Origin: Armatimonadetes bacterium Uphvl-Ar2 | Lineage (GTDB): Bacteria; Armatimonadota; Fimbriimonadia; Fimbriimonadales; Fimbriimonadaceae | Assembly: GCA_002162095.1 (NCBI GenBank) | Contig: CP021424.1 | Coordinates: 1,488,001 to 1,552,000 of the forward strand | DNA: 64,000 nt | Direction of reading: 5' to 3' | In this document: positions 1-64,000 of the stretch, piece by piece | How positions within the stretch are numbered: position 1 is the first letter of the stretch | How the letters are laid out: every line of letters begins with the position of its first letter | Notes under the pieces: model-generated | Told to the model about the DNA's origin: nothing | Databases searched by the model: none | The model's input: only the letters and a program-made list of their open reading frames with translations | Position numbers and translations under genes: made by a program

Positions 1-1
1 G

Positions 2-142
2 CACAAGTCGGGCATTGACCTGCGCATCACGCAAGGAACGGGCGAACCCACGTTGAGCGTGATTTGCGTGGAGCCGGATGCCGCGAATGAAGTGGCGCGC
101 AGCCTGGGCGACTACGTCTATCGGCCCGCCGCCGGTAACTAG
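2..142 (+). CDS. C-terminal end of an unidentified protein (5' end outside window)
   Basis: An open frame enters from the left edge and runs 46 codons to TAG, with coding-like composition (ends GDYVYRPAAGN). It is followed 52 nt later by rpsU. I do not recognise the family from this tail. No domain can be assigned without the upstream part. Confidence 0.5.
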   Translation, partial: HKSGIDLRITQGTGEPTLSVICVEPDAANEVARSLGDYVYRPAAGN

Positions 143-194
143 GATTGGGTCCGGTATACAAAAGTAGGTATCCTGCCGATAAGAGGATTACGTC

Positions 195-362
195 TTGATC
201 TACGTTGCCATTCACACCGGAGAAACGCTTGATAGTGCTGTCAAGCGATTCAATCAGAAGGTTCAGCAGTCCGGCTTGCTCCGCGACCTGAAGGACCACG
301 CTTTCTACGAAAAGCCGAGCGAAAAGCGCCGCCGCGCCTCTCGCCGACGCGGTCGCGCCTAA
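195..362 (+). CDS. rpsU: 30S ribosomal protein S21
   Basis: A 55-residue basic protein starting at TTG after an AAGAGG ribosome-binding site. The sequence has the S21 features: an N-terminal strand IYVAIHTGETLDSAVKRF, the motif GLLRDLKDHAFYEKPSEKRRR and an Arg-rich tail. S21 binds the 30S head/platform near the anti-Shine-Dalgarno end of 16S rRNA and takes part in initiation. It heads a run (HD phosphodiesterase, ybeY, dgkA-like) that is a common conserved neighbourhood of rpsU. The gene is shorter than the usual ORF cut-off. The TTG start is chosen because no ATG or GTG lies in frame at the right distance. Confidence 0.93.
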   Translation: MIYVAIHTGETLDSAVKRFNQKVQQSGLLRDLKDHAFYEKPSEKRRRASRRRGRA

Positions 363-407
363 GCGCCCAGTTTTCGGTTCCCCCGGAGCCATTTCATCCG
401 GGGTGCT

Positions 408-1883
408 ATGGCTACTCCGAAACCGATCCAACATCTCCAGTCCACAAGTTGGGGGCGTTGGATCGTTCGCATTTTCGGGTCGCTCATGGTGGCGGCCGCC
501 ATCACGCTGCACTTGCAGTGGCCCATTTCGCCGCTGGTCGCGCTCGGTCTCACCTGTCTTTCCCTCGCCGCCGGGGCCATGATGGCCGTGCACTTGCGGC
601 AGAGCGGCCTGCCGGCGGATGAAGTCCGCCGCGACGAACTCATCGTTTTTGCCACCAGCCTGGTGGCCATTCTGGGCACCCAGATCATTGTCACCTTGCT
701 CAAGGGCGAAACCAGTCCGGGCTTGGTGTATCTCAGCCTCGGTCCGATCGTCGCGCAGGCCATGCTGACCTCGGCGTTGCTAGGCCCGAACATCGCGGTC
801 ATAGGGGTGACGGTGGTCAGTCTGCTGCTGGGGATGAGCGGGGCCCTCGCGCCCGATACCGTGATGGCGGCGTGGATTGCCGGGGTGGTGGGAAGCCACG
901 CGGTGAACCCCATCAAGCAGCGCAGTGACCTGCTTCGCGCCATCGGCGTGCAGACCATTGCCCACGTGATCCTGGTGGCGGCGGTTTCGATTTCAGTGAG
1001 CAAACCGCTCCTCGAAATCGGTTGGGGCATCATGTGGGCCTCGGTGGCCGCGCTGGTGGCGACCAGCGTGTTTTGGCTTGGGTTGGCGGTGCTGGAACGC
1101 TTGTTTGGCTTGGTCAGCGACTGGTCGCTTCTGGAACTCTGTAGCCCTGAGCATCCGCTCCTCCGCGACCTCACTTTGAGGGCTCCTGGCACCTATGCCC
1201 ACAGTGTGGCGGTGGCCAACCTGGCCGAGAATGCCGCTCGCCTGGTGGGGGCGAACCCGGTGCTCGTGCGGACGATGGCGTACTTCCACGACATCGGCAA
1301 GACCCTGCGACCCAGCTATTTTGTGGAGAACCAGACCGGCGACAATCCGCACGACAACATGACGCCGGCCCTCAGTGCGCAAGTGATTCGGGCGCACGTG
1401 GGCGACGGGGTGGAGTTAGCCCGCAAGAAGCGGATGCCCAAGATCATCGTGGATGCCATCCAGCAGCACCACGGCACCACGCTCATCACTTATTTCTATC
1501 ATCGCGCTTTGACCACGGCCACCAACCCGGATTCGGCGAGCATGGAGCCGTTCTTCCGCTACGACGGGCCGCGCCCACAAACCCGGGAAATCGCGATCTT
1601 GCACCTGGCCGACCAAGTGGAAGCCGCCACCCGCACCTGCCACGGTGGGCCGGAGGAGTGCGCCCAACTCATCCGCGACCTCATCGACAGGAGCCGAGCC
1701 GAAGGCCAGCTGGCCGAGTGTGACCTCACCTTCCGTGAGCTCAGCCTGATCACGGATGCTTTCATTAACACCGTGAACGCCCTCCGCCACGAGCGGGTGG
1801 AGTACCCTGAACTGCCGGACCCTTCGCCGCCGGTGAACCAAGATGGTGACCCTGACGAACCATACGTCCAATCGTCTCCTTAA
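408..1883 (+). CDS. 7TM-HD family phosphodiesterase (PgpH/YqfF-like), short form
   Basis: A 491-residue membrane protein. Hydrophobic helices fill residues ~20-235, followed by a cytoplasmic HD domain: His265 in TYAHSV, His294-Asp295 in YFHDIGK, and further His in NPHDN and QQHHGT. Characterised homologues (Listeria PgpH) hydrolyse c-di-AMP, so the likely role is nucleotide second-messenger turnover at the inner face of the membrane. PgpH-type proteins normally carry a large extracellular domain after the first helix; it is absent here, since the helices follow one another with short loops. It lies between rpsU and ybeY, and its last 41 nt overlap ybeY. The substrate is inferred from the family only. 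Confidence 0.85.
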   Translation: MATPKPIQHLQSTSWGRWIVRIFGSLMVAAAITLHLQWPISPLVALGLTCLSLAAGAMMAVHLRQSGLPADEVRRDELIVFATSLVAILGTQIIVTLLKGETSPGLVYLSLGPIVAQAMLTSALLGPNIAVIGVTVVSLLLGMSGALAPDTVMAAWIAGVVGSHAVNPIKQRSDLLRAIGVQTIAHVILVAAVSISVSKPLLEIGWGIMWASVAALVATSVFWLGLAVLERLFGLVSDWSLLELCSPEHPLLRDLTLRAPGTYAHSVAVANLAENAARLVGANPVLVRTMAYFHDIGKTLRPSYFVENQTGDNPHDNMTPALSAQVIRAHVGDGVELARKKRMPKIIVDAIQQHHGTTLITYFYHRALTTATNPDSASMEPFFRYDGPRPQTREIAILHLADQVEAATRTCHGGPEECAQLIRDLIDRSRAEGQLAECDLTFRELSLITDAFINTVNALRHERVEYPELPDPSPPVNQDGDPDEPYVQSSP

Positions 1884-2304
1884 CTCGACGATTCGGGACG
1901 TGGTGGCGCGTTTGCTGGTGCACCACGGCCACGAGGGCGCGGGGGTGGAGATCGTGATTATGGAGCCGGGGGCCATCCGCGAGCTCAACCGTGACTACCG
2001 CCAGATGGACGAGGCGACCGACGTGCTGACCTTTCCGGCCCCGCCGAACCCGATTGGCCACCTCGGCGAAATCGCCATCAATATCCGCGACGTGCGTCGC
2101 GGGGCGGCGCACCGACAAGTCTCGCGCACCCACGAAGCCACCGCGCTCGCTATCCACGGTGCCTTGCACCTTTTGGGATACGATGACGAGACCGAACCGG
2201 AACGGGACGAAATGGTGCGCCTGATGAACGACCACTTGCGAAGGGAGAACATGAAAGTGGACGAGAACTGGGCCAGCCTGCCCCACGCGGAGGAGATCTA
2301 CTAA
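1843..2304 (+). CDS. ybeY: Endoribonuclease YbeY
   Basis: A 153-residue member of the UPF0054/YbeY family of metal-dependent RNases involved in 16S rRNA maturation and 70S quality control. The N-terminal MEPGAIRELNRDYRQMDEATDVLTF region and the HGALHLLGYDDE motif are diagnostic. In the canonical HxxxHxxxxxH zinc motif the third ligand is His; here it is Asp (codon gac). The ATG start lies inside the preceding gene, and the downstream DgkA-like gene begins 1 nt after the stop, so the three are probably translationally coupled. Confidence 0.92.
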   Translation: MVTLTNHTSNRLLNSTIRDVVARLLVHHGHEGAGVEIVIMEPGAIRELNRDYRQMDEATDVLTFPAPPNPIGHLGEIAINIRDVRRGAAHRQVSRTHEATALAIHGALHLLGYDDETEPERDEMVRLMNDHLRRENMKVDENWASLPHAEEIY

Positions 2305-2305
2305 T

Positions 2306-3016
2306 TTGGCCCTGCGCGACATTGCCGTACCGTTTCGCGCGGCCATGAACGGGCTGGTGCACACGTTCCGCACGCAGCGACACATGCGGGTGCACCTCTA
2401 CGTCACCATCATCGTCGTTCTGCTGTCGTTCCTCACCAACCTCTCGCGCCGCGAGCTGTTGGTGTTGCTGTTCATGATCACCTTCGTCTTGGTGGCGGAG
2501 ATGTTTAACTCGGCGATTGAGGCCACGGTGGACCTCATTTCGCCCAACTACCACCCGCTGGCCAAGTTCGCCAAAGACATTGCGGCGGGAGCGGTGCTGA
2601 TCACCACGATCATGGCCGTGGTGGTGGGTTTGATCCTCTTCTTGGCCGATGACCAGTGGGAGCGCATCCGCCTGAGCTTGGGCGCGCCGAGTATCGGCAT
2701 GCCCATTGCCATCCGCATCGTCGCGGGGGCCTTGCTGGTGGTACTGGCGACCGTCATCGGTAAGGGGCTGGGCAAGCACGGGCGTGTGCTACAGGGCGGT
2801 CTGGTGAGTGGCCACAGCGCGCTCGGCTTCTACTTTGCCACCTGCACTTTCTTTGTTTCGGACAACCTCTTGGCTTCCGCAATTGCCGTGCTGTTAGCCT
2901 CGCTGGTGGCGCAGAGCCGCTACGAAGCCAAGTTCCACTCGTTCTTCGAACTCTCCCTGGGCGCGCTGGTCGGTGTGCTCTTTGGGGTAATGCTTTTCGG
3001 ACTTTTGCCGAAATAG
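2306..3016 (+). CDS. DgkA-type lipid kinase fused to a PAP2-like phosphatase
   Basis: A 236-residue protein starting at TTG with GGAGGA upstream. Residues ~1-112 form a DgkA-family (diacylglycerol/undecaprenol kinase) domain with three helices and the motif EMFNSAIEATVDL plus KDIAAGAV. Residues ~125-236 form a small PAP2-like domain with SGHSALGFYFAT and SRYEAKFHSF, matching the SGH and SR...H phosphatase motifs. The kinase half phosphorylates a lipid alcohol, and the second half could remove a lipid phosphate. Both act in the membrane, presumably in undecaprenyl-phosphate or phospholipid recycling. The gene follows ybeY immediately, as dgkA does in many bacteria. Confidence 0.85.
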   Translation: MALRDIAVPFRAAMNGLVHTFRTQRHMRVHLYVTIIVVLLSFLTNLSRRELLVLLFMITFVLVAEMFNSAIEATVDLISPNYHPLAKFAKDIAAGAVLITTIMAVVVGLILFLADDQWERIRLSLGAPSIGMPIAIRIVAGALLVVLATVIGKGLGKHGRVLQGGLVSGHSALGFYFATCTFFVSDNLLASAIAVLLASLVAQSRYEAKFHSFFELSLGALVGVLFGVMLFGLLPK

Positions 3017-3046
3017 GGATAATAGAGAGGCGTTTTCGCGCAATCC

Positions 3047-4465
3047 ATGAAGGAACCCCCGCCACGTACCTTGGCCCGGAATTCTGCAAAGTCGCAGAAA
3101 GGCTGGGCCTTCGCACCCCTAATTGGATGGTCGGTTGCCGCTTTGGCTTTGAGCGCCATGCTCAGCCCCAGCACGCAGTTTGCGGGATTGATAGCAATCC
3201 TGCTCCTTTCCGCGCTCGGCGTCGCCGTGTTTGCCGCGCTGGAGCGTGCCCTCGACCGGGTGAAAACCATGGCCCTGGCCGGCGTGCTGGGTGGCCAAAT
3301 CTCGCCGCAAGAGCTTCGACCGCGTCGCTTTGCCCTGCGTGACCTGAGTTCTGGCTTTGCCCGCCTCAGTTGGGTGGGCCTCATGCTCTCCGCCCTGTGG
3401 CTGGTGCGCACGGAGTCCGGCTGGACGTGGACCAACATTCTGCTGACCGTGCTGGGCGTGACCGTGGTGGGTCACCTCATCCAAGTGTGGGTGCGGTATC
3501 GGGCCGAAATGGATCCGACCCGGATGCTGACCTCCATGCGGGGCTTCATCACCCTGTGGCTAAAGAGCGGGCCGCTGATCGGCGCGGCCACCACGGTGAG
3601 TGAATCGCTGCGGGGGCGCAACCGGCGCAATGCGACGGAGGAAGCCGAGCAGGAGAATGCGGTGGAGGAAGAGATCCGCACCCTGCTGGATGAGGCCGAA
3701 GCCGACGAGAATTGGTCCGAAGAGCGAACCGACATGCTGGAGAGCGTGCTGGGCTTTGAAGAAACCACCGCCCGCGAGATCATGACGCCCCGCGTGGACC
3801 TGGATTCGGTGCCCAAGAGCGCTAGCCTGAACGACGTGGTGCGCGTTGTGGTGGAAAGTGGTCACAGCCGCCTGCCAGTTTACGAAGAAAGCGATGACAA
3901 CATTCTGGGCGTTGTGCACGCCAAGGATGTGCTGCAGGCGCTGATGAACGAGGAGATGGAGCCGACGCTGGAGAGCCTGATGCGCGCGCCGCTATTTGTT
4001 TATGAATCGAACACGGTGGGCGAGGTTCTGCGCGAAATGCGCGCCAACAAGGTGCCGATGGCCATTGTGCAAGACGACCGGGGGGCCACCGCCGGCGTGG
4101 TGACAATGGAAGACATCGTGGAAGAGCTGGTGGGCGAAATCCACGACGAATACGACACTGACGAACCGGAGATTCTGCTGGAGCAGGCTGCCAACGGCTG
4201 GGTGGTGGATGGCCGCTATAACCTCGATGACCTGAACGAAGAGATCGGCACGGCCTTTGACAACGAAGAAGTGGACACCATTGGGGGCTATCTGTTCTCG
4301 TTGCTCGGGCGGCCAGCCGTGGAAGGCGACGAAGTGGAAGCCGAAGGCTACAAGCTGACCGTGCAAGAAGTAGACGGCAAACGCATTGCCCGCGTGGGCG
4401 TGGAGCCGCTGGCGGTTTCTGCCATGGACATGCTGGTGGGCGAAGACCAGCGCGTGGCGGATTAA
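3047..4465 (+). CDS. CNNM/CorC-type transporter-associated protein with CBS pair
   Basis: A 472-residue protein of the HlyC/CorC (CNNM) family, linked to Mg2+/Co2+ homeostasis. Two hydrophobic N-terminal segments (~25-70 and ~115-145) precede an acidic linker. A CBS pair begins at ~245 (REIMTPRVDLDSV, then GVVHAKDVL and the second half ending VVTMEDIVEELVGEI). A CorC_HlyC C-terminal domain covers ~384-455 (DGRYNLDDLNEEIG). The N-terminal membrane part is weakly conserved compared with a standard DUF21 domain. It follows the kinase/phosphatase gene by 30 nt and is probably co-transcribed. It converges with the next gene. Confidence 0.88.
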   Translation: MKEPPPRTLARNSAKSQKGWAFAPLIGWSVAALALSAMLSPSTQFAGLIAILLLSALGVAVFAALERALDRVKTMALAGVLGGQISPQELRPRRFALRDLSSGFARLSWVGLMLSALWLVRTESGWTWTNILLTVLGVTVVGHLIQVWVRYRAEMDPTRMLTSMRGFITLWLKSGPLIGAATTVSESLRGRNRRNATEEAEQENAVEEEIRTLLDEAEADENWSEERTDMLESVLGFEETTAREIMTPRVDLDSVPKSASLNDVVRVVVESGHSRLPVYEESDDNILGVVHAKDVLQALMNEEMEPTLESLMRAPLFVYESNTVGEVLREMRANKVPMAIVQDDRGATAGVVTMEDIVEELVGEIHDEYDTDEPEILLEQAANGWVVDGRYNLDDLNEEIGTAFDNEEVDTIGGYLFSLLGRPAVEGDEVEAEGYKLTVQEVDGKRIARVGVEPLAVSAMDMLVGEDQRVAD

Positions 4466-4471
4466 CCTCTT

Positions 4472-5086
4472 TTAGCGCGAAATCACCCGGGCGATGACGA
4501 AGCCGAAGGTAGCGCCAAAGCCCACGGCCGCAATGGCGACCTGGGTGATGAGGCCCCGGTGAGTCTCCCAGAAATTCGGCTTATCCTTGGAGCGGATACG
4601 GACGCAATCCAACGTGACCGTACTGGTGCTGCCCCACATGTTCACGCTTAGGCTCTGGATTTGCGGGTTGAAGTTCAGCACATTGGCCCCGTACCAGCCG
4701 CCGTAGCTGGGCATGTGCACATCCACCTTTTGGTTGGGTAGCGGCGCGAAGGGCTGAAGCTGGTGGGCCGGGAGGGCGACCTCAGCCCCGCTGACAAACT
4801 GAATGTGGGCGATATCGCCTTGGATTCGCTGCACGCGAGCAACGTAAAGCCAGCCGTCGGTGCTGGGCGCATAAACCAGTTGACCGGAGGTGATTTCGGG
4901 GCGCGAGGCCAGGCGCTCGCGCAGGGCTTGGACGACGGCGTCCCGGGGGATGCCCGCCTCTTGGGCGGCTTGGACGAAGGCCTCGAACGGGGCGAGTTCG
5001 TGGTCTTCGGTGGTGAGGGCCTGGGCGCGACTGAGCACGCCTTGCAGCTCGTCTTCGCTCAGGTGGCCCGAGTCTAAGCGATTCAT
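4472..5086 (-). CDS. Unrecognised protein with two beta-rich repeats and a C-terminal membrane anchor
   Basis: 204 residues, family not recognised. Residues ~1-60 look helical (SEDELQGVLSRAQALT...). Residues ~65-115 and ~118-165 resemble two SH3/Tudor-like units: the first has SGQLVYAPSTDGWLYVARV, the second KVDVHMPSYGGWYGANVL, each followed by short beta strands. A single hydrophobic helix near the end (VAIAAVGFGATFGFVIARV) would tail-anchor the protein. There is no Shine-Dalgarno; a TATCCT box lies 6 nt before ATG, suggesting a leaderless message. The repeat reading is my inference. Confidence 0.7.
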   Translation of the reverse strand: MNRLDSGHLSEDELQGVLSRAQALTTEDHELAPFEAFVQAAQEAGIPRDAVVQALRERLASRPEITSGQLVYAPSTDGWLYVARVQRIQGDIAHIQFVSGAEVALPAHQLQPFAPLPNQKVDVHMPSYGGWYGANVLNFNPQIQSLSVNMWGSTSTVTLDCVRIRSKDKPNFWETHRGLITQVAIAAVGFGATFGFVIARVISR

Positions 5087-5092
5087 GGCGGG

Positions 5093-5098
5093 AGGATA
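5093..5098 (-). promoter_or_regulatory. -10-like box TATCCT, leaderless arrangement
   Basis: TATCCT read on the minus strand ends 6 nt before the ATG at 5086, with no ribosome-binding site between. It matches the TANNNT spacing seen at several other genes in this window. Confidence 0.45.
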
Positions 5099-5142
5099 CT
5101 CCCTGGAGCGTGGGGGCCCACCGGGTACCCTGTTGAGGTCGC

Positions 5143-5218
5143 GGCCTCGTAGCTCAGGGGATAGAGCGCCTCCGTCCTAAGGAGGGCGTCGGGGGTTCGA
5201 GTCCCTCCGAGGCCGCCA
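5143..5218 (+). tRNA. tRNA-Arg (anticodon CCT)
   Basis: A 76-nt cloverleaf: acceptor GGCCTCG/CGAGGCC (7 bp, perfect), D arm GCTC/GAGC, anticodon arm CCTCC-GTCCTAA-GGAGG giving anticodon CCT (reads AGG), T arm GGGGG-TTCGAGT-CCCTC, discriminator G and encoded CCA. It is the left, fully paired copy of the two tRNA-Arg genes that bound the cassette array. Confidence 0.95.
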
Positions 5219-5298
5219 CTATGAACCTGGCAGGAAAGGCAAACCGTTCTCGCGCGACCCATATGGCCGTCGACCGAGAAGAAGGGACTCCTCTTCGG

Positions 5299-5718
5299 CT
5301 AGTCAGGCATGATCCACTCGACGAGATTTTGGTCCGGGTCATAGAAATACACCGAAGTGGCGTGCATCCAAGACTGCCTAACCGGCCCGTAGAACGGGGT
5401 GCCGGTGTTCTTGAGGCGATCTATCCCTAATTCCCAATCTCGCTGATCCACTCCGATCGCGAAGTGAACGGAGCCGAAGCGTTGTCCCGCAGGAAGAGCG
5501 GAGAACTCTTCGAACAAGAGGTCCCCTTTGTGCAAGGCGATTCGTCGAGCGCTGGTGGGTTCACCGGTGGTGAACCAGGTCCACTCGTCGTCTGGCTCGC
5601 TTGCGTGCGGATCCAATGACAACCCCACTACCTCCAAATAGAATCGTCTTGCGAGCGAGACGTCCTTCACAATTAGAACAAGCTCGTTGAGTCCCTTCGA
5701 GATGACCGGTCGCATCAT
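5299..5718 (-). CDS. VOC-family (glyoxalase/bleomycin-resistance-like) protein, cassette A
   Basis: About 139 residues. The fold is a single-chain VOC protein with two beta-alpha-beta-beta-beta modules: GLNELVLIVKDVSLARRFY at the start, GSVHFAIGV in the middle, YFYDPDQNLVEWIMPD at the end (the last motif carries a metal-ligand Glu). Such proteins include glyoxalases, dioxygenases and antibiotic-binding proteins; the substrate cannot be told. I start at the first of two adjacent ATGs (5718, 5715) because the upstream codons are part of a hairpin. A TAGACT box lies 4-7 nt before these ATGs. It is the only gene between the first tRNA and the first tRNA-tail repeat. Confidence 0.8.
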   Translation of the reverse strand: MMRPVISKGLNELVLIVKDVSLARRFYLEVVGLSLDPHASEPDDEWTWFTTGEPTSARRIALHKGDLLFEEFSALPAGQRFGSVHFAIGVDQRDWELGIDRLKNTGTPFYGPVRQSWMHATSVYFYDPDQNLVEWIMPD

Positions 5719-5734
5719 CGGCAGTCTACTGCCG
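5719..5734. repeat. Hairpin at the start of the cassette A gene
   Basis: CGGCAGT-CT-ACTGCCG, a 7-bp perfect inverted repeat that abuts the VOC start codon and contains the candidate -10 box TAGACT (minus strand). It may be an operator or part of a recombination site; nothing else distinguishes the two. Confidence 0.4.
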
Positions 5735-5797
5735 AGCAAGACGGCGTTTTGGGGTGGTTTTCAGTCGATAGGCGTACTAAAAGAGCGAGCCACCTTT

Positions 5798-5847
5798 CGT
5801 CCCAAGGCAGGATTCGGGGGTTCGAGTCCCTCCGAGGCCGCCACTAT
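5798..5847 (+). repeat. Partial tRNA-Arg 3' copy (attachment-site-like direct repeat 1)
   Basis: The block 5814-5847 is identical over 34 nt to 5189-5222 of the first tRNA region, covering the T arm, acceptor 3' strand, CCA and four bases beyond. Upstream, homology continues in decayed form through the anticodon arm (CGTCCCAAGGCAGG against CGTCCTAAGGAGG). No acceptor 5' half or D arm can be recognised, so it cannot be a functional tRNA. Confidence 0.85.
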
Positions 5848-5907
5848 TTTGAACCGCTCGTTCATGACTTTGATATTTGCAGCTGCCATACGCCGTAACC
5901 AATCGGA

Positions 5908-6612
5908 ATGGTGCATCATGAACGGGTGACCGACTTGTCCGCTGTGAATTCCAAAGAGATCGTCAGAACAGGCTACGACCGTGTCTCGGGGACCTATCGA
6001 GGTGATCGGTTCGATCTCACGGACCCGGAACAGATGAAGTACGCGGGTTGGATCGAAGAGCTCAAGATCCAACTGGGCCCTGGTGGAGACGTTTTGGATT
6101 TGGGCTGCGGCAACGGTGTGCCGGTGGCTCAGTTGCTCGTCCAAGCGGGTTACGGCTATGTCGGGGTTGACCTCTCGCCTGTCCAAATTGAACGAGCTCG
6201 AAGGCTGACGCCCCACGCCGAATTCATCTGTGGAGACATGTCCGAATTGCAGGTTCCGGCCGAACGGTTTTCTGCGGTGGCCTCGCTCTACGCAATGATC
6301 CACTTGCCACTGGAAGAGCAAAGAGGCCTGTTAAAGCGCATCCATCAATGGCTCCAACCCGGTGGCGTGCTAATGATCATTGTCGGCGCAACGGAGTGGA
6401 CTGGCGTTGAGGAAGACTGGCTTGGGGTGCCTGGAGTGACGATGTATTGGAGCCACGCCGACTTGCCGACCTATCAAAAATGGCTCGTGGATTGCGAATT
6501 TGAGATGATGAGGTCCAGATTTGTTCCGGAAGGTGAGGGCGGCCATGTGTTGGTGATGGCTCGAAAGGCTCAAACCACCCACGGTCAGAGAGCGTGTGAA
6601 GGTGCATGGTGA
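5908..6612 (+). CDS. Class I SAM-dependent methyltransferase, cassette B
   Basis: 234 residues with a complete Rossmann-type methyltransferase core: motif I VLDLGCGNG at ~62-70, the acidic strand GVDLSPVQIERAR after it, CGDMSELQVP (motif II region), and LKRIHQWLQPGGVLMI (motif III). The substrate is unknown; it resembles small-molecule/ubiquinone-type methyltransferases. The start is uncertain: ATG 5908 is the first in frame, and GTG 5926 is also possible. It is the sole gene between two tRNA-tail repeats, and its stop is followed at once by a 16-bp palindrome. Confidence 0.85.
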   Translation: MVHHERVTDLSAVNSKEIVRTGYDRVSGTYRGDRFDLTDPEQMKYAGWIEELKIQLGPGGDVLDLGCGNGVPVAQLLVQAGYGYVGVDLSPVQIERARRLTPHAEFICGDMSELQVPAERFSAVASLYAMIHLPLEEQRGLLKRIHQWLQPGGVLMIIVGATEWTGVEEDWLGVPGVTMYWSHADLPTYQKWLVDCEFEMMRSRFVPEGEGGHVLVMARKAQTTHGQRACEGAW

Positions 6613-6613
6613 C

Positions 6614-6629
6614 CGCCCGTCGACGGGCG
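6614..6629. repeat. 16-bp perfect palindrome after cassette B gene
   Basis: CGCCCGTCGACGGGCG, fully self-complementary, lies directly between the methyltransferase stop and the second tRNA-tail copy. It could be a terminator stem without a T run or a recombinase-binding arm. Confidence 0.5.
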
Positions 6630-6666
6630 AAGGGTGTCGGGGGTTCGGTTCCCTCCGGGGCCGCCA
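6630..6666 (+). repeat. Partial tRNA-Arg 3' copy (attachment-site-like direct repeat 2, degenerate)
   Basis: 6637-6666 matches the tRNA 3' end through CCA with three substitutions (TTCGGTT for TTCGAGT, CGGGGCC for CGAGGCC). AAGG and GTG upstream still align with the anticodon arm. The 5' half of a tRNA is absent. Confidence 0.8.
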
Positions 6667-6708
6667 AACAGTCAACTCTCATAGGGAACGAAGGACAGAG
6701 AATTTGAC

Positions 6709-8324
6709 TCACTTAGTGAAGAGGCTTCGATAAAACTTCCAGTTCTCATCACCTATAGCTTTGAGAAGATCAAGCGTGTCGTGGCTCACTTTAGGTCGTA
6801 TCAAAAAGGTGTGTGGAACGCCTAGTTGGGTCAAATGGGTTGAGAACTTTCGGTTCGCCGGCAATGTAAAGTCATCTTCTCCTATGCAAATGCGAATCGT
6901 AACTCCGGATTTAAGTTTCGATGCGTTACTCTCTGCTAGTGTCCACGGGCTTTGGGCCTTAAACTCCTCAATCTTGCCCCCATAAACGGACTGTAGAATT
7001 CTCTCTCGCTCATCCGGATTCGATTCCGCTCTGGGACCGTTGAATTCGAGATCCAGCGGACCGGCGGCAAGCATTGAGATGCCAGCAAAGAGATGCGGAT
7101 ACTTGAAACCGAAACGTCCGGCGCCATAGCCACCCATGCTGAACCCCTCAACTATTCTTCCTTCTCGCTTGGTAATGGTCCGAAACTTGGAATCTACCTC
7201 TGGGATCATTTCCTTGACCACAATGGTCTCAATTGGCCTCTTCCCGTCCGCCGAGTCGCACCACATCCCGTTGGCGAAGCTGTTCGGAAAGACGATGATC
7301 ATCGGCGGGATATTCCCAGCTTGGATCGCCGCATCGAAGAAGCCACTCACGGGTCTAACTCCGGTTAACCCGCCTCCCGAGCCGTGGAGCCAGTAAAGCA
7401 CTGGGAATCGCCTTGTTTTCTCCTCCTCATAAGCCTTTGGCAAGTAGAGGTGGTAACTGACCTGGGCTTTGACGGCTTGACTTTGGAGGATGTACTGTTG
7501 AACACGGGGCGCAGTCACCTGAAGAGTGACCCACTGACTGGGCTGCTGCTTCATGACCCCGTATTTCTCAAGCCAACTCACGATTCGCACGACCATATCC
7601 TCTCGTTGAGAACGGATAATGTTGTGATTTTCGCCTTTGTAGATCACTCGCTCATTGGGTGTCTTGATCTCATCCAAGATTTCCTTGAGACTCGCTGATC
7701 GCTCAGGGGGAACCACGGTGTCGTGGTCGCCATGAAGCATCAGTGTGGGAACCTTGATTCGCTTGGCGGTGGCAGGATCCGGAGCCGGAAATCCGCTGGC
7801 GGAAGCAATCCCCCCGCCGAGACTATGGCGGCCATGATCTTGGCTTCGGGATCTGCAACAAGACCTACGGTGACGAATCCTCCCATGCTGTGGCCGAAAG
7901 CTGCGACCCGCGACGGGTCCACGTACTTGAGGCTTCGGGCGATTTCCAGCGTCTTCTTGGCTCGGCGAATGTTCTCCGCGCTGGCTCCCTCGGCTGTCCC
8001 CGTGCCGTTACGAGCATGGGTGTAGTCGACCGCGATACATACAATGCCCTTTTTGGTGAGATCCGGGGCAAAGTTACTTGCCATCGCGGCAGCAGATCCG
8101 CCCTTGCCGTGGCTGATCAGGAGCACCGGAAACGGACCGTCGCCTTCAGGCTTGTAGAGAACGCCGCTAAGCTTAGTTTCGCCCTCTGAGAAAGTCCATT
8201 GAGTGCCAGCTTGCTCAAATCCCTTGATTTGGGCCTGAACGAAGGTTGCCAGCAACGCAGTCAAACACACCATCGCCAATCGTGCGCCTACGTTGAACCT
8301 AAAGGTCGGATTTGTCGGGATCAT
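6709..8324 (-). CDS. Secreted two-domain hydrolase/esterase with one-base frameshift, cassette C
   Basis: Two overlapping frames (8324-7740 and 7740-6709) form one gene of ~538 residues if a single G is added to the G6 run at 7810-7815 (C on the plus strand). The product has a signal peptide (MVCLTALLATFVQAQ). A dienelactone-hydrolase-like domain follows (nucleophile in FGHSMGG, Asp in HGDHDTVVP, His in GENHNI). Then comes a second esterase domain of the enterochelin/D-esterase type (SMGGYGAG, GEDDFTLPA, VSHDTLD). Both triads look complete once the frame is restored. It is the last and largest cassette in the tRNA array and is more A/T-rich than flanking genes. The break is either an assembly error or a real inactivation. 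Confidence 0.75.
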
Positions 8325-8500
8325 TTGACAGCAAAGACGTTAATCACCGCGATAAGTTCACCGGCAGCGCATGGACTGAGAATTGAGCCGAGGCTCAACC
8401 AGGGCCGACATCTTCGGACATCCGGTGTCTCGAACGCACGACCTCGACCTGCTACTTTAAGATTCGCAGGATCGCCGGTGTCAAAATTTATGCACCGAGC

Positions 8501-8576
8501 GGCCACGTAGCTCAGTGGATAGAGCGCCTCCGTCCTAAGGAGGGCGTCGGGGGTTCGAGTCCCTCCGAGGCCGCCA
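8501..8576 (+). tRNA. tRNA-Arg (anticodon CCT), second copy with acceptor mismatch
   Basis: 76 nt, identical to the copy at 5143 except two bases: position 5 is A instead of T, and one D-loop base is T instead of G. Anticodon arm, T arm and CCA are intact. The change at position 5 places A opposite A68 in the acceptor stem (GGCCACG against CGAGGCC). It may be a recombination hybrid or a decaying duplicate; function is uncertain. Confidence 0.85.
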
Positions 8577-8600
8577 GCCAAACTGGGCCATCCTGCCGGT

Positions 8601-9758
8601 TCAGCCAGCCACTTTCACCACCAACACGCGGACGCCTAGCGGCTCCACTGACTCTCTCAGAACCCCGTTCGCTATCGCAACCCGCCGGTCATCGGAGAGG
8701 AACCGGGCCTCGCCCGTCGCCCCATTGATCGTGATCTTGGCGTTAGACACGGGGCTTCGCGTGGGGTTCACCACAATCACGGTGGCCTGCCCGTCCAGCA
8801 GGCGCCAACCGACCTCGAGGGGGCCATCCGCACTTACCTGGATGCCAGAGGGGTTACTCGGCCCCTGCAGAGTGCGTCCGGCTTTGCGAATCAAAGCGTT
8901 CTGCCGCACCATCTCGGCCACGATTTCGGGCGGGGCCGCGTCGAATCGGAAAGCATCGCGCCTCACCGATGCGGGGAAATAGAAGATCCCCCGTGCCCCG
9001 TGCAAAATCGCGTACCAGATTTGGGCGCGCATTTCCGCGGGGGTTGGGCAGCGCGCCCCTGGCACGTTCCCGCTCTCGATCTCGCTGGCTTCGATGAAGA
9101 CGAACTGCGGCTTGCTCGTCAGTTTGCGGATCGCTCGCATCGGCTCCGCAATGAGCGTAATGTCGCCTCGGCGCGATTCATGCGACCGGTTGAGCCAACC
9201 TCCCGCGGGATAGATGTCGCTAGCGATCCAATCAGCGGTGCGGACCAGGCGCGGATAGTAGGTGGCGTATTCGCGCGAATAGGCGTCCGTCCGGGTGGTG
9301 AACCACGTGATGTCCGGCCCGGCAAAGTTCAAAAATATCTTGCGGTTCGGGTCAATCCGGCGCCATTCCGCGTAGGTTCGCTCGAAGGCGGGTGTCCACG
9401 TGGGGGCTCGGCCGGCGGCATCGGGTTCGTCCCAATGCGACCACGCCAGCAAATCCTTGCGGCCGATGTCGTCCTGTGGATTGGCGGCGGGCCGCCGGAT
9501 GATGCGAAACCCTCCGGCGCGGGCAGCTCGATCCCAGGCCGCAGGATCGTGGTTCATTGGCACCTCCAGCAGAGTATCGATGCCGCGTTGTTTCCATTTT
9601 TCGAATGACTCCACGGGCTGCGAGAACACGCCAATCGGGAAGAACCCGTCGAGAAAGAGCGTCTCGTTTTGGGCCGCTGGTGCGGTGGGCAGAGGCCCGG
9701 CGCAAGACGTGGCGGGCAAAAGCAGCAACGCGAACGCAAAGGGTGCCGCTCTCAACAT
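8601..9758 (-). CDS. Secreted TIM-barrel protein, putative glycoside hydrolase
   Basis: About 385 residues from the ATG at 9758, chosen because it begins a lipoprotein-like signal peptide (FALLLLPATSC); the frame stays open upstream to 9947 without such a signal. The body looks like a glycosidase-type TIM barrel: FPIGVFSQPVESFEKW, a likely acid Glu in SHWDEPDA, a likely nucleophile Glu in VFIEASE, WYAILHGARGIFYFPAS, then a C-terminal beta domain. I infer extracellular or periplasmic polysaccharide cleavage; the exact family is not recognised. It is divergent from the PEP-CTERM gene. Confidence 0.65.
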   Translation of the reverse strand: MLRAAPFAFALLLLPATSCAGPLPTAPAAQNETLFLDGFFPIGVFSQPVESFEKWKQRGIDTLLEVPMNHDPAAWDRAARAGGFRIIRRPAANPQDDIGRKDLLAWSHWDEPDAAGRAPTWTPAFERTYAEWRRIDPNRKIFLNFAGPDITWFTTRTDAYSREYATYYPRLVRTADWIASDIYPAGGWLNRSHESRRGDITLIAEPMRAIRKLTSKPQFVFIEASEIESGNVPGARCPTPAEMRAQIWYAILHGARGIFYFPASVRRDAFRFDAAPPEIVAEMVRQNALIRKAGRTLQGPSNPSGIQVSADGPLEVGWRLLDGQATVIVVNPTRSPVSNAKITINGATGEARFLSDDRRVAIANGVLRESVEPLGVRVLVVKVAG

Positions 9759-9946
9759 CGGTTGAAATGAAGGACGCGAGCGCCGGAGCGAAGGGTGCAG
9801 GTTTGGCCGGGCTGGCTTCACCCAAGCGTAACGAAAACTCATGAGGGCAGCCCAGGTTGAAGTCAAAGAAAAGTGGCCAGACTTCCAGGTTTCTAGTAGA
9901 ATGCCTTCGAGCTTCCCGCAAGCCAGTGCCTCCCGGAGGCAACGCA

Positions 9947-11029
9947 ATGAACACCAAATTTCTCATCACGTCCACCTTAGTCGCGAGTCTCGCGTCCACC
10001 TCTTTTGCCTGGACCTACACCAACCTGCATCCGTCCGGCGCATCCGTTTCATTCGGAGACGGGGCCGGCGGCAACACCCAGGGTGGTCGCGCCAACATCG
10101 GCGGGGTCATCCGCGCCGGTATGTGGACGGGCACGGCCTCTTCGTGGGTGGATATGCATCCTGCGGGCGCCTCCATCTCCGAAGTCTGGGGGGTTTCGAG
10201 TGTCTCTCAGGTTGGTTACGCGCAGATTGGTACCACTTCTCACGCGAGCCTCTGGACGGGTAGTGCTGGTAGCTGGGTCAGCTTGAACCCATCGGGCTCC
10301 TTGGGCGCGGTGGCCTATGCCGCCACCCCCACCAACCAGATTGGCAACACCTACATGTTCAGCACCGTGCTGGCCAGCCTTTGGAGCGGCAGCGCAGCCA
10401 GCTGGGTCAACCTCAATCCGACGGGCTCCACGGCCTCCGAAGCCTGGGGCGGCTCCGGCTCCAACCAAGTGGGCTACGCCACCTTGGGCGGCGTGCAAGA
10501 AGCGGCCTTGTGGTCGGGTACGGCGGCGTCCTTCGTCAGTCTGCACCCCGGCGGAGCGAGTTCCTCGCGGGGGCACGAGTCGGACGGGTCGCAGCAAGTC
10601 GGCTATGCGGTGGTGGGCGGCGCATCCCACGCCAGCCTCTGGACGGGGACTGCTGGTTCTTGGGTGGATTTGAACCCGAGCGGAGCCACATCCTCCACGG
10701 CCTGGGGGGTTCTGGGTGGTTACCAGGTCGGCGGCGCCGTGATCGGGGGCGCGCAAAGGGCCAGCTTGTGGAACGGCTCGGCCGGTTCCTTTGTAGATTT
10801 GCATTCCTTCCTGCCCGCGTCGTTTAGCAACTCAGTCGCGCGATCCATCTCGACGGATGGTGTGAACTACTACATCGTGGGCGGCGGGTTGAATACGGCG
10901 ACGGGACGAGGGGAGGCGATCCTTTGGACGCAGGCCGTGCCGGAGCCGGTGACCGCTTTGACTTTGGGCGTGGGGCTCCTTGGTCTTCCCCGAAAGCGGC
11001 GGCTGTCGGGCAAGGGAGCGAAGAGCTGA
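9947..11029 (+). CDS. PEP-CTERM surface protein built of ~44-residue repeats
   Basis: 360 residues. The ATG at 9947 has GGAGG 8 nt upstream and starts a signal peptide (LITSTLVASLASTSFAW). The mature part is about seven repeats of the form LWTGSAGSWVSLNPSGA ... SQVGYAQIGG, each ~44 residues with a conserved Trp and QVGYA. The end is a PEP-CTERM sorting signal: VPEP, a hydrophobic stretch and RKRR. Exosortase/archaeosortase-type systems cleave such tails and export the protein; no exosortase lies in this window. The function of the repeats is unknown; they resemble beta-propeller-like WG-rich repeats. Confidence 0.85.
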   Translation: MNTKFLITSTLVASLASTSFAWTYTNLHPSGASVSFGDGAGGNTQGGRANIGGVIRAGMWTGTASSWVDMHPAGASISEVWGVSSVSQVGYAQIGTTSHASLWTGSAGSWVSLNPSGSLGAVAYAATPTNQIGNTYMFSTVLASLWSGSAASWVNLNPTGSTASEAWGGSGSNQVGYATLGGVQEAALWSGTAASFVSLHPGGASSSRGHESDGSQQVGYAVVGGASHASLWTGTAGSWVDLNPSGATSSTAWGVLGGYQVGGAVIGGAQRASLWNGSAGSFVDLHSFLPASFSNSVARSISTDGVNYYIVGGGLNTATGRGEAILWTQAVPEPVTALTLGVGLLGLPRKRRLSGKGAKS

Positions 11030-11286
11030 GCTCCGAGGGCGAGAGCGTCATCCTGCTCCGGATCAACCTGGGCCATGAGCGGGTTTCACCGTTGGACCGG
11101 CTCCTGGCTCTTCGGATTTCGCGGAAAGTGAAGACGCTTGGGATTGGAGAGTCGGAGTCCAGCGGAGGCGGAACAGGGGCCATCGATTTGGAAGTGAGCG
11201 TGATCCAGCCCCTCGTTGCCCGAACGGAGCTGGCCGCCATGATGGCGAAGCACTTCCCCAAAGTGAGCTTCGCTATCTCAGAGTGA
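10924..11286 (+). CDS. Small protein, paralogue of the protein at 28039
   Basis: From ~11029 the frame encodes a coding-like domain (VILLRINLGHERVSPLDR, TLGIGESESSGGGTGAIDLEV, FPKVSFAISE). It aligns with residues ~12-95 of the protein at 28039-28443, which has [15 protein letters not shown] and [10 protein letters not shown]. The start is unclear. A TTG at 10924 has GGGAGG 7 nt before it but lies 106 nt inside the PEP-CTERM gene; a CTG at 11026 overlapping that gene's stop is the alternative. Function unknown; the Gly/Ser-rich loop resembles an ACT/ferredoxin-like small fold, which is only an impression. Confidence 0.55.
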   Translation: MDAGRAGAGDRFDFGRGAPWSSPKAAAVGQGSEELSSEGESVILLRINLGHERVSPLDRLLALRISRKVKTLGIGESESSGGGTGAIDLEVSVIQPLVARTELAAMMAKHFPKVSFAISE

Positions 11287-11305
11287 AGCCTTTGTGCCAG
11301 GACAA

Positions 11306-11587
11306 CTACTTCACCGTCGCGCGCCAAGCCTCAAAGGCGTCCTTCTCCGACGGCGGCACCTCTTGCCAGTGGCAGTTGTGCACGGCCCCCCACACCGCGT
11401 AAAACATCAGTTTGGAAACCTGGCGGTGGCGCACTTTCAGTTCCGCCCATAGCTCGTAGAGGTCCGCCTCGGCCAGTTGGCCGTGGGTGTGGATGCCCAA
11501 CTCATTCAGCCACCCGGCGGTCAGGTCGCTAAGGTTCCACAGCTCCGCCACCGGTGTTTCGTCGGTAAGTGGGGTGCGGTGCGGCAT
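11306..11587 (-). CDS. TfoX C-terminal-domain protein
   Basis: 93 residues matching the stand-alone TfoX_C domain: LWNLSDLTAGWLNELGIHTHGQL, LYELWAELK, LMFYAVWGAVHNCHW and a closing P-P-S-E-K helix. The domain is a helix-hairpin-helix-like module found at the end of TfoX/Sxy competence regulators and alone in many bacteria. The role of the stand-alone form is not established. It converges with the preceding small gene. Confidence 0.8.
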   Translation of the reverse strand: MPHRTPLTDETPVAELWNLSDLTAGWLNELGIHTHGQLAEADLYELWAELKVRHRQVSKLMFYAVWGAVHNCHWQEVPPSEKDAFEAWRATVK

Positions 11588-11825
11588 GGCCTGAGGGTAC
11601 TGGAGCCCAAGCCCTTACCTAACCAATTCCTCTCCAGAGTCGAGAGGAGGCGTTCCGGTATCGCACTGCACTCCCTGAGTTACGAGAGACGTCAATGCCG
11701 TGCTTAGTACGATCTGGCAAATGAACTAGCCAAGTTGAAGCAAAAACCCAACTCACACGCGCCATAATGGTAGGCCTCGCAACCCGCATGATTCGTGTCG
11801 CGTGGATATTCGCGGAGGTCAATTG
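11588..11825. other. Intergenic region, no gene recognised
   Basis: 238 nt between the divergent TfoX_C-domain gene and the yqiJ-like gene. Short open frames here look non-coding. A CATAAT at 11764-11769 could be a -10 element for yqiJK, without a clear -35. Confidence 0.4.
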
Positions 11826-12488
11826 ATGGTCAAGTTCTTACTCGCCCCGCAGAACATCCCGTTCTTAGTGGCATACATCATCATGCTGGCCTTTGCCGTT
11901 CTCACCCTGGTGGTGGGAGCCATGGACAACGCCGACGCCGATGCTGAAGTGGACCTAGATACGGACGGCCTCGACTTTGGCGACCACGTGCTTAGCTACT
12001 TAGGCATTGGCAAAGTACCGTTCACGATGCTACTGGTTTCCTTTGCCTGGGCGTTTGGCTCGTGCGGTTACATCGTGCAGTTCGTTTTCCGCTCAATGGC
12101 AGGGATGGTTTCCCCGTGGGTGGCCAGCGCCATTGCCTTAGTGCCCGCTTTGCTCTTGCACGGGCTCGTGGCCAAGGGGCTACGGCAGATCACCGACCGC
12201 GACGACTCCACCGCGGTGCATTCGAATAGTTTCGTGGGCAAGCTCGCCACGGTCACTCTGGGAGAAACCCAACGGGGCAAGCCCACCCAGGCCAAGCTGC
12301 GCGATCAGCATGGCCAAACCCATTACGTTTTGGTCGAGCCGCACCGGGAGGAAGACACGCTTCTGCCCGGACAAGAAGTGATTCTTGTGGCTCGTCAGGG
12401 GTCGCTGTATGAAGCGATGCCCAATGACATAGACCTCATCACCGCCGACCTTCGGGTTGGCAACGGCTCCGCCGAGGAGCAAAAGTAA
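11826..12488 (+). CDS. yqiJ: YqiJ-like membrane protein with OB-fold (flotillin partner)
   Basis: 220 residues. The ATG at 11826 follows GGAGG by 8 nt; an upstream in-frame GTG at 11802 is less likely. Helices at ~8-33, ~58-85 and ~92-112 are followed by a cytoplasmic beta domain (~130-205: FVGKLATVTLGETQRG ... DTLLPGQEVILVARQ) of the NfeD/OB type. YqiJ and NfeD1b-type proteins are encoded beside flotillins and work with them in membrane microdomains. The next gene is that flotillin, 2 nt downstream. Confidence 0.85.
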   Translation: MVKFLLAPQNIPFLVAYIIMLAFAVLTLVVGAMDNADADAEVDLDTDGLDFGDHVLSYLGIGKVPFTMLLVSFAWAFGSCGYIVQFVFRSMAGMVSPWVASAIALVPALLLHGLVAKGLRQITDRDDSTAVHSNSFVGKLATVTLGETQRGKPTQAKLRDQHGQTHYVLVEPHREEDTLLPGQEVILVARQGSLYEAMPNDIDLITADLRVGNGSAEEQK

Positions 12489-12490
12489 AC

Positions 12491-14242
12491 ATGGAAACCC
12501 TACAGCTGGCCGGCTTTATTGGCATTGGTTTTGTCGTCGCCCTCGTGGTGATTAGCGTGATGGTGGCCTCGCTCTACCGCAAGGCCTCTAAGGAACGCGC
12601 GTTTGTTCGCACCGGCCTGGGCGGACAGAAAGTCATCATCAACGGCGGCAAGATGGTGTTCCCCGTGATCCACGAAGTGACGTGGATCAACATGAACACG
12701 CTGCGACTGGAAGTGCGCCGCGCCAACGAGCAGGCGCTCATCACCCGCGACCGCATGCGCGTGGACGTGACGGCGGAATTCTACGTGCGCGTCAAACCGA
12801 CCGAGGATGCGATTGCCGACGCCGCCCAAACCCTGGGCCAACGCACGATGCAGCCGGATTCCTTGAAGGAATTGATCGAAGGCAAGTTCGTGGACTCTCT
12901 GCGCGCCGTGGCCGCCGAAATGGGCATGGAAGAGCTGCACGAGAAGCGCGCGGAGTTTGTGCAACGCGTACAAACGACGGTATCGGAAGACCTTCTTAAG
13001 AACGGTCTGGAACTCGAAAGCGTCTCGCTCACCTCTCTGGACCAGACCTCGCAGGAGTTCTTCAATCCGCAGAATGCGTTCGACGCCCAGGGTCTCACGC
13101 GCCTCACCGAACAGATCGAAACGCGCCGCAAGCAGCGCAACGATATCGAGCAAGAGATGCGCATTCAGATTGAGCAGCGCAACCTGGAAGCGGACCAACT
13201 GAGCCTGAAAATCAAGAAGGAGCAGGAATACGCCCGGCTGGAGCAGGAGCGCGAAGTGGAAATCACCCGCGCCGCCCAGGCCACCGAGATCGCCAAGGAG
13301 CGTGCGGACAAGACCCGCGCCGCCCGCGAGGCCGAAATTGTGGCCCAGCGCGATGTGCAGCAGGCCGAGATCCTCGCGAAGCAGGAACTGGACCAGAAGC
13401 GGATTCTGGCCGACCAGCAGGTGCGCGAGAAGGAGATCGCCATGGCCAAGGCCGTGGAAGCCGCCGAAATCGAAAAGCGAAAGCTGATTGAGCTGAACGA
13501 GCAGGACAAGGCGATTGCCATTGCTGAGCGATCCAAGTCGCAATCGGAAATGGAAGCCCAGGCCGCCCAAGCCCGCGCCGAGCGCGTGCGAGCCGAAGAG
13601 CAAGTCCTGACGGTGCAAGAGGTGGAGATTGCCGAACGAAAGAAGAAGATCGAGATCGTGCAAGCCAGCGAGGAAGCCGAGCGCGAAGCCATTAAGCTGA
13701 AAGTGGCGGCCGAAGCCGAAGTGCAAGCGAGCCGCGACCGCGCGGCCGCCATCCGCACCGTGGCCGAGGGCGAAGCCGAAGCGGAAAAGCTGCGCGCCAT
13801 GGCCAAGGAAGCGCTCTACGCGGTGGAAGCCAGCGGGAAGCGGGCGATCAACGAGGCAGAGAACACGCTCAGCCCTGAGATCATTGCGATGCATGTGAAG
13901 CGCGCCCTGATCGAAGCCCTGCCCGAAATCATCCGCGAAAGCGTGAAGCCGATGGAGCGCATCGACAGCATCAAGATCATGCACGTCGAAGGACTATCGG
14001 GCGGTGGTGGCAATGGCGAGGTGGCCTCGTCCGGCGATGGGTCGCTAGCTGACCAAATGGTGAATTCCGCTTTGCGCTATCGATCGCAGGCGCCGATGGT
14101 GGATGCCGTGCTGCGCGAGCTTGGTCTGCAAAATGGCGACCTGAGTTCGCTCTCCACCGACGTAGTGAAGAGCGTGGTGGAAACCAGCAACGGCACGGCG
14201 GCGGTTAAGCCCGTTAAATCCGCCGAAGTAGAGAAGGCGTAA
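12491..14242 (+). CDS. yqiK: Flotillin family protein YqiK
   Basis: 583 residues: an N-terminal membrane helix (~8-28), an SPFH/Band 7 domain (~30-200, with RVDVTAEFYVRVKPTEDAI), a long coiled coil rich in Glu/Ala/Lys repeats (~215-455), and a flotillin-type C-terminal region (GSLADQMVNSALRYRSQAP). Flotillins form membrane scaffolds that organise fluidity domains; YqiK is the enterobacterial type. It is co-transcribed with the yqiJ-like gene just upstream. The coiled coil's codon bias creates a long antisense open frame that is not a gene. Confidence 0.92.
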   Translation: METLQLAGFIGIGFVVALVVISVMVASLYRKASKERAFVRTGLGGQKVIINGGKMVFPVIHEVTWINMNTLRLEVRRANEQALITRDRMRVDVTAEFYVRVKPTEDAIADAAQTLGQRTMQPDSLKELIEGKFVDSLRAVAAEMGMEELHEKRAEFVQRVQTTVSEDLLKNGLELESVSLTSLDQTSQEFFNPQNAFDAQGLTRLTEQIETRRKQRNDIEQEMRIQIEQRNLEADQLSLKIKKEQEYARLEQEREVEITRAAQATEIAKERADKTRAAREAEIVAQRDVQQAEILAKQELDQKRILADQQVREKEIAMAKAVEAAEIEKRKLIELNEQDKAIAIAERSKSQSEMEAQAAQARAERVRAEEQVLTVQEVEIAERKKKIEIVQASEEAEREAIKLKVAAEAEVQASRDRAAAIRTVAEGEAEAEKLRAMAKEALYAVEASGKRAINEAENTLSPEIIAMHVKRALIEALPEIIRESVKPMERIDSIKIMHVEGLSGGGGNGEVASSGDGSLADQMVNSALRYRSQAPMVDAVLRELGLQNGDLSSLSTDVVKSVVETSNGTAAVKPVKSAEVEKA

Positions 14243-14254
14243 CCGGGCTCGGTC

Positions 14255-14276
14255 GGCGCGATCACAAGGTCGCGCC
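14255..14276 (+). terminator. Possible terminator hairpin after yqiK
   Basis: GGCGCGA-tcacaagg-TCGCGCC, a 7-bp perfect stem 12 nt after the yqiK stop. No T run follows, so termination is uncertain. Confidence 0.35.
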
Positions 14277-14367
14277 TAGGCAATGACGAGGTCCCAGGGC
14301 CAGGGCGAAGTCCATTCGCTTTGGCCAGGGGCCAACTTCTTTTTGAGGCGCCAATCAAGCCATAGGC

Positions 14368-14724
14368 CTAAATCCGGTCGGGGCTTGGCACCGTGCGCGA
14401 ATCAATGGCATCGCCTGTGTTCAGGGTTGAAGCAGGTTCAAAGAGGATGACCTCGACCTCATGTTCCGCAAAGGGGCAATGCTCGACACCCCGAGGGACC
14501 GTCAAGAACTCACCCTGATTCACAAGAACTTCGCGATCTCGGAACCGCATCACAAAGGATCCGCGATGGACCAAGAACATCTCGTCTTCGAATTCGTGGC
14601 TGTGCCAAACGAACTCGCCTTGGAATTTGACTAGCTTGACTTGCTGTCCATTCAGTTCGGCGGCGATTTTCGGGGACCAGTGGTCTTCAAAGGAGGCAAA
14701 AGCAGCCTCGAGATTCATCTTCAT
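14368..14724 (-). CDS. Cupin-domain protein
   Basis: 118 residues of the cupin_2 type. Motif 1 is FVWHSHEFEDEMFLVHRG (two His and Glu as metal ligands); motif 2 is VPRGVEHCPFAE (third His). The rest is a small beta barrel. Such single-domain cupins are metal-binding enzymes or sensors; the substrate is unknown. It converges with yqiK. Confidence 0.85.
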   Translation of the reverse strand: MKMNLEAAFASFEDHWSPKIAAELNGQQVKLVKFQGEFVWHSHEFEDEMFLVHRGSFVMRFRDREVLVNQGEFLTVPRGVEHCPFAEHEVEVILFEPASTLNTGDAIDSRTVPSPDRI

Positions 14725-14846
14725 GCTTGTCCAGATTATGTCATCGAGGTTGAGCAGGACGGTGTCGCGAATGGACCACGCGGGTTAGCAGTTCCGTCTT
14801 TCCCCCGGAGCGAGCGGTACCATCCACGCCAGGAGCTGCGCCCAGG

Positions 14847-15323
14847 ATGAGTGAACCAGAGTTCCGTTTGGCCACAGCCGCCGACCATGCGGCGTTGGGC
14901 CAGGTGATGTTCGACGCGGTGAGGCACAGCGCCAGCCCCTACACCCCGGCGCAAAAGGAAGCCTGGGTGCCCGAGGCGCGCAGCGGCCCCGAGTGGGATG
15001 CGCGGCTGGCGGCGCAGACCGTGCTGGTGGCCACCCAGGGCGCGGAGATCGTGGGGTTTATGAGCCTGGCGGCGGAGGGCTACATTGACCTCGCCTTCAT
15101 CCGGCCGGCCGCGCAAGGGCAGGGGCTGTTCCGGCGGCTCTATGAACAGATTGAAGCCTTGGCCCGGGAGCGGGGGGAGCCCCGGCTCACCACCCATGCC
15201 AGCCTGATGGCGCAGCCCGCCTTCGCTGCGATGGGGTTCGTCACCACCCAGCCCGAGACGGTGGAGGTGCGGGGGCAATCGCTTGACCGATTTGCGATGG
15301 AGAAGTGGCTCGTCCAGAGCTGA
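14847..15323 (+). CDS. GNAT family N-acetyltransferase
   Basis: 158 residues with the GNAT core: LATAADHAALGQVM start, IVGFMSLAAEGYIDLAFIRPAAQGQGLFRRLYEQIE containing the acetyl-CoA loop (R/Q-x-x-G-x-G/L region) and THASLMAQPAFAAMGF near the end. It resembles YafP-type enzymes. AGGAG lies 10 nt before the ATG. The acceptor substrate is unknown. Confidence 0.85.
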   Translation: MSEPEFRLATAADHAALGQVMFDAVRHSASPYTPAQKEAWVPEARSGPEWDARLAAQTVLVATQGAEIVGFMSLAAEGYIDLAFIRPAAQGQGLFRRLYEQIEALARERGEPRLTTHASLMAQPAFAAMGFVTTQPETVEVRGQSLDRFAMEKWLVQS

Positions 15324-15337
15324 TCGAGGCCATCCGG

Positions 15338-15343
15338 TAATCT
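15338..15343 (+). promoter_or_regulatory. -10-like box TAATCT, leaderless arrangement
   Basis: TAATCT ends 7 nt before the GTG at 15351, with no ribosome-binding site between. Confidence 0.45.
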
Positions 15344-15350
15344 CCCTACC

Positions 15351-16301
15351 GTGAAGCACGTCCTCATCTTTGGGGGGACGGGGCACATGGGCGCGGCCAT
15401 CCGCCGGCACCTGGACCCCGCCCGGTACCGGATCACCACGGTGACCCGCAACCCCAAGCAGCCCGGCGATGTGCAGTGGGACGGCAAGACGCTGGGCCCG
15501 TGGACGGAGACTCTCGACGGCGCGGATGTAGTCATCAACCTGGCCGGGCGGCGCGTGCACTGCCGCTATAACGAAGCCAATCTCAAGGAAATGATGGACA
15601 GCCGGGTGGATTCCACCCGCGTGCTGGGCGCGGCGATCCGCCAGTGTGTGCAGCCGCCGGCTGTGTGGCTGCAGGCCAGCACCGCCACCATTTATCAGCA
15701 CACCTTCGGGGCGGCGAACGACGAGGTCACGGGAGTACTGGGCGGGGATGAGCCGGGGGCGCCCCGGGTGTGGAACTACAGCATCCAAATCGCCAAGAAC
15801 TGGGAAGCCGAACTCGATGCCGCCGAGACGCCGCACACCCGCCGGGTGGCCCTGCGCGCGGCCATCATGATGGGGGTGGACCAGGCCAGCGCGTTCGAAA
15901 TCCTCTCTGGCCTGGCGCGGCGGAGGCTGGGTGGACGGCTGGGGTCGGGGCGGCAGTATGTGTCCTGGATTCATGAAGTGGATTTCGTGCGGGCGCTGGA
16001 CTTCTTGATCGAGAGTGACCTGGCCGGGCCGGTGAATGTGTGCGCACCGCACCCCCTGCCGCAGGTGAGATTCGCGCGGGAACTGCGCGAGGCGTGGGGG
16101 GTTCGCGTGGGGTTGCCCGCCATGCCGTGGATGGTGGCGCTGGGGGCGTGGGTGATGGATGCGGATTCCGAACTGGTGATGAAGAGCCGCCACGTGGTGC
16201 CCCGGCGGCTGCAGGAGGCGGGGTTTGAGTTTGAGTTTCCCGAGTGGGGGCCGGCGGTGCGAGATTTGGTCGCACGGATGCGGGGCGATGCAGTCAGTTA
16301 A
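15351..16301 (+). CDS. TIGR01777-type NAD(P)-dependent epimerase (YfcH/SDR39U1-like)
   Basis: 316 residues from a GTG start. The N-terminal nucleotide-binding motif GGTGHMG, the family-typical DVVINLAGR, an ASTATIYQHTFG segment in place of the classical YxxxK region, and a C-terminal substrate domain with QYVSWIHEVDFVRALDFL match the TIGR01777 family of atypical SDR epimerases. The enzymatic reaction of this family is not established. The next gene overlaps its 3' end by 14 nt, suggesting coupling. Confidence 0.88.
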   Translation: MKHVLIFGGTGHMGAAIRRHLDPARYRITTVTRNPKQPGDVQWDGKTLGPWTETLDGADVVINLAGRRVHCRYNEANLKEMMDSRVDSTRVLGAAIRQCVQPPAVWLQASTATIYQHTFGAANDEVTGVLGGDEPGAPRVWNYSIQIAKNWEAELDAAETPHTRRVALRAAIMMGVDQASAFEILSGLARRRLGGRLGSGRQYVSWIHEVDFVRALDFLIESDLAGPVNVCAPHPLPQVRFARELREAWGVRVGLPAMPWMVALGAWVMDADSELVMKSRHVVPRRLQEAGFEFEFPEWGPAVRDLVARMRGDAVS

Positions 16302-16827
16302 ACATGAGTCGGGGATATTGATCCGCAAGTTGGAACCCGGTGACTCCCTGGCGGAACTCACCGACCTCCTCCACCGCGCCTACCGCGAGCTGGCGGAGGC
16401 GGGGATGCGCTTCACCGCTACCCACCAAACGGTGGAGACCACCGCCCGCCGCGTGCAAGAAGGCGAATGCTGGGTCGCCGAGCTGGACGGTAAGTTGGTC
16501 GGTACCATCGTGTGGGTGCGCCCGGACCCCGAGGATCGCGTCGCCTACTACCGGCACCCCCACGTCGCGCACTTCGGTCAGTTCGGCGTATGCCCCCACC
16601 ATCGCGGGCTCGGCATCGGCCAGGCCCTGCTCCAACGAGTCGAACAAGAAGCCGCCTACGCCGGATACACCGAACTCGCCCTCGACACCAGCGAGAACGC
16701 CACCCATCTCATCGCCCTCTACGAAAAGTGGGGGTACGCGCAGGTGGCCACCCACGATTGGCGCCCCGGCGTCAACTACCTCAGCGTGGTGATGGCCAAG
16801 TCACTGGCACCGACGCGAATAGAGTAG
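16288..16827 (+). CDS. GNAT family N-acetyltransferase
   Basis: 179 residues. The ATG at 16288 lies within the end of the epimerase gene and gives the expected GNAT N-terminus (ILIRKLEPGDSLAELTDLL). The acetyl-CoA site FGVCPHHRGLGIGQALLQRVE has the R-x-x-G-x-G/A pattern, and NATHLIALYEKWGY is the typical beta6-alpha4 region. Substrate unknown. It is probably expressed from the epimerase message. Confidence 0.85.
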   Translation: MQSVKHESGILIRKLEPGDSLAELTDLLHRAYRELAEAGMRFTATHQTVETTARRVQEGECWVAELDGKLVGTIVWVRPDPEDRVAYYRHPHVAHFGQFGVCPHHRGLGIGQALLQRVEQEAAYAGYTELALDTSENATHLIALYEKWGYAQVATHDWRPGVNYLSVVMAKSLAPTRIE

Positions 16828-17038
16828 CATAGAGCCGTCATCGCCTAGCGAGGGGGCCGGAGGTTCAACCGAAAAGCCTGCCACACATGTCTACGGTGAG
16901 ACCCCTCGACTTGGAATCGAATCGAAAAAACCAGGCATTGTTGGGCATCCGCAAGGAAATCCCGGTTCGTGGTCATGCGGGCTTCGCGCCCCCACCGCAA
17001 CGGGGAGCCCAACACACCTGGAACACTTTTTCACTTCC
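16828..17038. other. Intergenic region, no gene recognised
   Basis: 211 nt with no convincing open frame. It contains a GGGC-TTCGC-GCCC hairpin near 16979-16991 and several short complementary stretches, but no match to a known RNA class that I can identify. It may be a leader of the following SPFH gene. Confidence 0.35.
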
Positions 17039-17773
17039 ATGAAGACCGTAACCATCTTTCAGCATCACGTGGGGCTCCACTTTCACAAAGGCTGCTTAAA
17101 GCAGACTTTGATGCCGGGGCGCTATCGGTTTTGGGGCAGTGGTGACACGGTGTTGCCGGTCTCGGTGATGCCCAATTCGAGAATCGTGCCGACTCGCGAC
17201 ATCATGACGAGCGACGGCGCGCTCGTGAAAGTCAGGCTCCTCATCGAAACGAAAGTCGTCAACGCCGAGGCCGCCTACGCCGCGAATTTCCTCCCCAGAC
17301 CGAGAGGAAGTGACCTCTTAGCTCTCCTTGAAGAACAAAATACGGTGACGACTGATTTTGAAGTCGCGCTGTTCAAGTGGGTTTCTGGTCGCACGCTCGA
17401 AGCAGTGATGGCGGGCTACCAAAACGTGGGCACCGAACTTAAAGAGCAGCTGCAGGCGGGGTACCTGGCCAAAGGGATCGAACTCGGTTCGGTGGACGTG
17501 TTGGACTTCACCCTTAGCGGGCCGCTGCGCCAAGCCATGAGCGAACTCCTGAAGGTGGACATTGACGCCAAAGTGGCGCTCGGCCGGGCTCGTGCCGAAG
17601 CCGCCACCATGCGCAGCCTTCTCAACACGGCTCGGCTGGTGCGGGAGCATCCCAAGCTCCTTGAGATCCGCATGTTGGCCACGGGGCAGAAGCCGAAGGT
17701 GACCTTCTTGGTGAGCGACTCATCCGCCGGTTCCCCGTCGTCCGAAGCGGCGCTAGACGAGACGCTCGAATAA
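17039..17773 (+). CDS. SPFH/Band 7 (slipin-like) protein without membrane helix
   Basis: 244 residues. The SPFH core covers ~1-190: VTIFQHHVGLHFHKG, LMPGRYRF, RDIMTSDGALVKVRLLIETKVV, a central helix region and GIELGSVDVLDFTLSGPLRQAM, followed by a short helix LGRARAEAATMRSLLNTARLV typical of slipins. No signal peptide or transmembrane segment precedes the domain. The function is scaffold-like by family. It is the second of three SPFH proteins in the window. Confidence 0.8.
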   Translation: MKTVTIFQHHVGLHFHKGCLKQTLMPGRYRFWGSGDTVLPVSVMPNSRIVPTRDIMTSDGALVKVRLLIETKVVNAEAAYAANFLPRPRGSDLLALLEEQNTVTTDFEVALFKWVSGRTLEAVMAGYQNVGTELKEQLQAGYLAKGIELGSVDVLDFTLSGPLRQAMSELLKVDIDAKVALGRARAEAATMRSLLNTARLVREHPKLLEIRMLATGQKPKVTFLVSDSSAGSPSSEAALDETLE

Positions 17774-17803
17774 CGCGACGTACGTCCGCTTGAGGCGCAT
17801 CCG

Positions 17804-18108
17804 TTACCGTGCGGGTAAGCCGTCCAGTGGTGCGTCCATCATTAGCGCCACCACCAGGCTGCCTTGCACTTCGCCCGACTCCGGGATGGTGAGCCGCAGA
17901 GTCTCACCCTTCTGCCGGAACGCCACCGTCTCCCCGCTGGCCAGCATCCGCGCCGCCACCACGCGCGGCCCAGGCAGGGCGGGCAGCACCAGGTCACCCT
18001 CCGGCCGACGGAACAAATGGAGGTGCGCCGTGACCCCGCGCCGGATGGCCCCGCCGCCAGTCCGGCCCACAGAGAGAGGGCGGCAAGGAACATCGTGCGC
18101 ATGGGCAA
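17804..18108 (-). pseudogene. Signal peptide plus alpha-L-fucosidase-like C-terminal domain, frame broken
   Basis: A signal peptide (MFLAALSLWAGLAAG) in one frame and a beta domain in another (LHLFRRPEGDLVLPALPG, GETVAFRQKGETLRLTIPE). The beta domain resembles the C-terminal sandwich of GH29 alpha-L-fucosidases. Adding one C to the C4 run at 18049-18052 joins them into a 101-residue secreted protein. No catalytic barrel is present, so it is either a remnant after internal deletion or a stand-alone beta-sandwich protein. The fucosidase resemblance is by pattern only. Confidence 0.5.
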
Positions 18109-18152
18109 AAGTTACCTTCTGAATCCAGCCCGTGTGGTCAAGACAATTTCGC

Positions 18153-18533
18153 CTAAACCCACTCACCCAAGATTTCCGTCATAGGGGTACCGCGGGCGCT
18201 CACGATCTTGTCGTGGGTCAAGGCATCCTTGAGAATGGCAATCCGCTGGTCGGCGTCGATTTGACCGACGAACTCGCGCACCGTCGCGGACCGGGCAAAC
18301 TCCTTGAGTGCCGACCGGATGCGCATATTGACCATAGGGTTAAGAACGCCAAAGGTCAGCCCGATCTTGGTGTTGAGGTCGCCTTCCAGCAAGAGGTTCT
18401 GTAGCACCCCGCTGACCCGGTCACGCACATCCGTATCCTCGCCACTCCCGGCCAGCGTTTCCTCAAGTTGCGAGCTGAGGCGGCAAAGCTCCTTCACGAT
18501 ATCCGGCCGATCCATCTCGCTCATTGTAGTCAA
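18153..18533 (-). CDS. Uncharacterised small helical protein
   Basis: 126 residues from TTG 18533 (ATG 18524 is an alternative start). It is predicted all-helical and soluble: IVKELCRLSSQLEETLAGS, VLQNLLLEGDLNTKIGLTFGVLNPMV, RIAILKDALTH. No family is recognised. It lies between the fucosidase-like remnant and the divergent arsR. Confidence 0.6.
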   Translation of the reverse strand: MTTMSEMDRPDIVKELCRLSSQLEETLAGSGEDTDVRDRVSGVLQNLLLEGDLNTKIGLTFGVLNPMVNMRIRSALKEFARSATVREFVGQIDADQRIAILKDALTHDKIVSARGTPMTEILGEWV

Positions 18534-18586
18534 AGGCCTCGCGGAAATAAGGCTTCGTGAAGCCTATCACGGGGAGCGCATGGGCA

Positions 18587-18621
18587 ATATATCGAAATAT
18601 CTCGATATATGGTGGTATAAC
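18587..18621 (+). promoter_or_regulatory. ArsR operator and overlapping arsR promoter
   Basis: ATATATCGA-AATATC-TCGATATAT (18587-18610) is a perfect 9-bp inverted repeat with a 6-bp spacer, the layout expected for an ArsR/SmtB dimer site. TATAAC at 18616-18621 is a -10-like box ending 7 nt before the arsR ATG, so a bound repressor would cover the promoter. Confidence 0.75.
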
Positions 18622-18628
18622 TGAAGGC

Positions 18629-18985
18629 ATGGAAAGGGAAGATGTGACCGCGATGTTCCGCGCCCTGGGTGACCCGACGCGCCGCGCCATCTTCGAGTTC
18701 CTATGCGAGAAGTGCTGCCCCGTGGCCGTCGAAGACTCGGGGGCTGTGCACCCCATCCAGGGCGCCACCGTTGGCGAAGTGTGTTGCCACGTAACGGGTT
18801 CAGAAAAGTTCAGTTCCACGGTCTCGTTCCACCTTAAGGAGCTTCGTCTCGCCGGTCTCATCTCGGCGGAAAAGGACGGCAAGTTCATGATTTGCAGCGT
18901 TCGGCGGGCCGCGATTAATGCCCTCCGAGCGTATCTCGACGCTTTGCCACAGCCCCAAGCTGTGGCCTGCCACCCCCAAATCTGA
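18629..18985 (+). CDS. arsR: ArsR-family metalloregulator
   Basis: 118 residues from ATG 18629; the frame is open upstream, but that part covers the operator. The winged helix-turn-helix starts FRALGDPTRRAIFEFL and continues SFHLKELRLAGLISAEKDGKFM. Cys clusters CEKCC near the N-terminus and VCCHV before the recognition region could bind As(III)/Sb(III), though the arrangement differs from the E. coli CVC pair. It should repress itself and arsDA through the adjacent palindrome and release it on arsenite. arsD follows 14 nt downstream. Confidence 0.88.
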   Translation: MEREDVTAMFRALGDPTRRAIFEFLCEKCCPVAVEDSGAVHPIQGATVGEVCCHVTGSEKFSSTVSFHLKELRLAGLISAEKDGKFMICSVRRAAINALRAYLDALPQPQAVACHPQI

Positions 18986-18999
18986 ATCGGAAACCCCTC

Positions 19000-19365
19000 A
19001 TGAAAACGCTCCAAATTTTCGACCCTGCCATGTGCTGCTCCACCGGCGTTTGTGGCCCGAGTGTGGACCAAACGCTGGTGAAACTCGCCGCTGACGTTGC
19101 GTTCTTGAAGAGCAAGGGCGTGACGGTTGAGCGGTTTAACTTGGCCCACCAACCCGAAGCCTTTACCGCCAATCACCTGGTGATTGCCGAGATGGGAGCC
19201 GCCGCCGAGCATCTCCCGATCTTTATGGTGGACGGAGAAATCCGGGCAAAAGGCACCTATCCTCACCGAAACGAAATGGCAGCCTGGTTTGGGCTCACGG
19301 CTGGAGTTTCTGAACTCAAAATGGCCGCCCAGCCGTGCTGCTCCGGCGAGGAAGGCTGCTGCTAA
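19000..19365 (+). CDS. arsD: Arsenic metallochaperone ArsD
   Basis: 121 residues. Cys12, Cys13 and Cys18 (MCCSTGVC) form the As(III)-binding site, and two vicinal pairs close the protein (PCC and GCC), as in plasmid R773 ArsD. The thioredoxin-like fold shows LPIFMVDGEI. ArsD hands trivalent metalloid to the ArsA ATPase. Its stop overlaps the arsA start (TAATG), so translation is coupled. Confidence 0.95.
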   Translation: MKTLQIFDPAMCCSTGVCGPSVDQTLVKLAADVAFLKSKGVTVERFNLAHQPEAFTANHLVIAEMGAAAEHLPIFMVDGEIRAKGTYPHRNEMAAWFGLTAGVSELKMAAQPCCSGEEGCC

Positions 19366-21101
19366 TGTGGGCGGATGGCCTGACCACGCGGCACCTCTTC
19401 TTCACCGGAAAAGGGGGTGTCGGCAAGACCTCGCTGGCCTGCGCCACCGCCATGTACTTGGCCGAACAAGGGCTAAGAACCCTCATCGTCAGTACGGACC
19501 CCGCCAGCAATCTCGATGAAGTCTTTGGCGTGACATTGGGTACGCAGCCCACCACCATTGCCTCAGTCCCCAACCTTTTTGGCGCGAATCTCGACCCCGA
19601 AGCGGCGGCCGCGGCCTACCGCGAAACCATGGTCGGACCCTATCGGGGCAAGTTGCCGGAAGCGGTGATTCGGAACATGGAAGAGCAGTTTTCGGGGGCA
19701 TGCACCACCGAGATTGCGGCTTTCGACGAGTTCGTGCGGCTCATGGCGGATCCGGACGCCACCGCCAATTTCGATCACATCGTTTTTGATACAGCCCCTA
19801 CGGGGCACACCCTGCGGCTGCTGAGCTTGCCCAGCGCGTGGAGTGGCTATCTCAACACGACGACTGCCGAATCGAGTTGCCTTGGCCCCCTAGCCGGGCT
19901 GAAGGGCCAGCGCGAGCTCTACGAGTCGGCGTTTCGACACCTTTCCGACCCGGCCAGTACGACGGTGGTGCTGGTGGCTCGGGCCGATCGAGCGAGCCTG
20001 AAAGAAGCTGCGCGCACTCAAGACGAACTCGCCGAGCTGGATATCCGCAACCTCCGGTTGGTCATCAATGCCGTGTATGAATCGGGCGGCTCCGCCGACC
20101 CCGTGGCGCAGGCCTTTGCCGAAGTGGTGGCCACGGGCCTCAGCACCATGCCGGCGGGGCTCAGCCAGCTTTCGCGGCACCTGGTGCCCATGTTGCCTGG
20201 CAACGTCGTGGGGCTCGACGCCCTGCGCGGGCTCTTGCATCCTGAGAACGTGCCAGCAGGCGGGCGAGACACGGAGACTCCACCAGATGGTCAAGCATTC
20301 TCCGCCTTTGTGGATTCATTGGCCCAAGATGGCCACGGCGTTATCATGACCATGGGCAAAGGGGGCGTGGGCAAGACCTCGGTTGCGGTCCGGATCGCCA
20401 CCGCTCTGGCGGCGCGGGGCCACCAGGTGCTGCTCACCACCACGGATCCCGCAGGCAACGTGCTCGACCTGGTGGGCGACCCGACGGCCCGCTTAGAAGT
20501 CTCCCGAATCAGCCCGGAAGATGAGGTCAAGAAATACACTGCTGCCGCGCTGGCGAAGGCCTCCGAGTCCATGGATGCCGACGGTTTGGCGCTCTTGGCC
20601 GAAGACCTCCGCTCCCCATGCACCGAGGAGATCGCCGTGTTCCGCGCCTTTGCCGACACGGTGGCGCAGGGTGAGGACCGGTTTGTCGTGATTGACACAG
20701 CTCCGACGGGGCACACCATCTTGCTGATGGATGCCACCGAGGCTTACCATCGCGAAGTGGCCCGCACCCAGAGCGACGCGCCGGAATCCGTGCGCCAGCT
20801 CTTGCCCCGGCTGCGAGAACCGCACTTTACGAAGATGGTCTTGGTCACTCTCCCCGAGCCGACGCCGGTGCACGAAGCGATGCGGCTTCGAGATGACCTG
20901 AAGCGGGCCGGAATTGTGCCTTTCGGTTGGGTGGTCAATCGTTCGCTGGCACTCATCGGGGTCACCGAGCCGATCTTGGCCGGGAAAGCAGCCAAGGAGA
21001 TCGAGCCCCTCCGCGAGATCATGGCCTTGGGCGAACCCTTCACCATCCTGCCCTGGGTGGCCCAGCCCGTGGGGGCGCTCCAGTCCGCCGGGCGCGAGTG
21101 A
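19365..21101 (+). CDS. arsA: Arsenite-activated ATPase ArsA (two tandem ATPase halves)
   Basis: 578 residues from the ATG that shares its A with the arsD stop. Two homologous halves each carry a P-loop GKGGVGKTS (residues ~15-23 and ~330-338) and the DTAPTGHTLRLL / DTAPTGHTILLM switch motif. Cys113 (SGACTTEI), Cys172 (AESSCLG) and Cys419 (RSPCTEEI) match the three metalloid-binding cysteines of E. coli ArsA. ArsA energises the ArsB (sometimes Acr3) efflux pump; no pump gene lies beside it here. It converges with the redoxin-domain gene. Confidence 0.95.
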   Translation: MWADGLTTRHLFFTGKGGVGKTSLACATAMYLAEQGLRTLIVSTDPASNLDEVFGVTLGTQPTTIASVPNLFGANLDPEAAAAAYRETMVGPYRGKLPEAVIRNMEEQFSGACTTEIAAFDEFVRLMADPDATANFDHIVFDTAPTGHTLRLLSLPSAWSGYLNTTTAESSCLGPLAGLKGQRELYESAFRHLSDPASTTVVLVARADRASLKEAARTQDELAELDIRNLRLVINAVYESGGSADPVAQAFAEVVATGLSTMPAGLSQLSRHLVPMLPGNVVGLDALRGLLHPENVPAGGRDTETPPDGQAFSAFVDSLAQDGHGVIMTMGKGGVGKTSVAVRIATALAARGHQVLLTTTDPAGNVLDLVGDPTARLEVSRISPEDEVKKYTAAALAKASESMDADGLALLAEDLRSPCTEEIAVFRAFADTVAQGEDRFVVIDTAPTGHTILLMDATEAYHREVARTQSDAPESVRQLLPRLREPHFTKMVLVTLPEPTPVHEAMRLRDDLKRAGIVPFGWVVNRSLALIGVTEPILAGKAAKEIEPLREIMALGEPFTILPWVAQPVGALQSAGRE

Positions 21102-21116
21102 ACTCTTAACCCTGGA

Positions 21117-23120
21117 CTAACGGCGCCTGCCACCAAAGTACTTGAGGGCTTCCTCAAGAGTCAGTTTGCCATCGCCATTGGCATCGGCCGCCTGGATTCG
21201 GTTCCACATCAGACCAGCCTCCGATTCTGTTACGACCCCGTCACTGTTTCGATCCAGGCGACGGAAGGTCGCCTCTACGCCTGTGGCAGCTGCTCTTGCG
21301 CCTGGTCCGCGACGGATACCTGCTCCGCCTTCACCTGGCTTTTCGCCCGGAATGATGTACTCAATGTAGCCCAAGTGCATCTCGTCAAAGGTCTGCGATC
21401 CCCAGCGAACGGTCTTGGTCGGGTCTGGGTTCGCGGGGTTGTTCTCGCTGTTGTCGTACCAGGCAGTGAATCTTAGGGTCTCCCCGGCTTTGACCGTTCG
21501 GGGTTCGGCCAGAACGTAGTTGAGTTGCCAGTTGAAGTCGTATCGAGGGACGTCCAGGAGGGTTGTCGTCTTGCCGCCCGCCGTCAGCTCGTATTTTGCG
21601 GCCTTGGCCCGCACGTGCATGTGCGGGAGGAAAGACAAGAGCTCGACTTCGGTAGGCACTTGAATCTCGGCTTCCACCTTGTGGTCATCAGCCCCTGGGG
21701 GTATGGCAATCCGAACGTTCGCCACGCTGGCCGTGTGGACTTCGCTCTTGGGAACTTCTCTGGCGAACCGGAATCCAATTCTTGTTTGGTCCTTTGAAGC
21801 CTGACCGTAAGGGGTGTAGTGAAGTTGGAATCGGAGGATCGCGCCCTTCGGAATCCGCTTCGCGAGTCCGTCAGGATAAACAAGGGCGCTATTGCCAGGA
21901 ACATAGATCCCGAAGAAGCCGCCCAGTTCGTCTCGGGCGTCTTGATTGGCGACCTGCTCCCTACGATTAAGGTTCGCCGTCTCTTCGGTGCGGATGAAAA
22001 CGAGGACGTGGTGGACGGCCCGGCGATCACCCGGAATCACCTCAATACGATCCACCCATTTGTCTTCTGTGAAGTTCGTGGGAACGTTGACATTGACATA
22101 GGGCATCACTCCGCTTTCCTTGATCGCCACGGGTTCTGGTAACTGAAAAACAGCGTCGGGCTTGCCGATTGTCCATCCGGATTCGAACTTGATGGGGGTA
22201 GGTGCCTGCTGGGGATCGCCTTTGGGTGTTCCGCCTTCGATCCAAGCCTTGAGGGCCGCTTTGTCCTCATCGGGAATGGACATATCGTTACGCCAGGGAC
22301 CGCCTTCGGTGGCGAACCAGGGCGGCATGATGCCCTCGTCAATCACGTACCGCAGCATGCTGGCTCGTCCCTTCACCGCTTCATAGCTATCCAGCGAAAA
22401 CGGCGCAACCCCATCTGGTCGGTGACAAGGCAAACAACTTCGTTGGATGATGTGTTGGATTTGGCCGTGATAGGTGGGCGTTGCATCTTCCATGGGGAGA
22501 GGTTCCGTGTTGAGGAGGCACCCTGGGGCTTCCGTCACTGCCACCGGAACCGGCTTGCCCGCAAGCATGGCGTCAATTGCGTTGGCAAGGTAACGATTCT
22601 TGGGCGCAGGAAGCGCTGCGCCAATTGCATACTGGTCATCTATCGCGCCGCGATAGATGAGCTTGCCACTGGGGTCAAGCAAGAATGTTTCGGTAGTGGT
22701 TTTTGCCGTGAGGGCCTTGGTCCACGTGCCTTTGGGATCGTGCACATAGGGGCCATCTAGCTTCAGGCGCTGGACCAGTTGCTTCATTTCGCCGGCGGAC
22801 TCAATGGTTGAGGGGTTTAGGAAAACGAACTTCATCCCTCGATCCGAATAGGAATCTTCCAGGGAAGCAAGCGTGGGTTCCAGCTTTTGGCAAAGCGGGC
22901 AGGTGACGCTGGAGAAAGCGATGACCGTTCCCTTGGCCCCGGCCACGGGCACAGTGACTTCCTTGCCGTCTAGGGCTACGCCCTTAAGCCCGGTAAACGT
23001 GTGTCCAACGTTCAACAGATTGCCCTCGATGGGCTTGCTTTCCCGACTCTGCGGGGCCGAGACAAGTAACCCGGCTCCTAAGGACGAAGAAGCCAACAGA
23101 ATGAGAAAGCCGGTCTTCAT
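21117..23120 (-). CDS. Secreted redoxin / cytochrome c / Cu-monooxygenase-like / EF-hand protein
   Basis: 667 residues from ATG 23120, which begins a signal peptide (TGFLILLASSSLGAGLLV). Domains in order: a thioredoxin/AhpC-TSA-type redoxin (~35-195) with CPLC at 74-77; one c-type haem motif CLPCH at 229-233; and a region like Cu(II) ascorbate-dependent (PHM/DBH-type) monooxygenases with HH at 370-371, HYTPYG and HMHVRAK. Two EF-hand loops close the protein (DRNSDGVVTESE and DANGDGKLTLEE). It probably acts outside the cytoplasmic membrane in a redox reaction; the substrate is unknown. Confidence 0.85.
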   Translation of the reverse strand: MKTGFLILLASSSLGAGLLVSAPQSRESKPIEGNLLNVGHTFTGLKGVALDGKEVTVPVAGAKGTVIAFSSVTCPLCQKLEPTLASLEDSYSDRGMKFVFLNPSTIESAGEMKQLVQRLKLDGPYVHDPKGTWTKALTAKTTTETFLLDPSGKLIYRGAIDDQYAIGAALPAPKNRYLANAIDAMLAGKPVPVAVTEAPGCLLNTEPLPMEDATPTYHGQIQHIIQRSCLPCHRPDGVAPFSLDSYEAVKGRASMLRYVIDEGIMPPWFATEGGPWRNDMSIPDEDKAALKAWIEGGTPKGDPQQAPTPIKFESGWTIGKPDAVFQLPEPVAIKESGVMPYVNVNVPTNFTEDKWVDRIEVIPGDRRAVHHVLVFIRTEETANLNRREQVANQDARDELGGFFGIYVPGNSALVYPDGLAKRIPKGAILRFQLHYTPYGQASKDQTRIGFRFAREVPKSEVHTASVANVRIAIPPGADDHKVEAEIQVPTEVELLSFLPHMHVRAKAAKYELTAGGKTTTLLDVPRYDFNWQLNYVLAEPRTVKAGETLRFTAWYDNSENNPANPDPTKTVRWGSQTFDEMHLGYIEYIIPGEKPGEGGAGIRRGPGARAAATGVEATFRRLDRNSDGVVTESEAGLMWNRIQAADANGDGKLTLEEALKYFGGRRR

Positions 23121-23247
23121 AATCAATGAACCGTGGAGTTCAGACGTTCTAAGCCGCCCAATGTTCAGTAGAACCCAAACATTCTCAACGGCCCTCTTGC
23201 AGCTCTTAACCCGGTGCTCACCCGAGTTTGGTAGCCTCGGGAGCAAG

Positions 23248-24858
23248 ATGGATTCGCTCCGCTACGGTCTTGCGTTGCTCGGGTTGTTGATGGCCACTCT
23301 CGCCACCAGTGCCCCTGCCCCCGAAAACCTGCGCCTGATGACCTGGAACATCTGGCACGGCGGGCGGGAGAACGACCGCTTCCGGGGGCCGCGCCAGGTG
23401 ATGGACGTCATCCGGCAGAGCCAGGCCGACGTGGTGATGATGCAGGAAACTTACGGGTCCGGCGAGCTCATCGCGCGGGGGCTGGACTTCCACTTCCAGC
23501 CTCGGGGCACCAACGTCTCCCTGCACAGCCGCTACCCGATTGAGGAAGACCTCTCGGTGGGTGAGCCGTTCAACTGCGTGGGGGCGCTGGTGCGCCTGCC
23601 CAGCGGGCGGCGGGTGGCGGTCTACTCTCTGTGGTTGCCCTACGGCGAAGACATCTGGATTCCGGCCACGCGCCGCGCCTCCGGCCTAGAAGCCATGCTC
23701 GCGGCGTGCCAGCCCTCGGCGGAGGTACTGGAGCGGCTGCTGGACCAGATCCACCAGCGCCTGGCGGGGCCGCAATACGCGGACGTGCCGGTGGTCATCG
23801 GCGGGGATTTCAACTCGATGTCGCATCTGGATTACACCGAGGTGGCGCGAGAACACTACGGCCGCCCCGTGCGCTGGGCCACTAGCCAGCTGATGACGGG
23901 GCAAGGCTATCGGGATGCCTTCCGCGAGTTGCACCCGCAGGTCAACCGGGCACAAGACCGCACCTGGTCGCCGCGATTCCCGGAACAAGAGCAAGATCGC
24001 ATCGACTTCATTTACTTCCGGGGGGCGGGAGTGGAGCCGGTGCGCGCGGAGCGAATCGACACCAGCGCGGGCCTGTTCCCCTCGGACCACGCGGCCGTGC
24101 TAGCTGAGCTTCGCCTGGGGGCCGCCGCGCCACCCCAGGACGTGAGCCTGCGGGCCGCGACCTACAACATCCGGCACGGAGCGGGGATGGATGATCAGCT
24201 GGACCTAGACCGCACCGTGCGGGCCTTGCGCGCCCTAAAAGCCGACATCATTGGCCTGCAGGAGATTGACGACCGGGTGGGAAGATCGGAGCGAGTCAAC
24301 CAAATGGCGGAATTGGGTCGTCAGCTGAGCATGTACCCCGCTTTCGGCTCGTTTATGGAGTACGACGGCGGCCTTTACGGCATGGGCATCCTCTCTCGGT
24401 ATCCGCTGGTGGATGTGGAAGCGATCCGCCTGCCCGATGGCAATGAGCCGCGCGTGGCCCTGCAGGCGCTGGTGCGCCTCCCCTCCGGCGAAACCCTGCG
24501 GGTGGTGAATGTGCACTTCGACTGGGTGGACGACGACGGGTTCCGGTGGCCGCAGGCGCAGCGTGTGCACCAGGCGGTGACAGAGGGCGACGTGCCGACC
24601 CTGCTGCTGGGCGACTTCAACGACGGCCCCGAGAGCCGCACCTTAGGCTTGTTCCGCAGGAGTCTGCAGGAAGTGGCCAAGCCCGCGGGGCAGAGGTTCA
24701 CCTGGCCCGCCGACCGCCCGACGCAGGAGATTGACTATCTCTTTGTCGGTCCGGCGGCCCGGTGGCAGGTCGGCACCGCGCGCGTGGTGAATGAGCGCGC
24801 GGCCAGCGACCACCGTCCGGTGGTGGCAGATCTCAAGCTACGAGCCACCACCGAGTAA
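23248..24858 (+). CDS. Secreted protein with two endonuclease/exonuclease/phosphatase domains
   Basis: 536 residues from ATG 23248 (GGGAG upstream, signal peptide YGLALLGLLMATLATSA). Two EEP-superfamily domains in tandem: domain 1 (~25-290) with TWNIWHGG, MMQETY, GGDFNSMSH and SDHAAV; domain 2 (~300-535) with TYNIRHGAG, GLQEIDD, LGDFNDGPES and SDHRPV. Each has the Asn, Glu, Asp-x-Asn and Asp-His residues of Mg2+-dependent phosphodiesterases, so both could be active. The substrate (nucleic acid, phospholipid or sugar phosphate) cannot be told. Confidence 0.88.
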   Translation: MDSLRYGLALLGLLMATLATSAPAPENLRLMTWNIWHGGRENDRFRGPRQVMDVIRQSQADVVMMQETYGSGELIARGLDFHFQPRGTNVSLHSRYPIEEDLSVGEPFNCVGALVRLPSGRRVAVYSLWLPYGEDIWIPATRRASGLEAMLAACQPSAEVLERLLDQIHQRLAGPQYADVPVVIGGDFNSMSHLDYTEVAREHYGRPVRWATSQLMTGQGYRDAFRELHPQVNRAQDRTWSPRFPEQEQDRIDFIYFRGAGVEPVRAERIDTSAGLFPSDHAAVLAELRLGAAAPPQDVSLRAATYNIRHGAGMDDQLDLDRTVRALRALKADIIGLQEIDDRVGRSERVNQMAELGRQLSMYPAFGSFMEYDGGLYGMGILSRYPLVDVEAIRLPDGNEPRVALQALVRLPSGETLRVVNVHFDWVDDDGFRWPQAQRVHQAVTEGDVPTLLLGDFNDGPESRTLGLFRRSLQEVAKPAGQRFTWPADRPTQEIDYLFVGPAARWQVGTARVVNERAASDHRPVVADLKLRATTE

Positions 24859-24878
24859 TTCCAGGAGATTGACGCACG

Positions 24879-25406
24879 ATGCCAGAGCAAGATCAAGAGC
24901 TTGTTTTTCGCCTAAACATGAACCTTCTGCTAAAGATAACCGCATGGTATGCCGCTATCGGTCCCGTGTTCGTCGTCATCTTTTGGTTAGTGGAGCGCTA
25001 TGCTAATGGCATCGAGCACAAGGTTGAGAGGCTGATCCCACTTGCAATGATCACTGTTCTTGCTGCGATACCCACCGCCGGATTGTGGTATCTGGCTTAC
25101 AGAGGGTGCCCAGTTTTTGTCGGGAGAAATGAGCTGCGCTGCCTCAATACCTTCGGCAAACTCAATTCGGTCTGCTGGCAAGACATTGTGAAGACCCGTC
25201 AGCGAAAGATCCTCGGGTTCCCGTTCTTGCTCGCGTACGCCGAGAACCAGAGCCGCCCCGTGGCGATCCCCATGTTCCTGCAGGACTATCTTAAGTTTGT
25301 GGAGGCCGTACAAGGACGAGCGGGGACGGACAACGTCCTTGCCATCGCCTTGCGCCGATTGATCCCGAGACGCGGGCGGAACCGGCGTCGCCAGTTACCG
25401 AGCTAA
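24879..25406 (+). CDS. Membrane protein with two helices and a PH-like domain
   Basis: 175 residues, AGGAG before the ATG. Two transmembrane helices (WYAAIGPVFVVIFWLV and LIPLAMITVLAAIPTAGLWYL) precede a beta-rich domain with VGRNELRCLNTFGKLNSVCWQDIVKTR, which looks like a bacterial PH domain, and an Arg-rich tail. The layout is shared with the protein at 37462-37935. Function unknown. Confidence 0.65.
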   Translation: MPEQDQELVFRLNMNLLLKITAWYAAIGPVFVVIFWLVERYANGIEHKVERLIPLAMITVLAAIPTAGLWYLAYRGCPVFVGRNELRCLNTFGKLNSVCWQDIVKTRQRKILGFPFLLAYAENQSRPVAIPMFLQDYLKFVEAVQGRAGTDNVLAIALRRLIPRRGRNRRRQLPS

Positions 25407-25486
25407 AGCAGCCACTCGCCAAAGAGGGCAAGCACCCAGGAGTAAGCCCGCATCCCCCAGGCCCCCTGAACCGTACTTAAAGGGCG

Positions 25487-26392
25487 ATGGGTGCAGTTCT
25501 CTTCGGAATCATCATCATCTTTATCTCCTTTGTGCTGGGTGGCGTCAACAAGCAAACCAGCGAGAAGGTGAACCTCAAGCCCACCGCCTGGGCGGCCAGG
25601 GTGTTCGGCATCTTCCTGCTGGTGGGCGGCATCCTGTGGAGCGGGGTGGTGCAGGTGCCCGCCGGTTACGCGGGCGTCAAGCTCCGCTTCGGTGCCATTG
25701 ATGGCACGCTCGGCCCGGGCATCCACATCATCGTGCCGGGGGTGCACAGCGTGCAACTGCTCGAAACCCGCACCCAAAAGGAAGAATCGCAGGCCACCGC
25801 CGCCAGCCAGGATCTGCAGGTGGTCACCACCACGCTGGCGCTCAACTTCCGGCTGAACGCCTCCAAGGTGGACGAGCTTTACGGCCAGGTCGGCCCGCTC
25901 TATAAGAACCGCATCATCGATCCCACCGTGCAGGAATCGCTCAAGGTCGTCACCGCGCGCTACACCGCCGAGGGCCTCATCCGCAACCGCGCCCAGGTGA
26001 AGAACGAGGTCGAAACTGAGATCATCAAGCGGCTGGCGGCCTACGACATCGTGGTGGATTCGCAGGGGCTGTCGATTGTGAACTTCGACTTCTCGCCGGA
26101 GTTCAATAAGGCGATCGAAGCCAAGCAGGTCGCCCAGCAAGAGGCCGAAAAGCAGAAGTACGTGCTGCAGCAGGCCGAACTGCAAAAGCAAACGGACGTG
26201 GCGCGGGCGCAGGGTTCGGCCGAGGCCGCCAAGCTGAACGCGGAGGCGCTCAAGGTCTCCGGTGGGGGGCTGGTCATCGCGCGGGAGTGGATCGAAAAGT
26301 GGGACGGCAAGCTGCCGCAGGTGTCCTCGGGCAGCGGGCAGTACATCATCGACCTCCAGTCGATCATGAAGCAGGCCACGCCCACGCCTTGA
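25487..26392 (+). CDS. Prohibitin-like SPFH protein
   Basis: 301 residues with two N-terminal hydrophobic helices (~4-20 and ~35-55), then a prohibitin-type SPFH domain: VQVPAGYAGVKLRFGAIDGTLGPGIH, LQVVTTTLALNFRLNASKVDELY. A coiled coil follows (KQVAQQEAEKQKYVLQQAE) and a conserved end (GGGLVIAREWIEKWDGKLP). Prohibitins form ring-shaped membrane scaffolds that shield integral membrane proteins and modulate FtsH-type proteases. Its stop overlaps the ATG of the next gene (TGATG). Confidence 0.9.
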   Translation: MGAVLFGIIIIFISFVLGGVNKQTSEKVNLKPTAWAARVFGIFLLVGGILWSGVVQVPAGYAGVKLRFGAIDGTLGPGIHIIVPGVHSVQLLETRTQKEESQATAASQDLQVVTTTLALNFRLNASKVDELYGQVGPLYKNRIIDPTVQESLKVVTARYTAEGLIRNRAQVKNEVETEIIKRLAAYDIVVDSQGLSIVNFDFSPEFNKAIEAKQVAQQEAEKQKYVLQQAELQKQTDVARAQGSAEAAKLNAEALKVSGGGLVIAREWIEKWDGKLPQVSSGSGQYIIDLQSIMKQATPTP

Positions 26393-27045
26393 TGGACCGG
26401 GGCTACGGACTGGTTGCGGGGCTCATCTCGGCGGATGAGGTGGATCGGCTTCTGGGGCAACTCCCAGAGCTAGGAGATCAAGCCGGTTCACGGAGTCTGC
26501 TGGAGTTCGCCTGGTGCCAGGTCTTTGCTCATGACCCTCGCCTGCTTCAGTTGGCCCAGGGCTTAGTGGGGGACGAAGCCCAACCCGTTCGGGCGATTCT
26601 CTTTGACAAAGTGGCGGGCCGGAACTGGACCCTGGGCTGGCACCAAGACACCAAGATTGCGGTGCGAGAGGCGCGCCCCGAACTGCCGGGCTACTCGGCG
26701 TGGAGCGTGAAGGAGGGCGTGGTGCACGTGCTTCCGCCCGTCGAAGTCCTGAAAGCGAGTGTGGCCCTACGGCTTCATCTCGATCCGTGCCCGGCTACCA
26801 ATGGCCCGCTGCAGGTCATCCCGTTTAGCCATCGGGATGGGCTCCGCGACGACCCCACGGAGGCGGAGATTGCCACCGCCGAGACCCTCACCGCCGAGGT
26901 GGGCGACGTCATCTGGATGCGTCCGCTGGTGTTCCACGGGTCAGCCCGCGCGACGTCGGTCGGCCACCGGCGGGTGCTGCACATCGAGTACTGCGCGGCT
27001 CGGTTGCCAGAGGGCTTGGAGTGGGCGTGGGCCAATCAAGCCTGA
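26392..27045 (+). CDS. Phytanoyl-CoA dioxygenase (PhyH) family protein
   Basis: 217 residues from the ATG that shares its A with the preceding stop. The double-stranded beta helix of Fe(II)/2-oxoglutarate oxygenases is visible: WHQDTKIAV provides the His and Asp ligands, PLVFHGSARATSVGHRRVLHIEY the distal His and the Arg for 2-oxoglutarate. The hydroxylation substrate is unknown. Coupling to the prohibitin gene is probably only operonic. Confidence 0.85.
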   Translation: MDRGYGLVAGLISADEVDRLLGQLPELGDQAGSRSLLEFAWCQVFAHDPRLLQLAQGLVGDEAQPVRAILFDKVAGRNWTLGWHQDTKIAVREARPELPGYSAWSVKEGVVHVLPPVEVLKASVALRLHLDPCPATNGPLQVIPFSHRDGLRDDPTEAEIATAETLTAEVGDVIWMRPLVFHGSARATSVGHRRVLHIEYCAARLPEGLEWAWANQA

Positions 27046-27055
27046 CCTAACCCAG

Positions 27056-27061
27056 TATCCT
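27056..27061 (+). promoter_or_regulatory. -10-like box TATCCT, leaderless arrangement
   Basis: TATCCT ends 6 nt before the ATG at 27068; no ribosome-binding site lies between. Confidence 0.45.
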
Positions 27062-27067
27062 CTCCTC

Positions 27068-28021
27068 ATGTTCCTCGCGCCCTTGTTGCTCCTGGTGGCG
27101 GCCCAGCCCACGCCCACCGAGGTTCTCCTCGCGGCCATCGAAGCCCGCTCCCAAGGCAAGCTGGGGGCCGCCGTGGTTACCGCGCAGGGCGCGCACTACC
27201 TCCACCAGGACGAAAAATTCTCCCTGCAAAGCGTGATGAAGCTGATGGTGGCCATGGCCGCCCTGGAGCAGGTGGACCGCGGCCAGTGGCGGCTGGACCA
27301 ATCTTTTGAGTTCAAGCGCAGCGACCTCAGCCTCAGCCACCAGCCCATCACCCAGCGCCTGGGCCGGCGGGAGAGTATTCAGATCACCCTCGACGAGTGC
27401 ATCGAACTGATGGTCACCGAAAGCTGCAGTGGCGCGGCCGATTTCATCATCCGGCGGCTGGGCGGGCCAGAAAAGGTGAACGCATTCCTTGTAAAGCACG
27501 ACATCCAGGGCATGCGCATTGACCGACTGGAACGCGACCTGCAAACCCAGATCGGCGGCATCACCTGGCGGCCCGAATTTGTGGACGAAGACGTGATCGA
27601 AGCGGCCTACGCGGCGGTTTCGGAGGCCGACAAAGACGCCGCCTACGCCCGCTACCTCGCCGACCCGCGCGACACCACCACTCCCGCCGCCATGGCCAAG
27701 CTGCTGCAAAAGCTGCTGCAAGGGCAGCTGTTTTCCCCGACCTCCACGCGCTACCTGCTGGGCGTGATGGAGCGCACCGCCACCGGGCAGGATCGGCTGC
27801 GGGCAGGGGTGCCGGCGGGCTGGACCGTGGGGCACAAAACGGGCACGAGTTCCACCCACCGGGGCGTGGCCGGGGCCACCAACGATGTGGGCATTGCGCG
27901 CAACAAGGCGGGCGAGTGGGTGATTTTGGTGGCGCTGCTCCGCGAGTCTACGCTCGCTCCCCGCGATCGAGATCGCATCCTGGCGGATGTGGCGCGGGCG
28001 GGGTTCCCCGCGCGGCGTTAA
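27068..28021 (+). CDS. Class A beta-lactamase-like serine hydrolase
   Basis: 317 residues with a short signal peptide (MFLAPLLLLVAA). Active-site motifs are in order: SxxK as S55-V-M-K58, the SDN position as S119-C-S121 (Asn replaced by Ser), a candidate omega-loop Glu155 in RLERDLQ, and K257-T-G in HKTGTS. The size and layout fit class A (PF13354). Because the SDN triad is altered, true beta-lactam hydrolysis is not assured; a related esterase or DD-peptidase activity is possible. Confidence 0.85.
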   Translation: MFLAPLLLLVAAQPTPTEVLLAAIEARSQGKLGAAVVTAQGAHYLHQDEKFSLQSVMKLMVAMAALEQVDRGQWRLDQSFEFKRSDLSLSHQPITQRLGRRESIQITLDECIELMVTESCSGAADFIIRRLGGPEKVNAFLVKHDIQGMRIDRLERDLQTQIGGITWRPEFVDEDVIEAAYAAVSEADKDAAYARYLADPRDTTTPAAMAKLLQKLLQGQLFSPTSTRYLLGVMERTATGQDRLRAGVPAGWTVGHKTGTSSTHRGVAGATNDVGIARNKAGEWVILVALLRESTLAPRDRDRILADVARAGFPARR

Positions 28022-28026
28022 GCGGG

Positions 28027-28032
28027 TAGCGT
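28027..28032 (+). promoter_or_regulatory. -10-like box TAGCGT, leaderless arrangement
   Basis: TAGCGT ends 6 nt before ATG 28039, with no ribosome-binding site. Confidence 0.35.
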
Positions 28033-28038
28033 CAGCGG

Positions 28039-28443
28039 ATGGAAGAAGGCACCGCCCCCGAAAAGCTCCTGCTGGCCAGCGTGATGATGGACGTGGAGGT
28101 CGATTTTGCCAACCGCGCGGAACTCAAAGTCCGTGATGCGGTGGAGGCCAAGCTGAATACGCTGGGCATTGGCCAGAGCGTGGGCTCGGGTTCGGGCATG
28201 GGAATGATGGACGTGAGCTTCCTGCTGGACAAGCCCGATGCCGAAGCCGCCCGCCAAATTATCGAGCAGGCGATGGCGACGGCCTTCCCCGGCCAAGAGT
28301 TCACGCTGGACTTCACCGAGATCGAAGGCGACCGCAGCGAGTTCTTGCCCGAGAAATCCGGGTGCCGGGGCTCGGCGGCGGCCGCTTTCGTCATGGTGTT
28401 GGCGGTGGCTGGCTTATTGGCCCCGCGTATCTTCGGCGCCTAG
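28039..28443 (+). CDS. Small protein with C-terminal membrane helix, paralogue of the protein at 10924
   Basis: 134 residues. Residues ~10-95 form the domain shared with the 10924-11286 product ([51 protein letters not shown]). A linker and one hydrophobic helix follow ([19 protein letters not shown]), which would anchor this copy in the membrane; the other copy lacks it. Function unknown. Its stop overlaps the stop of the convergent COG0523 gene by a few bases. Confidence 0.7.
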
Positions 28444-29660
28444 TCCAGCAGGGCTAATTCGTCGGCCGACGCAAACGGGTCCGGCAACTTCGCCCAACTC
28501 TCTGGCCCTTCGGCGTATTCCGCCTCGGTTAGCAGAGCGCGGTCCAGCATCTCCGTCAGCCCCGCTTTGTCCATCCCGATGCCGATCAAGACGATCTCTT
28601 GGCGTCGGTCACCGTAAGGCTCTTGCATGTTTCCGTGGATGCGCAGGCGGCTTTCCTCATCGTCCGGCCAATACTCCTTGGGGGCGGTGCACCACCACGT
28701 CCCGGCGTGGCCGTAACGGCATGCGGCCCCGGCCTGATGCCACTCGCCGATCCACGCCATGCGGGTGGCCAGCCAGAAGAATCCCTTGGAGCGGATCACA
28801 CCCGGCCACTGCTGGTTGATGACTTCCCAGAACCGCTGCGGGTGGAAGGGACGCCGCGCCTTATAGACGAAGCTGGAGATCCCGTACTCCTCGGTTTCGG
28901 GCACGTGTTCACCCATCAGTTCCTTGATCCAACCGGGCGAGCGTTGTGCCTTTTCCATGTCGAACAGGCCCGTCCCCATCACCTCACTGAGGGGCACCGC
29001 ACCGTTTTGGATCGGCACAATCCGCGCCTCGGTGTTAAGGGTGCGGATCACGCCCATCACCTTGCCCAGGGTTGCCTCATCCACCAGGTCGGTCTTGCTA
29101 ACAAGGATCACGTCGGCAAACTCAATCTGGTCCACCAAAAGGTCAACTACGGTTCGTTCATCCTCTTCGCCCAGGCTCTCGCCTCGGTCGCGGATGTACT
29201 CGGCCTCGGCAAAGTCGCGGAAGAAGTTGAACGCGTCCACCACCGTCACCATCGTGTCCAGCTGCGAGACCTTGCCCAGCGATTGGCCGAATTCGTCCTC
29301 AAAGGTGAAGGTCATCGCCACAGGCAGCGGCTCACTGATGCCGGTACTCTCGATGAGGAGGTAGTCAAACCGACCTTCGCGCGCCAAGCGGGAAACTTCC
29401 TTCAGCAAGTCATCGCGCAGCGTGCAGCAGATGCAGCCGTTGGTCATCTCCACCAGCGTCTCTTCGGTCCGCGAGAGGTTCGCTTTGCCGTGGGCGACAA
29501 GTTCGGCATCGATGTTGATCTCGCTCATGTCGTTGACAATCACGGCGACGCGCTTGCCTTCTCGGTTCGCCAGAACGTGGTTGAGCACAGTTGTCTTGCC
29601 CGCCCCCAGGAATCCGGAAAGCACGGTGACAGGAAGCCGAGTTTTCTTCTTAAAGATCAT
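28440..29660 (-). CDS. COG0523 family GTP-binding metallochaperone
   Basis: 406 residues from ATG 29660, which overlaps the upstream stop (ATGA). G3E-family GTPase: Walker [11 protein letters not shown], the metal motif [11 protein letters not shown] (CxCC), Walker B-like [11 protein letters not shown] and the base-specificity motif SKTD. The C-terminal CobW_C domain follows ([16 protein letters not shown]). The [16 protein letters not shown] and [11 protein letters not shown] segments match the YciC/ZigA-like long subgroup, often Zn-responsive. It probably delivers Zn2+ or another metal to client proteins. Coupling to the RHH/zinc-ribbon gene supports a metal-regulated pair. Confidence 0.9.
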
Positions 29661-29989
29661 AGGTGCCCCGCCGCGCACTGCGAACAGTCCAGCCACTTGC
29701 CCTCAGGCAGGCGATCCAGTGCCTCCGGCGACACGCCTCGCTCGAACACCGGCCGGAACAGGATGGCCCCGGTCGGGAACTCGGTGGCGCAGCAGTGGCA
29801 CTTGGTTTCGGCGTGAATCTCTTCCGGCGTGAAGCCAGTGATTACCCAGCCCTCATGACCGGAGTGCGCGGCGAGGGATTCGACAGCGGCCCGGATGGCG
29901 AGGGAACGATTCCCACCGTAGAACCGGTCGGCGACCGATGCGAGCAGCTCGATGGTGTCGTCATCGAGCGTGAAGTTAATCCTGCGCAT
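29657..29989 (-). CDS. Ribbon-helix-helix protein with Cys-rich C-terminal domain (probable metal-responsive regulator)
   Basis: 110 residues. Residues 1-45 fit a ribbon-helix-helix DNA-binding fold ([20 protein letters not shown], then [12 protein letters not shown]). Residues ~60-108 hold [11 protein letters not shown] and [11 protein letters not shown], two Cys clusters spaced like a zinc ribbon. It is translationally coupled to the COG0523 GTPase, so I infer a Zn-sensing repressor of this pair. Two 10-bp tandem repeats lie directly upstream of its ATG. The architecture is not one I know as characterised. Confidence 0.75.
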
Positions 29990-29990
29990 G

Positions 29991-30010
29991 AATACACACG
30001 AGTATACACG
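29991..30010 (-). promoter_or_regulatory. Tandem 10-bp repeats upstream of the RHH gene (candidate operator)
   Basis: ATACACACGA and GTATACACGA (plus strand) follow each other directly, 8 of 10 positions identical, one helical turn apart. On the minus strand the unit contains TATACT, a -10-like box 11 nt before the ATG. RHH dimers often bind adjacent repeats with such spacing, so autoregulation is likely. Confidence 0.45.
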
Positions 30011-30069
30011 ATGGGTTAGCGAGCGAAGGCTGTCTAGGACCGGATGGTCGGAGGTTCCTCTGGAAAGAG

Positions 30070-30534
30070 CTAGTTATTCGCCGTCTCGTGCCCCATCAGG
30101 TGGCGAGCGGAATACATCTGCCCGGTGTGGTAGGCGATGTGGAAGGCCATATACTGCAGGGTGTCACCCCAAGTCCAGTCATCCCGGCGGGGCAGCTTGG
30201 CATTAAAGTCGGGCCGTAGCTCTAAGATCTGCGCACGGCAAGCCTCGTGGACGCGCTTCACCTCGTCGTAGAGTTCCGTCGGGCTGAGCGGTAACTCGAG
30301 CGGGTCGTCCACCGAATCTAAGTAGTAACCCGCGCGGGGCTCGTTGAGGGGGCTCTCAAGTTCCGGATGCAGCCACCGAATCTCACCGAAAGCCACGTGC
30401 ACCGCCAGCTCGCCCACGCTGAGCAAGCGAGGGTGCGGGCGCACCCAAAGGTCGGCGGCGGGGAAGCCGTCGAACGCTTCGCTCATCTCCCAAATGGCTA
30501 AGTCCCTAGGGGCCAGGGCTTCTTCATGCGTCAT
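30070..30534 (-). CDS. DinB-family protein
   Basis: 154 residues from ATG 30534; the longer frame covers the csoR promoter. A four-helix DinB/YfiT-like fold with metal-binding His at VHVAFGEIRW and AFHIAYHTGQMYSARHLMG. DinB-like proteins include mycothiol/bacillithiol-dependent transferases, but most are uncharacterised. A second DinB-type protein lies at 36078-36560. Divergent from csoR. Confidence 0.85.
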   Translation of the reverse strand: MTHEEALAPRDLAIWEMSEAFDGFPAADLWVRPHPRLLSVGELAVHVAFGEIRWLHPELESPLNEPRAGYYLDSVDDPLELPLSPTELYDEVKRVHEACRAQILELRPDFNAKLPRRDDWTWGDTLQYMAFHIAYHTGQMYSARHLMGHETANN

Positions 30535-30597
30535 GCGGTCATCGTGGGCTACGAGTGGGTCCGAAGTCAAGTCAGTATCCAGGGAGGGAACGCTTTG

Positions 30598-30618
30598 ATA
30601 CCCGTAGGGGTATATAAA
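30598..30618 (+). promoter_or_regulatory. CsoR-type operator overlapping csoR-copA promoter
   Basis: ATACCC-GTAG-GGGTAT (30598-30613) is a perfect 6-bp inverted repeat of the G/C-run-flanked-by-TA type bound by CsoR. TATATA/TATAAA at 30611-30618 forms the -10 region only 4-6 nt before the csoR ATG, so repressor binding would block transcription of csoR and copA. Confidence 0.7.
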
Positions 30619-30622
30619 GAAT

Positions 30623-30913
30623 ATGAGCCCGCAAACCCAGGCCACCTTAGACCGTCGCCTCGCCCGTATCGAAGGCCAAGTGCGGGGCCTGCGCCGCATG
30701 GTGAGCGAAGGTGACTACTGCGTGGACATCCTCACGCAACTCAGTGCCGTGCGCTCCGCGCTCGATCAGTTTGGGGCGGAACTCGCCACATCCCACGTCG
30801 AGACCTGCATCCTGGGGCATGGGACCGGCACGGCCCACGGTGAAGGGCAGTGCATGTCTCAAGAAGACTTGCTCGACGAGCTCAAGAGCACGCTCTCGCG
30901 CCTGATGCGCTAA
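30623..30913 (+). CDS. csoR: Copper-sensing repressor CsoR
   Basis: 96 residues of the CsoR/RcnR all-helical family. The Cu(I) ligands are Cys33 (DYCVDIL), His58 and Cys62 (SHVETC), the canonical Cys-His-Cys set. [17 protein letters not shown] is the DNA-facing first helix. It should repress itself and copA through the adjacent palindrome and let go on Cu(I) binding. copA starts 29 nt downstream. Confidence 0.93.
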
Positions 30914-30942
30914 CCAAGATGACGAGATACCCCGGAGAGTAT

Positions 30943-33150
30943 ATGAGCAAAATTCCTACCGCCCCTGAACCCATGGAGATTGATATCCAGGGCATGACCT
31001 GCGCCTCGTGTGTGGCGCGCGTCGAGCGATTCGTGAAGAAAGTCGAAGGCGTGGACGAGGTCGCGGTGAACTTCGCCAACCACGTCGGCACCATTCATCA
31101 CCAGGGCCTCGCCCCCGAGACGGTGATCAAGGCGGTGGAAGCGGCGGGGTTCCAGGCCAGGTTGCGCCAACCCGTCCGCGCCACCAGCCCGCAAGAAGAA
31201 GCACAAGCGCTGCGAGACCATGAGGCCACGGCGCAACATGCCCGGCGCGAGCTCATTGGGGCCGCCGGCCTGGCGATCCCCGTCATTCTCATCTCGATGA
31301 TCTGGCACCTCCGCGCCGAGTGGGTGAATGGTCTCCTGCTCCTGCTCTCCACCCCGGTCATCTTCTACTTTGGGCGGCAGTTCTATCGCAACACCTGGCG
31401 GGCGGCGCGCCACGGCTCCACCACCATGGATACGCTCATTGCGGTGGGCACGGGCGCGGCCTGGATCTACAGTGTTTACGGCCTCCTCGCCTACCGGGGG
31501 CACAGCCACGCGCAGAGCGAGCACATCTACTTTGAAGTCGGGGCCGGCATTGTGGTGCTGGTGCTGCTGGGGCGTTACTTTGAGGCCCGCGCCAAGTCGC
31601 GCATGTCCGGCGCCATCGAAATGCTGATGGGGCTCGCCCCCAAGACGGCCACGGTGCTGCGCCCCGATGGCACGGAGGCCGTGGTGCCTATCGATCAGAT
31701 CGTGGCCGGTGACATCCTGCGCCTCAAGCCCGGCGAGAAGGTGGCGGTGGACGGCACCGTGCTCAGCGGGAACACCTACATTGACGAATCCATGCTGACG
31801 GGCGAGCCCCAGCCGGTCGAGAAGGGCGAAGGCGCCCACGTCACGGCGGGCACGGTCAACCAAACCGGCAGCCTCATCTACCGCGCCGAGCGGGTGGGGG
31901 CGGAGACCATGCTCGCGCAGATCGTGCGCATGGTGGAGCGAGCGCAAGGCTCCAAGGCCCCGATGCAGCGCATGGTGGACCGGGTTTCGGGCGTCTTTGT
32001 GCCGGTGGTGATGGTTCTAGCTCTGCTGACGGCGGCGTTCACGTTCTGGCAATTGCGTTCGCTGGATGTGGCCCTCATGCGGGCGGTGGCGGTGCTGGTG
32101 ATTGCGTGCCCCTGCGCCCTGGGTTTGGCGACCCCGACGGCTCTGATGGTGGGAACCGGACGGGGAGCCGAACTTGGCATCTTGGTGAAGGACGGGGAAG
32201 CGCTAGAACGCGCCGCCGCCATCCGCACGGTGTTGCTGGATAAGACGGGCACCATCACGCAGGGTAAGCCATCGCTCACGGACTTCATTGTGTGGGGCAC
32301 GCGCCCCCGGGCGGAGCTACTGGCGCTGGCGGCGGCGGTGGAATCGCCTTCCGAGCACCCCATCGCCCAGTCGGTCATCCGGGCCGCGCAGGCGGAAAAC
32401 CTGGCGTGGCCCGAGGTGGAGGACTTTGAATCTTTGCGCGGGCAAGGTGTCCGCGCCCGGGTGCAAGGGCAAGAGTGGTACCTCACCAGCCCTGAATCCA
32501 CCGCGCAGTTCCTTGCGCTCGGCTCTGACCAAATGGTGCAAATCAGCGCCATGCAGGCCGAAGGCAAGACTGTCTTTGTTCTCCACGATGGCCACCTCGC
32601 GCACGCGATGATCGCCGTGGCCGACACCGTCAGTGAGACGAGCGCCGAGGCCATCCGATTAATTCGCGCGCAAGGCCTGCGACCCGTGATGGTGACGGGC
32701 GACAACCGCCTGACGGCCCGCGTGATCGCCGACCAGGTCGGGATTGACGAGGTGGAGGCCGAAGTGCGCCCCGAAGGCAAGGCCCAGATTGTGCAAAAAC
32801 ACCAAAGCAACGGCGCAGTGGCGATGGTGGGCGATGGCATCAACGATGCTCCGGCTCTCGCGCAGGCCGACCTTGGCTTTGCCATGGGTCACGGCACCGA
32901 CATCGCCATGGAAACCGCCGGCATCACCATTCTGCGGTCGGATTTGCGGCTAGTGCCCCTGGCGGTTCGGCTGTCGCAGTCCACCTTGCGCACCATTCGG
33001 GGCAACCTGTTCTGGGCGTTCGTCTACAACACCGTGATGATCCCGCTGGCCGCGCTGGGGATGCTCAGCCCCATGCTGGCGGCGGGCGCCATGGGGCTCA
33101 GCAGTGTCTCGGTGGTTCTGAACTCGCTCCGATTGAAGCGATTCGCGTAA
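30943..33150 (+). CDS. copA: Copper-exporting P1B-type ATPase CopA
   Basis: 735 residues from ATG 30943 with GGAG upstream. One N-terminal heavy-metal-associated domain with GMTCASC (Cys20, Cys23), then eight membrane helices. The transport CPC motif is at 389-391, the actuator has DESMLTGEP, phosphorylation occurs at Asp433 in DKTGT, SEHPI is the P1B-specific HP motif, and [10 protein letters not shown] the hinge. This pattern is the Cu(I)-export subgroup. It pumps Cu(I) out of the cytoplasm and is regulated with csoR. Confidence 0.95.
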
Positions 33151-33316
33151 CTCTTTGTACAATTGCCGAACATAGGGCCCGAAGTGTTAAGGACGGATGA
33201 AAGCAGGGATTGCTAGTAGTTCTACCTGCCTGTATTTGTGCGGAAGGGTGCTAGACTGCCCCTAACGGCTCAGGGCGGCTTGCCTTGGCCATGCCTTTTA
33301 GGCGAGGGAAATCCTA

Positions 33317-34216
33317 ATGAACAAGTTGATGATGATCGCGGGTGCGATGGTGGCGGTGACGGCACCGGCTTACGCCGTGACGCTTTATTCGAGCACGTTT
33401 GATACGGGCGCTTCTGCGAGTGACTTCAATGTCATCTCCGTGAACTCTGCGGCCGATACGGTGATCTTCGGTGATGACTACGGCGCGCGCGGCGTGGCCG
33501 AAGCTCCCAGCACCCCGGGCGGCGCGGCGGCAACCTCCGGTCTCTACATGCAGACCAACAAGGGCGCGACGGGTGTCATCAACGGCATCAACGCTTACCT
33601 GACGGCGGGCGGCGTGAACACCTTCACCGGTGATATCACGGTCTCCTTCGACATGTGGATGAACGTGCCGTCGAGCCTGGTGAGCACCACCGAGCAAGCG
33701 CTCTTTGGCATCAACACCGATGGCGCCGGCACCAACACGCGCACGGGCTCAACGCAAACTGGCGCGGACGGCGTGTGGTACCACATGGCCAACGAAGGTG
33801 GTTACGGAAACACTTCCACCACCCCGAACAGCCGCGACTTCGTTGGCTACGTGAATAACACGGTTCCGACGGGTGCGCGATTTGACAATGGTCAAGAACC
33901 GTTCCTCTCGCTCTTCCCGAGCGGCCCGCTCGCGGGTGCCCCGGGCAACAGCTGGGTGCGCGTTGAGATTGAAGAAATCGCCGGCAACGTGGAGCTTCGC
34001 TTCAACGGCACAACCATCACCAACTTCGTCAATACGGGCGCGGCCGATGGCTTTGTGTTCCTGGGTTACCAAGACCCGTTCTCGAGCAGCCTTGGCGCCA
34101 CCTCGCTCTTCGTGGTGTACGACAACCTGACCGTGACCGCTGTGCCGGAACCGGCTTCGATGATCGCGCTGGGCGCGGGCCTGCTCGCCTTGGCTCGTCG
34201 CCGCCGCAAGGCCTGA
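33317..34216 (+). CDS. PEP-CTERM sorting domain protein
   Basis: 299 residues with a signal peptide (MIAGAMVAVTAPAYA), a beta-sandwich/lectin-like body (LYSSTFDTGASASDFNV at the start, VRVEIEEIAGNVELRFNG in the middle, VVYDNLTVTAVPEP near the end) and a PEP-CTERM tail VPEPASMIALGAGLLALARR. It is likely exported and processed by an exosortase. The preceding 166 nt hold a GAGGG ribosome-binding site and a TAGACT -10-like box at 33252-33257. A strong terminator follows. Confidence 0.88.
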   Translation: MNKLMMIAGAMVAVTAPAYAVTLYSSTFDTGASASDFNVISVNSAADTVIFGDDYGARGVAEAPSTPGGAAATSGLYMQTNKGATGVINGINAYLTAGGVNTFTGDITVSFDMWMNVPSSLVSTTEQALFGINTDGAGTNTRTGSTQTGADGVWYHMANEGGYGNTSTTPNSRDFVGYVNNTVPTGARFDNGQEPFLSLFPSGPLAGAPGNSWVRVEIEEIAGNVELRFNGTTITNFVNTGAADGFVFLGYQDPFSSSLGATSLFVVYDNLTVTAVPEPASMIALGAGLLALARRRRKA

Positions 34217-34238
34217 ACTTCGGCTCAAGCCTCGTTAG

Positions 34239-34273
34239 AACTCCCTTCGGCCTGAGCCGAGGGGAGTTTTTCT
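34239..34273 (+). terminator. Rho-independent terminator of the PEP-CTERM gene
   Basis: AACTCCCTTCGGC-ctga-GCCGAGGGGAGTT, a 13-bp stem with a single T-G wobble, followed by TTTCTTT. Confidence 0.88.
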
Positions 34274-34291
34274 TTGTGCACCGGGCTCGGG

Positions 34292-34297
34292 TAGGGT
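34292..34297 (+). promoter_or_regulatory. -10-like box TAGGGT, leaderless arrangement
   Basis: TAGGGT ends 5 nt before ATG 34303. The upstream terminator means this gene needs its own promoter, which supports the call. Confidence 0.45.
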
Positions 34298-34302
34298 GAG
34301 GC

Positions 34303-34638
34303 ATGCCGCAGTTCTTGGTCGCCATCCACCACCCCGACGATTACCAACCGGGTCTCGTCGAAGACGACGCCATGCGCCACGACATTGATGTCCTTAACGA
34401 CGACATGGTCGCAGCGGGGGTGCGTAAGTTTGTGGGCGGACTGAAGCCCGTCGCCCAGGCCCGCTCCATCCCGCCGGGCGGTGGTGAAGTCACGGAAGCC
34501 CCCACCATGCTCGGCACCCTGCACATGGGTGGCCTATGGGTGCTGGAATGCGCCGACCTGGACGAGGCATTAGCCTGGGGGCAAAGAGCGGCGAAGGCCT
34601 GCCGCGCCCCGGTGGAAGTCCGTCCCTTCTACCCCTAA
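34303..34638 (+). CDS. YCII-related (DGPF-type) small protein
   Basis: 111 residues of the YciI/DGPF dimeric alpha-beta barrel family: PQFLVAIHHPDD start, FVGGLKPVAQARSI, LGTLHMGGLWVLECADLDEALAWGQRAA and VEVRPFYP end. Relatives are often encoded with ECF sigma factors, but none is adjacent here. Function unknown. Confidence 0.82.
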   Translation: MPQFLVAIHHPDDYQPGLVEDDAMRHDIDVLNDDMVAAGVRKFVGGLKPVAQARSIPPGGGEVTEAPTMLGTLHMGGLWVLECADLDEALAWGQRAAKACRAPVEVRPFYP

Positions 34639-34689
34639 GATTGGCCCCGTCCTAACCTTGCCTTAAACAAAGCTACGCTCGGAAGTGGT

Positions 34690-34695
34690 TAAACT
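34690..34695 (+). promoter_or_regulatory. -10-like box TAAACT, leaderless arrangement
   Basis: TAAACT ends 6 nt before ATG 34702; no ribosome-binding site is present. Confidence 0.45.
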
Positions 34696-34701
34696 GCCCC
34701 C

Positions 34702-36081
34702 ATGGAACTCAATCGGCGCGACCTTCTCAAGACGAGCCTGGCGGGTGGACTTCTCGGGGTAACTGGCCTTCTCACCCGGGCGTCCCTCGCCAGCCCCGCG
34801 CTCCGCCGCGACTACGGTAACGAACAAGTGGGCTACGGTGCCCTGCGCCGCCGCGCCGCCGAGAACACCGGCCAAGAAATTCTGGCCCTGCCCGACGGGT
34901 TCCGGTACACCGCGTTCGGGGCCACCGGCGACAAGATGTCGGATGGCTACATCACGCCCGGTGCGCACGACGGCATGGCCACCCTTAATCACCGGGGCAA
35001 GATCCGCATCGTCCGTAACCACGAGGTGCGCAATAAGCCCGAGGAGTCGGGTGCCTACGGTTCGCTGGAAACCGCCTACGACCCGCGCGGCGGCGGCGGC
35101 ACGACGACCCTGATCGTGGACCCCGAAACCCGCCTGCTGGAGCGAGATTTCGTCTCCCTCAACGGCACCATCGTCAACTGCGCGGGGGGGCGCACCCCCT
35201 GGGGCACCTGGATTAGCTGCGAAGAATCCACGGCCGGCGAAGGCATCAGCCAGGTCTATCACAAGGACGAAACCCTGGGCGGCGGCTTTGCCCGGCCGCA
35301 CGGCTATAACTTCGAAGTCTCCTTCCTCGACGACGAGCCGGTGCGCGCGAAGCCGCTCTACGAAATGGGGCGCTTTATTCACGAAGCCATCGCCGTGGAC
35401 CCCAGCACCGGCATCGTCTACCAAACCGAAGACCACAAGACGGCGGGCTTCTATCGCTACATCCCCCACGTGTATGGCAAGCTGGCCGAGGGCGGCAAGC
35501 TGCAGATGGCCAAGGTGAAGGGCCGCGACCTGGTGGACACGCGCAAGGGCCAGCCCAAGAACGTGACCTACGAAATCGAGTGGGTGGACATCAAGAATCC
35601 GGACCCGAGCAACGCCTGGAGCGACTCGCTGGCGCTGGGCAACCAAGGCCGCGAGAACGGCGCCATGACGTTCGGGCGACTGGAAGGGGCGTGGTACGCC
35701 GAGGGCGCGATCTTCCTCAACAGCACCGACGGCGGCGATGAAGGTCTGGGGCAGGTGTGGCGCTATACGCCCATGGGCGAATCGCGCGGCGAACTGACAC
35801 TGCTATTTGAATCGCCGAGCGCGGACGTCCTGGATGCCCCGGACAACCTCTGCGTTTCACCGAAGGGCTCGCTGGTGATCTGCGAGGATGGCGACGATAC
35901 GCAGTACGTGCGCGGCCTGAACAAGGACGGGCTGATCTTCGATTTTGCCCTCAATGTCTTGAACGGCAGCGAGTTCTGCGGCGCAACGTTTAGCCCCGAT
36001 GGGCGGACCCTGTTCGTCAATATCCAGACCCCCGGGATCACCTTGGCGATCTGGGGGCCGTGGGAGCGAGGCGCGTTCTAA
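34702..36081 (+). CDS. PhoX/DUF839-type phosphatase, Tat-exported
   Basis: 459 residues. The N-terminus NRRDLLKTSLAGGLLGVTG is a twin-arginine signal. The body fits the DUF839/PhoX beta-propeller family: MATLNHRGKIRIVRNHEVR, NCAGGRTPWGTWISCEES with the family Cys and Glu, HGYNFEV, ETLGGGFARPHG, YQTEDHKTAGFYRYIPH and a late FCGATFSPDGRTLFVNIQTPG. PhoX enzymes are Ca/Fe-dependent periplasmic alkaline phosphatases exported folded by Tat; the family also includes uncharacterised members, so phosphatase activity is inferred. Confidence 0.88.
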   Translation: MELNRRDLLKTSLAGGLLGVTGLLTRASLASPALRRDYGNEQVGYGALRRRAAENTGQEILALPDGFRYTAFGATGDKMSDGYITPGAHDGMATLNHRGKIRIVRNHEVRNKPEESGAYGSLETAYDPRGGGGTTTLIVDPETRLLERDFVSLNGTIVNCAGGRTPWGTWISCEESTAGEGISQVYHKDETLGGGFARPHGYNFEVSFLDDEPVRAKPLYEMGRFIHEAIAVDPSTGIVYQTEDHKTAGFYRYIPHVYGKLAEGGKLQMAKVKGRDLVDTRKGQPKNVTYEIEWVDIKNPDPSNAWSDSLALGNQGRENGAMTFGRLEGAWYAEGAIFLNSTDGGDEGLGQVWRYTPMGESRGELTLLFESPSADVLDAPDNLCVSPKGSLVICEDGDDTQYVRGLNKDGLIFDFALNVLNGSEFCGATFSPDGRTLFVNIQTPGITLAIWGPWERGAF

Positions 36082-36560
36082 TCCCAGTCGTAGGGGTTAT
36101 CGCCCCGCGACCAGAGATAGGACACCAGTTGCCCGGCGTGATACGATTCGTGCCGGGCAATAAAGCTGAAGAGGGCGGCGGCCGTGACCGTCTCTAATCC
36201 GAGATACTCCGCAAACCCGGCACTGACTTTCACCTGGGCGTTGAGCTCTTCTTCAGTGGATTGATCGAGAAGTTGAAGCGTGAGCGCACGGGTCTCATCC
36301 AGCATCTTCACCAATTCGCCTACCGTCTTGGCGGCCCAGAGCGGGGCGTCTTCTTCATCCGGGTTGCCCGAGGCCACGCCTCTTAACCGGTCGGTTATGG
36401 ACCGCTCGGTGCTGATCAGCTCTACAAACTGGCCTTGGACGGTGCGCATCCCTTCGGCGGGCGCCCACGGCAGCAAGTCGTCGGTGAGGTGGGGGTAGGT
36501 TTCGGTGAGGTCCGATCGCACAGAGTGAAGTTGCGCGCGGAGCAGTTCCTTAAGAGGCAT
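36078..36560 (-). CDS. DinB-family protein
   Basis: 160 residues, a helical DinB/DUF664-type protein: LKELLRAQLHSVRSDLTETY, ELISTERSITDRLRG, and AALFSFIARHESYHAGQLVSYLW with the His pair typical of the third metal site. Its 3' end overlaps the end of the PhoX-like gene by 4 nt (convergent). A TAGACT box lies 5 nt before the ATG, with no ribosome-binding site. Confidence 0.85.
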   Translation of the reverse strand: MPLKELLRAQLHSVRSDLTETYPHLTDDLLPWAPAEGMRTVQGQFVELISTERSITDRLRGVASGNPDEEDAPLWAAKTVGELVKMLDETRALTLQLLDQSTEEELNAQVKVSAGFAEYLGLETVTAAALFSFIARHESYHAGQLVSYLWSRGDNPYDWD

Positions 36561-36565
36561 GCATC

Positions 36566-36571
36566 AGTCTA
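36566..36571 (-). promoter_or_regulatory. -10-like box TAGACT, leaderless arrangement
   Basis: TAGACT on the minus strand ends 5 nt before the DinB gene's ATG at 36560. Confidence 0.45.
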
Positions 36572-36646
36572 TCCCCTCGTGGCATTACGGGGAAGAGCCT
36601 GATGGGAAACCCCTGGCCGAATTCTTGAGTAAGAATGTTAACATCC

Positions 36647-37465
36647 ATGCGGCGCGCGTTCACCCTCATTGAGCTTTTGGTGGTCATCGCCATCATTGCC
36701 ATCCTGGCGGCGATCCTGTTCCCGGTGTTCTCGCGCGCCAAGGATGCGGCCAAGGCCACGGCGGGCATCGCCCAAATGCGCCAGCTCGCGGCGGGCGTGA
36801 TGATGTACGCAGGCGACTACGACGACTACCCGGTGCCCAGCACGAACTACGATGCGCCCATCAGTGACCCCAACCGCATCTGGACCGTGCCGATCTTGCC
36901 CTACCTCAAGAACAAGGAGATTTTGATCGCACCGGGGGCCAATACTAGCCAGTACGCCACCGACTGGAATACGCGCCAGCGCCAAAGCGTGGGCTACAAC
37001 GACGTGATGGCGATTTCTTCGCTGGTGGGCAACACTGCCGACCGCATCTGCAACGACGGGGAAGTGCGATTTGGTTGCTCCGCCTTCTGGAATGCCGCTT
37101 CGTTTGGGCAGATGGAAGAGACCGCGCGCATTGGTCTCTTTGCGAACACCCCGCACGGCAACGGCGGCAAGTATCGCGGCTTTGTGTTCGGGGCGGACAA
37201 TGGCACCGTCTATCGTCCGGACTACACGTCGTTTACGTCGCTCGATCAGGCCGTGCCGCTGGCCTCGGGCGAGGACCTGGTGCAGGTGATGGGGAATGCC
37301 CCGTTGAACTTGCAAGCGAGCGAACTCAAGCCAATCATTGGCCGCTACAACCGAGCCGGCAAGGATGGGCGCACCCCGGTGGTCTTTGCGGATGGGCACA
37401 CCAAGTCGGTGCTCGCCTCGCAGATCGCTAACGGCAGCTCGGGGATTATCTGGCGCTTCCGTTAA
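36647..37465 (+). CDS. Type II/IV pseudopilin-like protein
   Basis: 272 residues from ATG 36647 (ATG 36635 is an alternative). The prepilin leader and hydrophobic helix (RRAFTLIELLVVIAIIAILAA) carry the Phe-Thr-Leu-Ile-Glu cleavage region with Glu5. The globular part includes GDYDDYPVPSTNYD and a C-terminal VVFADGHTKSV, as in the large 'prepilin-type N-terminal cleavage/methylation' families of Armatimonadota and Planctomycetes. It is processed by a prepilin peptidase and sits in the cytoplasmic membrane or a pseudopilus; its specific role is unknown. Confidence 0.88.
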   Translation: MRRAFTLIELLVVIAIIAILAAILFPVFSRAKDAAKATAGIAQMRQLAAGVMMYAGDYDDYPVPSTNYDAPISDPNRIWTVPILPYLKNKEILIAPGANTSQYATDWNTRQRQSVGYNDVMAISSLVGNTADRICNDGEVRFGCSAFWNAASFGQMEETARIGLFANTPHGNGGKYRGFVFGADNGTVYRPDYTSFTSLDQAVPLASGEDLVQVMGNAPLNLQASELKPIIGRYNRAGKDGRTPVVFADGHTKSVLASQIANGSSGIIWRFR

Positions 37466-37935
37466 TCTGACCTTTTGGTGATGGCTTGCAGCAGCAGGTC
37501 GGGCCGCTGGCTTCCGATCAGCATCGTCCGGCCGTTGGAGAGAGTGAGCAACACGCCCAGGCGGCCTCGTGCATTCAGAGCGCTGACGCGACCGAATGGA
37601 ACCGGAAGCACGCGAATGCCCCAGCCTCCGTATTCGCGGATCGGGTCGTACTCCACGGCCATCGCCTTCACAATCTGGTCGATCGGGAGTCGCCAGCGGT
37701 AACTCGGAATGTAGCCAAAGTGAACGCGGATCTCTTGCTCGTCGACCTCCGTCGTCATGCGGAAGAGCAGGAGATACAGCAAGCCAATTGCGGCGGCCAG
37801 TCCTGCGAACGCGGCCCAGAGCGTGTCTTGGCGCGCATCTGGTTGCAACATTCCCAGGCCGATACCCAAGAAGGGTACGACCAAGATGAGTTCAGCCCAA
37901 AGCGGGAAGCGTTGCTGCTCGCGAAACTTCGTCAC
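37462..37935 (-). CDS. Membrane protein with two helices and a PH-like domain
   Basis: 157 residues from a GTG start. Two helices (AELILVVPFLGIGLGML and LWAAFAGLAAAIGLLYLLLF) are followed by a beta domain (MTTEVDEQEIRVHFGYIPSY, WRLPIDQIVKAMAVEY, GVLLTLSNGRTMLIGSQRP) that resembles a bacterial PH domain. Same architecture as the protein at 24879-25406. Function unknown; its 3' end overlaps the pseudopilin gene's end. Confidence 0.7.
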   Translation of the reverse strand: MTKFREQQRFPLWAELILVVPFLGIGLGMLQPDARQDTLWAAFAGLAAAIGLLYLLLFRMTTEVDEQEIRVHFGYIPSYRWRLPIDQIVKAMAVEYDPIREYGGWGIRVLPVPFGRVSALNARGRLGVLLTLSNGRTMLIGSQRPDLLLQAITKRSD

Positions 37936-37964
37936 TTCAAGTCCATTACGGACCGAAGAAGGGC

Positions 37965-38432
37965 TTAGGTTGCGGATTCAGTGCCTTCGGCAATCGCCTT
38001 GATGCGCCCCACGGCTTCGCCCCACGTCGCGTCCATCCAGTCGTACATGTCTTCCGTAACTTGGCACTTGACGTGAAGCGTGTAAATGTCCGGGCCACCT
38101 TCTAGTACGTAACCCTCTTCACAGCCTGCCCACGCGGCCACCTCGGGCGTGTCAAACACGTCTTGATCGCCCTGCACAAACCCCTTGTGCCTAAATGTCA
38201 CCTGGTGGCCCGCCTCGTAGGTCGCCACTTCCGAAACCAATCCGCCGCGCACGCCATTCTCATCCAGACCAATGAACCGCACTGTATTCCCCATGCGCCA
38301 CGCTCCTTCGTAGAACGTGCCCACGCAAAACGGTTCACACCATTTGGTGTAAGTTTCGGGCGATTCGATAACGTTCCAAATCGCGGCCCGGTCTCCCCGG
38401 ATTTCAACCGACTTCTCGATGGTCTTGATCAT
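37965..38432 (-). CDS. SRPBCC-family (START-like) protein
   Basis: 155 residues: IEKSVEIRGDRAAIWNVIESPETYTKWCEPF start, NTVRFIGLDENG, a central GGLVSEVATYEAGHQVTFRHKG and a long C-terminal helix YDWMDATWGEAVGRIKAIAE. This is the polyketide-cyclase/AHSA1-like helix-grip fold that binds a hydrophobic ligand. Ligand unknown. Its ATG overlaps the stop of the upstream isomerase-like gene (ATGA), so the two are coupled. Confidence 0.82.
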   Translation of the reverse strand: MIKTIEKSVEIRGDRAAIWNVIESPETYTKWCEPFCVGTFYEGAWRMGNTVRFIGLDENGVRGGLVSEVATYEAGHQVTFRHKGFVQGDQDVFDTPEVAAWAGCEEGYVLEGGPDIYTLHVKCQVTEDMYDWMDATWGEAVGRIKAIAEGTESAT

Positions 38433-39298
38433 GATCGGCCTAGAATCGCATCCATCGCGCGGGATGCATTCGCGCAGCGCACCAGCGGGTAATGGGCGTA
38501 GTACGGAATCATTTCCGCCACCACCGGGCCCTCATAGCCAATGTCAGCGATGGCCTGCATCACGTCCGGCCAAGGCACATCGCCTTCCAGCAGGTCCACA
38601 AAACCGTCAATCGTGCCCACGGCCCGCCGGAAATCCTTAAAGTGAATCCCCACCACCAGCGGCCCCAGGGTGCGCAGCCAGTCTTGCGGGTGGCCAAAGG
38701 GCATCAGGTTTGCTACGTCCACGTAAGCGCCCACGGCCGGACTTTCCACCGATTGGATGAAACTGCGCATCTCGGCAGGGGAGAGCAGGAACTTGTTCCA
38801 CACGTTCTCAATGCCCATGCGCACGCCGCAGGCTTTGGCGGTCGGGGCCACGGCCTTCAGGCCCTCGCGGGCGTAGTTCAGCACTTCGTCATAGGGCTGG
38901 GCGGCGCGATCCGGCAAGAAGAAGACATCCACCGCCCCCGGGATGGTGAGCAGAGTGCGCGCCCCCAGCCAGCCGGTGATCTGCACCATGGCCGTCAGTT
39001 CTTCGCGGGCCTGTTGGCGGCTCCCCGCATCGGCATTGCCCAGCGCATTGCCCCAATAGAGGCCCGAAGCCACGCTCGCAATCTTGACGCCCGCATCCGC
39101 CGCCTGCTGCAGAATGCGCTGGCAATCGGCTTCGGTCGTGGCGGGGGTTAGGTCTCCGGCCCCGCCGATGCAGACCTCCACGGCCTCAAATCCATGCGCC
39201 TTGGCGTGGGCAAAGAACTCGGTGATCGGCATCGCGCCTTCTAAACCGCCGGGGTACGACCAGTAGTTGATGGACTTGAGAAGCATGGCTGGGTTCAT
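38429..39298 (-). CDS. Sugar phosphate isomerase/epimerase-like TIM-barrel protein
   Basis: 289 residues of the xylose-isomerase-like AP_endonuc_2 family: AKAHGFEAVEVCIGGAG, MGIENVWNKFLLSPAEMRSF with the metal-ligand Glu, YVDVANLMPFGHPQDWL, VGIHFKDFRRAVGTIDGFVDL and EGPVVAEMIPYY. Divalent metal ligands (Glu, Asp, His, Glu) appear intact. It could interconvert keto/aldo sugars or act in inositol-type metabolism; the substrate is not determined. Confidence 0.87.
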   Translation of the reverse strand: MNPAMLLKSINYWSYPGGLEGAMPITEFFAHAKAHGFEAVEVCIGGAGDLTPATTEADCQRILQQAADAGVKIASVASGLYWGNALGNADAGSRQQAREELTAMVQITGWLGARTLLTIPGAVDVFFLPDRAAQPYDEVLNYAREGLKAVAPTAKACGVRMGIENVWNKFLLSPAEMRSFIQSVESPAVGAYVDVANLMPFGHPQDWLRTLGPLVVGIHFKDFRRAVGTIDGFVDLLEGDVPWPDVMQAIADIGYEGPVVAEMIPYYAHYPLVRCANASRAMDAILGRS

Positions 39299-39335
39299 TC
39301 TTGCAGAATCGTGCCGCCTCTTGCACCTCTCTTCG

Positions 39336-39341
39336 CATAAT
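39336..39341 (+). promoter_or_regulatory. -10-like box CATAAT, leaderless arrangement
   Basis: CATAAT ends 5 nt before the GTG at 39347, with no ribosome-binding site. Confidence 0.45.
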
Positions 39342-39346
39342 GAATT

Positions 39347-40080
39347 GTGGATTTGCCGCTCCCTTTTGGCTTCGAACCCGATGAAGAGCTGGCCGGTGGC
39401 TACTGCTCGCGGGTGTGGGCGACGGGGGATCTTGTGCTCAAGGTGCCGTGGCGAGGGGAGGAACTTGATTCAGGTTGGCAAGCGGCCCTGGCCCTGCAAG
39501 GACGGGGAGGCCCCCGGTCCATCACCATGACCCGACCACCGGCGCCCTCGTCATGGATCGGATCGTGCCGGGCACGCCGCTACATCAGAGCGGGCTAAGT
39601 GAAGAGGGCATGGATGAGATCTTTGCGGGATTCGTCTCTCGGTGGTCGGGGTTGCCGCTGGAGGGCATGACGCCGCTCGCAACGTACACGGCGGAGACTC
39701 CCCACCTCGCTTTGCGCGACGAACTCCTGGCCAATAGCCCTCCGCCGGTGTTCCTCCACGGCGACTTGCACCACCAGAACATCCTCGCTGGACCTGGGGG
39801 TTCCCATTGGGTCATTGACCCCAAAGGGCTCGCGGGGGACCCGGCCTTCGAAGCCGCCGCCTGGCTCCGCAATCCGCGCGATCAATCTCGCGAATCGGGC
39901 GAAATCGAAGCTCGGCTTGAGCGACGCACCCAGTTTCTGCAAGCCAGATTCGGCTGGGATCGTTGGCGGATGGAGGCCTGGACCCTTCTGACCCTGGATG
40001 ACACCGCCGACCCGCCCGACCGCGATACCTTCTGGGATGACCTCACGCAACTGCTGCGCCGTCGCCTGCTCGGGGCATAA
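39347..40080 (+). CDS. Aminoglycoside/choline phosphotransferase-like kinase, one-base frameshift
   Basis: Two frames join into ~244 residues if one C is added to the C5 run at 39511-39515. The first part (LPFGFEPDEELAGGYCSRVW, DLVLKVPW with the ATP-binding Lys) continues into HHHDPTTGALVMDRIVPGTPL. Later come the catalytic loop FLHGDLHHQNIL (HGDxxxxN) and WVIDPKGLAGDPAFEAAAW (DPK in place of DFG/DxD). This is the APH family, including streptomycin 6-kinase-like enzymes that phosphorylate small alcohols. The GTG start is leaderless-like. The break is probably an assembly error. Confidence 0.8.
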
Positions 40081-40112
40081 AAAACCCGCCCGGTGGGAAC
40101 CGTTGGGCGGGT
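40079..40112 (-). terminator. Rho-independent terminator of the LuxR-type gene
   Basis: On the minus strand ACCCGCCC-aacggttcccacc-GGGCGGGT (8-bp stem) is followed by TTTTT. The plus-strand side lacks a T run, so it serves the minus-strand gene at 40198. Confidence 0.75.
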
Positions 40113-40197
40113 AACCGCTTGAATGCAAGATTCAAGATTTTTGGGGTCGCTTTGATCTGGCCGTGGTGTCAAGGACAATCACGCCAAAGGCCTACTT

Positions 40198-41076
40198 TCA
40201 TTCTGCACGATTTATGGGCATTCCCGCATCCCCACTTTCAGGGGGTGCCTTCAGCAGCTTCACCATCAGCTCCGCCCGGGTGCGGACGCCCACCAGTTCG
40301 TAGAGCTCGCGTACGTAGGAGTGAACGGTGTGGTGGCTGAGGCCCAGGCGTTGGGCAGCCCGCTTTTCGGTGTCGCCATTCATCAAGCACGAAACCACTC
40401 GGCGTAGCCGAAGCGGCAGATCAAGAATGAGCATGGCGTCCGCGCTGGGGGTGCTAAACCAAAGGCGGTGGAGGAGAGGGCCGAGCACCATCAACAGGTA
40501 GAGCGCCAAGTCGCGCTGGGCTTCGGTGAACGGAGCGGCTCCTATCTCGCGGCAAAAGCAGAGGCTGTAAACACTGTCGTCGGCCAGGGGAATCCCCTCT
40601 TCATTGACCGCCGGAATCGTAGCCAAGATCGTCGCATCTTGCTTCGCGAGAATGCGAAACTTCTTATAGAACTCAGAGTCGTACCATTCGGTATCGGGCA
40701 CGAGATCTTCGCGACGGTGGCAAAAGGGCTCTCGGTTGAGTGGCATCCGCCGCAACTTCCAAAAGTGTGGGTCGGGGTACTGCTCCACATCTTCAAAATA
40801 GTCTTGAAGAGCACCAAGCTCCTTGGGTTGCCAATAGCCAAAGTCGCGCAACCGCACAATCTCGGCGAGGGCGACTTCTTCCTTCTTCAGCAAGCCCACC
40901 ACGCCGGCGACGGCGGACACGTGCTCAAGCGCTCCGTTCAGGATGTAAGCAATCTGGGCGTCGGCCTGCGGGCCGACTTGCGCGCCTCGAATCAGAAGCT
41001 GGCCAAGTTCAACCGAGAGTTCGAAAGACTGTTGAGTGGACGCTTCGGAACGGTAGGGCATGGAGGTGATTGCCAA
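40198..41076 (-). CDS. LuxR-type transcriptional regulator with large N-terminal sensor region
   Basis: 292 residues. The C-terminal ~65 residues form a GerE/LuxR helix-turn-helix: RLRRVVSCLMNGDTEKRAAQRLGLSHHTVHSYVRELYELVGVRTRAELMV. The N-terminal ~210 residues are mixed alpha/beta, with GALEHVSAVAGVVGLLK and a central FCFCREIGAAPFTEAQRDLALYL, reminiscent of a GAF-like sensor. The ligand and targets are unknown. Transcription ends at the terminator at 40079-40112. Confidence 0.82.
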   Translation of the reverse strand: MAITSMPYRSEASTQQSFELSVELGQLLIRGAQVGPQADAQIAYILNGALEHVSAVAGVVGLLKKEEVALAEIVRLRDFGYWQPKELGALQDYFEDVEQYPDPHFWKLRRMPLNREPFCHRREDLVPDTEWYDSEFYKKFRILAKQDATILATIPAVNEEGIPLADDSVYSLCFCREIGAAPFTEAQRDLALYLLMVLGPLLHRLWFSTPSADAMLILDLPLRLRRVVSCLMNGDTEKRAAQRLGLSHHTVHSYVRELYELVGVRTRAELMVKLLKAPPESGDAGMPINRAE

Positions 41077-41113
41077 CCATTATGCCCCAATTGGCGGAAA
41101 TGTGCGCGACAGA

Positions 41114-41144
41114 GAAAAAATAAGAGGGGCATCTAAGATGCCCC
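41114..41144 (-). terminator. Rho-independent terminator of the GYF-domain gene
   Basis: GGGGCATC-tta-GATGCCCC (minus strand, 8-bp perfect stem) followed by TCTTATTTTTT. It lies 29 nt after the stop of the gene at 41173. Confidence 0.88.
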
Positions 41145-41172
41145 CCACACTTACAAATGGGAATAGGTTGAC

Positions 41173-41760
41173 TTAACGACCACCCATAGTCGCCATGATG
41201 GAACCCCACTGGGCAATGGCGATAATTGCGGATACAACAACCAAGACAATCGCCACGGTTTGGGCGGTTTTGGCTCCCGGGTTCCCCTTTTCGGCCGCGC
41301 GCTTGGCGTGGATAAAGGAGCCGATGTAAGCCGGACAGCAGCACAGCAAGCCGACCGCCGAATAGATGTAAGACTTGGTGATGTCCCCGGATCCATCATC
41401 GCCGCCGGCGACGCCCCCCGTGCGGGGGTAAGGGTTCTGATAGGGGTTATAAACCTGGTTGTCCGGGCCCGGGCCGGCCGGTTGCGCGGGCTGCGCGTAG
41501 GGGTTCTCGGTGCCCGTCGGCGCGCCCGTCGTAGTTCCCGGGGTGGCATAGGGGTTGATGGTATCGGCCGGGGCCGCCGGCTGCGCCGGGGCCGGGAACG
41601 TGAGTCCCGTCACCACCATGGCCTTCATCCGTTCGCCGGTCTCCACGACCTCTACGTCCATGTCCGGGGTCACCCGGCCTTCGTTCACCCAGGTCTGCAG
41701 GACATTGAGGTCGGCAGGACCAAATTTTTGTCCATCCGGGAAGATCACGTAGTAGTTCAT
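41173..41760 (-). CDS. GYF_2-domain membrane protein
   Basis: 195 residues. Residues 1-55 form a GYF_2-like domain (YYVIFPDGQKFGPADLNVLQTWVNEGRV, TPDMDVEVVETGER). Residues ~56-120 are Pro/Gly/Asn/Tyr-rich (NPYATPGT, NPYAQPAQ, NPYQNPYP). Two hydrophobic segments follow (YIYSAVGLLCCCPAYIGSF and AQTVAIVLVVVSAIIAIAQW) with a K-rich loop between them, a DUF4190/CD225-like arrangement. Function unknown; GYF domains bind Pro-rich sequences. Confidence 0.8.
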   Translation of the reverse strand: MNYYVIFPDGQKFGPADLNVLQTWVNEGRVTPDMDVEVVETGERMKAMVVTGLTFPAPAQPAAPADTINPYATPGTTTGAPTGTENPYAQPAQPAGPGPDNQVYNPYQNPYPRTGGVAGGDDGSGDITKSYIYSAVGLLCCCPAYIGSFIHAKRAAEKGNPGAKTAQTVAIVLVVVSAIIAIAQWGSIMATMGGR

Positions 41761-41822
41761 GGGTCGAGACGAATCTTACTCGCTTGGCCCGTCTCTTGCA
41801 ATACAAGTCCGTTACTCTGGTC

Positions 41823-42569
41823 ATGAAGAACTCCTCCCAACCGCTTACCCTTGGCCTCTTGGTCAGCTTGGCCGTGGCTTTTGTGGTCAGTTGGATTCCC
41901 AACTCCCCGGTCATGGCGAGTTTGGCGCTGTTCACCGACCCTGGCGCCATGCGCCCGTGGGCGTTCTTGACCTACCCCTGGGCGGTACCGGGCAATGGCA
42001 ACGCGCTGTTCTTCTATCTCCTGATGGGCCTGTGGCTGTGGGGCATTGGCGGCCAGCTGGAGCGCGCCACCAATGCGCGCACCTACATCGTCCTGTGGCT
42101 AGGGGCGGCGCTGGTACATGGCCTCACCTATTCCGTGGTGGCGCAGGGGATGAAGGAAGTGTTCTTGGCCGGACCGGGCCTGCCCATTGCGTTCTTTGCC
42201 GTGTATCTCGGGGGCCGCTATCCGCAGCAGGCCATCAGCTTCTTCGGGGTGATCCCGATGACGATGAAGATCGTCGCGATCTTGGTGGCGGTGCTCACGT
42301 TCTTTGGCTATGGCACCGGCGCCCCCATGCTGGGCCTCGCCGCCGTGGCCCCTCTGGCCCTGGCCTGGGGGCTAGGCAGCCGCCAGTGGCAACTCCATCC
42401 GGGGCGATCCCGCGCGGACATCAAGTTCGAGCGCAAGAAGGAAGCGGAGTTCGACCAGTTCCGCGATGAGGTCCGCCGCCGCGAAATGGAGCGGGAAGAA
42501 AAGGAACGCCTCCGCCGGCTGTTTGAAAGCAGCCTGGATGACGGAGACGATTCGGCCAAGTCGCGCTAA
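41823..42569 (+). CDS. Rhomboid-like membrane protein, catalytic residues not visible
   Basis: 248 residues from ATG 41823. About six helices fill residues ~8-185. LFTDPGAMRPWAFLTYPW resembles the rhomboid L1 region. At the position where GxSG is expected there is AGPGLPIAFFAVYLGG, and no His is seen in the last helix (GLAAVAPLALAWGLG), so the Ser-His dyad seems absent. A highly charged C-terminal tail (DEVRRREMEREEKERLRR) faces the cytoplasm. Likely a rhomboid pseudoprotease. Confidence 0.65.
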   Translation: MKNSSQPLTLGLLVSLAVAFVVSWIPNSPVMASLALFTDPGAMRPWAFLTYPWAVPGNGNALFFYLLMGLWLWGIGGQLERATNARTYIVLWLGAALVHGLTYSVVAQGMKEVFLAGPGLPIAFFAVYLGGRYPQQAISFFGVIPMTMKIVAILVAVLTFFGYGTGAPMLGLAAVAPLALAWGLGSRQWQLHPGRSRADIKFERKKEAEFDQFRDEVRRREMEREEKERLRRLFESSLDDGDDSAKSR

Positions 42570-42654
42570 TCTCATGGGCTAGAAAAGCGATACGTTACCA
42601 GTCCTTCTGAGTATTCATCAGGGTCACTCAGGGTTGGCGCTTTTGCGAATGGAG

Positions 42655-43587
42655 TCACTTGAGGTGTTTCTTGAGAAATCCAATCAGGTTCTTAGATGTC
42701 TCTCGGACTTCAAGCTCTTGCTCCGGAGTCATTCGGCCTCGAATCCCTCTTGCATCGCCTCCGCCTTCCTCTCGGCCCCAGTAAAATCCATGGGGTGACT
42801 TACTCACCGTGAAGATCTCGACTGATTGGTTCTGCGAACGCATTCGATTGTAGAGGGGTTCGACAAGCACGTGTGGCACACTTTCATCAGCGTGGCTTGT
42901 CAGTAGAAGGAGGGGGGATTTGATCTTTGCGGATTGGTCCAAAGCGGAATGAGCACGCAGAAACTCTTCAGCTTTTGCTTCAGAGCCCTCGCGGCGTAGC
43001 ACCTGGCTGTATAGTGATTTGGCCTGTGAGGTAAGCTTTGCCCTTACTTCGGGAGCAATCCGTGAGAACGGAGGCTTTGTAGCATCGGCTGCCATGAAGG
43101 TAACCGGGTCGACCATCCATGGCGATCCCGCCGAAATACAGCGGATCTCCGTGCCCATACGCACTCCCGCTTGCAGGACTTTGTATCCGCCATGGCTACC
43201 TCCTACTAGAGCAACGCGTGACTTGTCGATCTTGGGGAGTGTCTTTCCAAACCGAATCCCAGCGATGACGTCATCGTCGCCAAGATTCATGAAACCATTA
43301 CGATAGCTCACCGCAAGGATTGCCCATGGCTCTTTGTTCAGGTCGTTCACGATGGATGAAACGTTGTTCGGGGCTGCCATCGTTCGGAGATATCCGTAAG
43401 GCTTTTCAGAATTTCCTCCGTGAACGGTTACGATCAGCGGAAAGGGGCCTGGGCCGGTTGGCATGCTCAGCACAGCCTTTGTTTCTCGGCCATCAACGGA
43501 CTTGTAAGTCAGTTCAGATACAGACCGGTCGATGATGGAACTTGGGTTCACCAGGCTGGATGCAAGAAGAGCGGTTGCGATCACCAT
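42655..43587 (-). CDS. Secreted alpha/beta hydrolase (S9/dienelactone-hydrolase-like)
   Basis: 310 residues with a short signal-like N-terminus (VIATALLASSLV). Triad: Ser in VGGSHGGYKV, Asp in TSHADESVPH, His in SPHGFYWG. The oxyanion strand FPLIVTVHGGN precedes them. It resembles prolyl-oligopeptidase-like or acyl-peptide hydrolases with a minimal lid. The gene and its upstream 160 nt are visibly less G/C-rich than their surroundings, as is the esterase of the tRNA array, hinting at transfer. Confidence 0.82.
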   Translation of the reverse strand: MVIATALLASSLVNPSSIIDRSVSELTYKSVDGRETKAVLSMPTGPGPFPLIVTVHGGNSEKPYGYLRTMAAPNNVSSIVNDLNKEPWAILAVSYRNGFMNLGDDDVIAGIRFGKTLPKIDKSRVALVGGSHGGYKVLQAGVRMGTEIRCISAGSPWMVDPVTFMAADATKPPFSRIAPEVRAKLTSQAKSLYSQVLRREGSEAKAEEFLRAHSALDQSAKIKSPLLLLTSHADESVPHVLVEPLYNRMRSQNQSVEIFTVSKSPHGFYWGREEGGGDARGIRGRMTPEQELEVRETSKNLIGFLKKHLK

Positions 43588-43747
43588 GCATGGCCTAGAC
43601 GATCATCAACTTGAATTGTTCACTTCAAAAGACGAGCCGTGATTTTCTCATTCGAAACCTACGACGAGTATGGCCTCAGCCGATCATTACCTCAGGCAGA
43701 TTTGCCACAGGGGCCGGACCTCTTTTCCAACGTACTGAGGCGCCCGG

Positions 43748-44269
43748 TCAGCGCTTCAGCAATTCTTCGATCTTGGCGCGGAAGGCGTCGCTGGACGGGT
43801 TGTCGCGGCTGCTAAGGCGGTGGATCACATCACCCTTCGGCCCGATGACGAACTTGGCGAAGTTCCACTCGATCTCGCGGTTCCCCGTCTGCCCCACCAG
43901 CCACTTGTAGAGCGGGTGCATGTCGTCGCCCTTCACCGAGATTTTGCTGAACATCGGGAAGGTCACGTCGTACTTGCCCGTGCAGAACTCCAGAATCTCG
44001 GCATCGGTGCCCGGCTCCTGGCCGTTGAAGTTGTTGGCGGGGAAGCCCAGCACCACCAGCCCCTGGTCCTTGTAGTCGCGGTAGAGCTTCTCCAGCCCTT
44101 CGTACTGCGGCGTCAGGCCGCACTTGCTGGCCACGTTCACCACCAGCACCGTCTTGCCCTCGAACTTGCGGAGGGAGACCGGCTTCTGGTTGATGTCCGT
44201 CATCGTGAAGTCGTAAAGGGTCGCGGCGTTCGGGGTCATGGTCATGGCGGCCAGCAGGGCAATAGTCAT
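43748..44269 (-). CDS. Glutathione peroxidase family protein, exported
   Basis: 173 residues with a short signal peptide (TIALLAAMTMTPNAA). Glutathione peroxidase motifs: peroxidatic Cys in VNVASKCGLTPQYEGLEKLY, the second motif LGFPANNFNGQEPGT and the third WNFAKFVIGPKGDV with Trp/Asn of the catalytic tetrad. It reduces hydrogen or lipid peroxides, probably with thioredoxin in Cys-type bacterial enzymes. A TAGAAT box lies 6 nt before its ATG. Confidence 0.9.
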   Translation of the reverse strand: MTIALLAAMTMTPNAATLYDFTMTDINQKPVSLRKFEGKTVLVVNVASKCGLTPQYEGLEKLYRDYKDQGLVVLGFPANNFNGQEPGTDAEILEFCTGKYDVTFPMFSKISVKGDDMHPLYKWLVGQTGNREIEWNFAKFVIGPKGDVIHRLSSRDNPSSDAFRAKIEELLKR

Positions 44270-44275
44270 GTCTAC

Positions 44276-44281
44276 ATTCTA
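44276..44281 (-). promoter_or_regulatory. -10-like box TAGAAT, leaderless arrangement
   Basis: TAGAAT on the minus strand ends 6 nt before the ATG at 44269; no ribosome-binding site lies between. Confidence 0.5.
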
Positions 44282-44336
44282 CGGGGTTTTGCCTTCGTTC
44301 CATGCCATTTCGCCCCCCAATTGTCCCAAACCTCTC

Positions 44337-44379
44337 TTGATTTGCCCGAAACCTGGCGTATGATTTAGCCAAGGCTAAA
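44337..44379 (+). promoter_or_regulatory. Promoter and DtxR/MntR-type operator of the metal ABC operon
   Basis: -35 TTGATT (44337-44342), 16-bp spacer, -10 TATGAT (44359-44364). Directly after it, TTTAGCC-AA-GGCTAAA (44364-44379) is a perfect 7-bp inverted repeat ending just before the ATG at 44381. The A/T-flanked TAGCC/GGCTA palindrome resembles sites of DtxR/MntR-family repressors, so Mn- or Fe-dependent repression of the downstream importer is likely. Confidence 0.7.
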
Positions 44380-44380
44380 A

Positions 44381-45339
44381 ATGAGAAGCGGCTTTTCTTC
44401 GGTTTCTTGGTGGCTTATCGGCGCCGTGTTGCTGCTCGCCGGGCTGGGGAGCGGGTGCCGTCCGGCCCCACGACCGCGCCGACGCCCGAGGCCGAAGGCC
44501 GCCAGACGCCCATCCGCGTGGTGACGACGGTGGCGATGCTGGAGGAGATCGTGCGCACGGTGGGGGGCGACCGCGTAGAAGTCCAAGCCCTGATGGGTCC
44601 GGGCGTCGATCCGCACCTCTACCGGGCCACGGCCCGGGATACTGAGCGCCTTGACCAAGCCGAACTCATCGTGGCGGTGGGTTTGCACCTGGAAGGCAAG
44701 CTGAATGACATCCTCGCCCGCCAAACCCAGCGCGGCAAAACAGTGGTCATGGCGGGAGAAACGATCCCCGAATCCATGCGCCTCAAGGTGGAGGCCGGTA
44801 AGGACGACCCGCACATTTGGCACGACCCCATCCGCTGGCAAGAGGTGGTGGACCCCATCCGCGAAGCCCTGACCAAGCTCGATCCCGAGCACGCCGACGA
44901 GTTCACCAGCCGCGCCGAAGACTACATCCGCGCCCTGAATGAGCTGGACGGCGAGGCCGAATTGGCTCTCAAGGACATCCCCGAAGAGCGCCGCGTGCTG
45001 ATCACCGCCCACGACGCCTTCCGCTACTTCGGCGACCGCTACAAGATCGAAGTGCGCGGCATCCAGGGCATCAATACGGCCAGCGAAGCCTCCGCTCGCG
45101 ACATCATGGAACTCGCCGATTTCATCGTGGCCCGCAAGATCCGCGCAATCTTTGTTGAGTCCAGCGTGCCCCCGGCGACGATCGAAGCCCTGCAAAAGGC
45201 CGTCCGCGCGCAGGGGCATCAGGTGGCCATCGGCCCGAGTCTGTACAGTGACGCCATGGGCACCCCCGGCACGCCCGAAGGCAACTACATCGGCATGTTC
45301 CGGCACAACATCAAAGCCATATCTGAGGCCCTGAAGTGA
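44381..45339 (+). CDS. Metal ABC transporter substrate-binding lipoprotein, one-base frameshift
   Basis: The ATG at 44381 starts a lipoprotein signal ([15 protein letters not shown]); the mature protein continues in another frame and is joined by adding one C to the C4 run at 44466-44469, giving ~319 residues. Cluster A-I (TroA/PsaA/ZnuA) family: metal ligands His in [12 protein letters not shown], His in DPHIWHD, Glu in IFVESSVPP and Asp in YSDAMG. The His-His-Glu-Asp set is that of Mn(II)-type proteins; Zn-type ones have a third His. It captures Mn2+ (or Zn2+/Fe2+) outside the membrane for the permeases downstream. Confidence 0.85.
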
Positions 45340-46081
45340 GCACCGCCGCCCCGCTGACGGTCCGAGACCTGACGGTTGCCTACGGTGACCGCCCCGCCCT
45401 TTGGGATGTGGACCTCGAGATTGTGCCGGGGCGGCTGACCGCGATTATCGGCCCCAATGGCGCGGGCAAAAGCACTCTCCTCAAGGCAGCCCTCGAGCTC
45501 ATTCCGCGCGTGGCGGGGACGGTGGCGTTCTTCGGGCGTCCGTTCACCGAGGTCCGTTCGGAAATCGCCTACGTGCCGCAGCGGGCGGCGGTGGACTGGG
45601 ATTTCCCCACCAACGTGCTGGACGTGGCCCTGATGGGCACTTACCCCGGCTGAGTTGGTTTCGCCGACCGGGGCCGGAGGCACGCCAGCGCGCCACCGAC
45701 GCCCTCGCCCGCGTCGGCTTGAGCGAACTGAAGGACCGCCCGATTGGAGCGCTGAGCGGCGGGCAACAGCAGCGGGTTTTCTTAGCCCGCGCCCTCGCGC
45801 AAGACGCCCAGCTTTACTTGATGGACGAACCCTTTGCGGGGGTGGACCAACCCACCGAGCGGACCATCGTGGAGGTGCTGCGGGAGCTTCGCCGTGAAGG
45901 GAAGTCCGTCATCGCCGTCCACCACGACCTGCAAACCGCCCCGGACTACTTTGACGATGCCGTGCTCCTCAACGTGCAGGTCTTCGCCCACGGCCCGGCC
46001 TCCGAGGTATTGGCTGAGGACCAAGTGCGCCACGCCTACGCCGCCCGTCCGGTCCGGCTCAGTTTCGGGCAAGCGCATTAA
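45336..46081 (+). CDS. Metal ABC transporter ATP-binding protein, one-base frameshift
   Basis: GTG start overlapping the previous stop. Adding one C to the C4 run at 45644-45647 joins two frames into 248 residues and restores the family-typical [15 protein letters not shown]. Walker [11 protein letters not shown]-loop YVPQ, signature [15 protein letters not shown], Walker B LYLMDEP and the switch His in AVHHDLQT are all present. It powers import through the two permeases that follow. Confidence 0.88.
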
Positions 46082-46086
46082 CGGTC

Positions 46087-46965
46087 ATGTGGGATTACAC
46101 GCTCGTCAGCATTGCCTTGGGTTCGGTGGCGCTCGGCTTGGCCAGTGGCGTCATGGGCTCGCTGGCGGTGCTGCGGCGGCAAGCCTTGCTCGGTGACACC
46201 TTGGCCCACGCCACCCTGCCGGGGATGGTCATTGCGTTTGCGGCGACCGGGCAGCGCACCTACCCGGTGCTGGCGGTGGGCGCGGCCCTGGCGGCATGCC
46301 TGGCGGCCCTGCTGGTGGCGTGGCTACGCAGCCGCACGCGCCTGGATTCCGGCACGATTTTAGGCACCATTCTCAGCCTCTGGTTCGGGGCGGGGGTGTG
46401 GGGGCTCGCCTATGTGGGGCGCTGGCCCACGGCCAACAAAGCGGGGCTGGATAAGTTCCTTTTCGGGCAGGCGGCGGCGCTGACTATGGAGCAATCGGTA
46501 GTGATGATGGCGCTGAGCGCGATCATCTTGGCCGTCGTCACTTTGTTCTCCAAAGAGCTGAAAGTCTTCATCTTCGACCCGGTCTTTGCCGCCACAATTG
46601 GCCTCACCGAACGGCGCATGGGGGTGCTCTTTACGCTCCTCCTTGTCCTGGCGATCCTCATCGGCATTCCGACTGTGGGCGTCGTTCTCACCTCGGCGAT
46701 GCTGGTGGCCCCGTGCCTAGCGGCGCGGCCCTTTGCGCAAAGCCTGCGCGCGCTCATTGCCCTGGCGGGCGCCATTGGCCTGGTGTGCGGCCTGTTGGGG
46801 ACGTGGATCAGTGCTTCGGTGCCGAACCTCCCCACCGGCCCGGCGATTGTTTTGCTCTTAGGCGTGGCAGTGGCTATTGCCCAGTTCCGGCCCCGCCGCC
46901 CGTCCGGCCCGGCACTGCAACCGAGTGACGAACCGGCCGCGCAACCGGCGGGAGGGAAATCGTGA
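46087..46965 (+). CDS. Metal ABC transporter permease (ABC-3 family), first
   Basis: 292 residues with eight or so hydrophobic helices and the ABC-3 signature [44 protein letters not shown] and [25 protein letters not shown] also match the ZnuB/TroC/MntB type. It forms the translocation path for Mn2+/Zn2+. Starts 5 nt after the ATPase stop; its own stop overlaps the GTG of the second permease. Confidence 0.9.
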
Positions 46966-48086
46966 GCGTGCTCGTCGCGATGGTTGCCACCGCCGTGATG
47001 ATTGGTCTCGCCACCGGGCTGGCCGGGGTGTGGCTGGTGTTGCGCCGCCAGGCCATGCTCGCCGATGCCATCAGCCATGCGGTTTTGCCCGGTTTGGTGG
47101 TCGGTTCGCTGGCTCTGGCGTTTGCCCCCATGCTGGGCGGATTCATCGGGGCGGTGGCGGCGGGGCTCGCCACCGTGGCGGGCGTAGAGTGGCTGCGCCA
47201 CCGGCGACAAGTGGCGGCGGATGCGGCTATCGGTTTTGTGTTCCCGGTGCTTTTTGCCCTGGGCGTGGTGCTGGTTTCGGGTTTGGTGCCCAATGTTCAC
47301 CTCGATGCCGATGCCGTCCTCTATGGCGAATTGGCGCTTGCCCCGCAGACGCCGCTGATCTTTGCCGGCTACGAGTGGGGGCCAGAACCACTCTGGGTAG
47401 GCGCATTGGTGCTGTTGGCCAACATCGCCTTTGCCCTCAAGTTCGGGGCGGAATGGCGTGCAATGACGTTCGATCCGGTGCAGCCGGCCATGGATCCGCG
47501 CCGCCGCCAGGTGATCGAACGCGTGTCGCTCTTTGTGGTGGCCAGTTCGGTAGTGGCCGCATTTTCGGCCGTAGGGGCCGTGATGGCCGTTGCCCTCATG
47601 GTGGTGCCCGCCGCCGTCATGTCGCTGGCTTCGCGCCGGTGGGCGGTGGTGCTGGTGGGGGCTCCGCTCCTGGGGGCCGCCACCGCAGGGGTCGGAACGT
47701 GGGTCAGCTGGAACCCCGACTGGTCCCCCAGCGGCACCATCATCCTTGTGCTGGCGGTGGTGTTCTTTGGGGCGCTTCTGTTCACGCCCGAATCCGGGAT
47801 CTGGGCGGCTGCTCGGCGCCGCCTCCGGCAGAAAGGGCTGGTGCAAGGGAGTGCTCTGGTGGTGCACCTGGCCACCCACGCCAACACCGAGCGCGAAGCC
47901 TACGAGAGCCAGTGGGGCCACCTGATTACCGAACTCGGTTGGAAGCCCGCCGAGGCCCGCCGGGCCGTGCGTGCCGCCGTGGGACAGGGCTGGATTATGG
48001 ATGGCCCCCAACTGAGGCTCACCCCGGACGGACAGGCCCTGGCGGAATCACTGACCATGCCCGCGCGCCGTACAATAGCTTCATGA
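46962..48086 (+). CDS. Metal ABC transporter permease with C-terminal winged-helix extension
   Basis: 374 residues from GTG 46962 (GGAGGG upstream). Residues ~1-275 are a second ABC-3 permease ([41 protein letters not shown]). Residues ~285-370 are soluble and look like a winged helix: [47 protein letters not shown] and the wing [15 protein letters not shown]. Similar permease-DNA-binding fusions occur in some metal importers. The extension may sense metal or regulate the complex. queC starts at its stop (ATGA). Confidence 0.85.
48071..48076 (+). promoter_or_regulatory. -10-like box TACAAT, leaderless arrangement
   Basis: TACAAT ends 6 nt before the queC ATG at 48083, inside the end of the permease gene. 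It could give queC-queE a promoter independent of the metal operon. Confidence 0.5.
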
Positions 48087-48774
48087 AACCCAAGGCCGTG
48101 GTCTTGCTGAGCGGAGGGCTGGACAGCGCCGTGGCCCTGGCGCACGCCCAAGATGCGGGCTACGAGTGCGCCGCGCTCTCGTTCGATTACGGGCAGCGCC
48201 ACCGCATCGAACTCGAATGCGCCCAGCGCCAAGCCCTGCTCCAAATGGTGAAGGATCACCGCACGGCTACTATTGACTTGCGCCTGTTTGGCGGTTCTGC
48301 CCTCACTGCGGATGTGGAGGTACCCAAGGATCGTGATCTCACGTCTTCGGAGATTCCCATCACCTATGTCCCCGCCCGCAACACGATCTTTTTGAGCTTT
48401 GCCTTGGGCTTTGCCGAGGTCTTTGGCGCGGGCACAATTGTCACCGGGATGAATGCCGTGGACTACAGCGGCTACCCGATTGCCGCCCGGAATACATCGC
48501 TGCCTACGAGCGTATGGCCAATCTGGCCACCAAAGCCGCCGTCACCGGGGAGCAAGCCCTTCGCATTTGGGCGCCGCTGGTGGACATGAGCAAGGCGGAG
48601 ATCGTCGGGCGGGGGCTGGAACTGGGCGTGAACTTTGCCGACACCACCAGCTGCTACGACCCTGACGCCCAGGGTCAGCCGTGCGGGCACTGCGACAGCT
48701 GCCTGCACCGGGACGCCGCCTTTGCCGCCCACGGCCTCACCGACCCGCGCCGCGCCCCCGCCGGAGCCTCCTAG
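48083..48774 (+). CDS. queC: 7-cyano-7-deazaguanine synthase QueC, one-base frameshift
   Basis: Two frames join into ~230 residues by adding one G at 48478, restoring [22 protein letters not shown]-loop ATPase motif [39 protein letters not shown], and the zinc site [12 protein letters not shown] are present. QueC converts 7-carboxy-7-deazaguanine with ATP and ammonia to preQ0 for queuosine synthesis. queE follows 4 nt later. Confidence 0.9.
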
Positions 48775-48778
48775 CCTC

Positions 48779-49471
48779 GTGGCCAAGCTCCGCATCTCCG
48801 AGATTTTCACCTCCGTGCAAGGGGAAGGGCAGTGGATTGGCGTGCCCAGCGTGTTTGTGCGGGTGAGCGGCTGCAACCTGCGCTGCGTGTGGTGCGACAC
48901 CCCCTACGCCAGTTGGCACCCCGAGGGGCCGGTGCGCGAGGTGGACGATGTGGTGGCGGAAGTGCAGGCCCAGGGGGTGCGGCACGTGGTGGTCACCGGG
49001 GGTGAACCGATGCTCTTTGAACCCACAGTGGACTTGGTCAATGCCCTGCAGGCGGCGGGCCATGTCATCACCATCGAGACTGCCGGCACCGTGGACTTAC
49101 CGCTCACCCCGCAGCTCTTCTCGATCAGCCCTAAGCTCTCGCATTCGGCCCCGGAAGGGGAGTGGCACGACCGGCATGAAGCGGCCCGCTGGCGGCCTGA
49201 GATCATCAAGGCGATGATGCAGCGAGCCCCCGTGCAGTTCAAATTTGTGGTGAACCCCGACCACCCGAGCGACGACTGGGCGGAAATTGACGCCATGCTG
49301 GCCCAGCTCCCGCCGGTGGCGCCGGATTCGGTGTTCCTGATGGCCGAGGGGCGGGATACCGCCGTGCTCCACGACCGGGAGCGCCGCCTGGTGCCCGAAG
49401 CGATCCGGCGAGGCTGGCGTATCGCTCCACGTCTGCAGATTGACCTCTTTGGCGACACGAAGGGGACATAA
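48779..49471 (+). CDS. queE: 7-carboxy-7-deazaguanine synthase QueE
   Basis: 230 residues from GTG 48779. Radical-SAM enzyme with CxxxCxxC as Cys32, Cys36, Cys39 (SGCNLRCVWCDTPYASW), FTSVQGEG at the N-terminus typical of QueE, VTGGEPMLF and FSISPKLS. It rearranges 6-carboxy-tetrahydropterin to CDG using SAM. Together with QueC it covers two successive steps of preQ0 synthesis; queD and folE are not in this window. Confidence 0.93.
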   Translation: MAKLRISEIFTSVQGEGQWIGVPSVFVRVSGCNLRCVWCDTPYASWHPEGPVREVDDVVAEVQAQGVRHVVVTGGEPMLFEPTVDLVNALQAAGHVITIETAGTVDLPLTPQLFSISPKLSHSAPEGEWHDRHEAARWRPEIIKAMMQRAPVQFKFVVNPDHPSDDWAEIDAMLAQLPPVAPDSVFLMAEGRDTAVLHDRERRLVPEAIRRGWRIAPRLQIDLFGDTKGT

Positions 49472-49481
49472 TCAAACCCAT

Positions 49482-50360
49482 ATGGCCCGTATTGTCGTCC
49501 CAGAAGCGGAGGCCCTTCTCGATCAAGAGATTCCCGTCCTCGATAAGGGGTTTGTCCGGCTAGTGGACTATATGGGTGGCGACCAGCGCATCGTGCAAGC
49601 GGCCCGCGTCAGCTACGGCGCCGGCACCAAGAGCTACCGCCAAGACCGGGCGCTCATCCACTATCTCCTGCGCAACGACCATACGTCGCCGTTCGAGCAA
49701 GTCGTTCTCACCTTCCACGCCAAGATGCCGATCTTTGTGGCTCGCCAGTGGGTTCGCCACCGCATGGCCCGCCTCAATGAAGTGAGCGGCCGCTACAGCG
49801 TGATGAAGGACGAATTCTACGTACCCGCCGCCGACACCATGCGCGGCCAGAGCACGGACAACAAGCAGGCCCGCAGCGACGAGCAACTCCCCAACGCCGA
49901 ACGCATTATTGACCAGATGGTGGAAGATCAGCGCCTGATGTACGCCCACTATGAGGAGATGATCGACAAGGGTCTGGCCCGCGAGATCGCCCGCGCCAAC
50001 CTCCCAATCTCGCTCTACACCGAGTGGTACTGGCAGATGGACCTGCACAACTTGCTGCGCTTCCTCAACTTGCGTATGGATAGCCACGCGCAGTACGAAA
50101 TCCGTGTCTACGCCGAGGCCATGGCCAAGTGCGCCCAGGCTGTGGCCCCCATGGCGTACGAAGCCTTTGAAGATCACATCCGAGGTGGCGTCAAGCTCAG
50201 CCGCGCGGAAAGTGCCGCCCTGGTGCGGATGCTAGAGGGCAAGGATTCCGGCTTAGAAGGTCGCCCGTTGGCGATCTTTGAAGAAAAGCTCGAGCGCATG
50301 CGCGCCGCCGCCCCGAGCGAAGCCCCCGAAGAACTCGACGGACCGCAAGTAAAAGATTAA
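49482..50360 (+). CDS. thyX: Flavin-dependent thymidylate synthase ThyX
   Basis: 292 residues from ATG 49482. The ThyX signature RHRMARLNEVSGRY lies at residues 92-105 (RHRxxxxNExSxRY), preceded by HTSPFEQVVLTFHAKMPIFVARQW and followed by IARANLPISLYTEWYW and LRFLNLRMDSHAQYEIR. It makes dTMP from dUMP with FAD, NADPH and methylene-THF, replacing ThyA. The C-terminus is extended by ~40 residues beyond the core. A terminator follows immediately. Confidence 0.95.
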   Translation: MARIVVPEAEALLDQEIPVLDKGFVRLVDYMGGDQRIVQAARVSYGAGTKSYRQDRALIHYLLRNDHTSPFEQVVLTFHAKMPIFVARQWVRHRMARLNEVSGRYSVMKDEFYVPAADTMRGQSTDNKQARSDEQLPNAERIIDQMVEDQRLMYAHYEEMIDKGLAREIARANLPISLYTEWYWQMDLHNLLRFLNLRMDSHAQYEIRVYAEAMAKCAQAVAPMAYEAFEDHIRGGVKLSRAESAALVRMLEGKDSGLEGRPLAIFEEKLERMRAAAPSEAPEELDGPQVKD

Positions 50361-50400
50361 GCCCCCGGTTTCCACCAAGTGGTGAAACCCAGGGGCCTTT
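50361..50400 (+). terminator. Rho-independent terminator of thyX
   Basis: GCCCC and GGGGC enclose GGTTTC-CACC-aagt-GGTG-AAACC, then TTT. The stem is long with small internal mismatches; the T run is short. Confidence 0.7.
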
Positions 50401-50417
50401 CCGCGCCAATTATAGAC

Positions 50418-51590
50418 TCAGCGCTCGATCGTTTCTTGAATGCGGATGCTGAAGCCGTCGCGCTCGCGCAGGGCATCCAAGAACGCCTGGCCCTTCATCG
50501 CGTTTTCGTAGCGGATCGCACCCTTCTCCACGTTGCCCGCTGCTACTTGCTGGGCGATGATGGAACAAGAGAAGCCCGTCAGGCGCTCCATGGCGGTGAA
50601 GCCCGTTTCCGGGTCCGTGCGGTCGTAGAGGTCAATCTGCACCATGATCGGCTTGCCGCCTCGGTGGCCGTAGCCCACGCCGCGCACCGCGCACTGGTCC
50701 GGCTCCTTGTACTTCTCCAGTTCGGGGCCGAAAACGGTGTTGAACACGTCCTTCGGCACCACTTCCGTGCCGCGCACGTTCACCTTGTTCTCGTTCCAGA
50801 AACCGAAGTCCTTGAAAATGCGCATGAACTGGCAGTGGCCGGGGAAGCGGAGCGTCTTGTATTCGTAGTTGGCCACCTTGCCCTCCAGCGTGTAGGGCGC
50901 GGTGCTGGTGCCGCCGCTGGTGGTGAAGGCTTCCATCTCGCCCATCTGCTTGATGTGCACCGTTTCCAGTTCGCTCAGCGTGTCCACCTTCTGCACCTTG
51001 CCGCTGCGCAGCACCACGGCTTCGTAGTCGTATTCCGTCACCAGGCCTTCCACGTTGAAGGTCAACATGTAGTTAAAGGGCGGCTTAGGATTCTGGGGCA
51101 GCACGCCGCAGTACAGCTTGACCGTCTCGGTGGTGTCCATGGCTTCAATCAGCGCAAAGCCGACGTTGTTCACCAGGCCGGGGGCCAGGCCAGTGTCGGG
51201 CACCAGGGTCACGCCCGCTTCCACCGCCGCCTCGTTCAGCTTCAGGGTTTCCATGGTCACCTCGGTGTTGCCTCCCAGGTCCACCATGTCGGTGATCGTT
51301 TCGATGGCCACGGCGGCAATCTGCGGGTGCATCCAGTAGGGCACGCAGCTCAGCACCACGTCAATGTCCACGAGGAACCGGCTGAGTTCATCCTTGTCCA
51401 GCACGTTCAGTTGCACCGGCTTGCAGATATCGCTATCGAGCAGCGAGTTCACGCGGGCCGCGCTCTGCTGCGCTTGTTCCAGGCTCATGTCGGCCAGGTA
51501 GACGGTGTCCGGGTTCGCAAAACGAACAAGATCATAAGCGGCGGCGGTGCCTTGCATTCCCGCTCCCAAAACGGCGTAGGTGTCTTTCAT
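50418..51590 (-). CDS. Saccharopine dehydrogenase family protein
   Basis: 390 residues with GGAGGAC before the ATG. N-terminal Rossmann domain (YAVLGAGMQGTAAAYDLVRF, DVVLSCVPYWMHPQIA, TDMVDLGGNTEV) and the family's substrate domain (DTGLAPGLVNNVG, FPGHCQFMRIFKDFGFW). It resembles lysine 6-dehydrogenase/saccharopine reductase-like enzymes of this size (~390 residues). The substrate is probably an amino acid such as lysine; not proven by sequence. Confidence 0.88.
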   Translation of the reverse strand: MKDTYAVLGAGMQGTAAAYDLVRFANPDTVYLADMSLEQAQQSAARVNSLLDSDICKPVQLNVLDKDELSRFLVDIDVVLSCVPYWMHPQIAAVAIETITDMVDLGGNTEVTMETLKLNEAAVEAGVTLVPDTGLAPGLVNNVGFALIEAMDTTETVKLYCGVLPQNPKPPFNYMLTFNVEGLVTEYDYEAVVLRSGKVQKVDTLSELETVHIKQMGEMEAFTTSGGTSTAPYTLEGKVANYEYKTLRFPGHCQFMRIFKDFGFWNENKVNVRGTEVVPKDVFNTVFGPELEKYKEPDQCAVRGVGYGHRGGKPIMVQIDLYDRTDPETGFTAMERLTGFSCSIIAQQVAAGNVEKGAIRYENAMKGQAFLDALRERDGFSIRIQETIER

Positions 51591-51683
51591 TCAAGTCCTC
51601 CAAAAGGGAAAGCCACCTCATCCTCGAGGCGGCTGGTGCAGCCAGATTACCAGGGGGCCCGCCCCCAAAAGCGGGGGCGCGGG

Positions 51684-51735
51684 TATCTTAGCGGAGCGAT
51701 GTGGGAGGCCTGCGCAGGCCACGCAACACCACATC
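51684..51735 (+). promoter_or_regulatory. rplA promoter box and structured 5' leader (candidate L1 autoregulatory site)
   Basis: TATCTT (51684-51689) could be the -10 element. The following leader forms an outer stem GATGTGG (51698-51704)/CCACATC (51729-51735) around an inner perfect hairpin GGCCTG-CG-CAGGCC, with GA and ACGCAACA as asymmetric internal loop. L1 represses its own synthesis by binding an mRNA mimic of its 23S rRNA site, a stem with such an asymmetric loop near GAUG/GGGAGGC. Confidence 0.5.
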
Positions 51736-51748
51736 CGGGAGTAATCAA

Positions 51749-52471
51749 ATGCGCAAGAACCGCCGCAAGGCTAAGCACTCCCAACGCTTTTTGGCGTTGG
51801 CGTCTCAGGTCGATAAGACCAAGTTTTACGATATTAACGAAGCCATCGAGTTCGTGAAGGCGAATGCCAACACGAAGTTCGTGGAAGGTGTGGACCTGTC
51901 CCTCCGCCTCGGTGTGGACCCCCGCAAGGGTGACCAGAACGTGCGCGGCATCACCAACCTGCCGCACGGCACGGGCAAGAACCAGACCGTGGCCGTCCTC
52001 GCCAAGGGTGACCTGGCCAAGGAAGCCACCGCCGCCGGCGCCGACGTGGTGGGCGATGAAGACCTGATCAAGCGCATTCAAGAAGGCTGGAAGGATTTCG
52101 ACGTGCTGATGGCGACGACGGACATGGCCCCGCAAATCGGGAAGATCGCCCGTCTGCTCGGCCCCCGCACGCCGAACAAGAAGAATGGCACCGTGACCGA
52201 CACCATCGGCCAGGCCGTGAAGGAAGTCAAGTCGGCCAGCCGCGTGGAGTACCGCGTGGACAAGGCGGGCGTGATTCACATGCCGATCGGCCGCGTGAAC
52301 TTCTCCGCCGACCAACTGCGTGAGAACATGATGGTGGCCGTGGATACGGTGATCCGCGCCAAGCCGTCGTCGGCCAAGGGCCGCTACCTGCTCAGCGTCA
52401 CGCTCTCCAGCACCATGGGTCCCGGCCTCCGCCTCGATCCGACGCTGACGAGCAAGGCCTCCGGCCACTAA
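51749..52471 (+). CDS. rplA: 50S ribosomal protein L1
   Basis: 240 residues from ATG 51749 (GGGAG upstream). L1 hallmarks: FVEGVDLSLRLGVDPRKGDQNVRG, LPHGTGK, TTDMAPQIGKIARLLGPRTPNKKNGTVT and NFSADQLRENMMVAVDTV. It forms the mobile L1 stalk and can repress its own mRNA. rplK, its usual neighbour, is not adjacent; a structured leader and a strong terminator make this a single-gene unit. Confidence 0.96.
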   Translation: MRKNRRKAKHSQRFLALASQVDKTKFYDINEAIEFVKANANTKFVEGVDLSLRLGVDPRKGDQNVRGITNLPHGTGKNQTVAVLAKGDLAKEATAAGADVVGDEDLIKRIQEGWKDFDVLMATTDMAPQIGKIARLLGPRTPNKKNGTVTDTIGQAVKEVKSASRVEYRVDKAGVIHMPIGRVNFSADQLRENMMVAVDTVIRAKPSSAKGRYLLSVTLSSTMGPGLRLDPTLTSKASGH

Positions 52472-52490
52472 TCTGTCGCCTTCTGGCAAA

Positions 52491-52530
52491 AAGAAACCCC
52501 TCGGTTCCCGTTTGGGCCGAGGGGTTTCTT
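52491..52530 (+). terminator. Bidirectional rho-independent terminator after rplA
   Basis: AAGAAACCCCTCGG / CCGAGGGGTTTCTT, a 14-bp perfect stem with a 12-nt loop. On the plus strand TTTCTT falls inside the stem end; on the minus strand the same holds. Confidence 0.88.
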
Positions 52531-52551
52531 GGTTGTTCGGGCCAGCCTTAC

Positions 52552-52692
52552 TTAAGGCACGACGGCTTCATAAACGACCAGACGAATGGCGAGAGGTGCA
52601 CCACCTCCGCCAATCAGCGAACCACTGCCTCCCCCGCAGCCCGCCAGAAGCAAGCCCGCACTAATCCAAGAAACGCATGAAACTTTGCGCAT
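52552..52692 (-). CDS. Small lipoprotein (46 residues)
   Basis: MRKVSCVSWISAGLLLAGC begins a typical lipoprotein signal with lipobox LLAGC (Cys at 19), followed by GGGSGSL, a Gly-rich turn and APLAIRLVVYEAVVP. It was found by reading below usual ORF length limits. No Shine-Dalgarno is evident. It lies downstream of the subtilase on the same strand, behind a hairpin. Function unknown. Confidence 0.6.
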   Translation of the reverse strand: MRKVSCVSWISAGLLLAGCGGGSGSLIGGGGAPLAIRLVVYEAVVP

Positions 52693-52742
52693 ATGGCAGC
52701 CTGGACACAGCTACCTGCAAAAGTCAATGACAGCTAAAGAAG

Positions 52743-52768
52743 CGAGGCAGATCCGTGGATCTGCCTCG
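52743..52768 (-). terminator. Hairpin terminator after the subtilase
   Basis: CGAGGCAGATCC-ac-GGATCTGCCTCG on the minus strand, a 12-bp perfect stem followed by CTTCTTT. Confidence 0.7.
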
Positions 52769-52794
52769 TAATGTGAGCCCAGCTCGCTGCCGGG

Positions 52795-54155
52795 CTATCG
52801 AATAAAGCCGTTAGCGCGGTTGCCGGTCATCGTAATCCCGGCCAGCGTTGTGGTCGGAGTGCCTCGTCGCAGAAGGCGATCCTTGAGTCGCAATCCGTTC
52901 AGGCCCGGTTCCGTGGCGGCCAAGAGTGCAAGCACCCCGGTCATATGAGGCGAAGCCATCGAAGTCCCGTTATAAGAGGCGTACGCCGAAGTGTTGCCCG
53001 TGCCCGGCACTGTGCTCCAAATGCCCGAACCCGGCGCCCCGATATCCACCGTCACGGCCCCGTAGTTGCTGAATGATGAACGCGCCCCCGTATTCGTGAT
53101 GCTGGCCACGCTGATGATGCTTACGTTGTCGTAGCACGAGGGATAGAACGGTTGCGTATCCGTGTTGCGGCCGTTGTTGCCAGCCGCGCACACGGTCAGG
53201 ATATTGGCTTGCTCGCACCGCGTGATCGCGTCCTTGAGCGTCTGCGAGAACCCGCCGCCGCCCCAACTGTTGTTGCTCGCCACGATGTTCAGGCCGTGCC
53301 GCGTCTTGAGGTCGGTGAGATAGTCAAACGACTTGATCGCGTTGGCGGTGGAGCCGCTGTTTTGCAAAAACTTGATGGGGATCATCTTGACGCCCCAGCT
53401 CACGCCGGCCACCCCAATTCCGTTGTTGCCCTTCGCCCCGATGGTGCCCGCGACGTGCGTACCGTGGTTGTCGCCGACATCATCGTACGTGGTGCGGTCG
53501 TTGTTGTAGAAATCCCAGCCCAGGTTGTCATCCACAAAACCGTTGCCATCGTTGTCAATGCCGTCCACAGGTTCAAACGGGTTCACCCAAATCTGGCCTT
53601 GCAGATCTTCGTGGGTGGCCAAGATGCCCTCGTCAATCACGCCCACAATCACGTTGCCTTGGCCGGTGTAGCCTCGGCTCCATGAGTGTGCCGCCCCGAC
53701 CCCAAAGATGTTCTGCGGCGTGGTTTCCTTGCCGTAGACCCCCACAGGTTGCCGTTGACGTAGTGCGTATCGTTGGCTTGCTGAGTCTCCACGATGAAGT
53801 TCGGCTCGGCCACTTCCACGCGCGGGTCGGCCTTCAGCAGCTCAATCATCTCCGGCACGGGGCGCGTGGTCCGCAGGAGCAGCACCCCGGTTTGCTCGCC
53901 CACAGTGCGCATGGCCGCCGTAAGGATCTGCTCTTCCAGCACTACGTCCATGCCCGGGAACAGGGCTTGCACGCCCCGTGCGGGCACTCGAACGCCTGCC
54001 TTCAGCTTCACCAGCACCTCGCCTTCCACGTAGCTCGGCGACGCGATGGAACGCGTAAACGTCTCCAGCGGGTTGAACGCCTTGGCTTGGGCGGCACCCA
54101 GCGCCGGGAAAAAAGCGAGACTCATCAAGGCGAGAGAAGACAGCGTTGACTTCAT
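52795..54155 (-). CDS. Secreted subtilisin-like serine protease (S8), one-base frameshift
   Basis: ATG 54155 has GGAGGA upstream and a signal peptide (SLALMSLAFFPALGAAQA). A propeptide (EGEVLVKLKAGVRVPARG ... DPRVEVAEPNFIVE) follows. The mature protease continues in another frame; adding one C to the C5 run at 53739-53743 joins them into 453 residues (NGNLWGVYGKETTPQNIFG). Catalytic Asp in GVIDEGI, His in NHGTHVAGTIGAKGN, Ser in NGTSMASPHMTGV, oxyanion Asn in SNNSWGGGG. Fervidolysin-like layout; extracellular protein degradation. Confidence 0.88.
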
Positions 54156-54244
54156 TTCAAATCCTCCGGCCCGTGACCGGACCGCATGCGCCAATTATAA
54201 ACCGAAAACTTGCGAACAGTCGTTAATAATTCGGTCAAGACAAA

Positions 54245-54272
54245 CAAAAAATGCCCCGATTCGCATCGGGGC
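54245..54272 (-). terminator. Rho-independent terminator of ftsZ
   Basis: GCCCCGAT-gcga-ATCGGGGC on the minus strand, followed by ATTTTTTGTTTG. 37 nt after the ftsZ stop. Confidence 0.9.
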
Positions 54273-54308
54273 CATTGAGTTGGACCAGGTAAAAAACGTG
54301 AGTGGCGA

Positions 54309-55427
54309 TTAGCTGCGGCGATCTTGGCGTCCCCGCAGGATGGAGGGGATATCCAAGTCAATTTCTTGCACCACCGGCTGGGGGGCAATGGCCTCGCCAT
54401 CCAGGGTCACGGCGCGGCGTCGTTCCCGAGTGGCTTCAGCCTGAAAGACTTCCGCATCCTTGGGTCGCTCGCCCGTGCCACTAAAACCCGTGGCCACGAG
54501 CGTCACCGCCACCGAATCTCCGGCATTGGGGTCTTCCACGTGGCCCAGATAGATGGCCGCGTTCTCGGCATCGGCGATTTGAAGGATGTAATCCATGACA
54601 TCCTGGATTTCTCCGAGGCTGAAGTTCGGGCCCGCCGTGACGTTGACCAGCAGGCGCGTGGCTCCACTCAGGTCGCCTTCGATAAGCGGGGAGTGCACGG
54701 CGGCCTTGGCGGCACGCTTGGCCGCGTCCGCGCCATCGGCGTAGCCCAGACCCATCGTGGCCAGTCCGGCATCCGACATCACTGCGCGCACGTCGGCAAA
54801 GTCCACGTTGATCAGCCCCGCCCGGAGGATGATGTCGCTGATGCCCTTCACGCCTTGGATCAGGGTCTGGTCGGCCAGCAAGAACGCCTCTTGCAGCGTC
54901 AGCTTGCGGTCTTCCATCTCCATCAGCTTTTGGTTGGGGATGACGAGCAGGGTGTCCACATGTTTGCGAAGTTGCTCTAGCCCCTGGGCGGCGAACTTGC
55001 CACGCTTCGGACCTTCAAATCCGAATGGAGTGGTGACGATGGCCACCGTGAGGATGCCCATTTGGCGGGCGATCTTGGCGATCACCGGTGCCGCCCCCGT
55101 GCCCGTACCGCCACCCAGGCCGCAGGTGAGGAAGATCATGTCCGCCCCATCCAGCATCAGCTTGATGGCCTTTTCGCTTTCCAGTGCGCTGCGCTCGCCC
55201 ACTTCGGGGTCACCGCCGGCCCCCAGGCCGCGGGTCAGGTTCTCGCCAATCACTTCGGGGTGGTCCGCCGCGCTCTTGGTCAGGGCTTGGCGGTCGGTGT
55301 TGAGGGCAATGAGGGAAATGCCTTCGGGGTGCAGGTCCGCCAAACGGTTGACCGTGTTGCCACCCGCGCCGCCCACGCCAATGACGCGGAGAACAGCTCG
55401 GGTTTCAAAGAGGTTAATCGGGCTCAT
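54309..55427 (-). CDS. ftsZ: Cell division protein FtsZ
   Basis: 372 residues: tubulin-like GTPase with the signature GGGTGTGAAP at 105-114, VIGVGGAGGNTVNRL at the start, NTDRQAL, VDTLLVIPNQKL, DFADVRAVMSDAGLATMG and ATGF. The C-terminal peptide EIDLDIPSILRGRQDRRS is the FtsA/ZipA-type docking tail. It forms the Z ring. It stands alone here, without ftsA or murein genes beside it. Confidence 0.97.
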   Translation of the reverse strand: MSPINLFETRAVLRVIGVGGAGGNTVNRLADLHPEGISLIALNTDRQALTKSAADHPEVIGENLTRGLGAGGDPEVGERSALESEKAIKLMLDGADMIFLTCGLGGGTGTGAAPVIAKIARQMGILTVAIVTTPFGFEGPKRGKFAAQGLEQLRKHVDTLLVIPNQKLMEMEDRKLTLQEAFLLADQTLIQGVKGISDIILRAGLINVDFADVRAVMSDAGLATMGLGYADGADAAKRAAKAAVHSPLIEGDLSGATRLLVNVTAGPNFSLGEIQDVMDYILQIADAENAAIYLGHVEDPNAGDSVAVTLVATGFSGTGERPKDAEVFQAEATRERRRAVTLDGEAIAPQPVVQEIDLDIPSILRGRQDRRS

Positions 55428-55587
55428 GGGTCTGGTCCAAACGCTCGCGTGCAGATCACTCGGGCGCTAAGGGAACGGACGCCGCAAAGTTAAGGAAAGC
55501 ACCGCCGCCAGGCCCCTTGATTTCAGAAGTTATCCACACCCCTGGGGCCACCGGTTTCGGGGTGCTTCCAGCGGGTACACCCGAGGC

Positions 55588-56115
55588 ATGCGTCCGTTCC
55601 TTTGGGTATTGGTGGGCCTCGCCGTGGTGGGGTGCCAGCCCTCTGCCGCGCCGGAGCCCACTGCCGAGGCCAAGCCCGCTGCGCCGCTGGCCGGGCCGGG
55701 TTCAAAGTTTATTGAAGCGATCTTGAAGGAGGACTTCACGGCGGCGTTTGCCCAGGCGGACTCCCAAAATCCCGAGCTGCGCAACCCGCAATCCTTGGTG
55801 GCGGCCTACGAGGCGTGGCTGGCCCGCAACCGACGCGGAGGGAACGCCCAATGGCGACCGGTTACGGCTTCCGCCGAGGCCTCGATGGGCACGCTGAGCG
55901 CCGAAGCCGTGGTGAGTCTGCTCCGCGAACGCGGCCAACTCCCAGCCGGTGACCCGGTGACGGTGTACTGGATGCTCGGGGCGGACCAAGCCAAGACGTC
56001 CGTCGCCATCGCGATTCTCACCGATGGCACCGCGCCGGACGCCAAGGTAAAGGCGGCCGCTTTTGTGGCGGCCAGCCAAGAAGAAGGCACCGCCGCGACC
56101 ACTACCGCGCCTTAG
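55588..56115 (+). CDS. Lipoprotein of unknown function
   Basis: 175 residues. MRPFLWVLVGLAVVGC is a lipoprotein signal (Cys16). A Pro/Ala-rich linker and an alpha/beta domain follow (GSKFIEAILKEDFTAAFAQADSQN, then TLSAEAVVSLLRERGQLPAGDPVTVYWMLG), resembling small NTF2-like/DUF4878-type folds; this is an impression only. The tail is Ala/Thr-rich. Confidence 0.65.
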   Translation: MRPFLWVLVGLAVVGCQPSAAPEPTAEAKPAAPLAGPGSKFIEAILKEDFTAAFAQADSQNPELRNPQSLVAAYEAWLARNRRGGNAQWRPVTASAEASMGTLSAEAVVSLLRERGQLPAGDPVTVYWMLGADQAKTSVAIAILTDGTAPDAKVKAAAFVAASQEEGTAATTTAP

Positions 56116-56167
56116 AGAGCGCACGACGATAACCAAAGGCTAACGCAAAGTAAGGTAAGGAACAACC

Positions 56168-57207
56168 ATGGCATCACTCATCTGGGCGGCCGCCCTCGCC
56201 CTCTCGGCGCAAACCGCGTCTAACTCGGCCCCGCGCACTCCCAGCGAGCCGGTTTCGCGCATCGCGTTTGGCTCGTGCTACAACCAAGCCAAGCCCGCGC
56301 CGATCTGGGCGACCATTGCCGCCGCGCGCCCCCACCTCACGCTGATGCTGGGCGACAACGCCTATATCGATAGCGACGATCCGGCCACTTTCGACCGCAT
56401 TTACGGCCAGGTGGCGGCCGATCCCGGGTTTGCCCTGCTCCGTTCCCAGTCTCGCATGATCGCGACCTGGGACGACCACGATTACGGCAAGAACGACGGC
56501 GGCGAGGAGTTCCCGGCCCGCGACATGGCGCTGGCTAAGTTCGACGACTTCTGGCAAGTTTCGGCGGCGGAGCGAGCGACGCCCGGTGTCTATGCGGCGC
56601 ACGTGTTCCCCAAGGCGGACGCACGGTGCAAGTCATCGTCTTGGACACGCGCTATTTCCGCAGCCCGCTCATCCGCGAGAACAACGCCTATAAGCCTGAC
56701 GACAGCGCCGATAAAACCATGCTCGGCGAAGCCCAGTGGAAGCGGCTGGAAGCCCAATTCCGCACGCCGGCCGACCTCCGCATTGTGATGACAAGCATCC
56801 AGTTTGTGCCCGAGGATCACATCTTTGAGAAGTGGGCCAACCTCCCGCGCGAGCGCCAACGCATGCTAGACCTCATCAAGTCCACCGAAGCCGAAGGCGT
56901 CCTCTTCGTCAGCGGCGACCGGCACCTGGGCGAAATCAGCATGATGGATGGGGGCGTGGGCTACCCGATCTACGATGTGACCGGCAGCGGGTTCAACCAA
57001 AGCCGCACCGACTGGCGCCTGCAAGAACCCAACCGCCACCGCGTGCAAAGCGTGAACTACAACCACAACTTCGGCTGGATCGAGATTGACTGGAAGCAGG
57101 AGGATCCCCTGATTAAGCTGCAACTGCGTGGCGAAGACGGCGACGTGCTGGCCTACCAGCCCATCCGCTTGAGCTGGCTAAAGCGCGGGCGCATCCGTTC
57201 GAACTAA
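56168..57207 (+). CDS. PhoD-like alkaline phosphatase/phosphodiesterase, one-base frameshift
   Basis: Two frames join into 346 residues by adding one G at 56614-56615 (restoring FPKGGRTVQVIVLDTRYFR). Signal peptide LIWAAALALSAQTAS; PhoD-type metallophosphatase motifs RIAFGSCYNQAKP, LMLGDNAYID, ATWDDHDYGKNDGG, VLDTRYFRSPL, VLFVSGDRHLGEI. These give the Asp, Asn and His ligands for Ca/Fe. It likely hydrolyses phosphodiesters or monoesters outside the membrane. A second phosphatase candidate (PhoX-like) lies at 34702. Confidence 0.87.
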
Positions 57208-57960
57208 CTAGTTAAAGGAGAAACGGTAAGCCCCTTTGCGGGCTTGCGCCGTGCGGAAATCCCCAAGGTACTGCACCGCATCTTCAAAGACGCGGAGTGG
57301 TTCCTCTTGCCGACCAAGATCGTGAATCTTGCCCGCGTAGGTTTCGATCGCCTGAACGTATTCTTGAACCCGTGCGAACTCGGCCTGGCTCGATCGGGTC
57401 TCGGCCATGCGCTTGGCAAAAGCCTTCGGCTTTTCGTGCAATTCGCGCACAAAGGTGCGTCCCGCCATCAGGCATTCGATGCAGGCGGCATCCACCTCCT
57501 CCATCGCCCGTGAAATGATCTCGAGACCTGGATATTCCGCGTCCAGGTCTTGGACGCGGGCGGTGTGAACGGAATCTATGACCCTCCCGTAGGCGCTCAT
57601 CGCGAGTTCCCATTGGTCGCCAAAGCGGCGTTCCACGCTTTCTTCCAGTTCATCGTTGGCGGCGTGGCACGAGAGCTTGCCCAGCGATTCCATGACGTCG
57701 AAGGGGTAGGGGCTCCTGACAATGAAGTTCGCAAACTGGCGGGTCTTCATCTCTTTGGCGATGAAGAGGCCGGCGACGAAGAGCAGCGGGAGGGCGTGGG
57801 GCAGCCAAAGTCCACCGGGGAACTCCGGGGGGATGACTCGCTTAAGGACGACCCAGGAAGGAAGCGCAAGCCAAGCGTGACGCAAGGGGGTATTAAGAAG
57901 CTTTTGTGCGGGGGCAAATCGCTTGCGCAGGTATCTCTCAAGGTTGGGCCACTGAATCAT
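57208..57960 (-). CDS. Tandem paralogue 3: membrane protein of unknown family
   Basis: 250 residues. The N-terminus has IQWPNLERYLRKRFAPAQ, then two hydrophobic segments (HAWLALPSWVVL and LWLPHALPLLFVAGLF). A helical cytoplasmic part follows, with DVMESLGKLSCHAANDEL, ECLMAGRTFVRELHEKPKAFAKRMAE and a final helix LRVFEDAVQYLGDFRTAQ. The order LxxYLxxRF - two helices - SCHA - GRTFVR - KRM is shared with the next two genes. Family not recognised. Confidence 0.75.
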   Translation of the reverse strand: MIQWPNLERYLRKRFAPAQKLLNTPLRHAWLALPSWVVLKRVIPPEFPGGLWLPHALPLLFVAGLFIAKEMKTRQFANFIVRSPYPFDVMESLGKLSCHAANDELEESVERRFGDQWELAMSAYGRVIDSVHTARVQDLDAEYPGLEIISRAMEEVDAACIECLMAGRTFVRELHEKPKAFAKRMAETRSSQAEFARVQEYVQAIETYAGKIHDLGRQEEPLRVFEDAVQYLGDFRTAQARKGAYRFSFN

Positions 57961-58019
57961 CGCAGGTAAGTTCGCAATCTACCGCGCATACGGCGGGGAC
58001 TTCAATCTCTATTCGGTTG

Positions 58020-59033
58020 TCACTCGGTTTTGGGCGCTGCGGAGCCATTCAGCAATTGGGACAGAGAACAGCGATTTCCGCCAGATTGATGTTGTGACTG
58101 TCGAAATATCTCGAACTCGTCTAAAGCTTGCTCGATCCGCATGACCGGGTTCTCCGAGCCTGTTGATTGCTCCAGAGCGTCATCGAGACCTTGCAATGCC
58201 TCGGCATACTCCTCCATGCGCCTTACCGCTAGGGTGGGGTTGGTTGGCTTCATGCGCTTCACAAACGACTTGGGGTGCTCGTACGCGCCTCGCACGTAGG
58301 TATGGCCAGCCAGCAGGGCCTCGACAGTGGCCTCTTCAACACTCCGAATGATGCGATTGCGGATGTTCAGCGTCAGGATCTCGGATTCAATTCCACTCAC
58401 TGGAATGTCATCTAATCGTTCGAGAATGGAGTCTCGGGCTTTCGCGATTCGTTCTCCTTGGTCACCGATGAGGGGGTGAACGCTAACACCCAATTCTTGG
58501 TTTGTCGCGTGGCTCGAAGCCTCACCAAGCCACCGCCAAGTTCCACGGGGATACGGTCTTGCCTTGTAGAAGGCCTTCAATTTGAGGCGCAAGACAACTT
58601 CCCACAATGCCATAGCCGCCATGTAAGCCATACAGAGTATCGCTGTGGGACTCGCAAGACTCGCCATCGAGTTGTTTGTTTCAGCCAGAAGAAGCAAGCA
58701 TGGGAAGAAAAGATGCCGCAAAGGATTGCAGTGAGGTCGGCCCGCGGGCGAAAAGCGTCCCTCAAGATACTGCGTGAGGTTTGGCCAGTTGTGATTGCCG
58801 CTCAGTTTGGGGGCGAAGACGAGATCAAGGGCTCTCCACGCGCCGAAGAGGAACATCAAGAGGAATACGCTTAGGAGAGACCCTCGAACTGGAGTGAGAT
58901 TGGTCCAATCTATGCGTGCGATCATGATCGCCGCTACGGCCACCCAAAACAGACCATTGATCAAAATATCCCATTGGACTGCGCTCGTGCGCAAACCTTT
59001 GGGGGCAAGATTGATCATGGATCCCTCAATCAC
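58020..59033 (-). CDS. Tandem paralogue 2: membrane protein of unknown family, with N-terminal helices
   Basis: 337 residues (ATG 59018 is an alternative start). Two additional N-terminal helices (WDILINGLFWVAVAAIMI and SLLSVFLLMFLFGAW) precede the shared part. That part is NWPNLTQYLEGRFSPAG, two further helices, GEASSHATNQEL, EALLAGHTYVRGAYEHPKSFVKRMK and EQALDEFEIFRQSQ. It is the longest of the three adjacent paralogues. The gene shows somewhat lower G/C than its neighbours. Function unknown. Confidence 0.75.
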   Translation of the reverse strand: MIEGSMINLAPKGLRTSAVQWDILINGLFWVAVAAIMIARIDWTNLTPVRGSLLSVFLLMFLFGAWRALDLVFAPKLSGNHNWPNLTQYLEGRFSPAGRPHCNPLRHLFFPCLLLLAETNNSMASLASPTAILCMAYMAAMALWEVVLRLKLKAFYKARPYPRGTWRWLGEASSHATNQELGVSVHPLIGDQGERIAKARDSILERLDDIPVSGIESEILTLNIRNRIIRSVEEATVEALLAGHTYVRGAYEHPKSFVKRMKPTNPTLAVRRMEEYAEALQGLDDALEQSTGSENPVMRIEQALDEFEIFRQSQHQSGGNRCSLSQLLNGSAAPKTE

Positions 59034-59058
59034 GCAAGTAGTGGACTTTCCTCTCCCA

Positions 59059-59817
59059 CTACTTATCTAGGTCTTGATTGTAACCCACGGACTGCTGCAG
59101 CTCGTCTTCGGCGTGGCGAATCTCCTCCAGTCGCTCCAGCGCGGCTCGCAGGGCGGTGGAGCCACTCCGTTGCACCTGCCCGGAGGCCCGAACCTCATCC
59201 GCCAGCCCCTCCAATTGCTCCACGCACCGGGTAATGAACGCGAACTCCGTTTCGCCCCACCGCGCATCCGCGCACCGCGCTTCAAACGTCTTGATGCGCT
59301 GACCCTTGCGACGGAAGTAAGCCCGCCCCGCAAAGATCGCATCCACCATCACGTCGTCCGCCAGGCTCAAAGTGTGCTGGCGCGCCGTCTTGAACGGCTC
59401 CTCCTTGGCCAGCCGCACCCACTCGGGGTGATTCAGGCTGGTTTTGATATCCGTGACCGCGCGTGCCCCGCGCTCCCACAGGTGCTGCAACCGTGGGTGT
59501 AACCGCGCGGGCAACTGCCCGGTTTGCGCGTGCTCGGCGAGTTCCGCCAGCACGTACTGCATCTCTTCGGGAAATCGCCCCTTCACCAGGTGCTTTCGCC
59601 GCCGCTGCCGCTGAACGAGCGACGCCCCACCCAGATAAAGGAGCAAAGCGACTACCAAAACGGGCGGCCACAGCTCACCCAAGGGCGGCAACTTATCGAG
59701 CACGATATTCCCGCCAAAGTAAACAGGGAAGACCAGCCACCAGTAGTGCAAGGGCTCGTGCCGCAGGGCACGCTCCTGCTCATTCCGAGAACTGAGATAG
59801 CCTTCTAAGGCGGCCAT
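59059..59817 (-). CDS. Tandem paralogue 1: membrane protein of unknown family
   Basis: 252 residues from ATG 59817; the frame is open further upstream only inside rimO. LEGYLSSRNEQERALRHEPLHYWW at the start, two helices (WLVFPVYFGGNIVL and LWPPVLVVALLLYLGGASLV), then QYVLAELAEHAQTGQL, DAIFAGRAYFRRKGQRIKTFEAR and a C-terminal helical bundle. It aligns with the two genes downstream and starts 5 nt after the rimO stop, so it may share its transcript. Function unknown. Confidence 0.75.
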   Translation of the reverse strand: MAALEGYLSSRNEQERALRHEPLHYWWLVFPVYFGGNIVLDKLPPLGELWPPVLVVALLLYLGGASLVQRQRRRKHLVKGRFPEEMQYVLAELAEHAQTGQLPARLHPRLQHLWERGARAVTDIKTSLNHPEWVRLAKEEPFKTARQHTLSLADDVMVDAIFAGRAYFRRKGQRIKTFEARCADARWGETEFAFITRCVEQLEGLADEVRASGQVQRSGSTALRAALERLEEIRHAEDELQQSVGYNQDLDK

Positions 59818-59822
59818 GGTAC

Positions 59823-61208
59823 TTACTTGGGCGCGGCCCCGCTCACCATTTGCAGCGGCACCATCGGGCGGCGGCCCGGCACGGGAGCGCCTTCCAGATG
59901 GCCAATCAGGTCGTACATCTGGCCCTCGGTCACCGTCACGTCCACAAAGGTGCCAGGCTCGGCCTCGCCTTGCGCATAAACCCACCCGTCAATCTCAGGG
60001 GCATCCCGGAACGAGCGGCCCGCCACCCACCCATCACGGGTTTCGTCCACCAGGATGCGCATCGGCTTGCCGATCCACTCACGGTTCTTGGCGAGGCTAA
60101 TGGGCTGCTGCGCGCGCATCAGGCGGTCGTACCGTTCCTTCTTGCGCTGGGCGGGCACCTGCCCGGTCATTTCGTAGCTGGGCGTGCCGGGTTCGCGGCT
60201 GAAGGTAAACGCGCCCACGCGGTCCAACCGGGCGGCCTTGGTGAAGTCCAGCAGGGTCTGGAATTCGGCTTCCGTTTCGCCCGGGAAGCCCACAATAAAC
60301 GTGGTGCGGATCGCCACCTGCGGGATCGCCGCGCGCACCTTCTCAAACACCTTCAGGTAGCGTTCGCCATCCCAGGGGCGCTTCATCCGGCGCAGCACAT
60401 CCGGGTGCACGTGCTGCAGGGGAATATCAATGTACGGCACCACCTTCTCCAGGCTCGCCATCGCTTCGATCACGTCGTCGGTCAGTCGGTTGGGATAGAA
60501 GTAGAGCAGTCGAATCCACTCCACGCCTTCCACCTGGTTTAGTTCACGAAGCAGCTTGGGCAGCGTGAACTCACGGTAAAGGTCGTAGCCGTACTGCGTC
60601 ACGTCCTGGGCGATGAGGTTCAGTTCCTTCGCGCCGGTCTTGACGAGGTGCCGGGCTTCTTCCACCACGCGCTCGATGGGCTTGCTCTGGTGCTTGCCCC
60701 GGAAGCTGGGAATGGTGCAGAACGTGCAACGGTGGTCGCACCCTTCACTGACTTTAAGGTACGCGCTCCACGGGCGGCCCGAGCGGGTCCGGGTCGGGAT
60801 ATCCGCCCACCGGTGGTGCGGCGGCTTCACGTCCATCAGGGGCTGGGTGTGCCCAAAAACGTTTTGGACGATCTCGTCAAATCGCCCCATCTGCCCGACC
60901 CCGATGTAAGCATCGGCCCCCGGGGCGAGGCGTGCCAGTTCTTCGCCTAGGCGCTGGGCCAGGCACCCGGCCACGATGACTTTGCCTTTGCCTTTCTCGG
61001 CGACGGCTTGACGGATGACGCGCAGGCTCTCCTGCTGGGCGGATTCCAAGAAACCGCACGTGTTGATGACGGTGATTTCGGCCGGTTCGCGGCCATCCAA
61101 GCGGTGGCCCGCTTGGCGCAAAACGCCGGCGATCTCCTCGCTATCCACCTCGTTCTTGGCGCAACCGAGGGTAATGATGCGGACGTTGGCGGGCGCGGAG
61201 TCGGCCAT
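59823..61208 (-). CDS. rimO: Ribosomal protein S12 methylthiotransferase RimO
   Basis: 461 residues from ATG 61208. UPF0004 domain with three Cys (IITLGCAKNEVDSEE, VINTCGFLESAQQES, VAGCLAQR); radical-SAM CxxxCxxC in SEGCDHRCTFCTIPSFRGKHQS; a TRAM domain near the end (KPMRILVDETRDGWVAGRS ... GTFVDVTVTEGQMYDLIG). The LGCAKNEVDSE and SFRGKHQS motifs point to RimO rather than MiaB. It methylthiolates Asp89 of S12 with two 4Fe-4S clusters. Confidence 0.95.
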   Translation of the reverse strand: MADSAPANVRIITLGCAKNEVDSEEIAGVLRQAGHRLDGREPAEITVINTCGFLESAQQESLRVIRQAVAEKGKGKVIVAGCLAQRLGEELARLAPGADAYIGVGQMGRFDEIVQNVFGHTQPLMDVKPPHHRWADIPTRTRSGRPWSAYLKVSEGCDHRCTFCTIPSFRGKHQSKPIERVVEEARHLVKTGAKELNLIAQDVTQYGYDLYREFTLPKLLRELNQVEGVEWIRLLYFYPNRLTDDVIEAMASLEKVVPYIDIPLQHVHPDVLRRMKRPWDGERYLKVFEKVRAAIPQVAIRTTFIVGFPGETEAEFQTLLDFTKAARLDRVGAFTFSREPGTPSYEMTGQVPAQRKKERYDRLMRAQQPISLAKNREWIGKPMRILVDETRDGWVAGRSFRDAPEIDGWVYAQGEAEPGTFVDVTVTEGQMYDLIGHLEGAPVPGRRPMVPLQMVSGAAPK

Positions 61209-61272
61209 GGTAGGGTCGTGCGGGTCGCCTTGGCCTTCACACCAAGGCAACCCGCGTGGTTATTGTGGCGAA

Positions 61273-61416
61273 CTAGCCGCCGTCTTCGGCGGGTACGGGC
61301 TTACTGTTGTCCAGGTTCGCCGGTTCTTCCGCCGCGCCACCGCCGCCGGAGCAGCCGGTAGCCACGAGGCCCCCAATGAGGGCCAGGATCGCGATCATCC
61401 AGGTGAGTTTCTTCAT
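61273..61416 (-). CDS. Small lipoprotein downstream of pseudopilin (47 residues)
   Basis: MKKLTWMIAILALIGGLVATGC is a lipoprotein signal with lipobox VATGC (Cys22), followed by a Gly/Ala/Pro-rich 25-residue tail ending EDGG. The ATG lies 1 nt after the pseudopilin stop with GGAGG inside that gene's end, so the two are co-translated. Too short for default gene calling. Pseudopilin plus mini-lipoprotein pairs are a plausible surface-export theme; function unknown. Confidence 0.75.
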   Translation of the reverse strand: MKKLTWMIAILALIGGLVATGCSGGGGAAEEPANLDNSKPVPAEDGG

Positions 61417-61417
61417 C

Positions 61418-62374
61418 TTAGTTCAGTCCTCCTTGGGGCCAGAATCGGTAGAAGTGCCGCACGTTGTTGACGTCGGTCCGGATTTCGTAAACCCGGCGCA
61501 GGTTCATCGCCTTCGCGGACGTGTCCGCCGCCGTGAACATGCTGATGCCATTCGGATAGAAGCACGACCCGATGTAGTTCCCCGTGCCATTTTGCACGTT
61601 CTTGCGGGCGTGAGGTCCAGTGATGTTCACGCTGCCCGGTCGAAGGGCACGCGGGTCGCCGCCGTAGCCGCTGTTGCACCAGGTAGCGGTGCCGCCCAGC
61701 ACCTTCCCGTTCCCAAACCACAGGTCCCAGTTGCCGCCCGGGGCGAACATGACCTGGTCAGAGATGTTTTCGATCTGCGTTTGGCTCAGGCTGGAGATGG
61801 CTCGGCCCGGCGTGTTCAGAGCGTTATAGCGGAACCAGGCGTAGAGGCCCGTGGCGCTGCCCGAAGTGATATCCGGATTGAAGGCGACGCCCGCAATCCC
61901 GTCGAATCGGACCGGATTGGCTACGTCACCAATGATCGGACCCCAGCTGGAGCCGGTCACAAAGTACTCGTTGGTGTTACCGCCGCTATTCACGGCCACG
62001 CCGCGCGGCGGGACGCCGTAATACTGCGTGCGCTGGAACACTGCGTTCGGGCCGGTGGTGGCCGTCGGGCCGAGCGGGTCCACCGAGATGTCCGTGTTCT
62101 TAATGTACGGCTGAATGGACTCCTGGAAGGTGGTCGGCCAGGGCTGCGTGGCGCTGCTGATGTGGACCATGAGCGGGAAAATATCGTCGTAGTCCGTCAT
62201 GTAAATCATGGTGCCGACGCCCGCTTGCTTAATATTGCTGAGCGAAGCGGTGCCCTTGGCGGCTTCCTTGGCCTTGGCAAAAACCGGGAAGAGGATGGCC
62301 GCCAAGATGGCAATGATGGCAATCACAACCAACAATTCAATGAGCGTAAAGGCTCGGTTCCGCGTGTGTTTCAT
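61418..62374 (-). CDS. Type II/IV pseudopilin-like protein
   Basis: 318 residues. Prepilin leader NRAFTLIELLVVIAIIAIL with Glu5 after the cleavage site, then PVFAKAKEAAKGTASLSNIKQAGVGTMIYMTDYDD typical of the large family also seen at 36647. The C-terminal globular part contains YNALNTPGRAISSLSQTQI and GNWDLWFGNG. Probably anchored in the membrane and exported via a pilus-like system; no secretion genes are adjacent. It forms an operon with the small lipoprotein. Confidence 0.88.
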   Translation of the reverse strand: MKHTRNRAFTLIELLVVIAIIAILAAILFPVFAKAKEAAKGTASLSNIKQAGVGTMIYMTDYDDIFPLMVHISSATQPWPTTFQESIQPYIKNTDISVDPLGPTATTGPNAVFQRTQYYGVPPRGVAVNSGGNTNEYFVTGSSWGPIIGDVANPVRFDGIAGVAFNPDITSGSATGLYAWFRYNALNTPGRAISSLSQTQIENISDQVMFAPGGNWDLWFGNGKVLGGTATWCNSGYGGDPRALRPGSVNITGPHARKNVQNGTGNYIGSCFYPNGISMFTAADTSAKAMNLRRVYEIRTDVNNVRHFYRFWPQGGLN

Positions 62375-62489
62375 CGATAAGTGACCCTATGGGAATGAGG
62401 AGTGAGGAGACTCGATAAGTTCGAACCCTCCTCAACTTCGATTATACGGCAACACTCTCTCCATCGTTGCGCGCGGGTAAAACCGGAAT

Positions 62490-63536
62490 ATGCCCCGCAT
62501 AGATGTGCCGATTGGCGACGTGCTTCAGATCCTGGAGGACTTGATCCAGACGCCGAGCCCGACCGGATCCACCGAGTGGGCGGTGGCGATGGTGGAAAAC
62601 GAACTCGCCGCGATGGGCGTGCCGTTCCAGCGCACCACGAAGGGTGCTGTCGTCGCCTCGGTCGAGGGCCTGCGGCACGATCAACCGCGCGGCATCACCG
62701 CCCACCTCGACACGCTCGGGGCGATGGTGGCGCAAATCAAACCCAACGGGCGTTTGCGCATGACGGCACTCAACGGTGTGAACTGGCCGACGGTGGAAAG
62801 TGAAGGCGTGACCATCACCACGCGCGCCGGGCAACAGGTTCGGGGCAGCATTGTGCTGACCAACGGGGCCGTGCACGTCAGCCGCCATGCCATTGATTCG
62901 CCACGCAATGCGGACACGCTGGAAGTTCGCATTGACGAGCGCACGCTCTCGGCCGAAGAGACCCGTTTGCTGGGTATTGATGTGGGCGATCCCATCGCCT
63001 TTGACCCCCGATTTGAATCCACGCCCAGCGGTTTCGTCCGCTCTCGCTTCTTGGATGACAAGGCGGGGGTGGCGTGCCTCTTGGCCGCACTGAAGGCGCT
63101 GCGCGACCTCGGACTGAGCGCCGGGCAAGACACGCATCTGCTCCTCAGCGTGCACGAAGAGGTGGGTCACGGCGGCAGTGACGGTCTCCCGGCGGACCTC
63201 AGCGAACTGGTGGTGGTGGACATGGCCTGCGTGGGCACCGGCCAGAATGGCGACGAATTCCACTGTTCTATCTGCCTCAAGGACAGTAGCGGCCCCTACA
63301 GCAGCGAACTCTCCAACAAGCTGCGCGGCATGGCCGACCAGGCCGGCATCGAACTCAAGCCGGACATCTACCCCCACTACGGCAGCGATGGCAGCCAGTA
63401 TTGGCGCGCGGGTGGCCGGGCGCAGGTGGCCCTCATCGGCCCGGGCGTGGACACCAGCCACGGCTACGAGCGTACGCACATTGACGCCCTGCGCGATACG
63501 GCGAATCTTCTTGCCGAGTACTTGCTGAGCGAGTAG
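62490..63536 (+). CDS. M42 family metallopeptidase
   Basis: 348 residues. M42 glutamyl-aminopeptidase/endoglucanase-type: metal ligands His in GITAHLDTLGAMV, Asp in RSRFLDDKAGVACL, Glu-Glu in LSVHEEVGHGGSDG, Asp in VVDMACVG and His in DTSHGYERTH. The apical dimerisation domain (GQQVRGSIVL ... VSRHAIDSP) sits between, as usual. A cytosolic dodecameric aminopeptidase is expected. A terminator follows. Confidence 0.92.
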   Translation: MPRIDVPIGDVLQILEDLIQTPSPTGSTEWAVAMVENELAAMGVPFQRTTKGAVVASVEGLRHDQPRGITAHLDTLGAMVAQIKPNGRLRMTALNGVNWPTVESEGVTITTRAGQQVRGSIVLTNGAVHVSRHAIDSPRNADTLEVRIDERTLSAEETRLLGIDVGDPIAFDPRFESTPSGFVRSRFLDDKAGVACLLAALKALRDLGLSAGQDTHLLLSVHEEVGHGGSDGLPADLSELVVVDMACVGTGQNGDEFHCSICLKDSSGPYSSELSNKLRGMADQAGIELKPDIYPHYGSDGSQYWRAGGRAQVALIGPGVDTSHGYERTHIDALRDTANLLAEYLLSE

Positions 63537-63554
63537 TCGCCCGACCTGAGCGAA

Positions 63555-63597
63555 AGAAAAACCCCGCCACCCGGAAAGGGAAGCGGGGTTTCTTTTT
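63555..63597 (+). terminator. Bidirectional rho-independent terminator between M42 peptidase and gap
   Basis: AAACCCCGC / GCGGGGTTT enclose a ~15-nt loop, with CTTTTT after it on the plus strand and TTTTCTTTCG on the minus strand, serving both converging genes. Confidence 0.88.
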
Positions 63598-63612
63598 GCA
63601 AGCTTTAAAGCC

Positions 63613-64000
<388 letters not shown>

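Follow-up and report, generated by a model that had tools for sequence, protein, structure and literature searches.

The chromosome of Armatimonadetes bacterium Uphvl-Ar2 (G000; a single contig and complete chromosome of 2.63 Mb) carries two tRNA-Arg(CCT) genes with a short run of unrelated genes between them. Both lie in the 64,000-nucleotide stretch analysed here, referred to as the window, and the question raised by the locus is what brought these genes together. The analysis makes it very probable that they are the cargo of integrase-less units which inserted site-specifically, one behind another, at the 3' end of tRNA-Arg(CCT) and have since decayed, a reading that explains why unrelated genes are neighbours here.

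The only tRNA genes that ARAGORN identifies in the window are two copies of tRNA-Arg(CCT) in direct orientation, and together with Rfam the program agrees with a first-pass annotation of this DNA in which two full copies flank three units (Table 1). The units between the tRNA genes and tails hold a VOC protein, a methyltransferase and a frameshifted hydrolase/esterase, respectively. tRNA no. 1 is the syntenic copy, adjoining a CorC-like gene and the gene at 4472-5086, and is presumably the integration target, its 3' half having been restored by an inserted unit. The four copies of the tRNA 3' end listed in the annotation are all present, with the homology of the two displaced tails extending further than was claimed, and the identity of 34 bases between 5189-5222 and 5814-5847 is exact. 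The length of the tail homology excludes a chance origin. Assembly duplication of the repeats was rejected as unlikely, since the assembly consists of one contig and the copies are not identical in sequence. The units have a G+C content of 54-56%, compared with 62-64% in the flanks.

Table 1. Features of the tRNA-Arg(CCT) array in window coordinates.
Feature	Position	Strand	Details
tRNA-Arg(CCT) no. 1	5143..5218	+	ARAGORN; Rfam 57.3 bits
Unit 1 left end, CTATGAACCTGG	5219..5230	+	Degenerate form of the conserved CTATTTTGAACCT motif
Unit 1 cargo, VOC/glyoxalase-fold protein, 146 aa	5299..5739	-	
Displaced tRNA tail no. 1	5798..5843	+	tRNA positions 31-76, 89%, E 1e-10
Unit 2 left end, CTATTTTGAACC	5844..5855	+	Directly after tail no. 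1
Unit 2 cargo, SAM-dependent methyltransferase, 234 aa	5908..6612	+	
Displaced tRNA tail no. 2	6631..6666	+	Eroded; tRNA positions 41-76, 94%, E 8e-9
Unit 3 cargo, esterase ORF, 343 aa	6709..7740	-	
Unit 3 cargo, alpha/beta hydrolase N-terminal part	7740..8324	-	Pfam matches split over two frames
tRNA-Arg(CCT) no. 2	8501..8576	+	ARAGORN; Rfam 56.3 bits
Start of chromosomal flank kept in G001	8592..8640		Right border of variable region

Comparison of the locus across relatives, as proposed in the first-pass annotation, found it differently filled in the congeneric genomes G001 and G002. The three congeners thus have three different fillings at the tRNA-Arg(CCT) site, which is therefore polymorphic. 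G001, whose flanking proteins are 84-100% identical to those of G000, has a single tRNA-Arg(CCT) at the syntenic place. Behind it come 958 bp of unrelated sequence, in which there are two ORFs (putatively ArsR-like and SRPBCC-like, as read by eye), and then the same downstream gene as in the window. The filling at the syntenic tRNA of G002 begins with the left end TTTGAACC and a GGTCTCTC arm (TTGAACC at +4, GGTCTCTC at +57) and includes a putative RND-type efflux gene, also read by eye.

A search of 85 genomes of the family for the tRNA tail, with tails and units analysed in the regions fetched, found copies in many of them; by this sequence record, tRNA-Arg(CCT) is an integration hotspot across the family. 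In the fetched regions most displaced tails extend from tRNA position ~29, which falls in the anticodon stem-loop, to the CCA, and they bound units of 626 bp to 34 kb. Units with unrelated cargo have their last 85-145 bp in common because paired GGTCTCTC repeats and the tail lie there. In one class the repeats of this right-end pair precede position 29 by 93 and 82 bp, in the other by 94/82 or 93/81 bp. At the left end TTGAACC lies at ~+5 after the CCA, and complete units have paired GGTCTCTC repeats at +58/+69 or +58/+70. The core (tRNA positions ~29-76) is thus framed on both sides by GGTCTCTC arms in an attP-like arrangement; the attP sites of tyrosine recombinases have arm sites on both sides of the core. 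A strict right-arm-plus-core pattern gave 31 matches at 30 sites in 17 of the 85 genomes, and none with a reversed control. A possible third arm class, AGTTTGGGC, is present in G028 and G078. Insertion next to an intact tRNA also predicts the order seen for one five-gene unit, which occupies position 1 in the G072 array but position 2 in the G074 array, with a different unit on its tRNA side.

The two full tRNA copies in direct orientation could also have arisen by tRNA duplication and pseudogene decay, with no site-specific recombination. This is highly improbable, however, given that tails in many genomes start at the same position and are framed by conserved arms and integrases, and that homology upstream of tRNA no. 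2 to the sequence upstream of tRNA no. 1 ends after two bases; simple duplication was rejected on this cross-genome att architecture. The two tRNAs differ at two bases, both in the 5' half, and their 3' halves are equal. One change leaves an A-A mismatch in the acceptor stem of tRNA no. 2, the changed base being unpaired with the 3' strand. A full tRNA at the last end of an array is atypical for tRNA-integrated genomic islands, and no second full tRNA was found at the array end in any relative examined. tRNA no. 2 was probably carried in by the third element as a complete tRNA gene, the 5' half of which would be joined by recombination to the resident 3' half.

Candidate recombinases for such insertions are present in relatives. 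An integrase (PF00589, Phage_integrase) at least 65% identical to that of G008 lies directly after tRNA-Arg(CCT) in ten of ten genomes (G008, G006, G104, G031, G108, G097, G102, G103, G004 and G003), lying within ~150 bp of the CCA in each. The spacing of the left arms, scored only where two repeats are seen, tracks the integrase subclade, with 11 bp in G008, G006, G104 and G031 and 12 bp in G102, G004 and G097. More distant integrase relatives (~50% identity) lie mostly near tRNA-Val in the cases where the fetched stretch contains a tRNA. No relative of the tRNA-Arg integrase was found in G000, G001 or G002, and the PF00589 genes of G000 occupy four places, none of them near the array. The units of the window are thus without a recombinase, as the first-pass annotation had claimed, and its proposal of serial site-specific insertion at the tRNA 3' end by a tyrosine recombinase is borne out by the tails, the site polymorphism and the integrases of relatives.

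These observations suggest a mechanism in which an integrase would recombine the attP of an element with the tRNA, the crossover falling in the anticodon-loop region. On insertion, the 3' half supplied by the element would make the tRNA whole again and the old tail would remain at the far end, so that each new insertion would add a unit next to the intact tRNA. Units lacking an integrase would persist as cis- or trans-mobilizable passengers, three of which would have accumulated in the window.

The ends of the window units retain this architecture only in part. The four bases that the first two tail copies share past the CCA are indeed present; they are not part of the tRNA but the first four of CTATTTTGAACC, a conserved motif separate from the tRNA that also follows tails in other genomes. 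Units U31 and U7 and the integrase-carrying element in G103 have the same 12 bases at their left ends as unit 2. The exact motif is confined to unit 2, unit 1 having the degenerate form, and no left-end motif was found in unit 3. A profile search detected no right-end arm module in register at any right end in the window, with a profile for which members score 18-103 bits in leave-one-out tests; weak out-of-register matches (the best at 8278-8308, minus strand, E 0.011) were treated as chance. The strict arm-plus-core pattern has zero matches in G000. The missing arms, the lack of a cognate integrase in G000 and the single exact left motif all count against the reading as an array of inserted units. 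The undetectable arms, the eroded tail no. 2 and the frameshift in the unit 3 hydrolase lead us to read the array as an old, decayed set, which, with integrase and arms now absent, is most likely immobile in its present host.

The cargo genes also bear on how the units arose. One gene per unit, as first annotated, describes units 1 and 2. In unit 3 the C-terminal part of the frameshifted hydrolase forms the start of the 6709-7740 ORF, where it is fused to the esterase. The gene for an esterase with 77% identity to residues 61-343 of the esterase ORF lies in a tail-bounded unit in G020, a member of another genus, whereas five proteins flanking the array share only 44-71% identity between the window and its congener G002. 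This difference indicates that the window esterase has probably moved horizontally. Two of its four close relatives (L118 and L119) lie away from tails, and the esterase alone therefore does not mark the system.

Within the same system, it is reasonably probable that the window units are deletion remnants, larger integrase-bearing islands in tandem having shrunk to single genes between tails. Large islands with an integrase do exist at the same tRNA, and their integrase genes adjoin the left arm, so that a single deletion can remove both. Erosion seen in the window points the same way, affecting the tails, the left ends and the gene of unit 3. Less easily accommodated are units 1 and 2, which are compact and have intact genes filling 71-86% of the unit, and the first 12 bases of the left end kept by unit 2, which oblige any deletion there to start just inside that end.

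A more tentative possibility is that units of one gene were themselves mobile, behaving much like integron cassettes: minimal, non-autonomous elements that an integrase acting in trans captured and inserted. Most units in the arrays of the family lack a PF00589 gene, including units of tens of kilobases and many of 0.6-2 kb, and at least seven other genomes have small integrase-less units of 626 bp to 2.2 kb. Their right arms are kept in U20 (874 bp), U11 (1.7 kb), U10 (2.1 kb), U32 (2.2 kb) and U16, and U18 (1,436 bp) has arms on both sides. Unit cargo is diverse, with PIN-domain proteins, a 2OG-Fe(II) oxygenase, a P-type ATPase, DUF1275, hydrolases and an aminotransferase with a TIR protein. 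The distance from gene end to tail, 42 bp in both the window esterase and the G020 unit, also counts in favour. However, most small units have arms on the right-hand side only, those of the window have none, and no case was found of an intact small unit, complete at both ends, that two genera share together with its cargo. Nor do the other two window genes favour it: the methyltransferase has no close relative in the 85 family genomes, and the VOC relatives, which share 45-54% identity and occur in four genomes, have no tails in the flanks fetched. Mobilization of one-gene cassettes in trans is plausible from the sequences compared, although the window units are without the arm sites that intact units in relatives have. 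Rather doubtful is the wider proposal of a cassette-like system for gene capture at tRNA-Arg(CCT) in the Fimbriimonadaceae, in which a tyrosine integrase, resident or passing through, would act in trans to excise and insert units of one or two genes with only a short attachment module; if true, it would mean integron-like arrays without an integron in this family.

The reading as accumulated insertions documents a family-wide integration hotspot in the Armatimonadota with a precisely definable attachment architecture. Two arm classes follow two integrase subclades, the target switches between tRNA-Arg and tRNA-Val among integrase clades, and the many integrase-less units range down to one gene. 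The origin and mobility of small islands at tRNA genes that lack a recombinase is a long-standing question, which can be tested directly here with short predicted sites, an identified integrase and specific small units that have arms.

Among known systems, the integron was the comparison made in the first-pass annotation. One-gene units in an array with the recombinase outside them do resemble integron gene cassettes. The sequence repeated at the unit ends, however, is a displaced tRNA 3' fragment, which in relatives is accompanied by attP-type arms, and is apparently not an attC site; the same tails bound islands of up to 34 kb; and cargo orientation is mixed. The array is anchored by a tRNA gene, and neither an integron integrase, or indeed any tyrosine recombinase gene, nor an attI-like anchor was found near it. 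An integron was therefore rejected.

The tDNA genomic islands treated by Islander have ends marked by a regenerated tRNA and a displaced fragment, as here, and in the account of PMC4383910 they are placed by their own integrase. The window likewise has an intact tRNA at one end and displaced 3' fragments of it as unit ends; an integrase inside the island is absent from the array and present in the ten relatives. The additive island fGI-2 of Ca. Methylopumilus (Methylophilaceae), at tRNA-Lys, has inserts of 330 bp to 42 kb with 1 to 63 genes between repeats of the tRNA 3' end (PMC10872708). It differs in phylum, tRNA and repeat length (20 bp), and the passages of that source on fGI-2 describe no att arms or cognate integrase.

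Closer in organization are the ssrA islands of Dehalococcoides, multiple islands that lie in tandem downstream of one tmRNA with 20-bp copies of its 3' end as borders. About half of these islands lack an integration module, and no strain has duplicates (PMC3146451). The recombinase there is a serine recombinase and the target is the tmRNA T-loop, whereas a tyrosine recombinase and the anticodon region of tRNA-Arg are involved here. Decay to cis-mobilizable elements (CIMEs) and their accretion have been reviewed, for example for ICESt1-related elements (PMC5704250). The window units resemble CIMEs in that they are arranged in tandem between attL/attR-type repeats, have no integration or transfer genes and lie beside or derive from integrase-bearing elements with the same target. 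They differ in reaching down to one gene, in the lack of an identified parent conjugative element and in att sites that are probably too incomplete to recombine, the arms being undetectable; integrase-less units of relatives, unlike those of the window, do retain arm modules. The earlier statement that no such system has been characterized is thus too strong in general (PMC3146451, PMC5704250 and, in the part on fGI-2, PMC10872708), although a literature search found no description for this phylum. As judged from sequence, the window array is a tandem accretion of non-autonomous, CIME-like integrative elements. It resembles what erosion would leave of a gene-capture hotspot; the general type is known, and what appears to be new is its occurrence in this phylum.

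The possible third class of arm repeat, AGTTTGGGC, is found at the ends of some units in two relatives, G028 (regions L047 and L048) and G078 (region L093), and its presence there points to a third type of integrase specificity directed at this one tRNA, tRNA-Arg(CCT). In its T arm and the 3' strand of its acceptor, the tRNA-Arg(CCT) gene of G078 itself departs from the form seen in almost every relative examined, as would be expected had the most recently inserted unit contributed the 3' half of the gene.

Two small, consecutive tail-bounded units of G078 each carry a PIN-domain protein gene and a small upstream ORF, possibly constituting toxin-antitoxin pairs. A tail-bounded unit of another relative, G098, contains an aminotransferase gene adjoining one for a TIR-domain protein, the latter possibly a defence gene. 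There is also a second variable site, at which the close congener G001 carries approximately 5 kb that is absent from the window, located between a PEP-CTERM-like gene and the counterpart of the next window gene.

Coordinates of the features (those of units U14 and U15 are relative to the fetched region)
Feature	Genome	Region	Position
tRNA-Arg(CCT)	G078	L093	5297-5372
Units U14 and U15	G078	L093	5373-8249
Unit U31	G098	L110	1487-3337
Second variable site, extra stretch	G001	L042	13305-18303
Second variable site, corresponding interval lacking the extra stretch		window	11029-11306
Gene with counterpart bordering the extra stretch		window	11306-11587

Integrases of a sister clade (∼50% identical; L133-L143) lie near tRNA-Val rather than tRNA-Arg genes, suggesting a target switch between the two tRNAs inside one integrase family.
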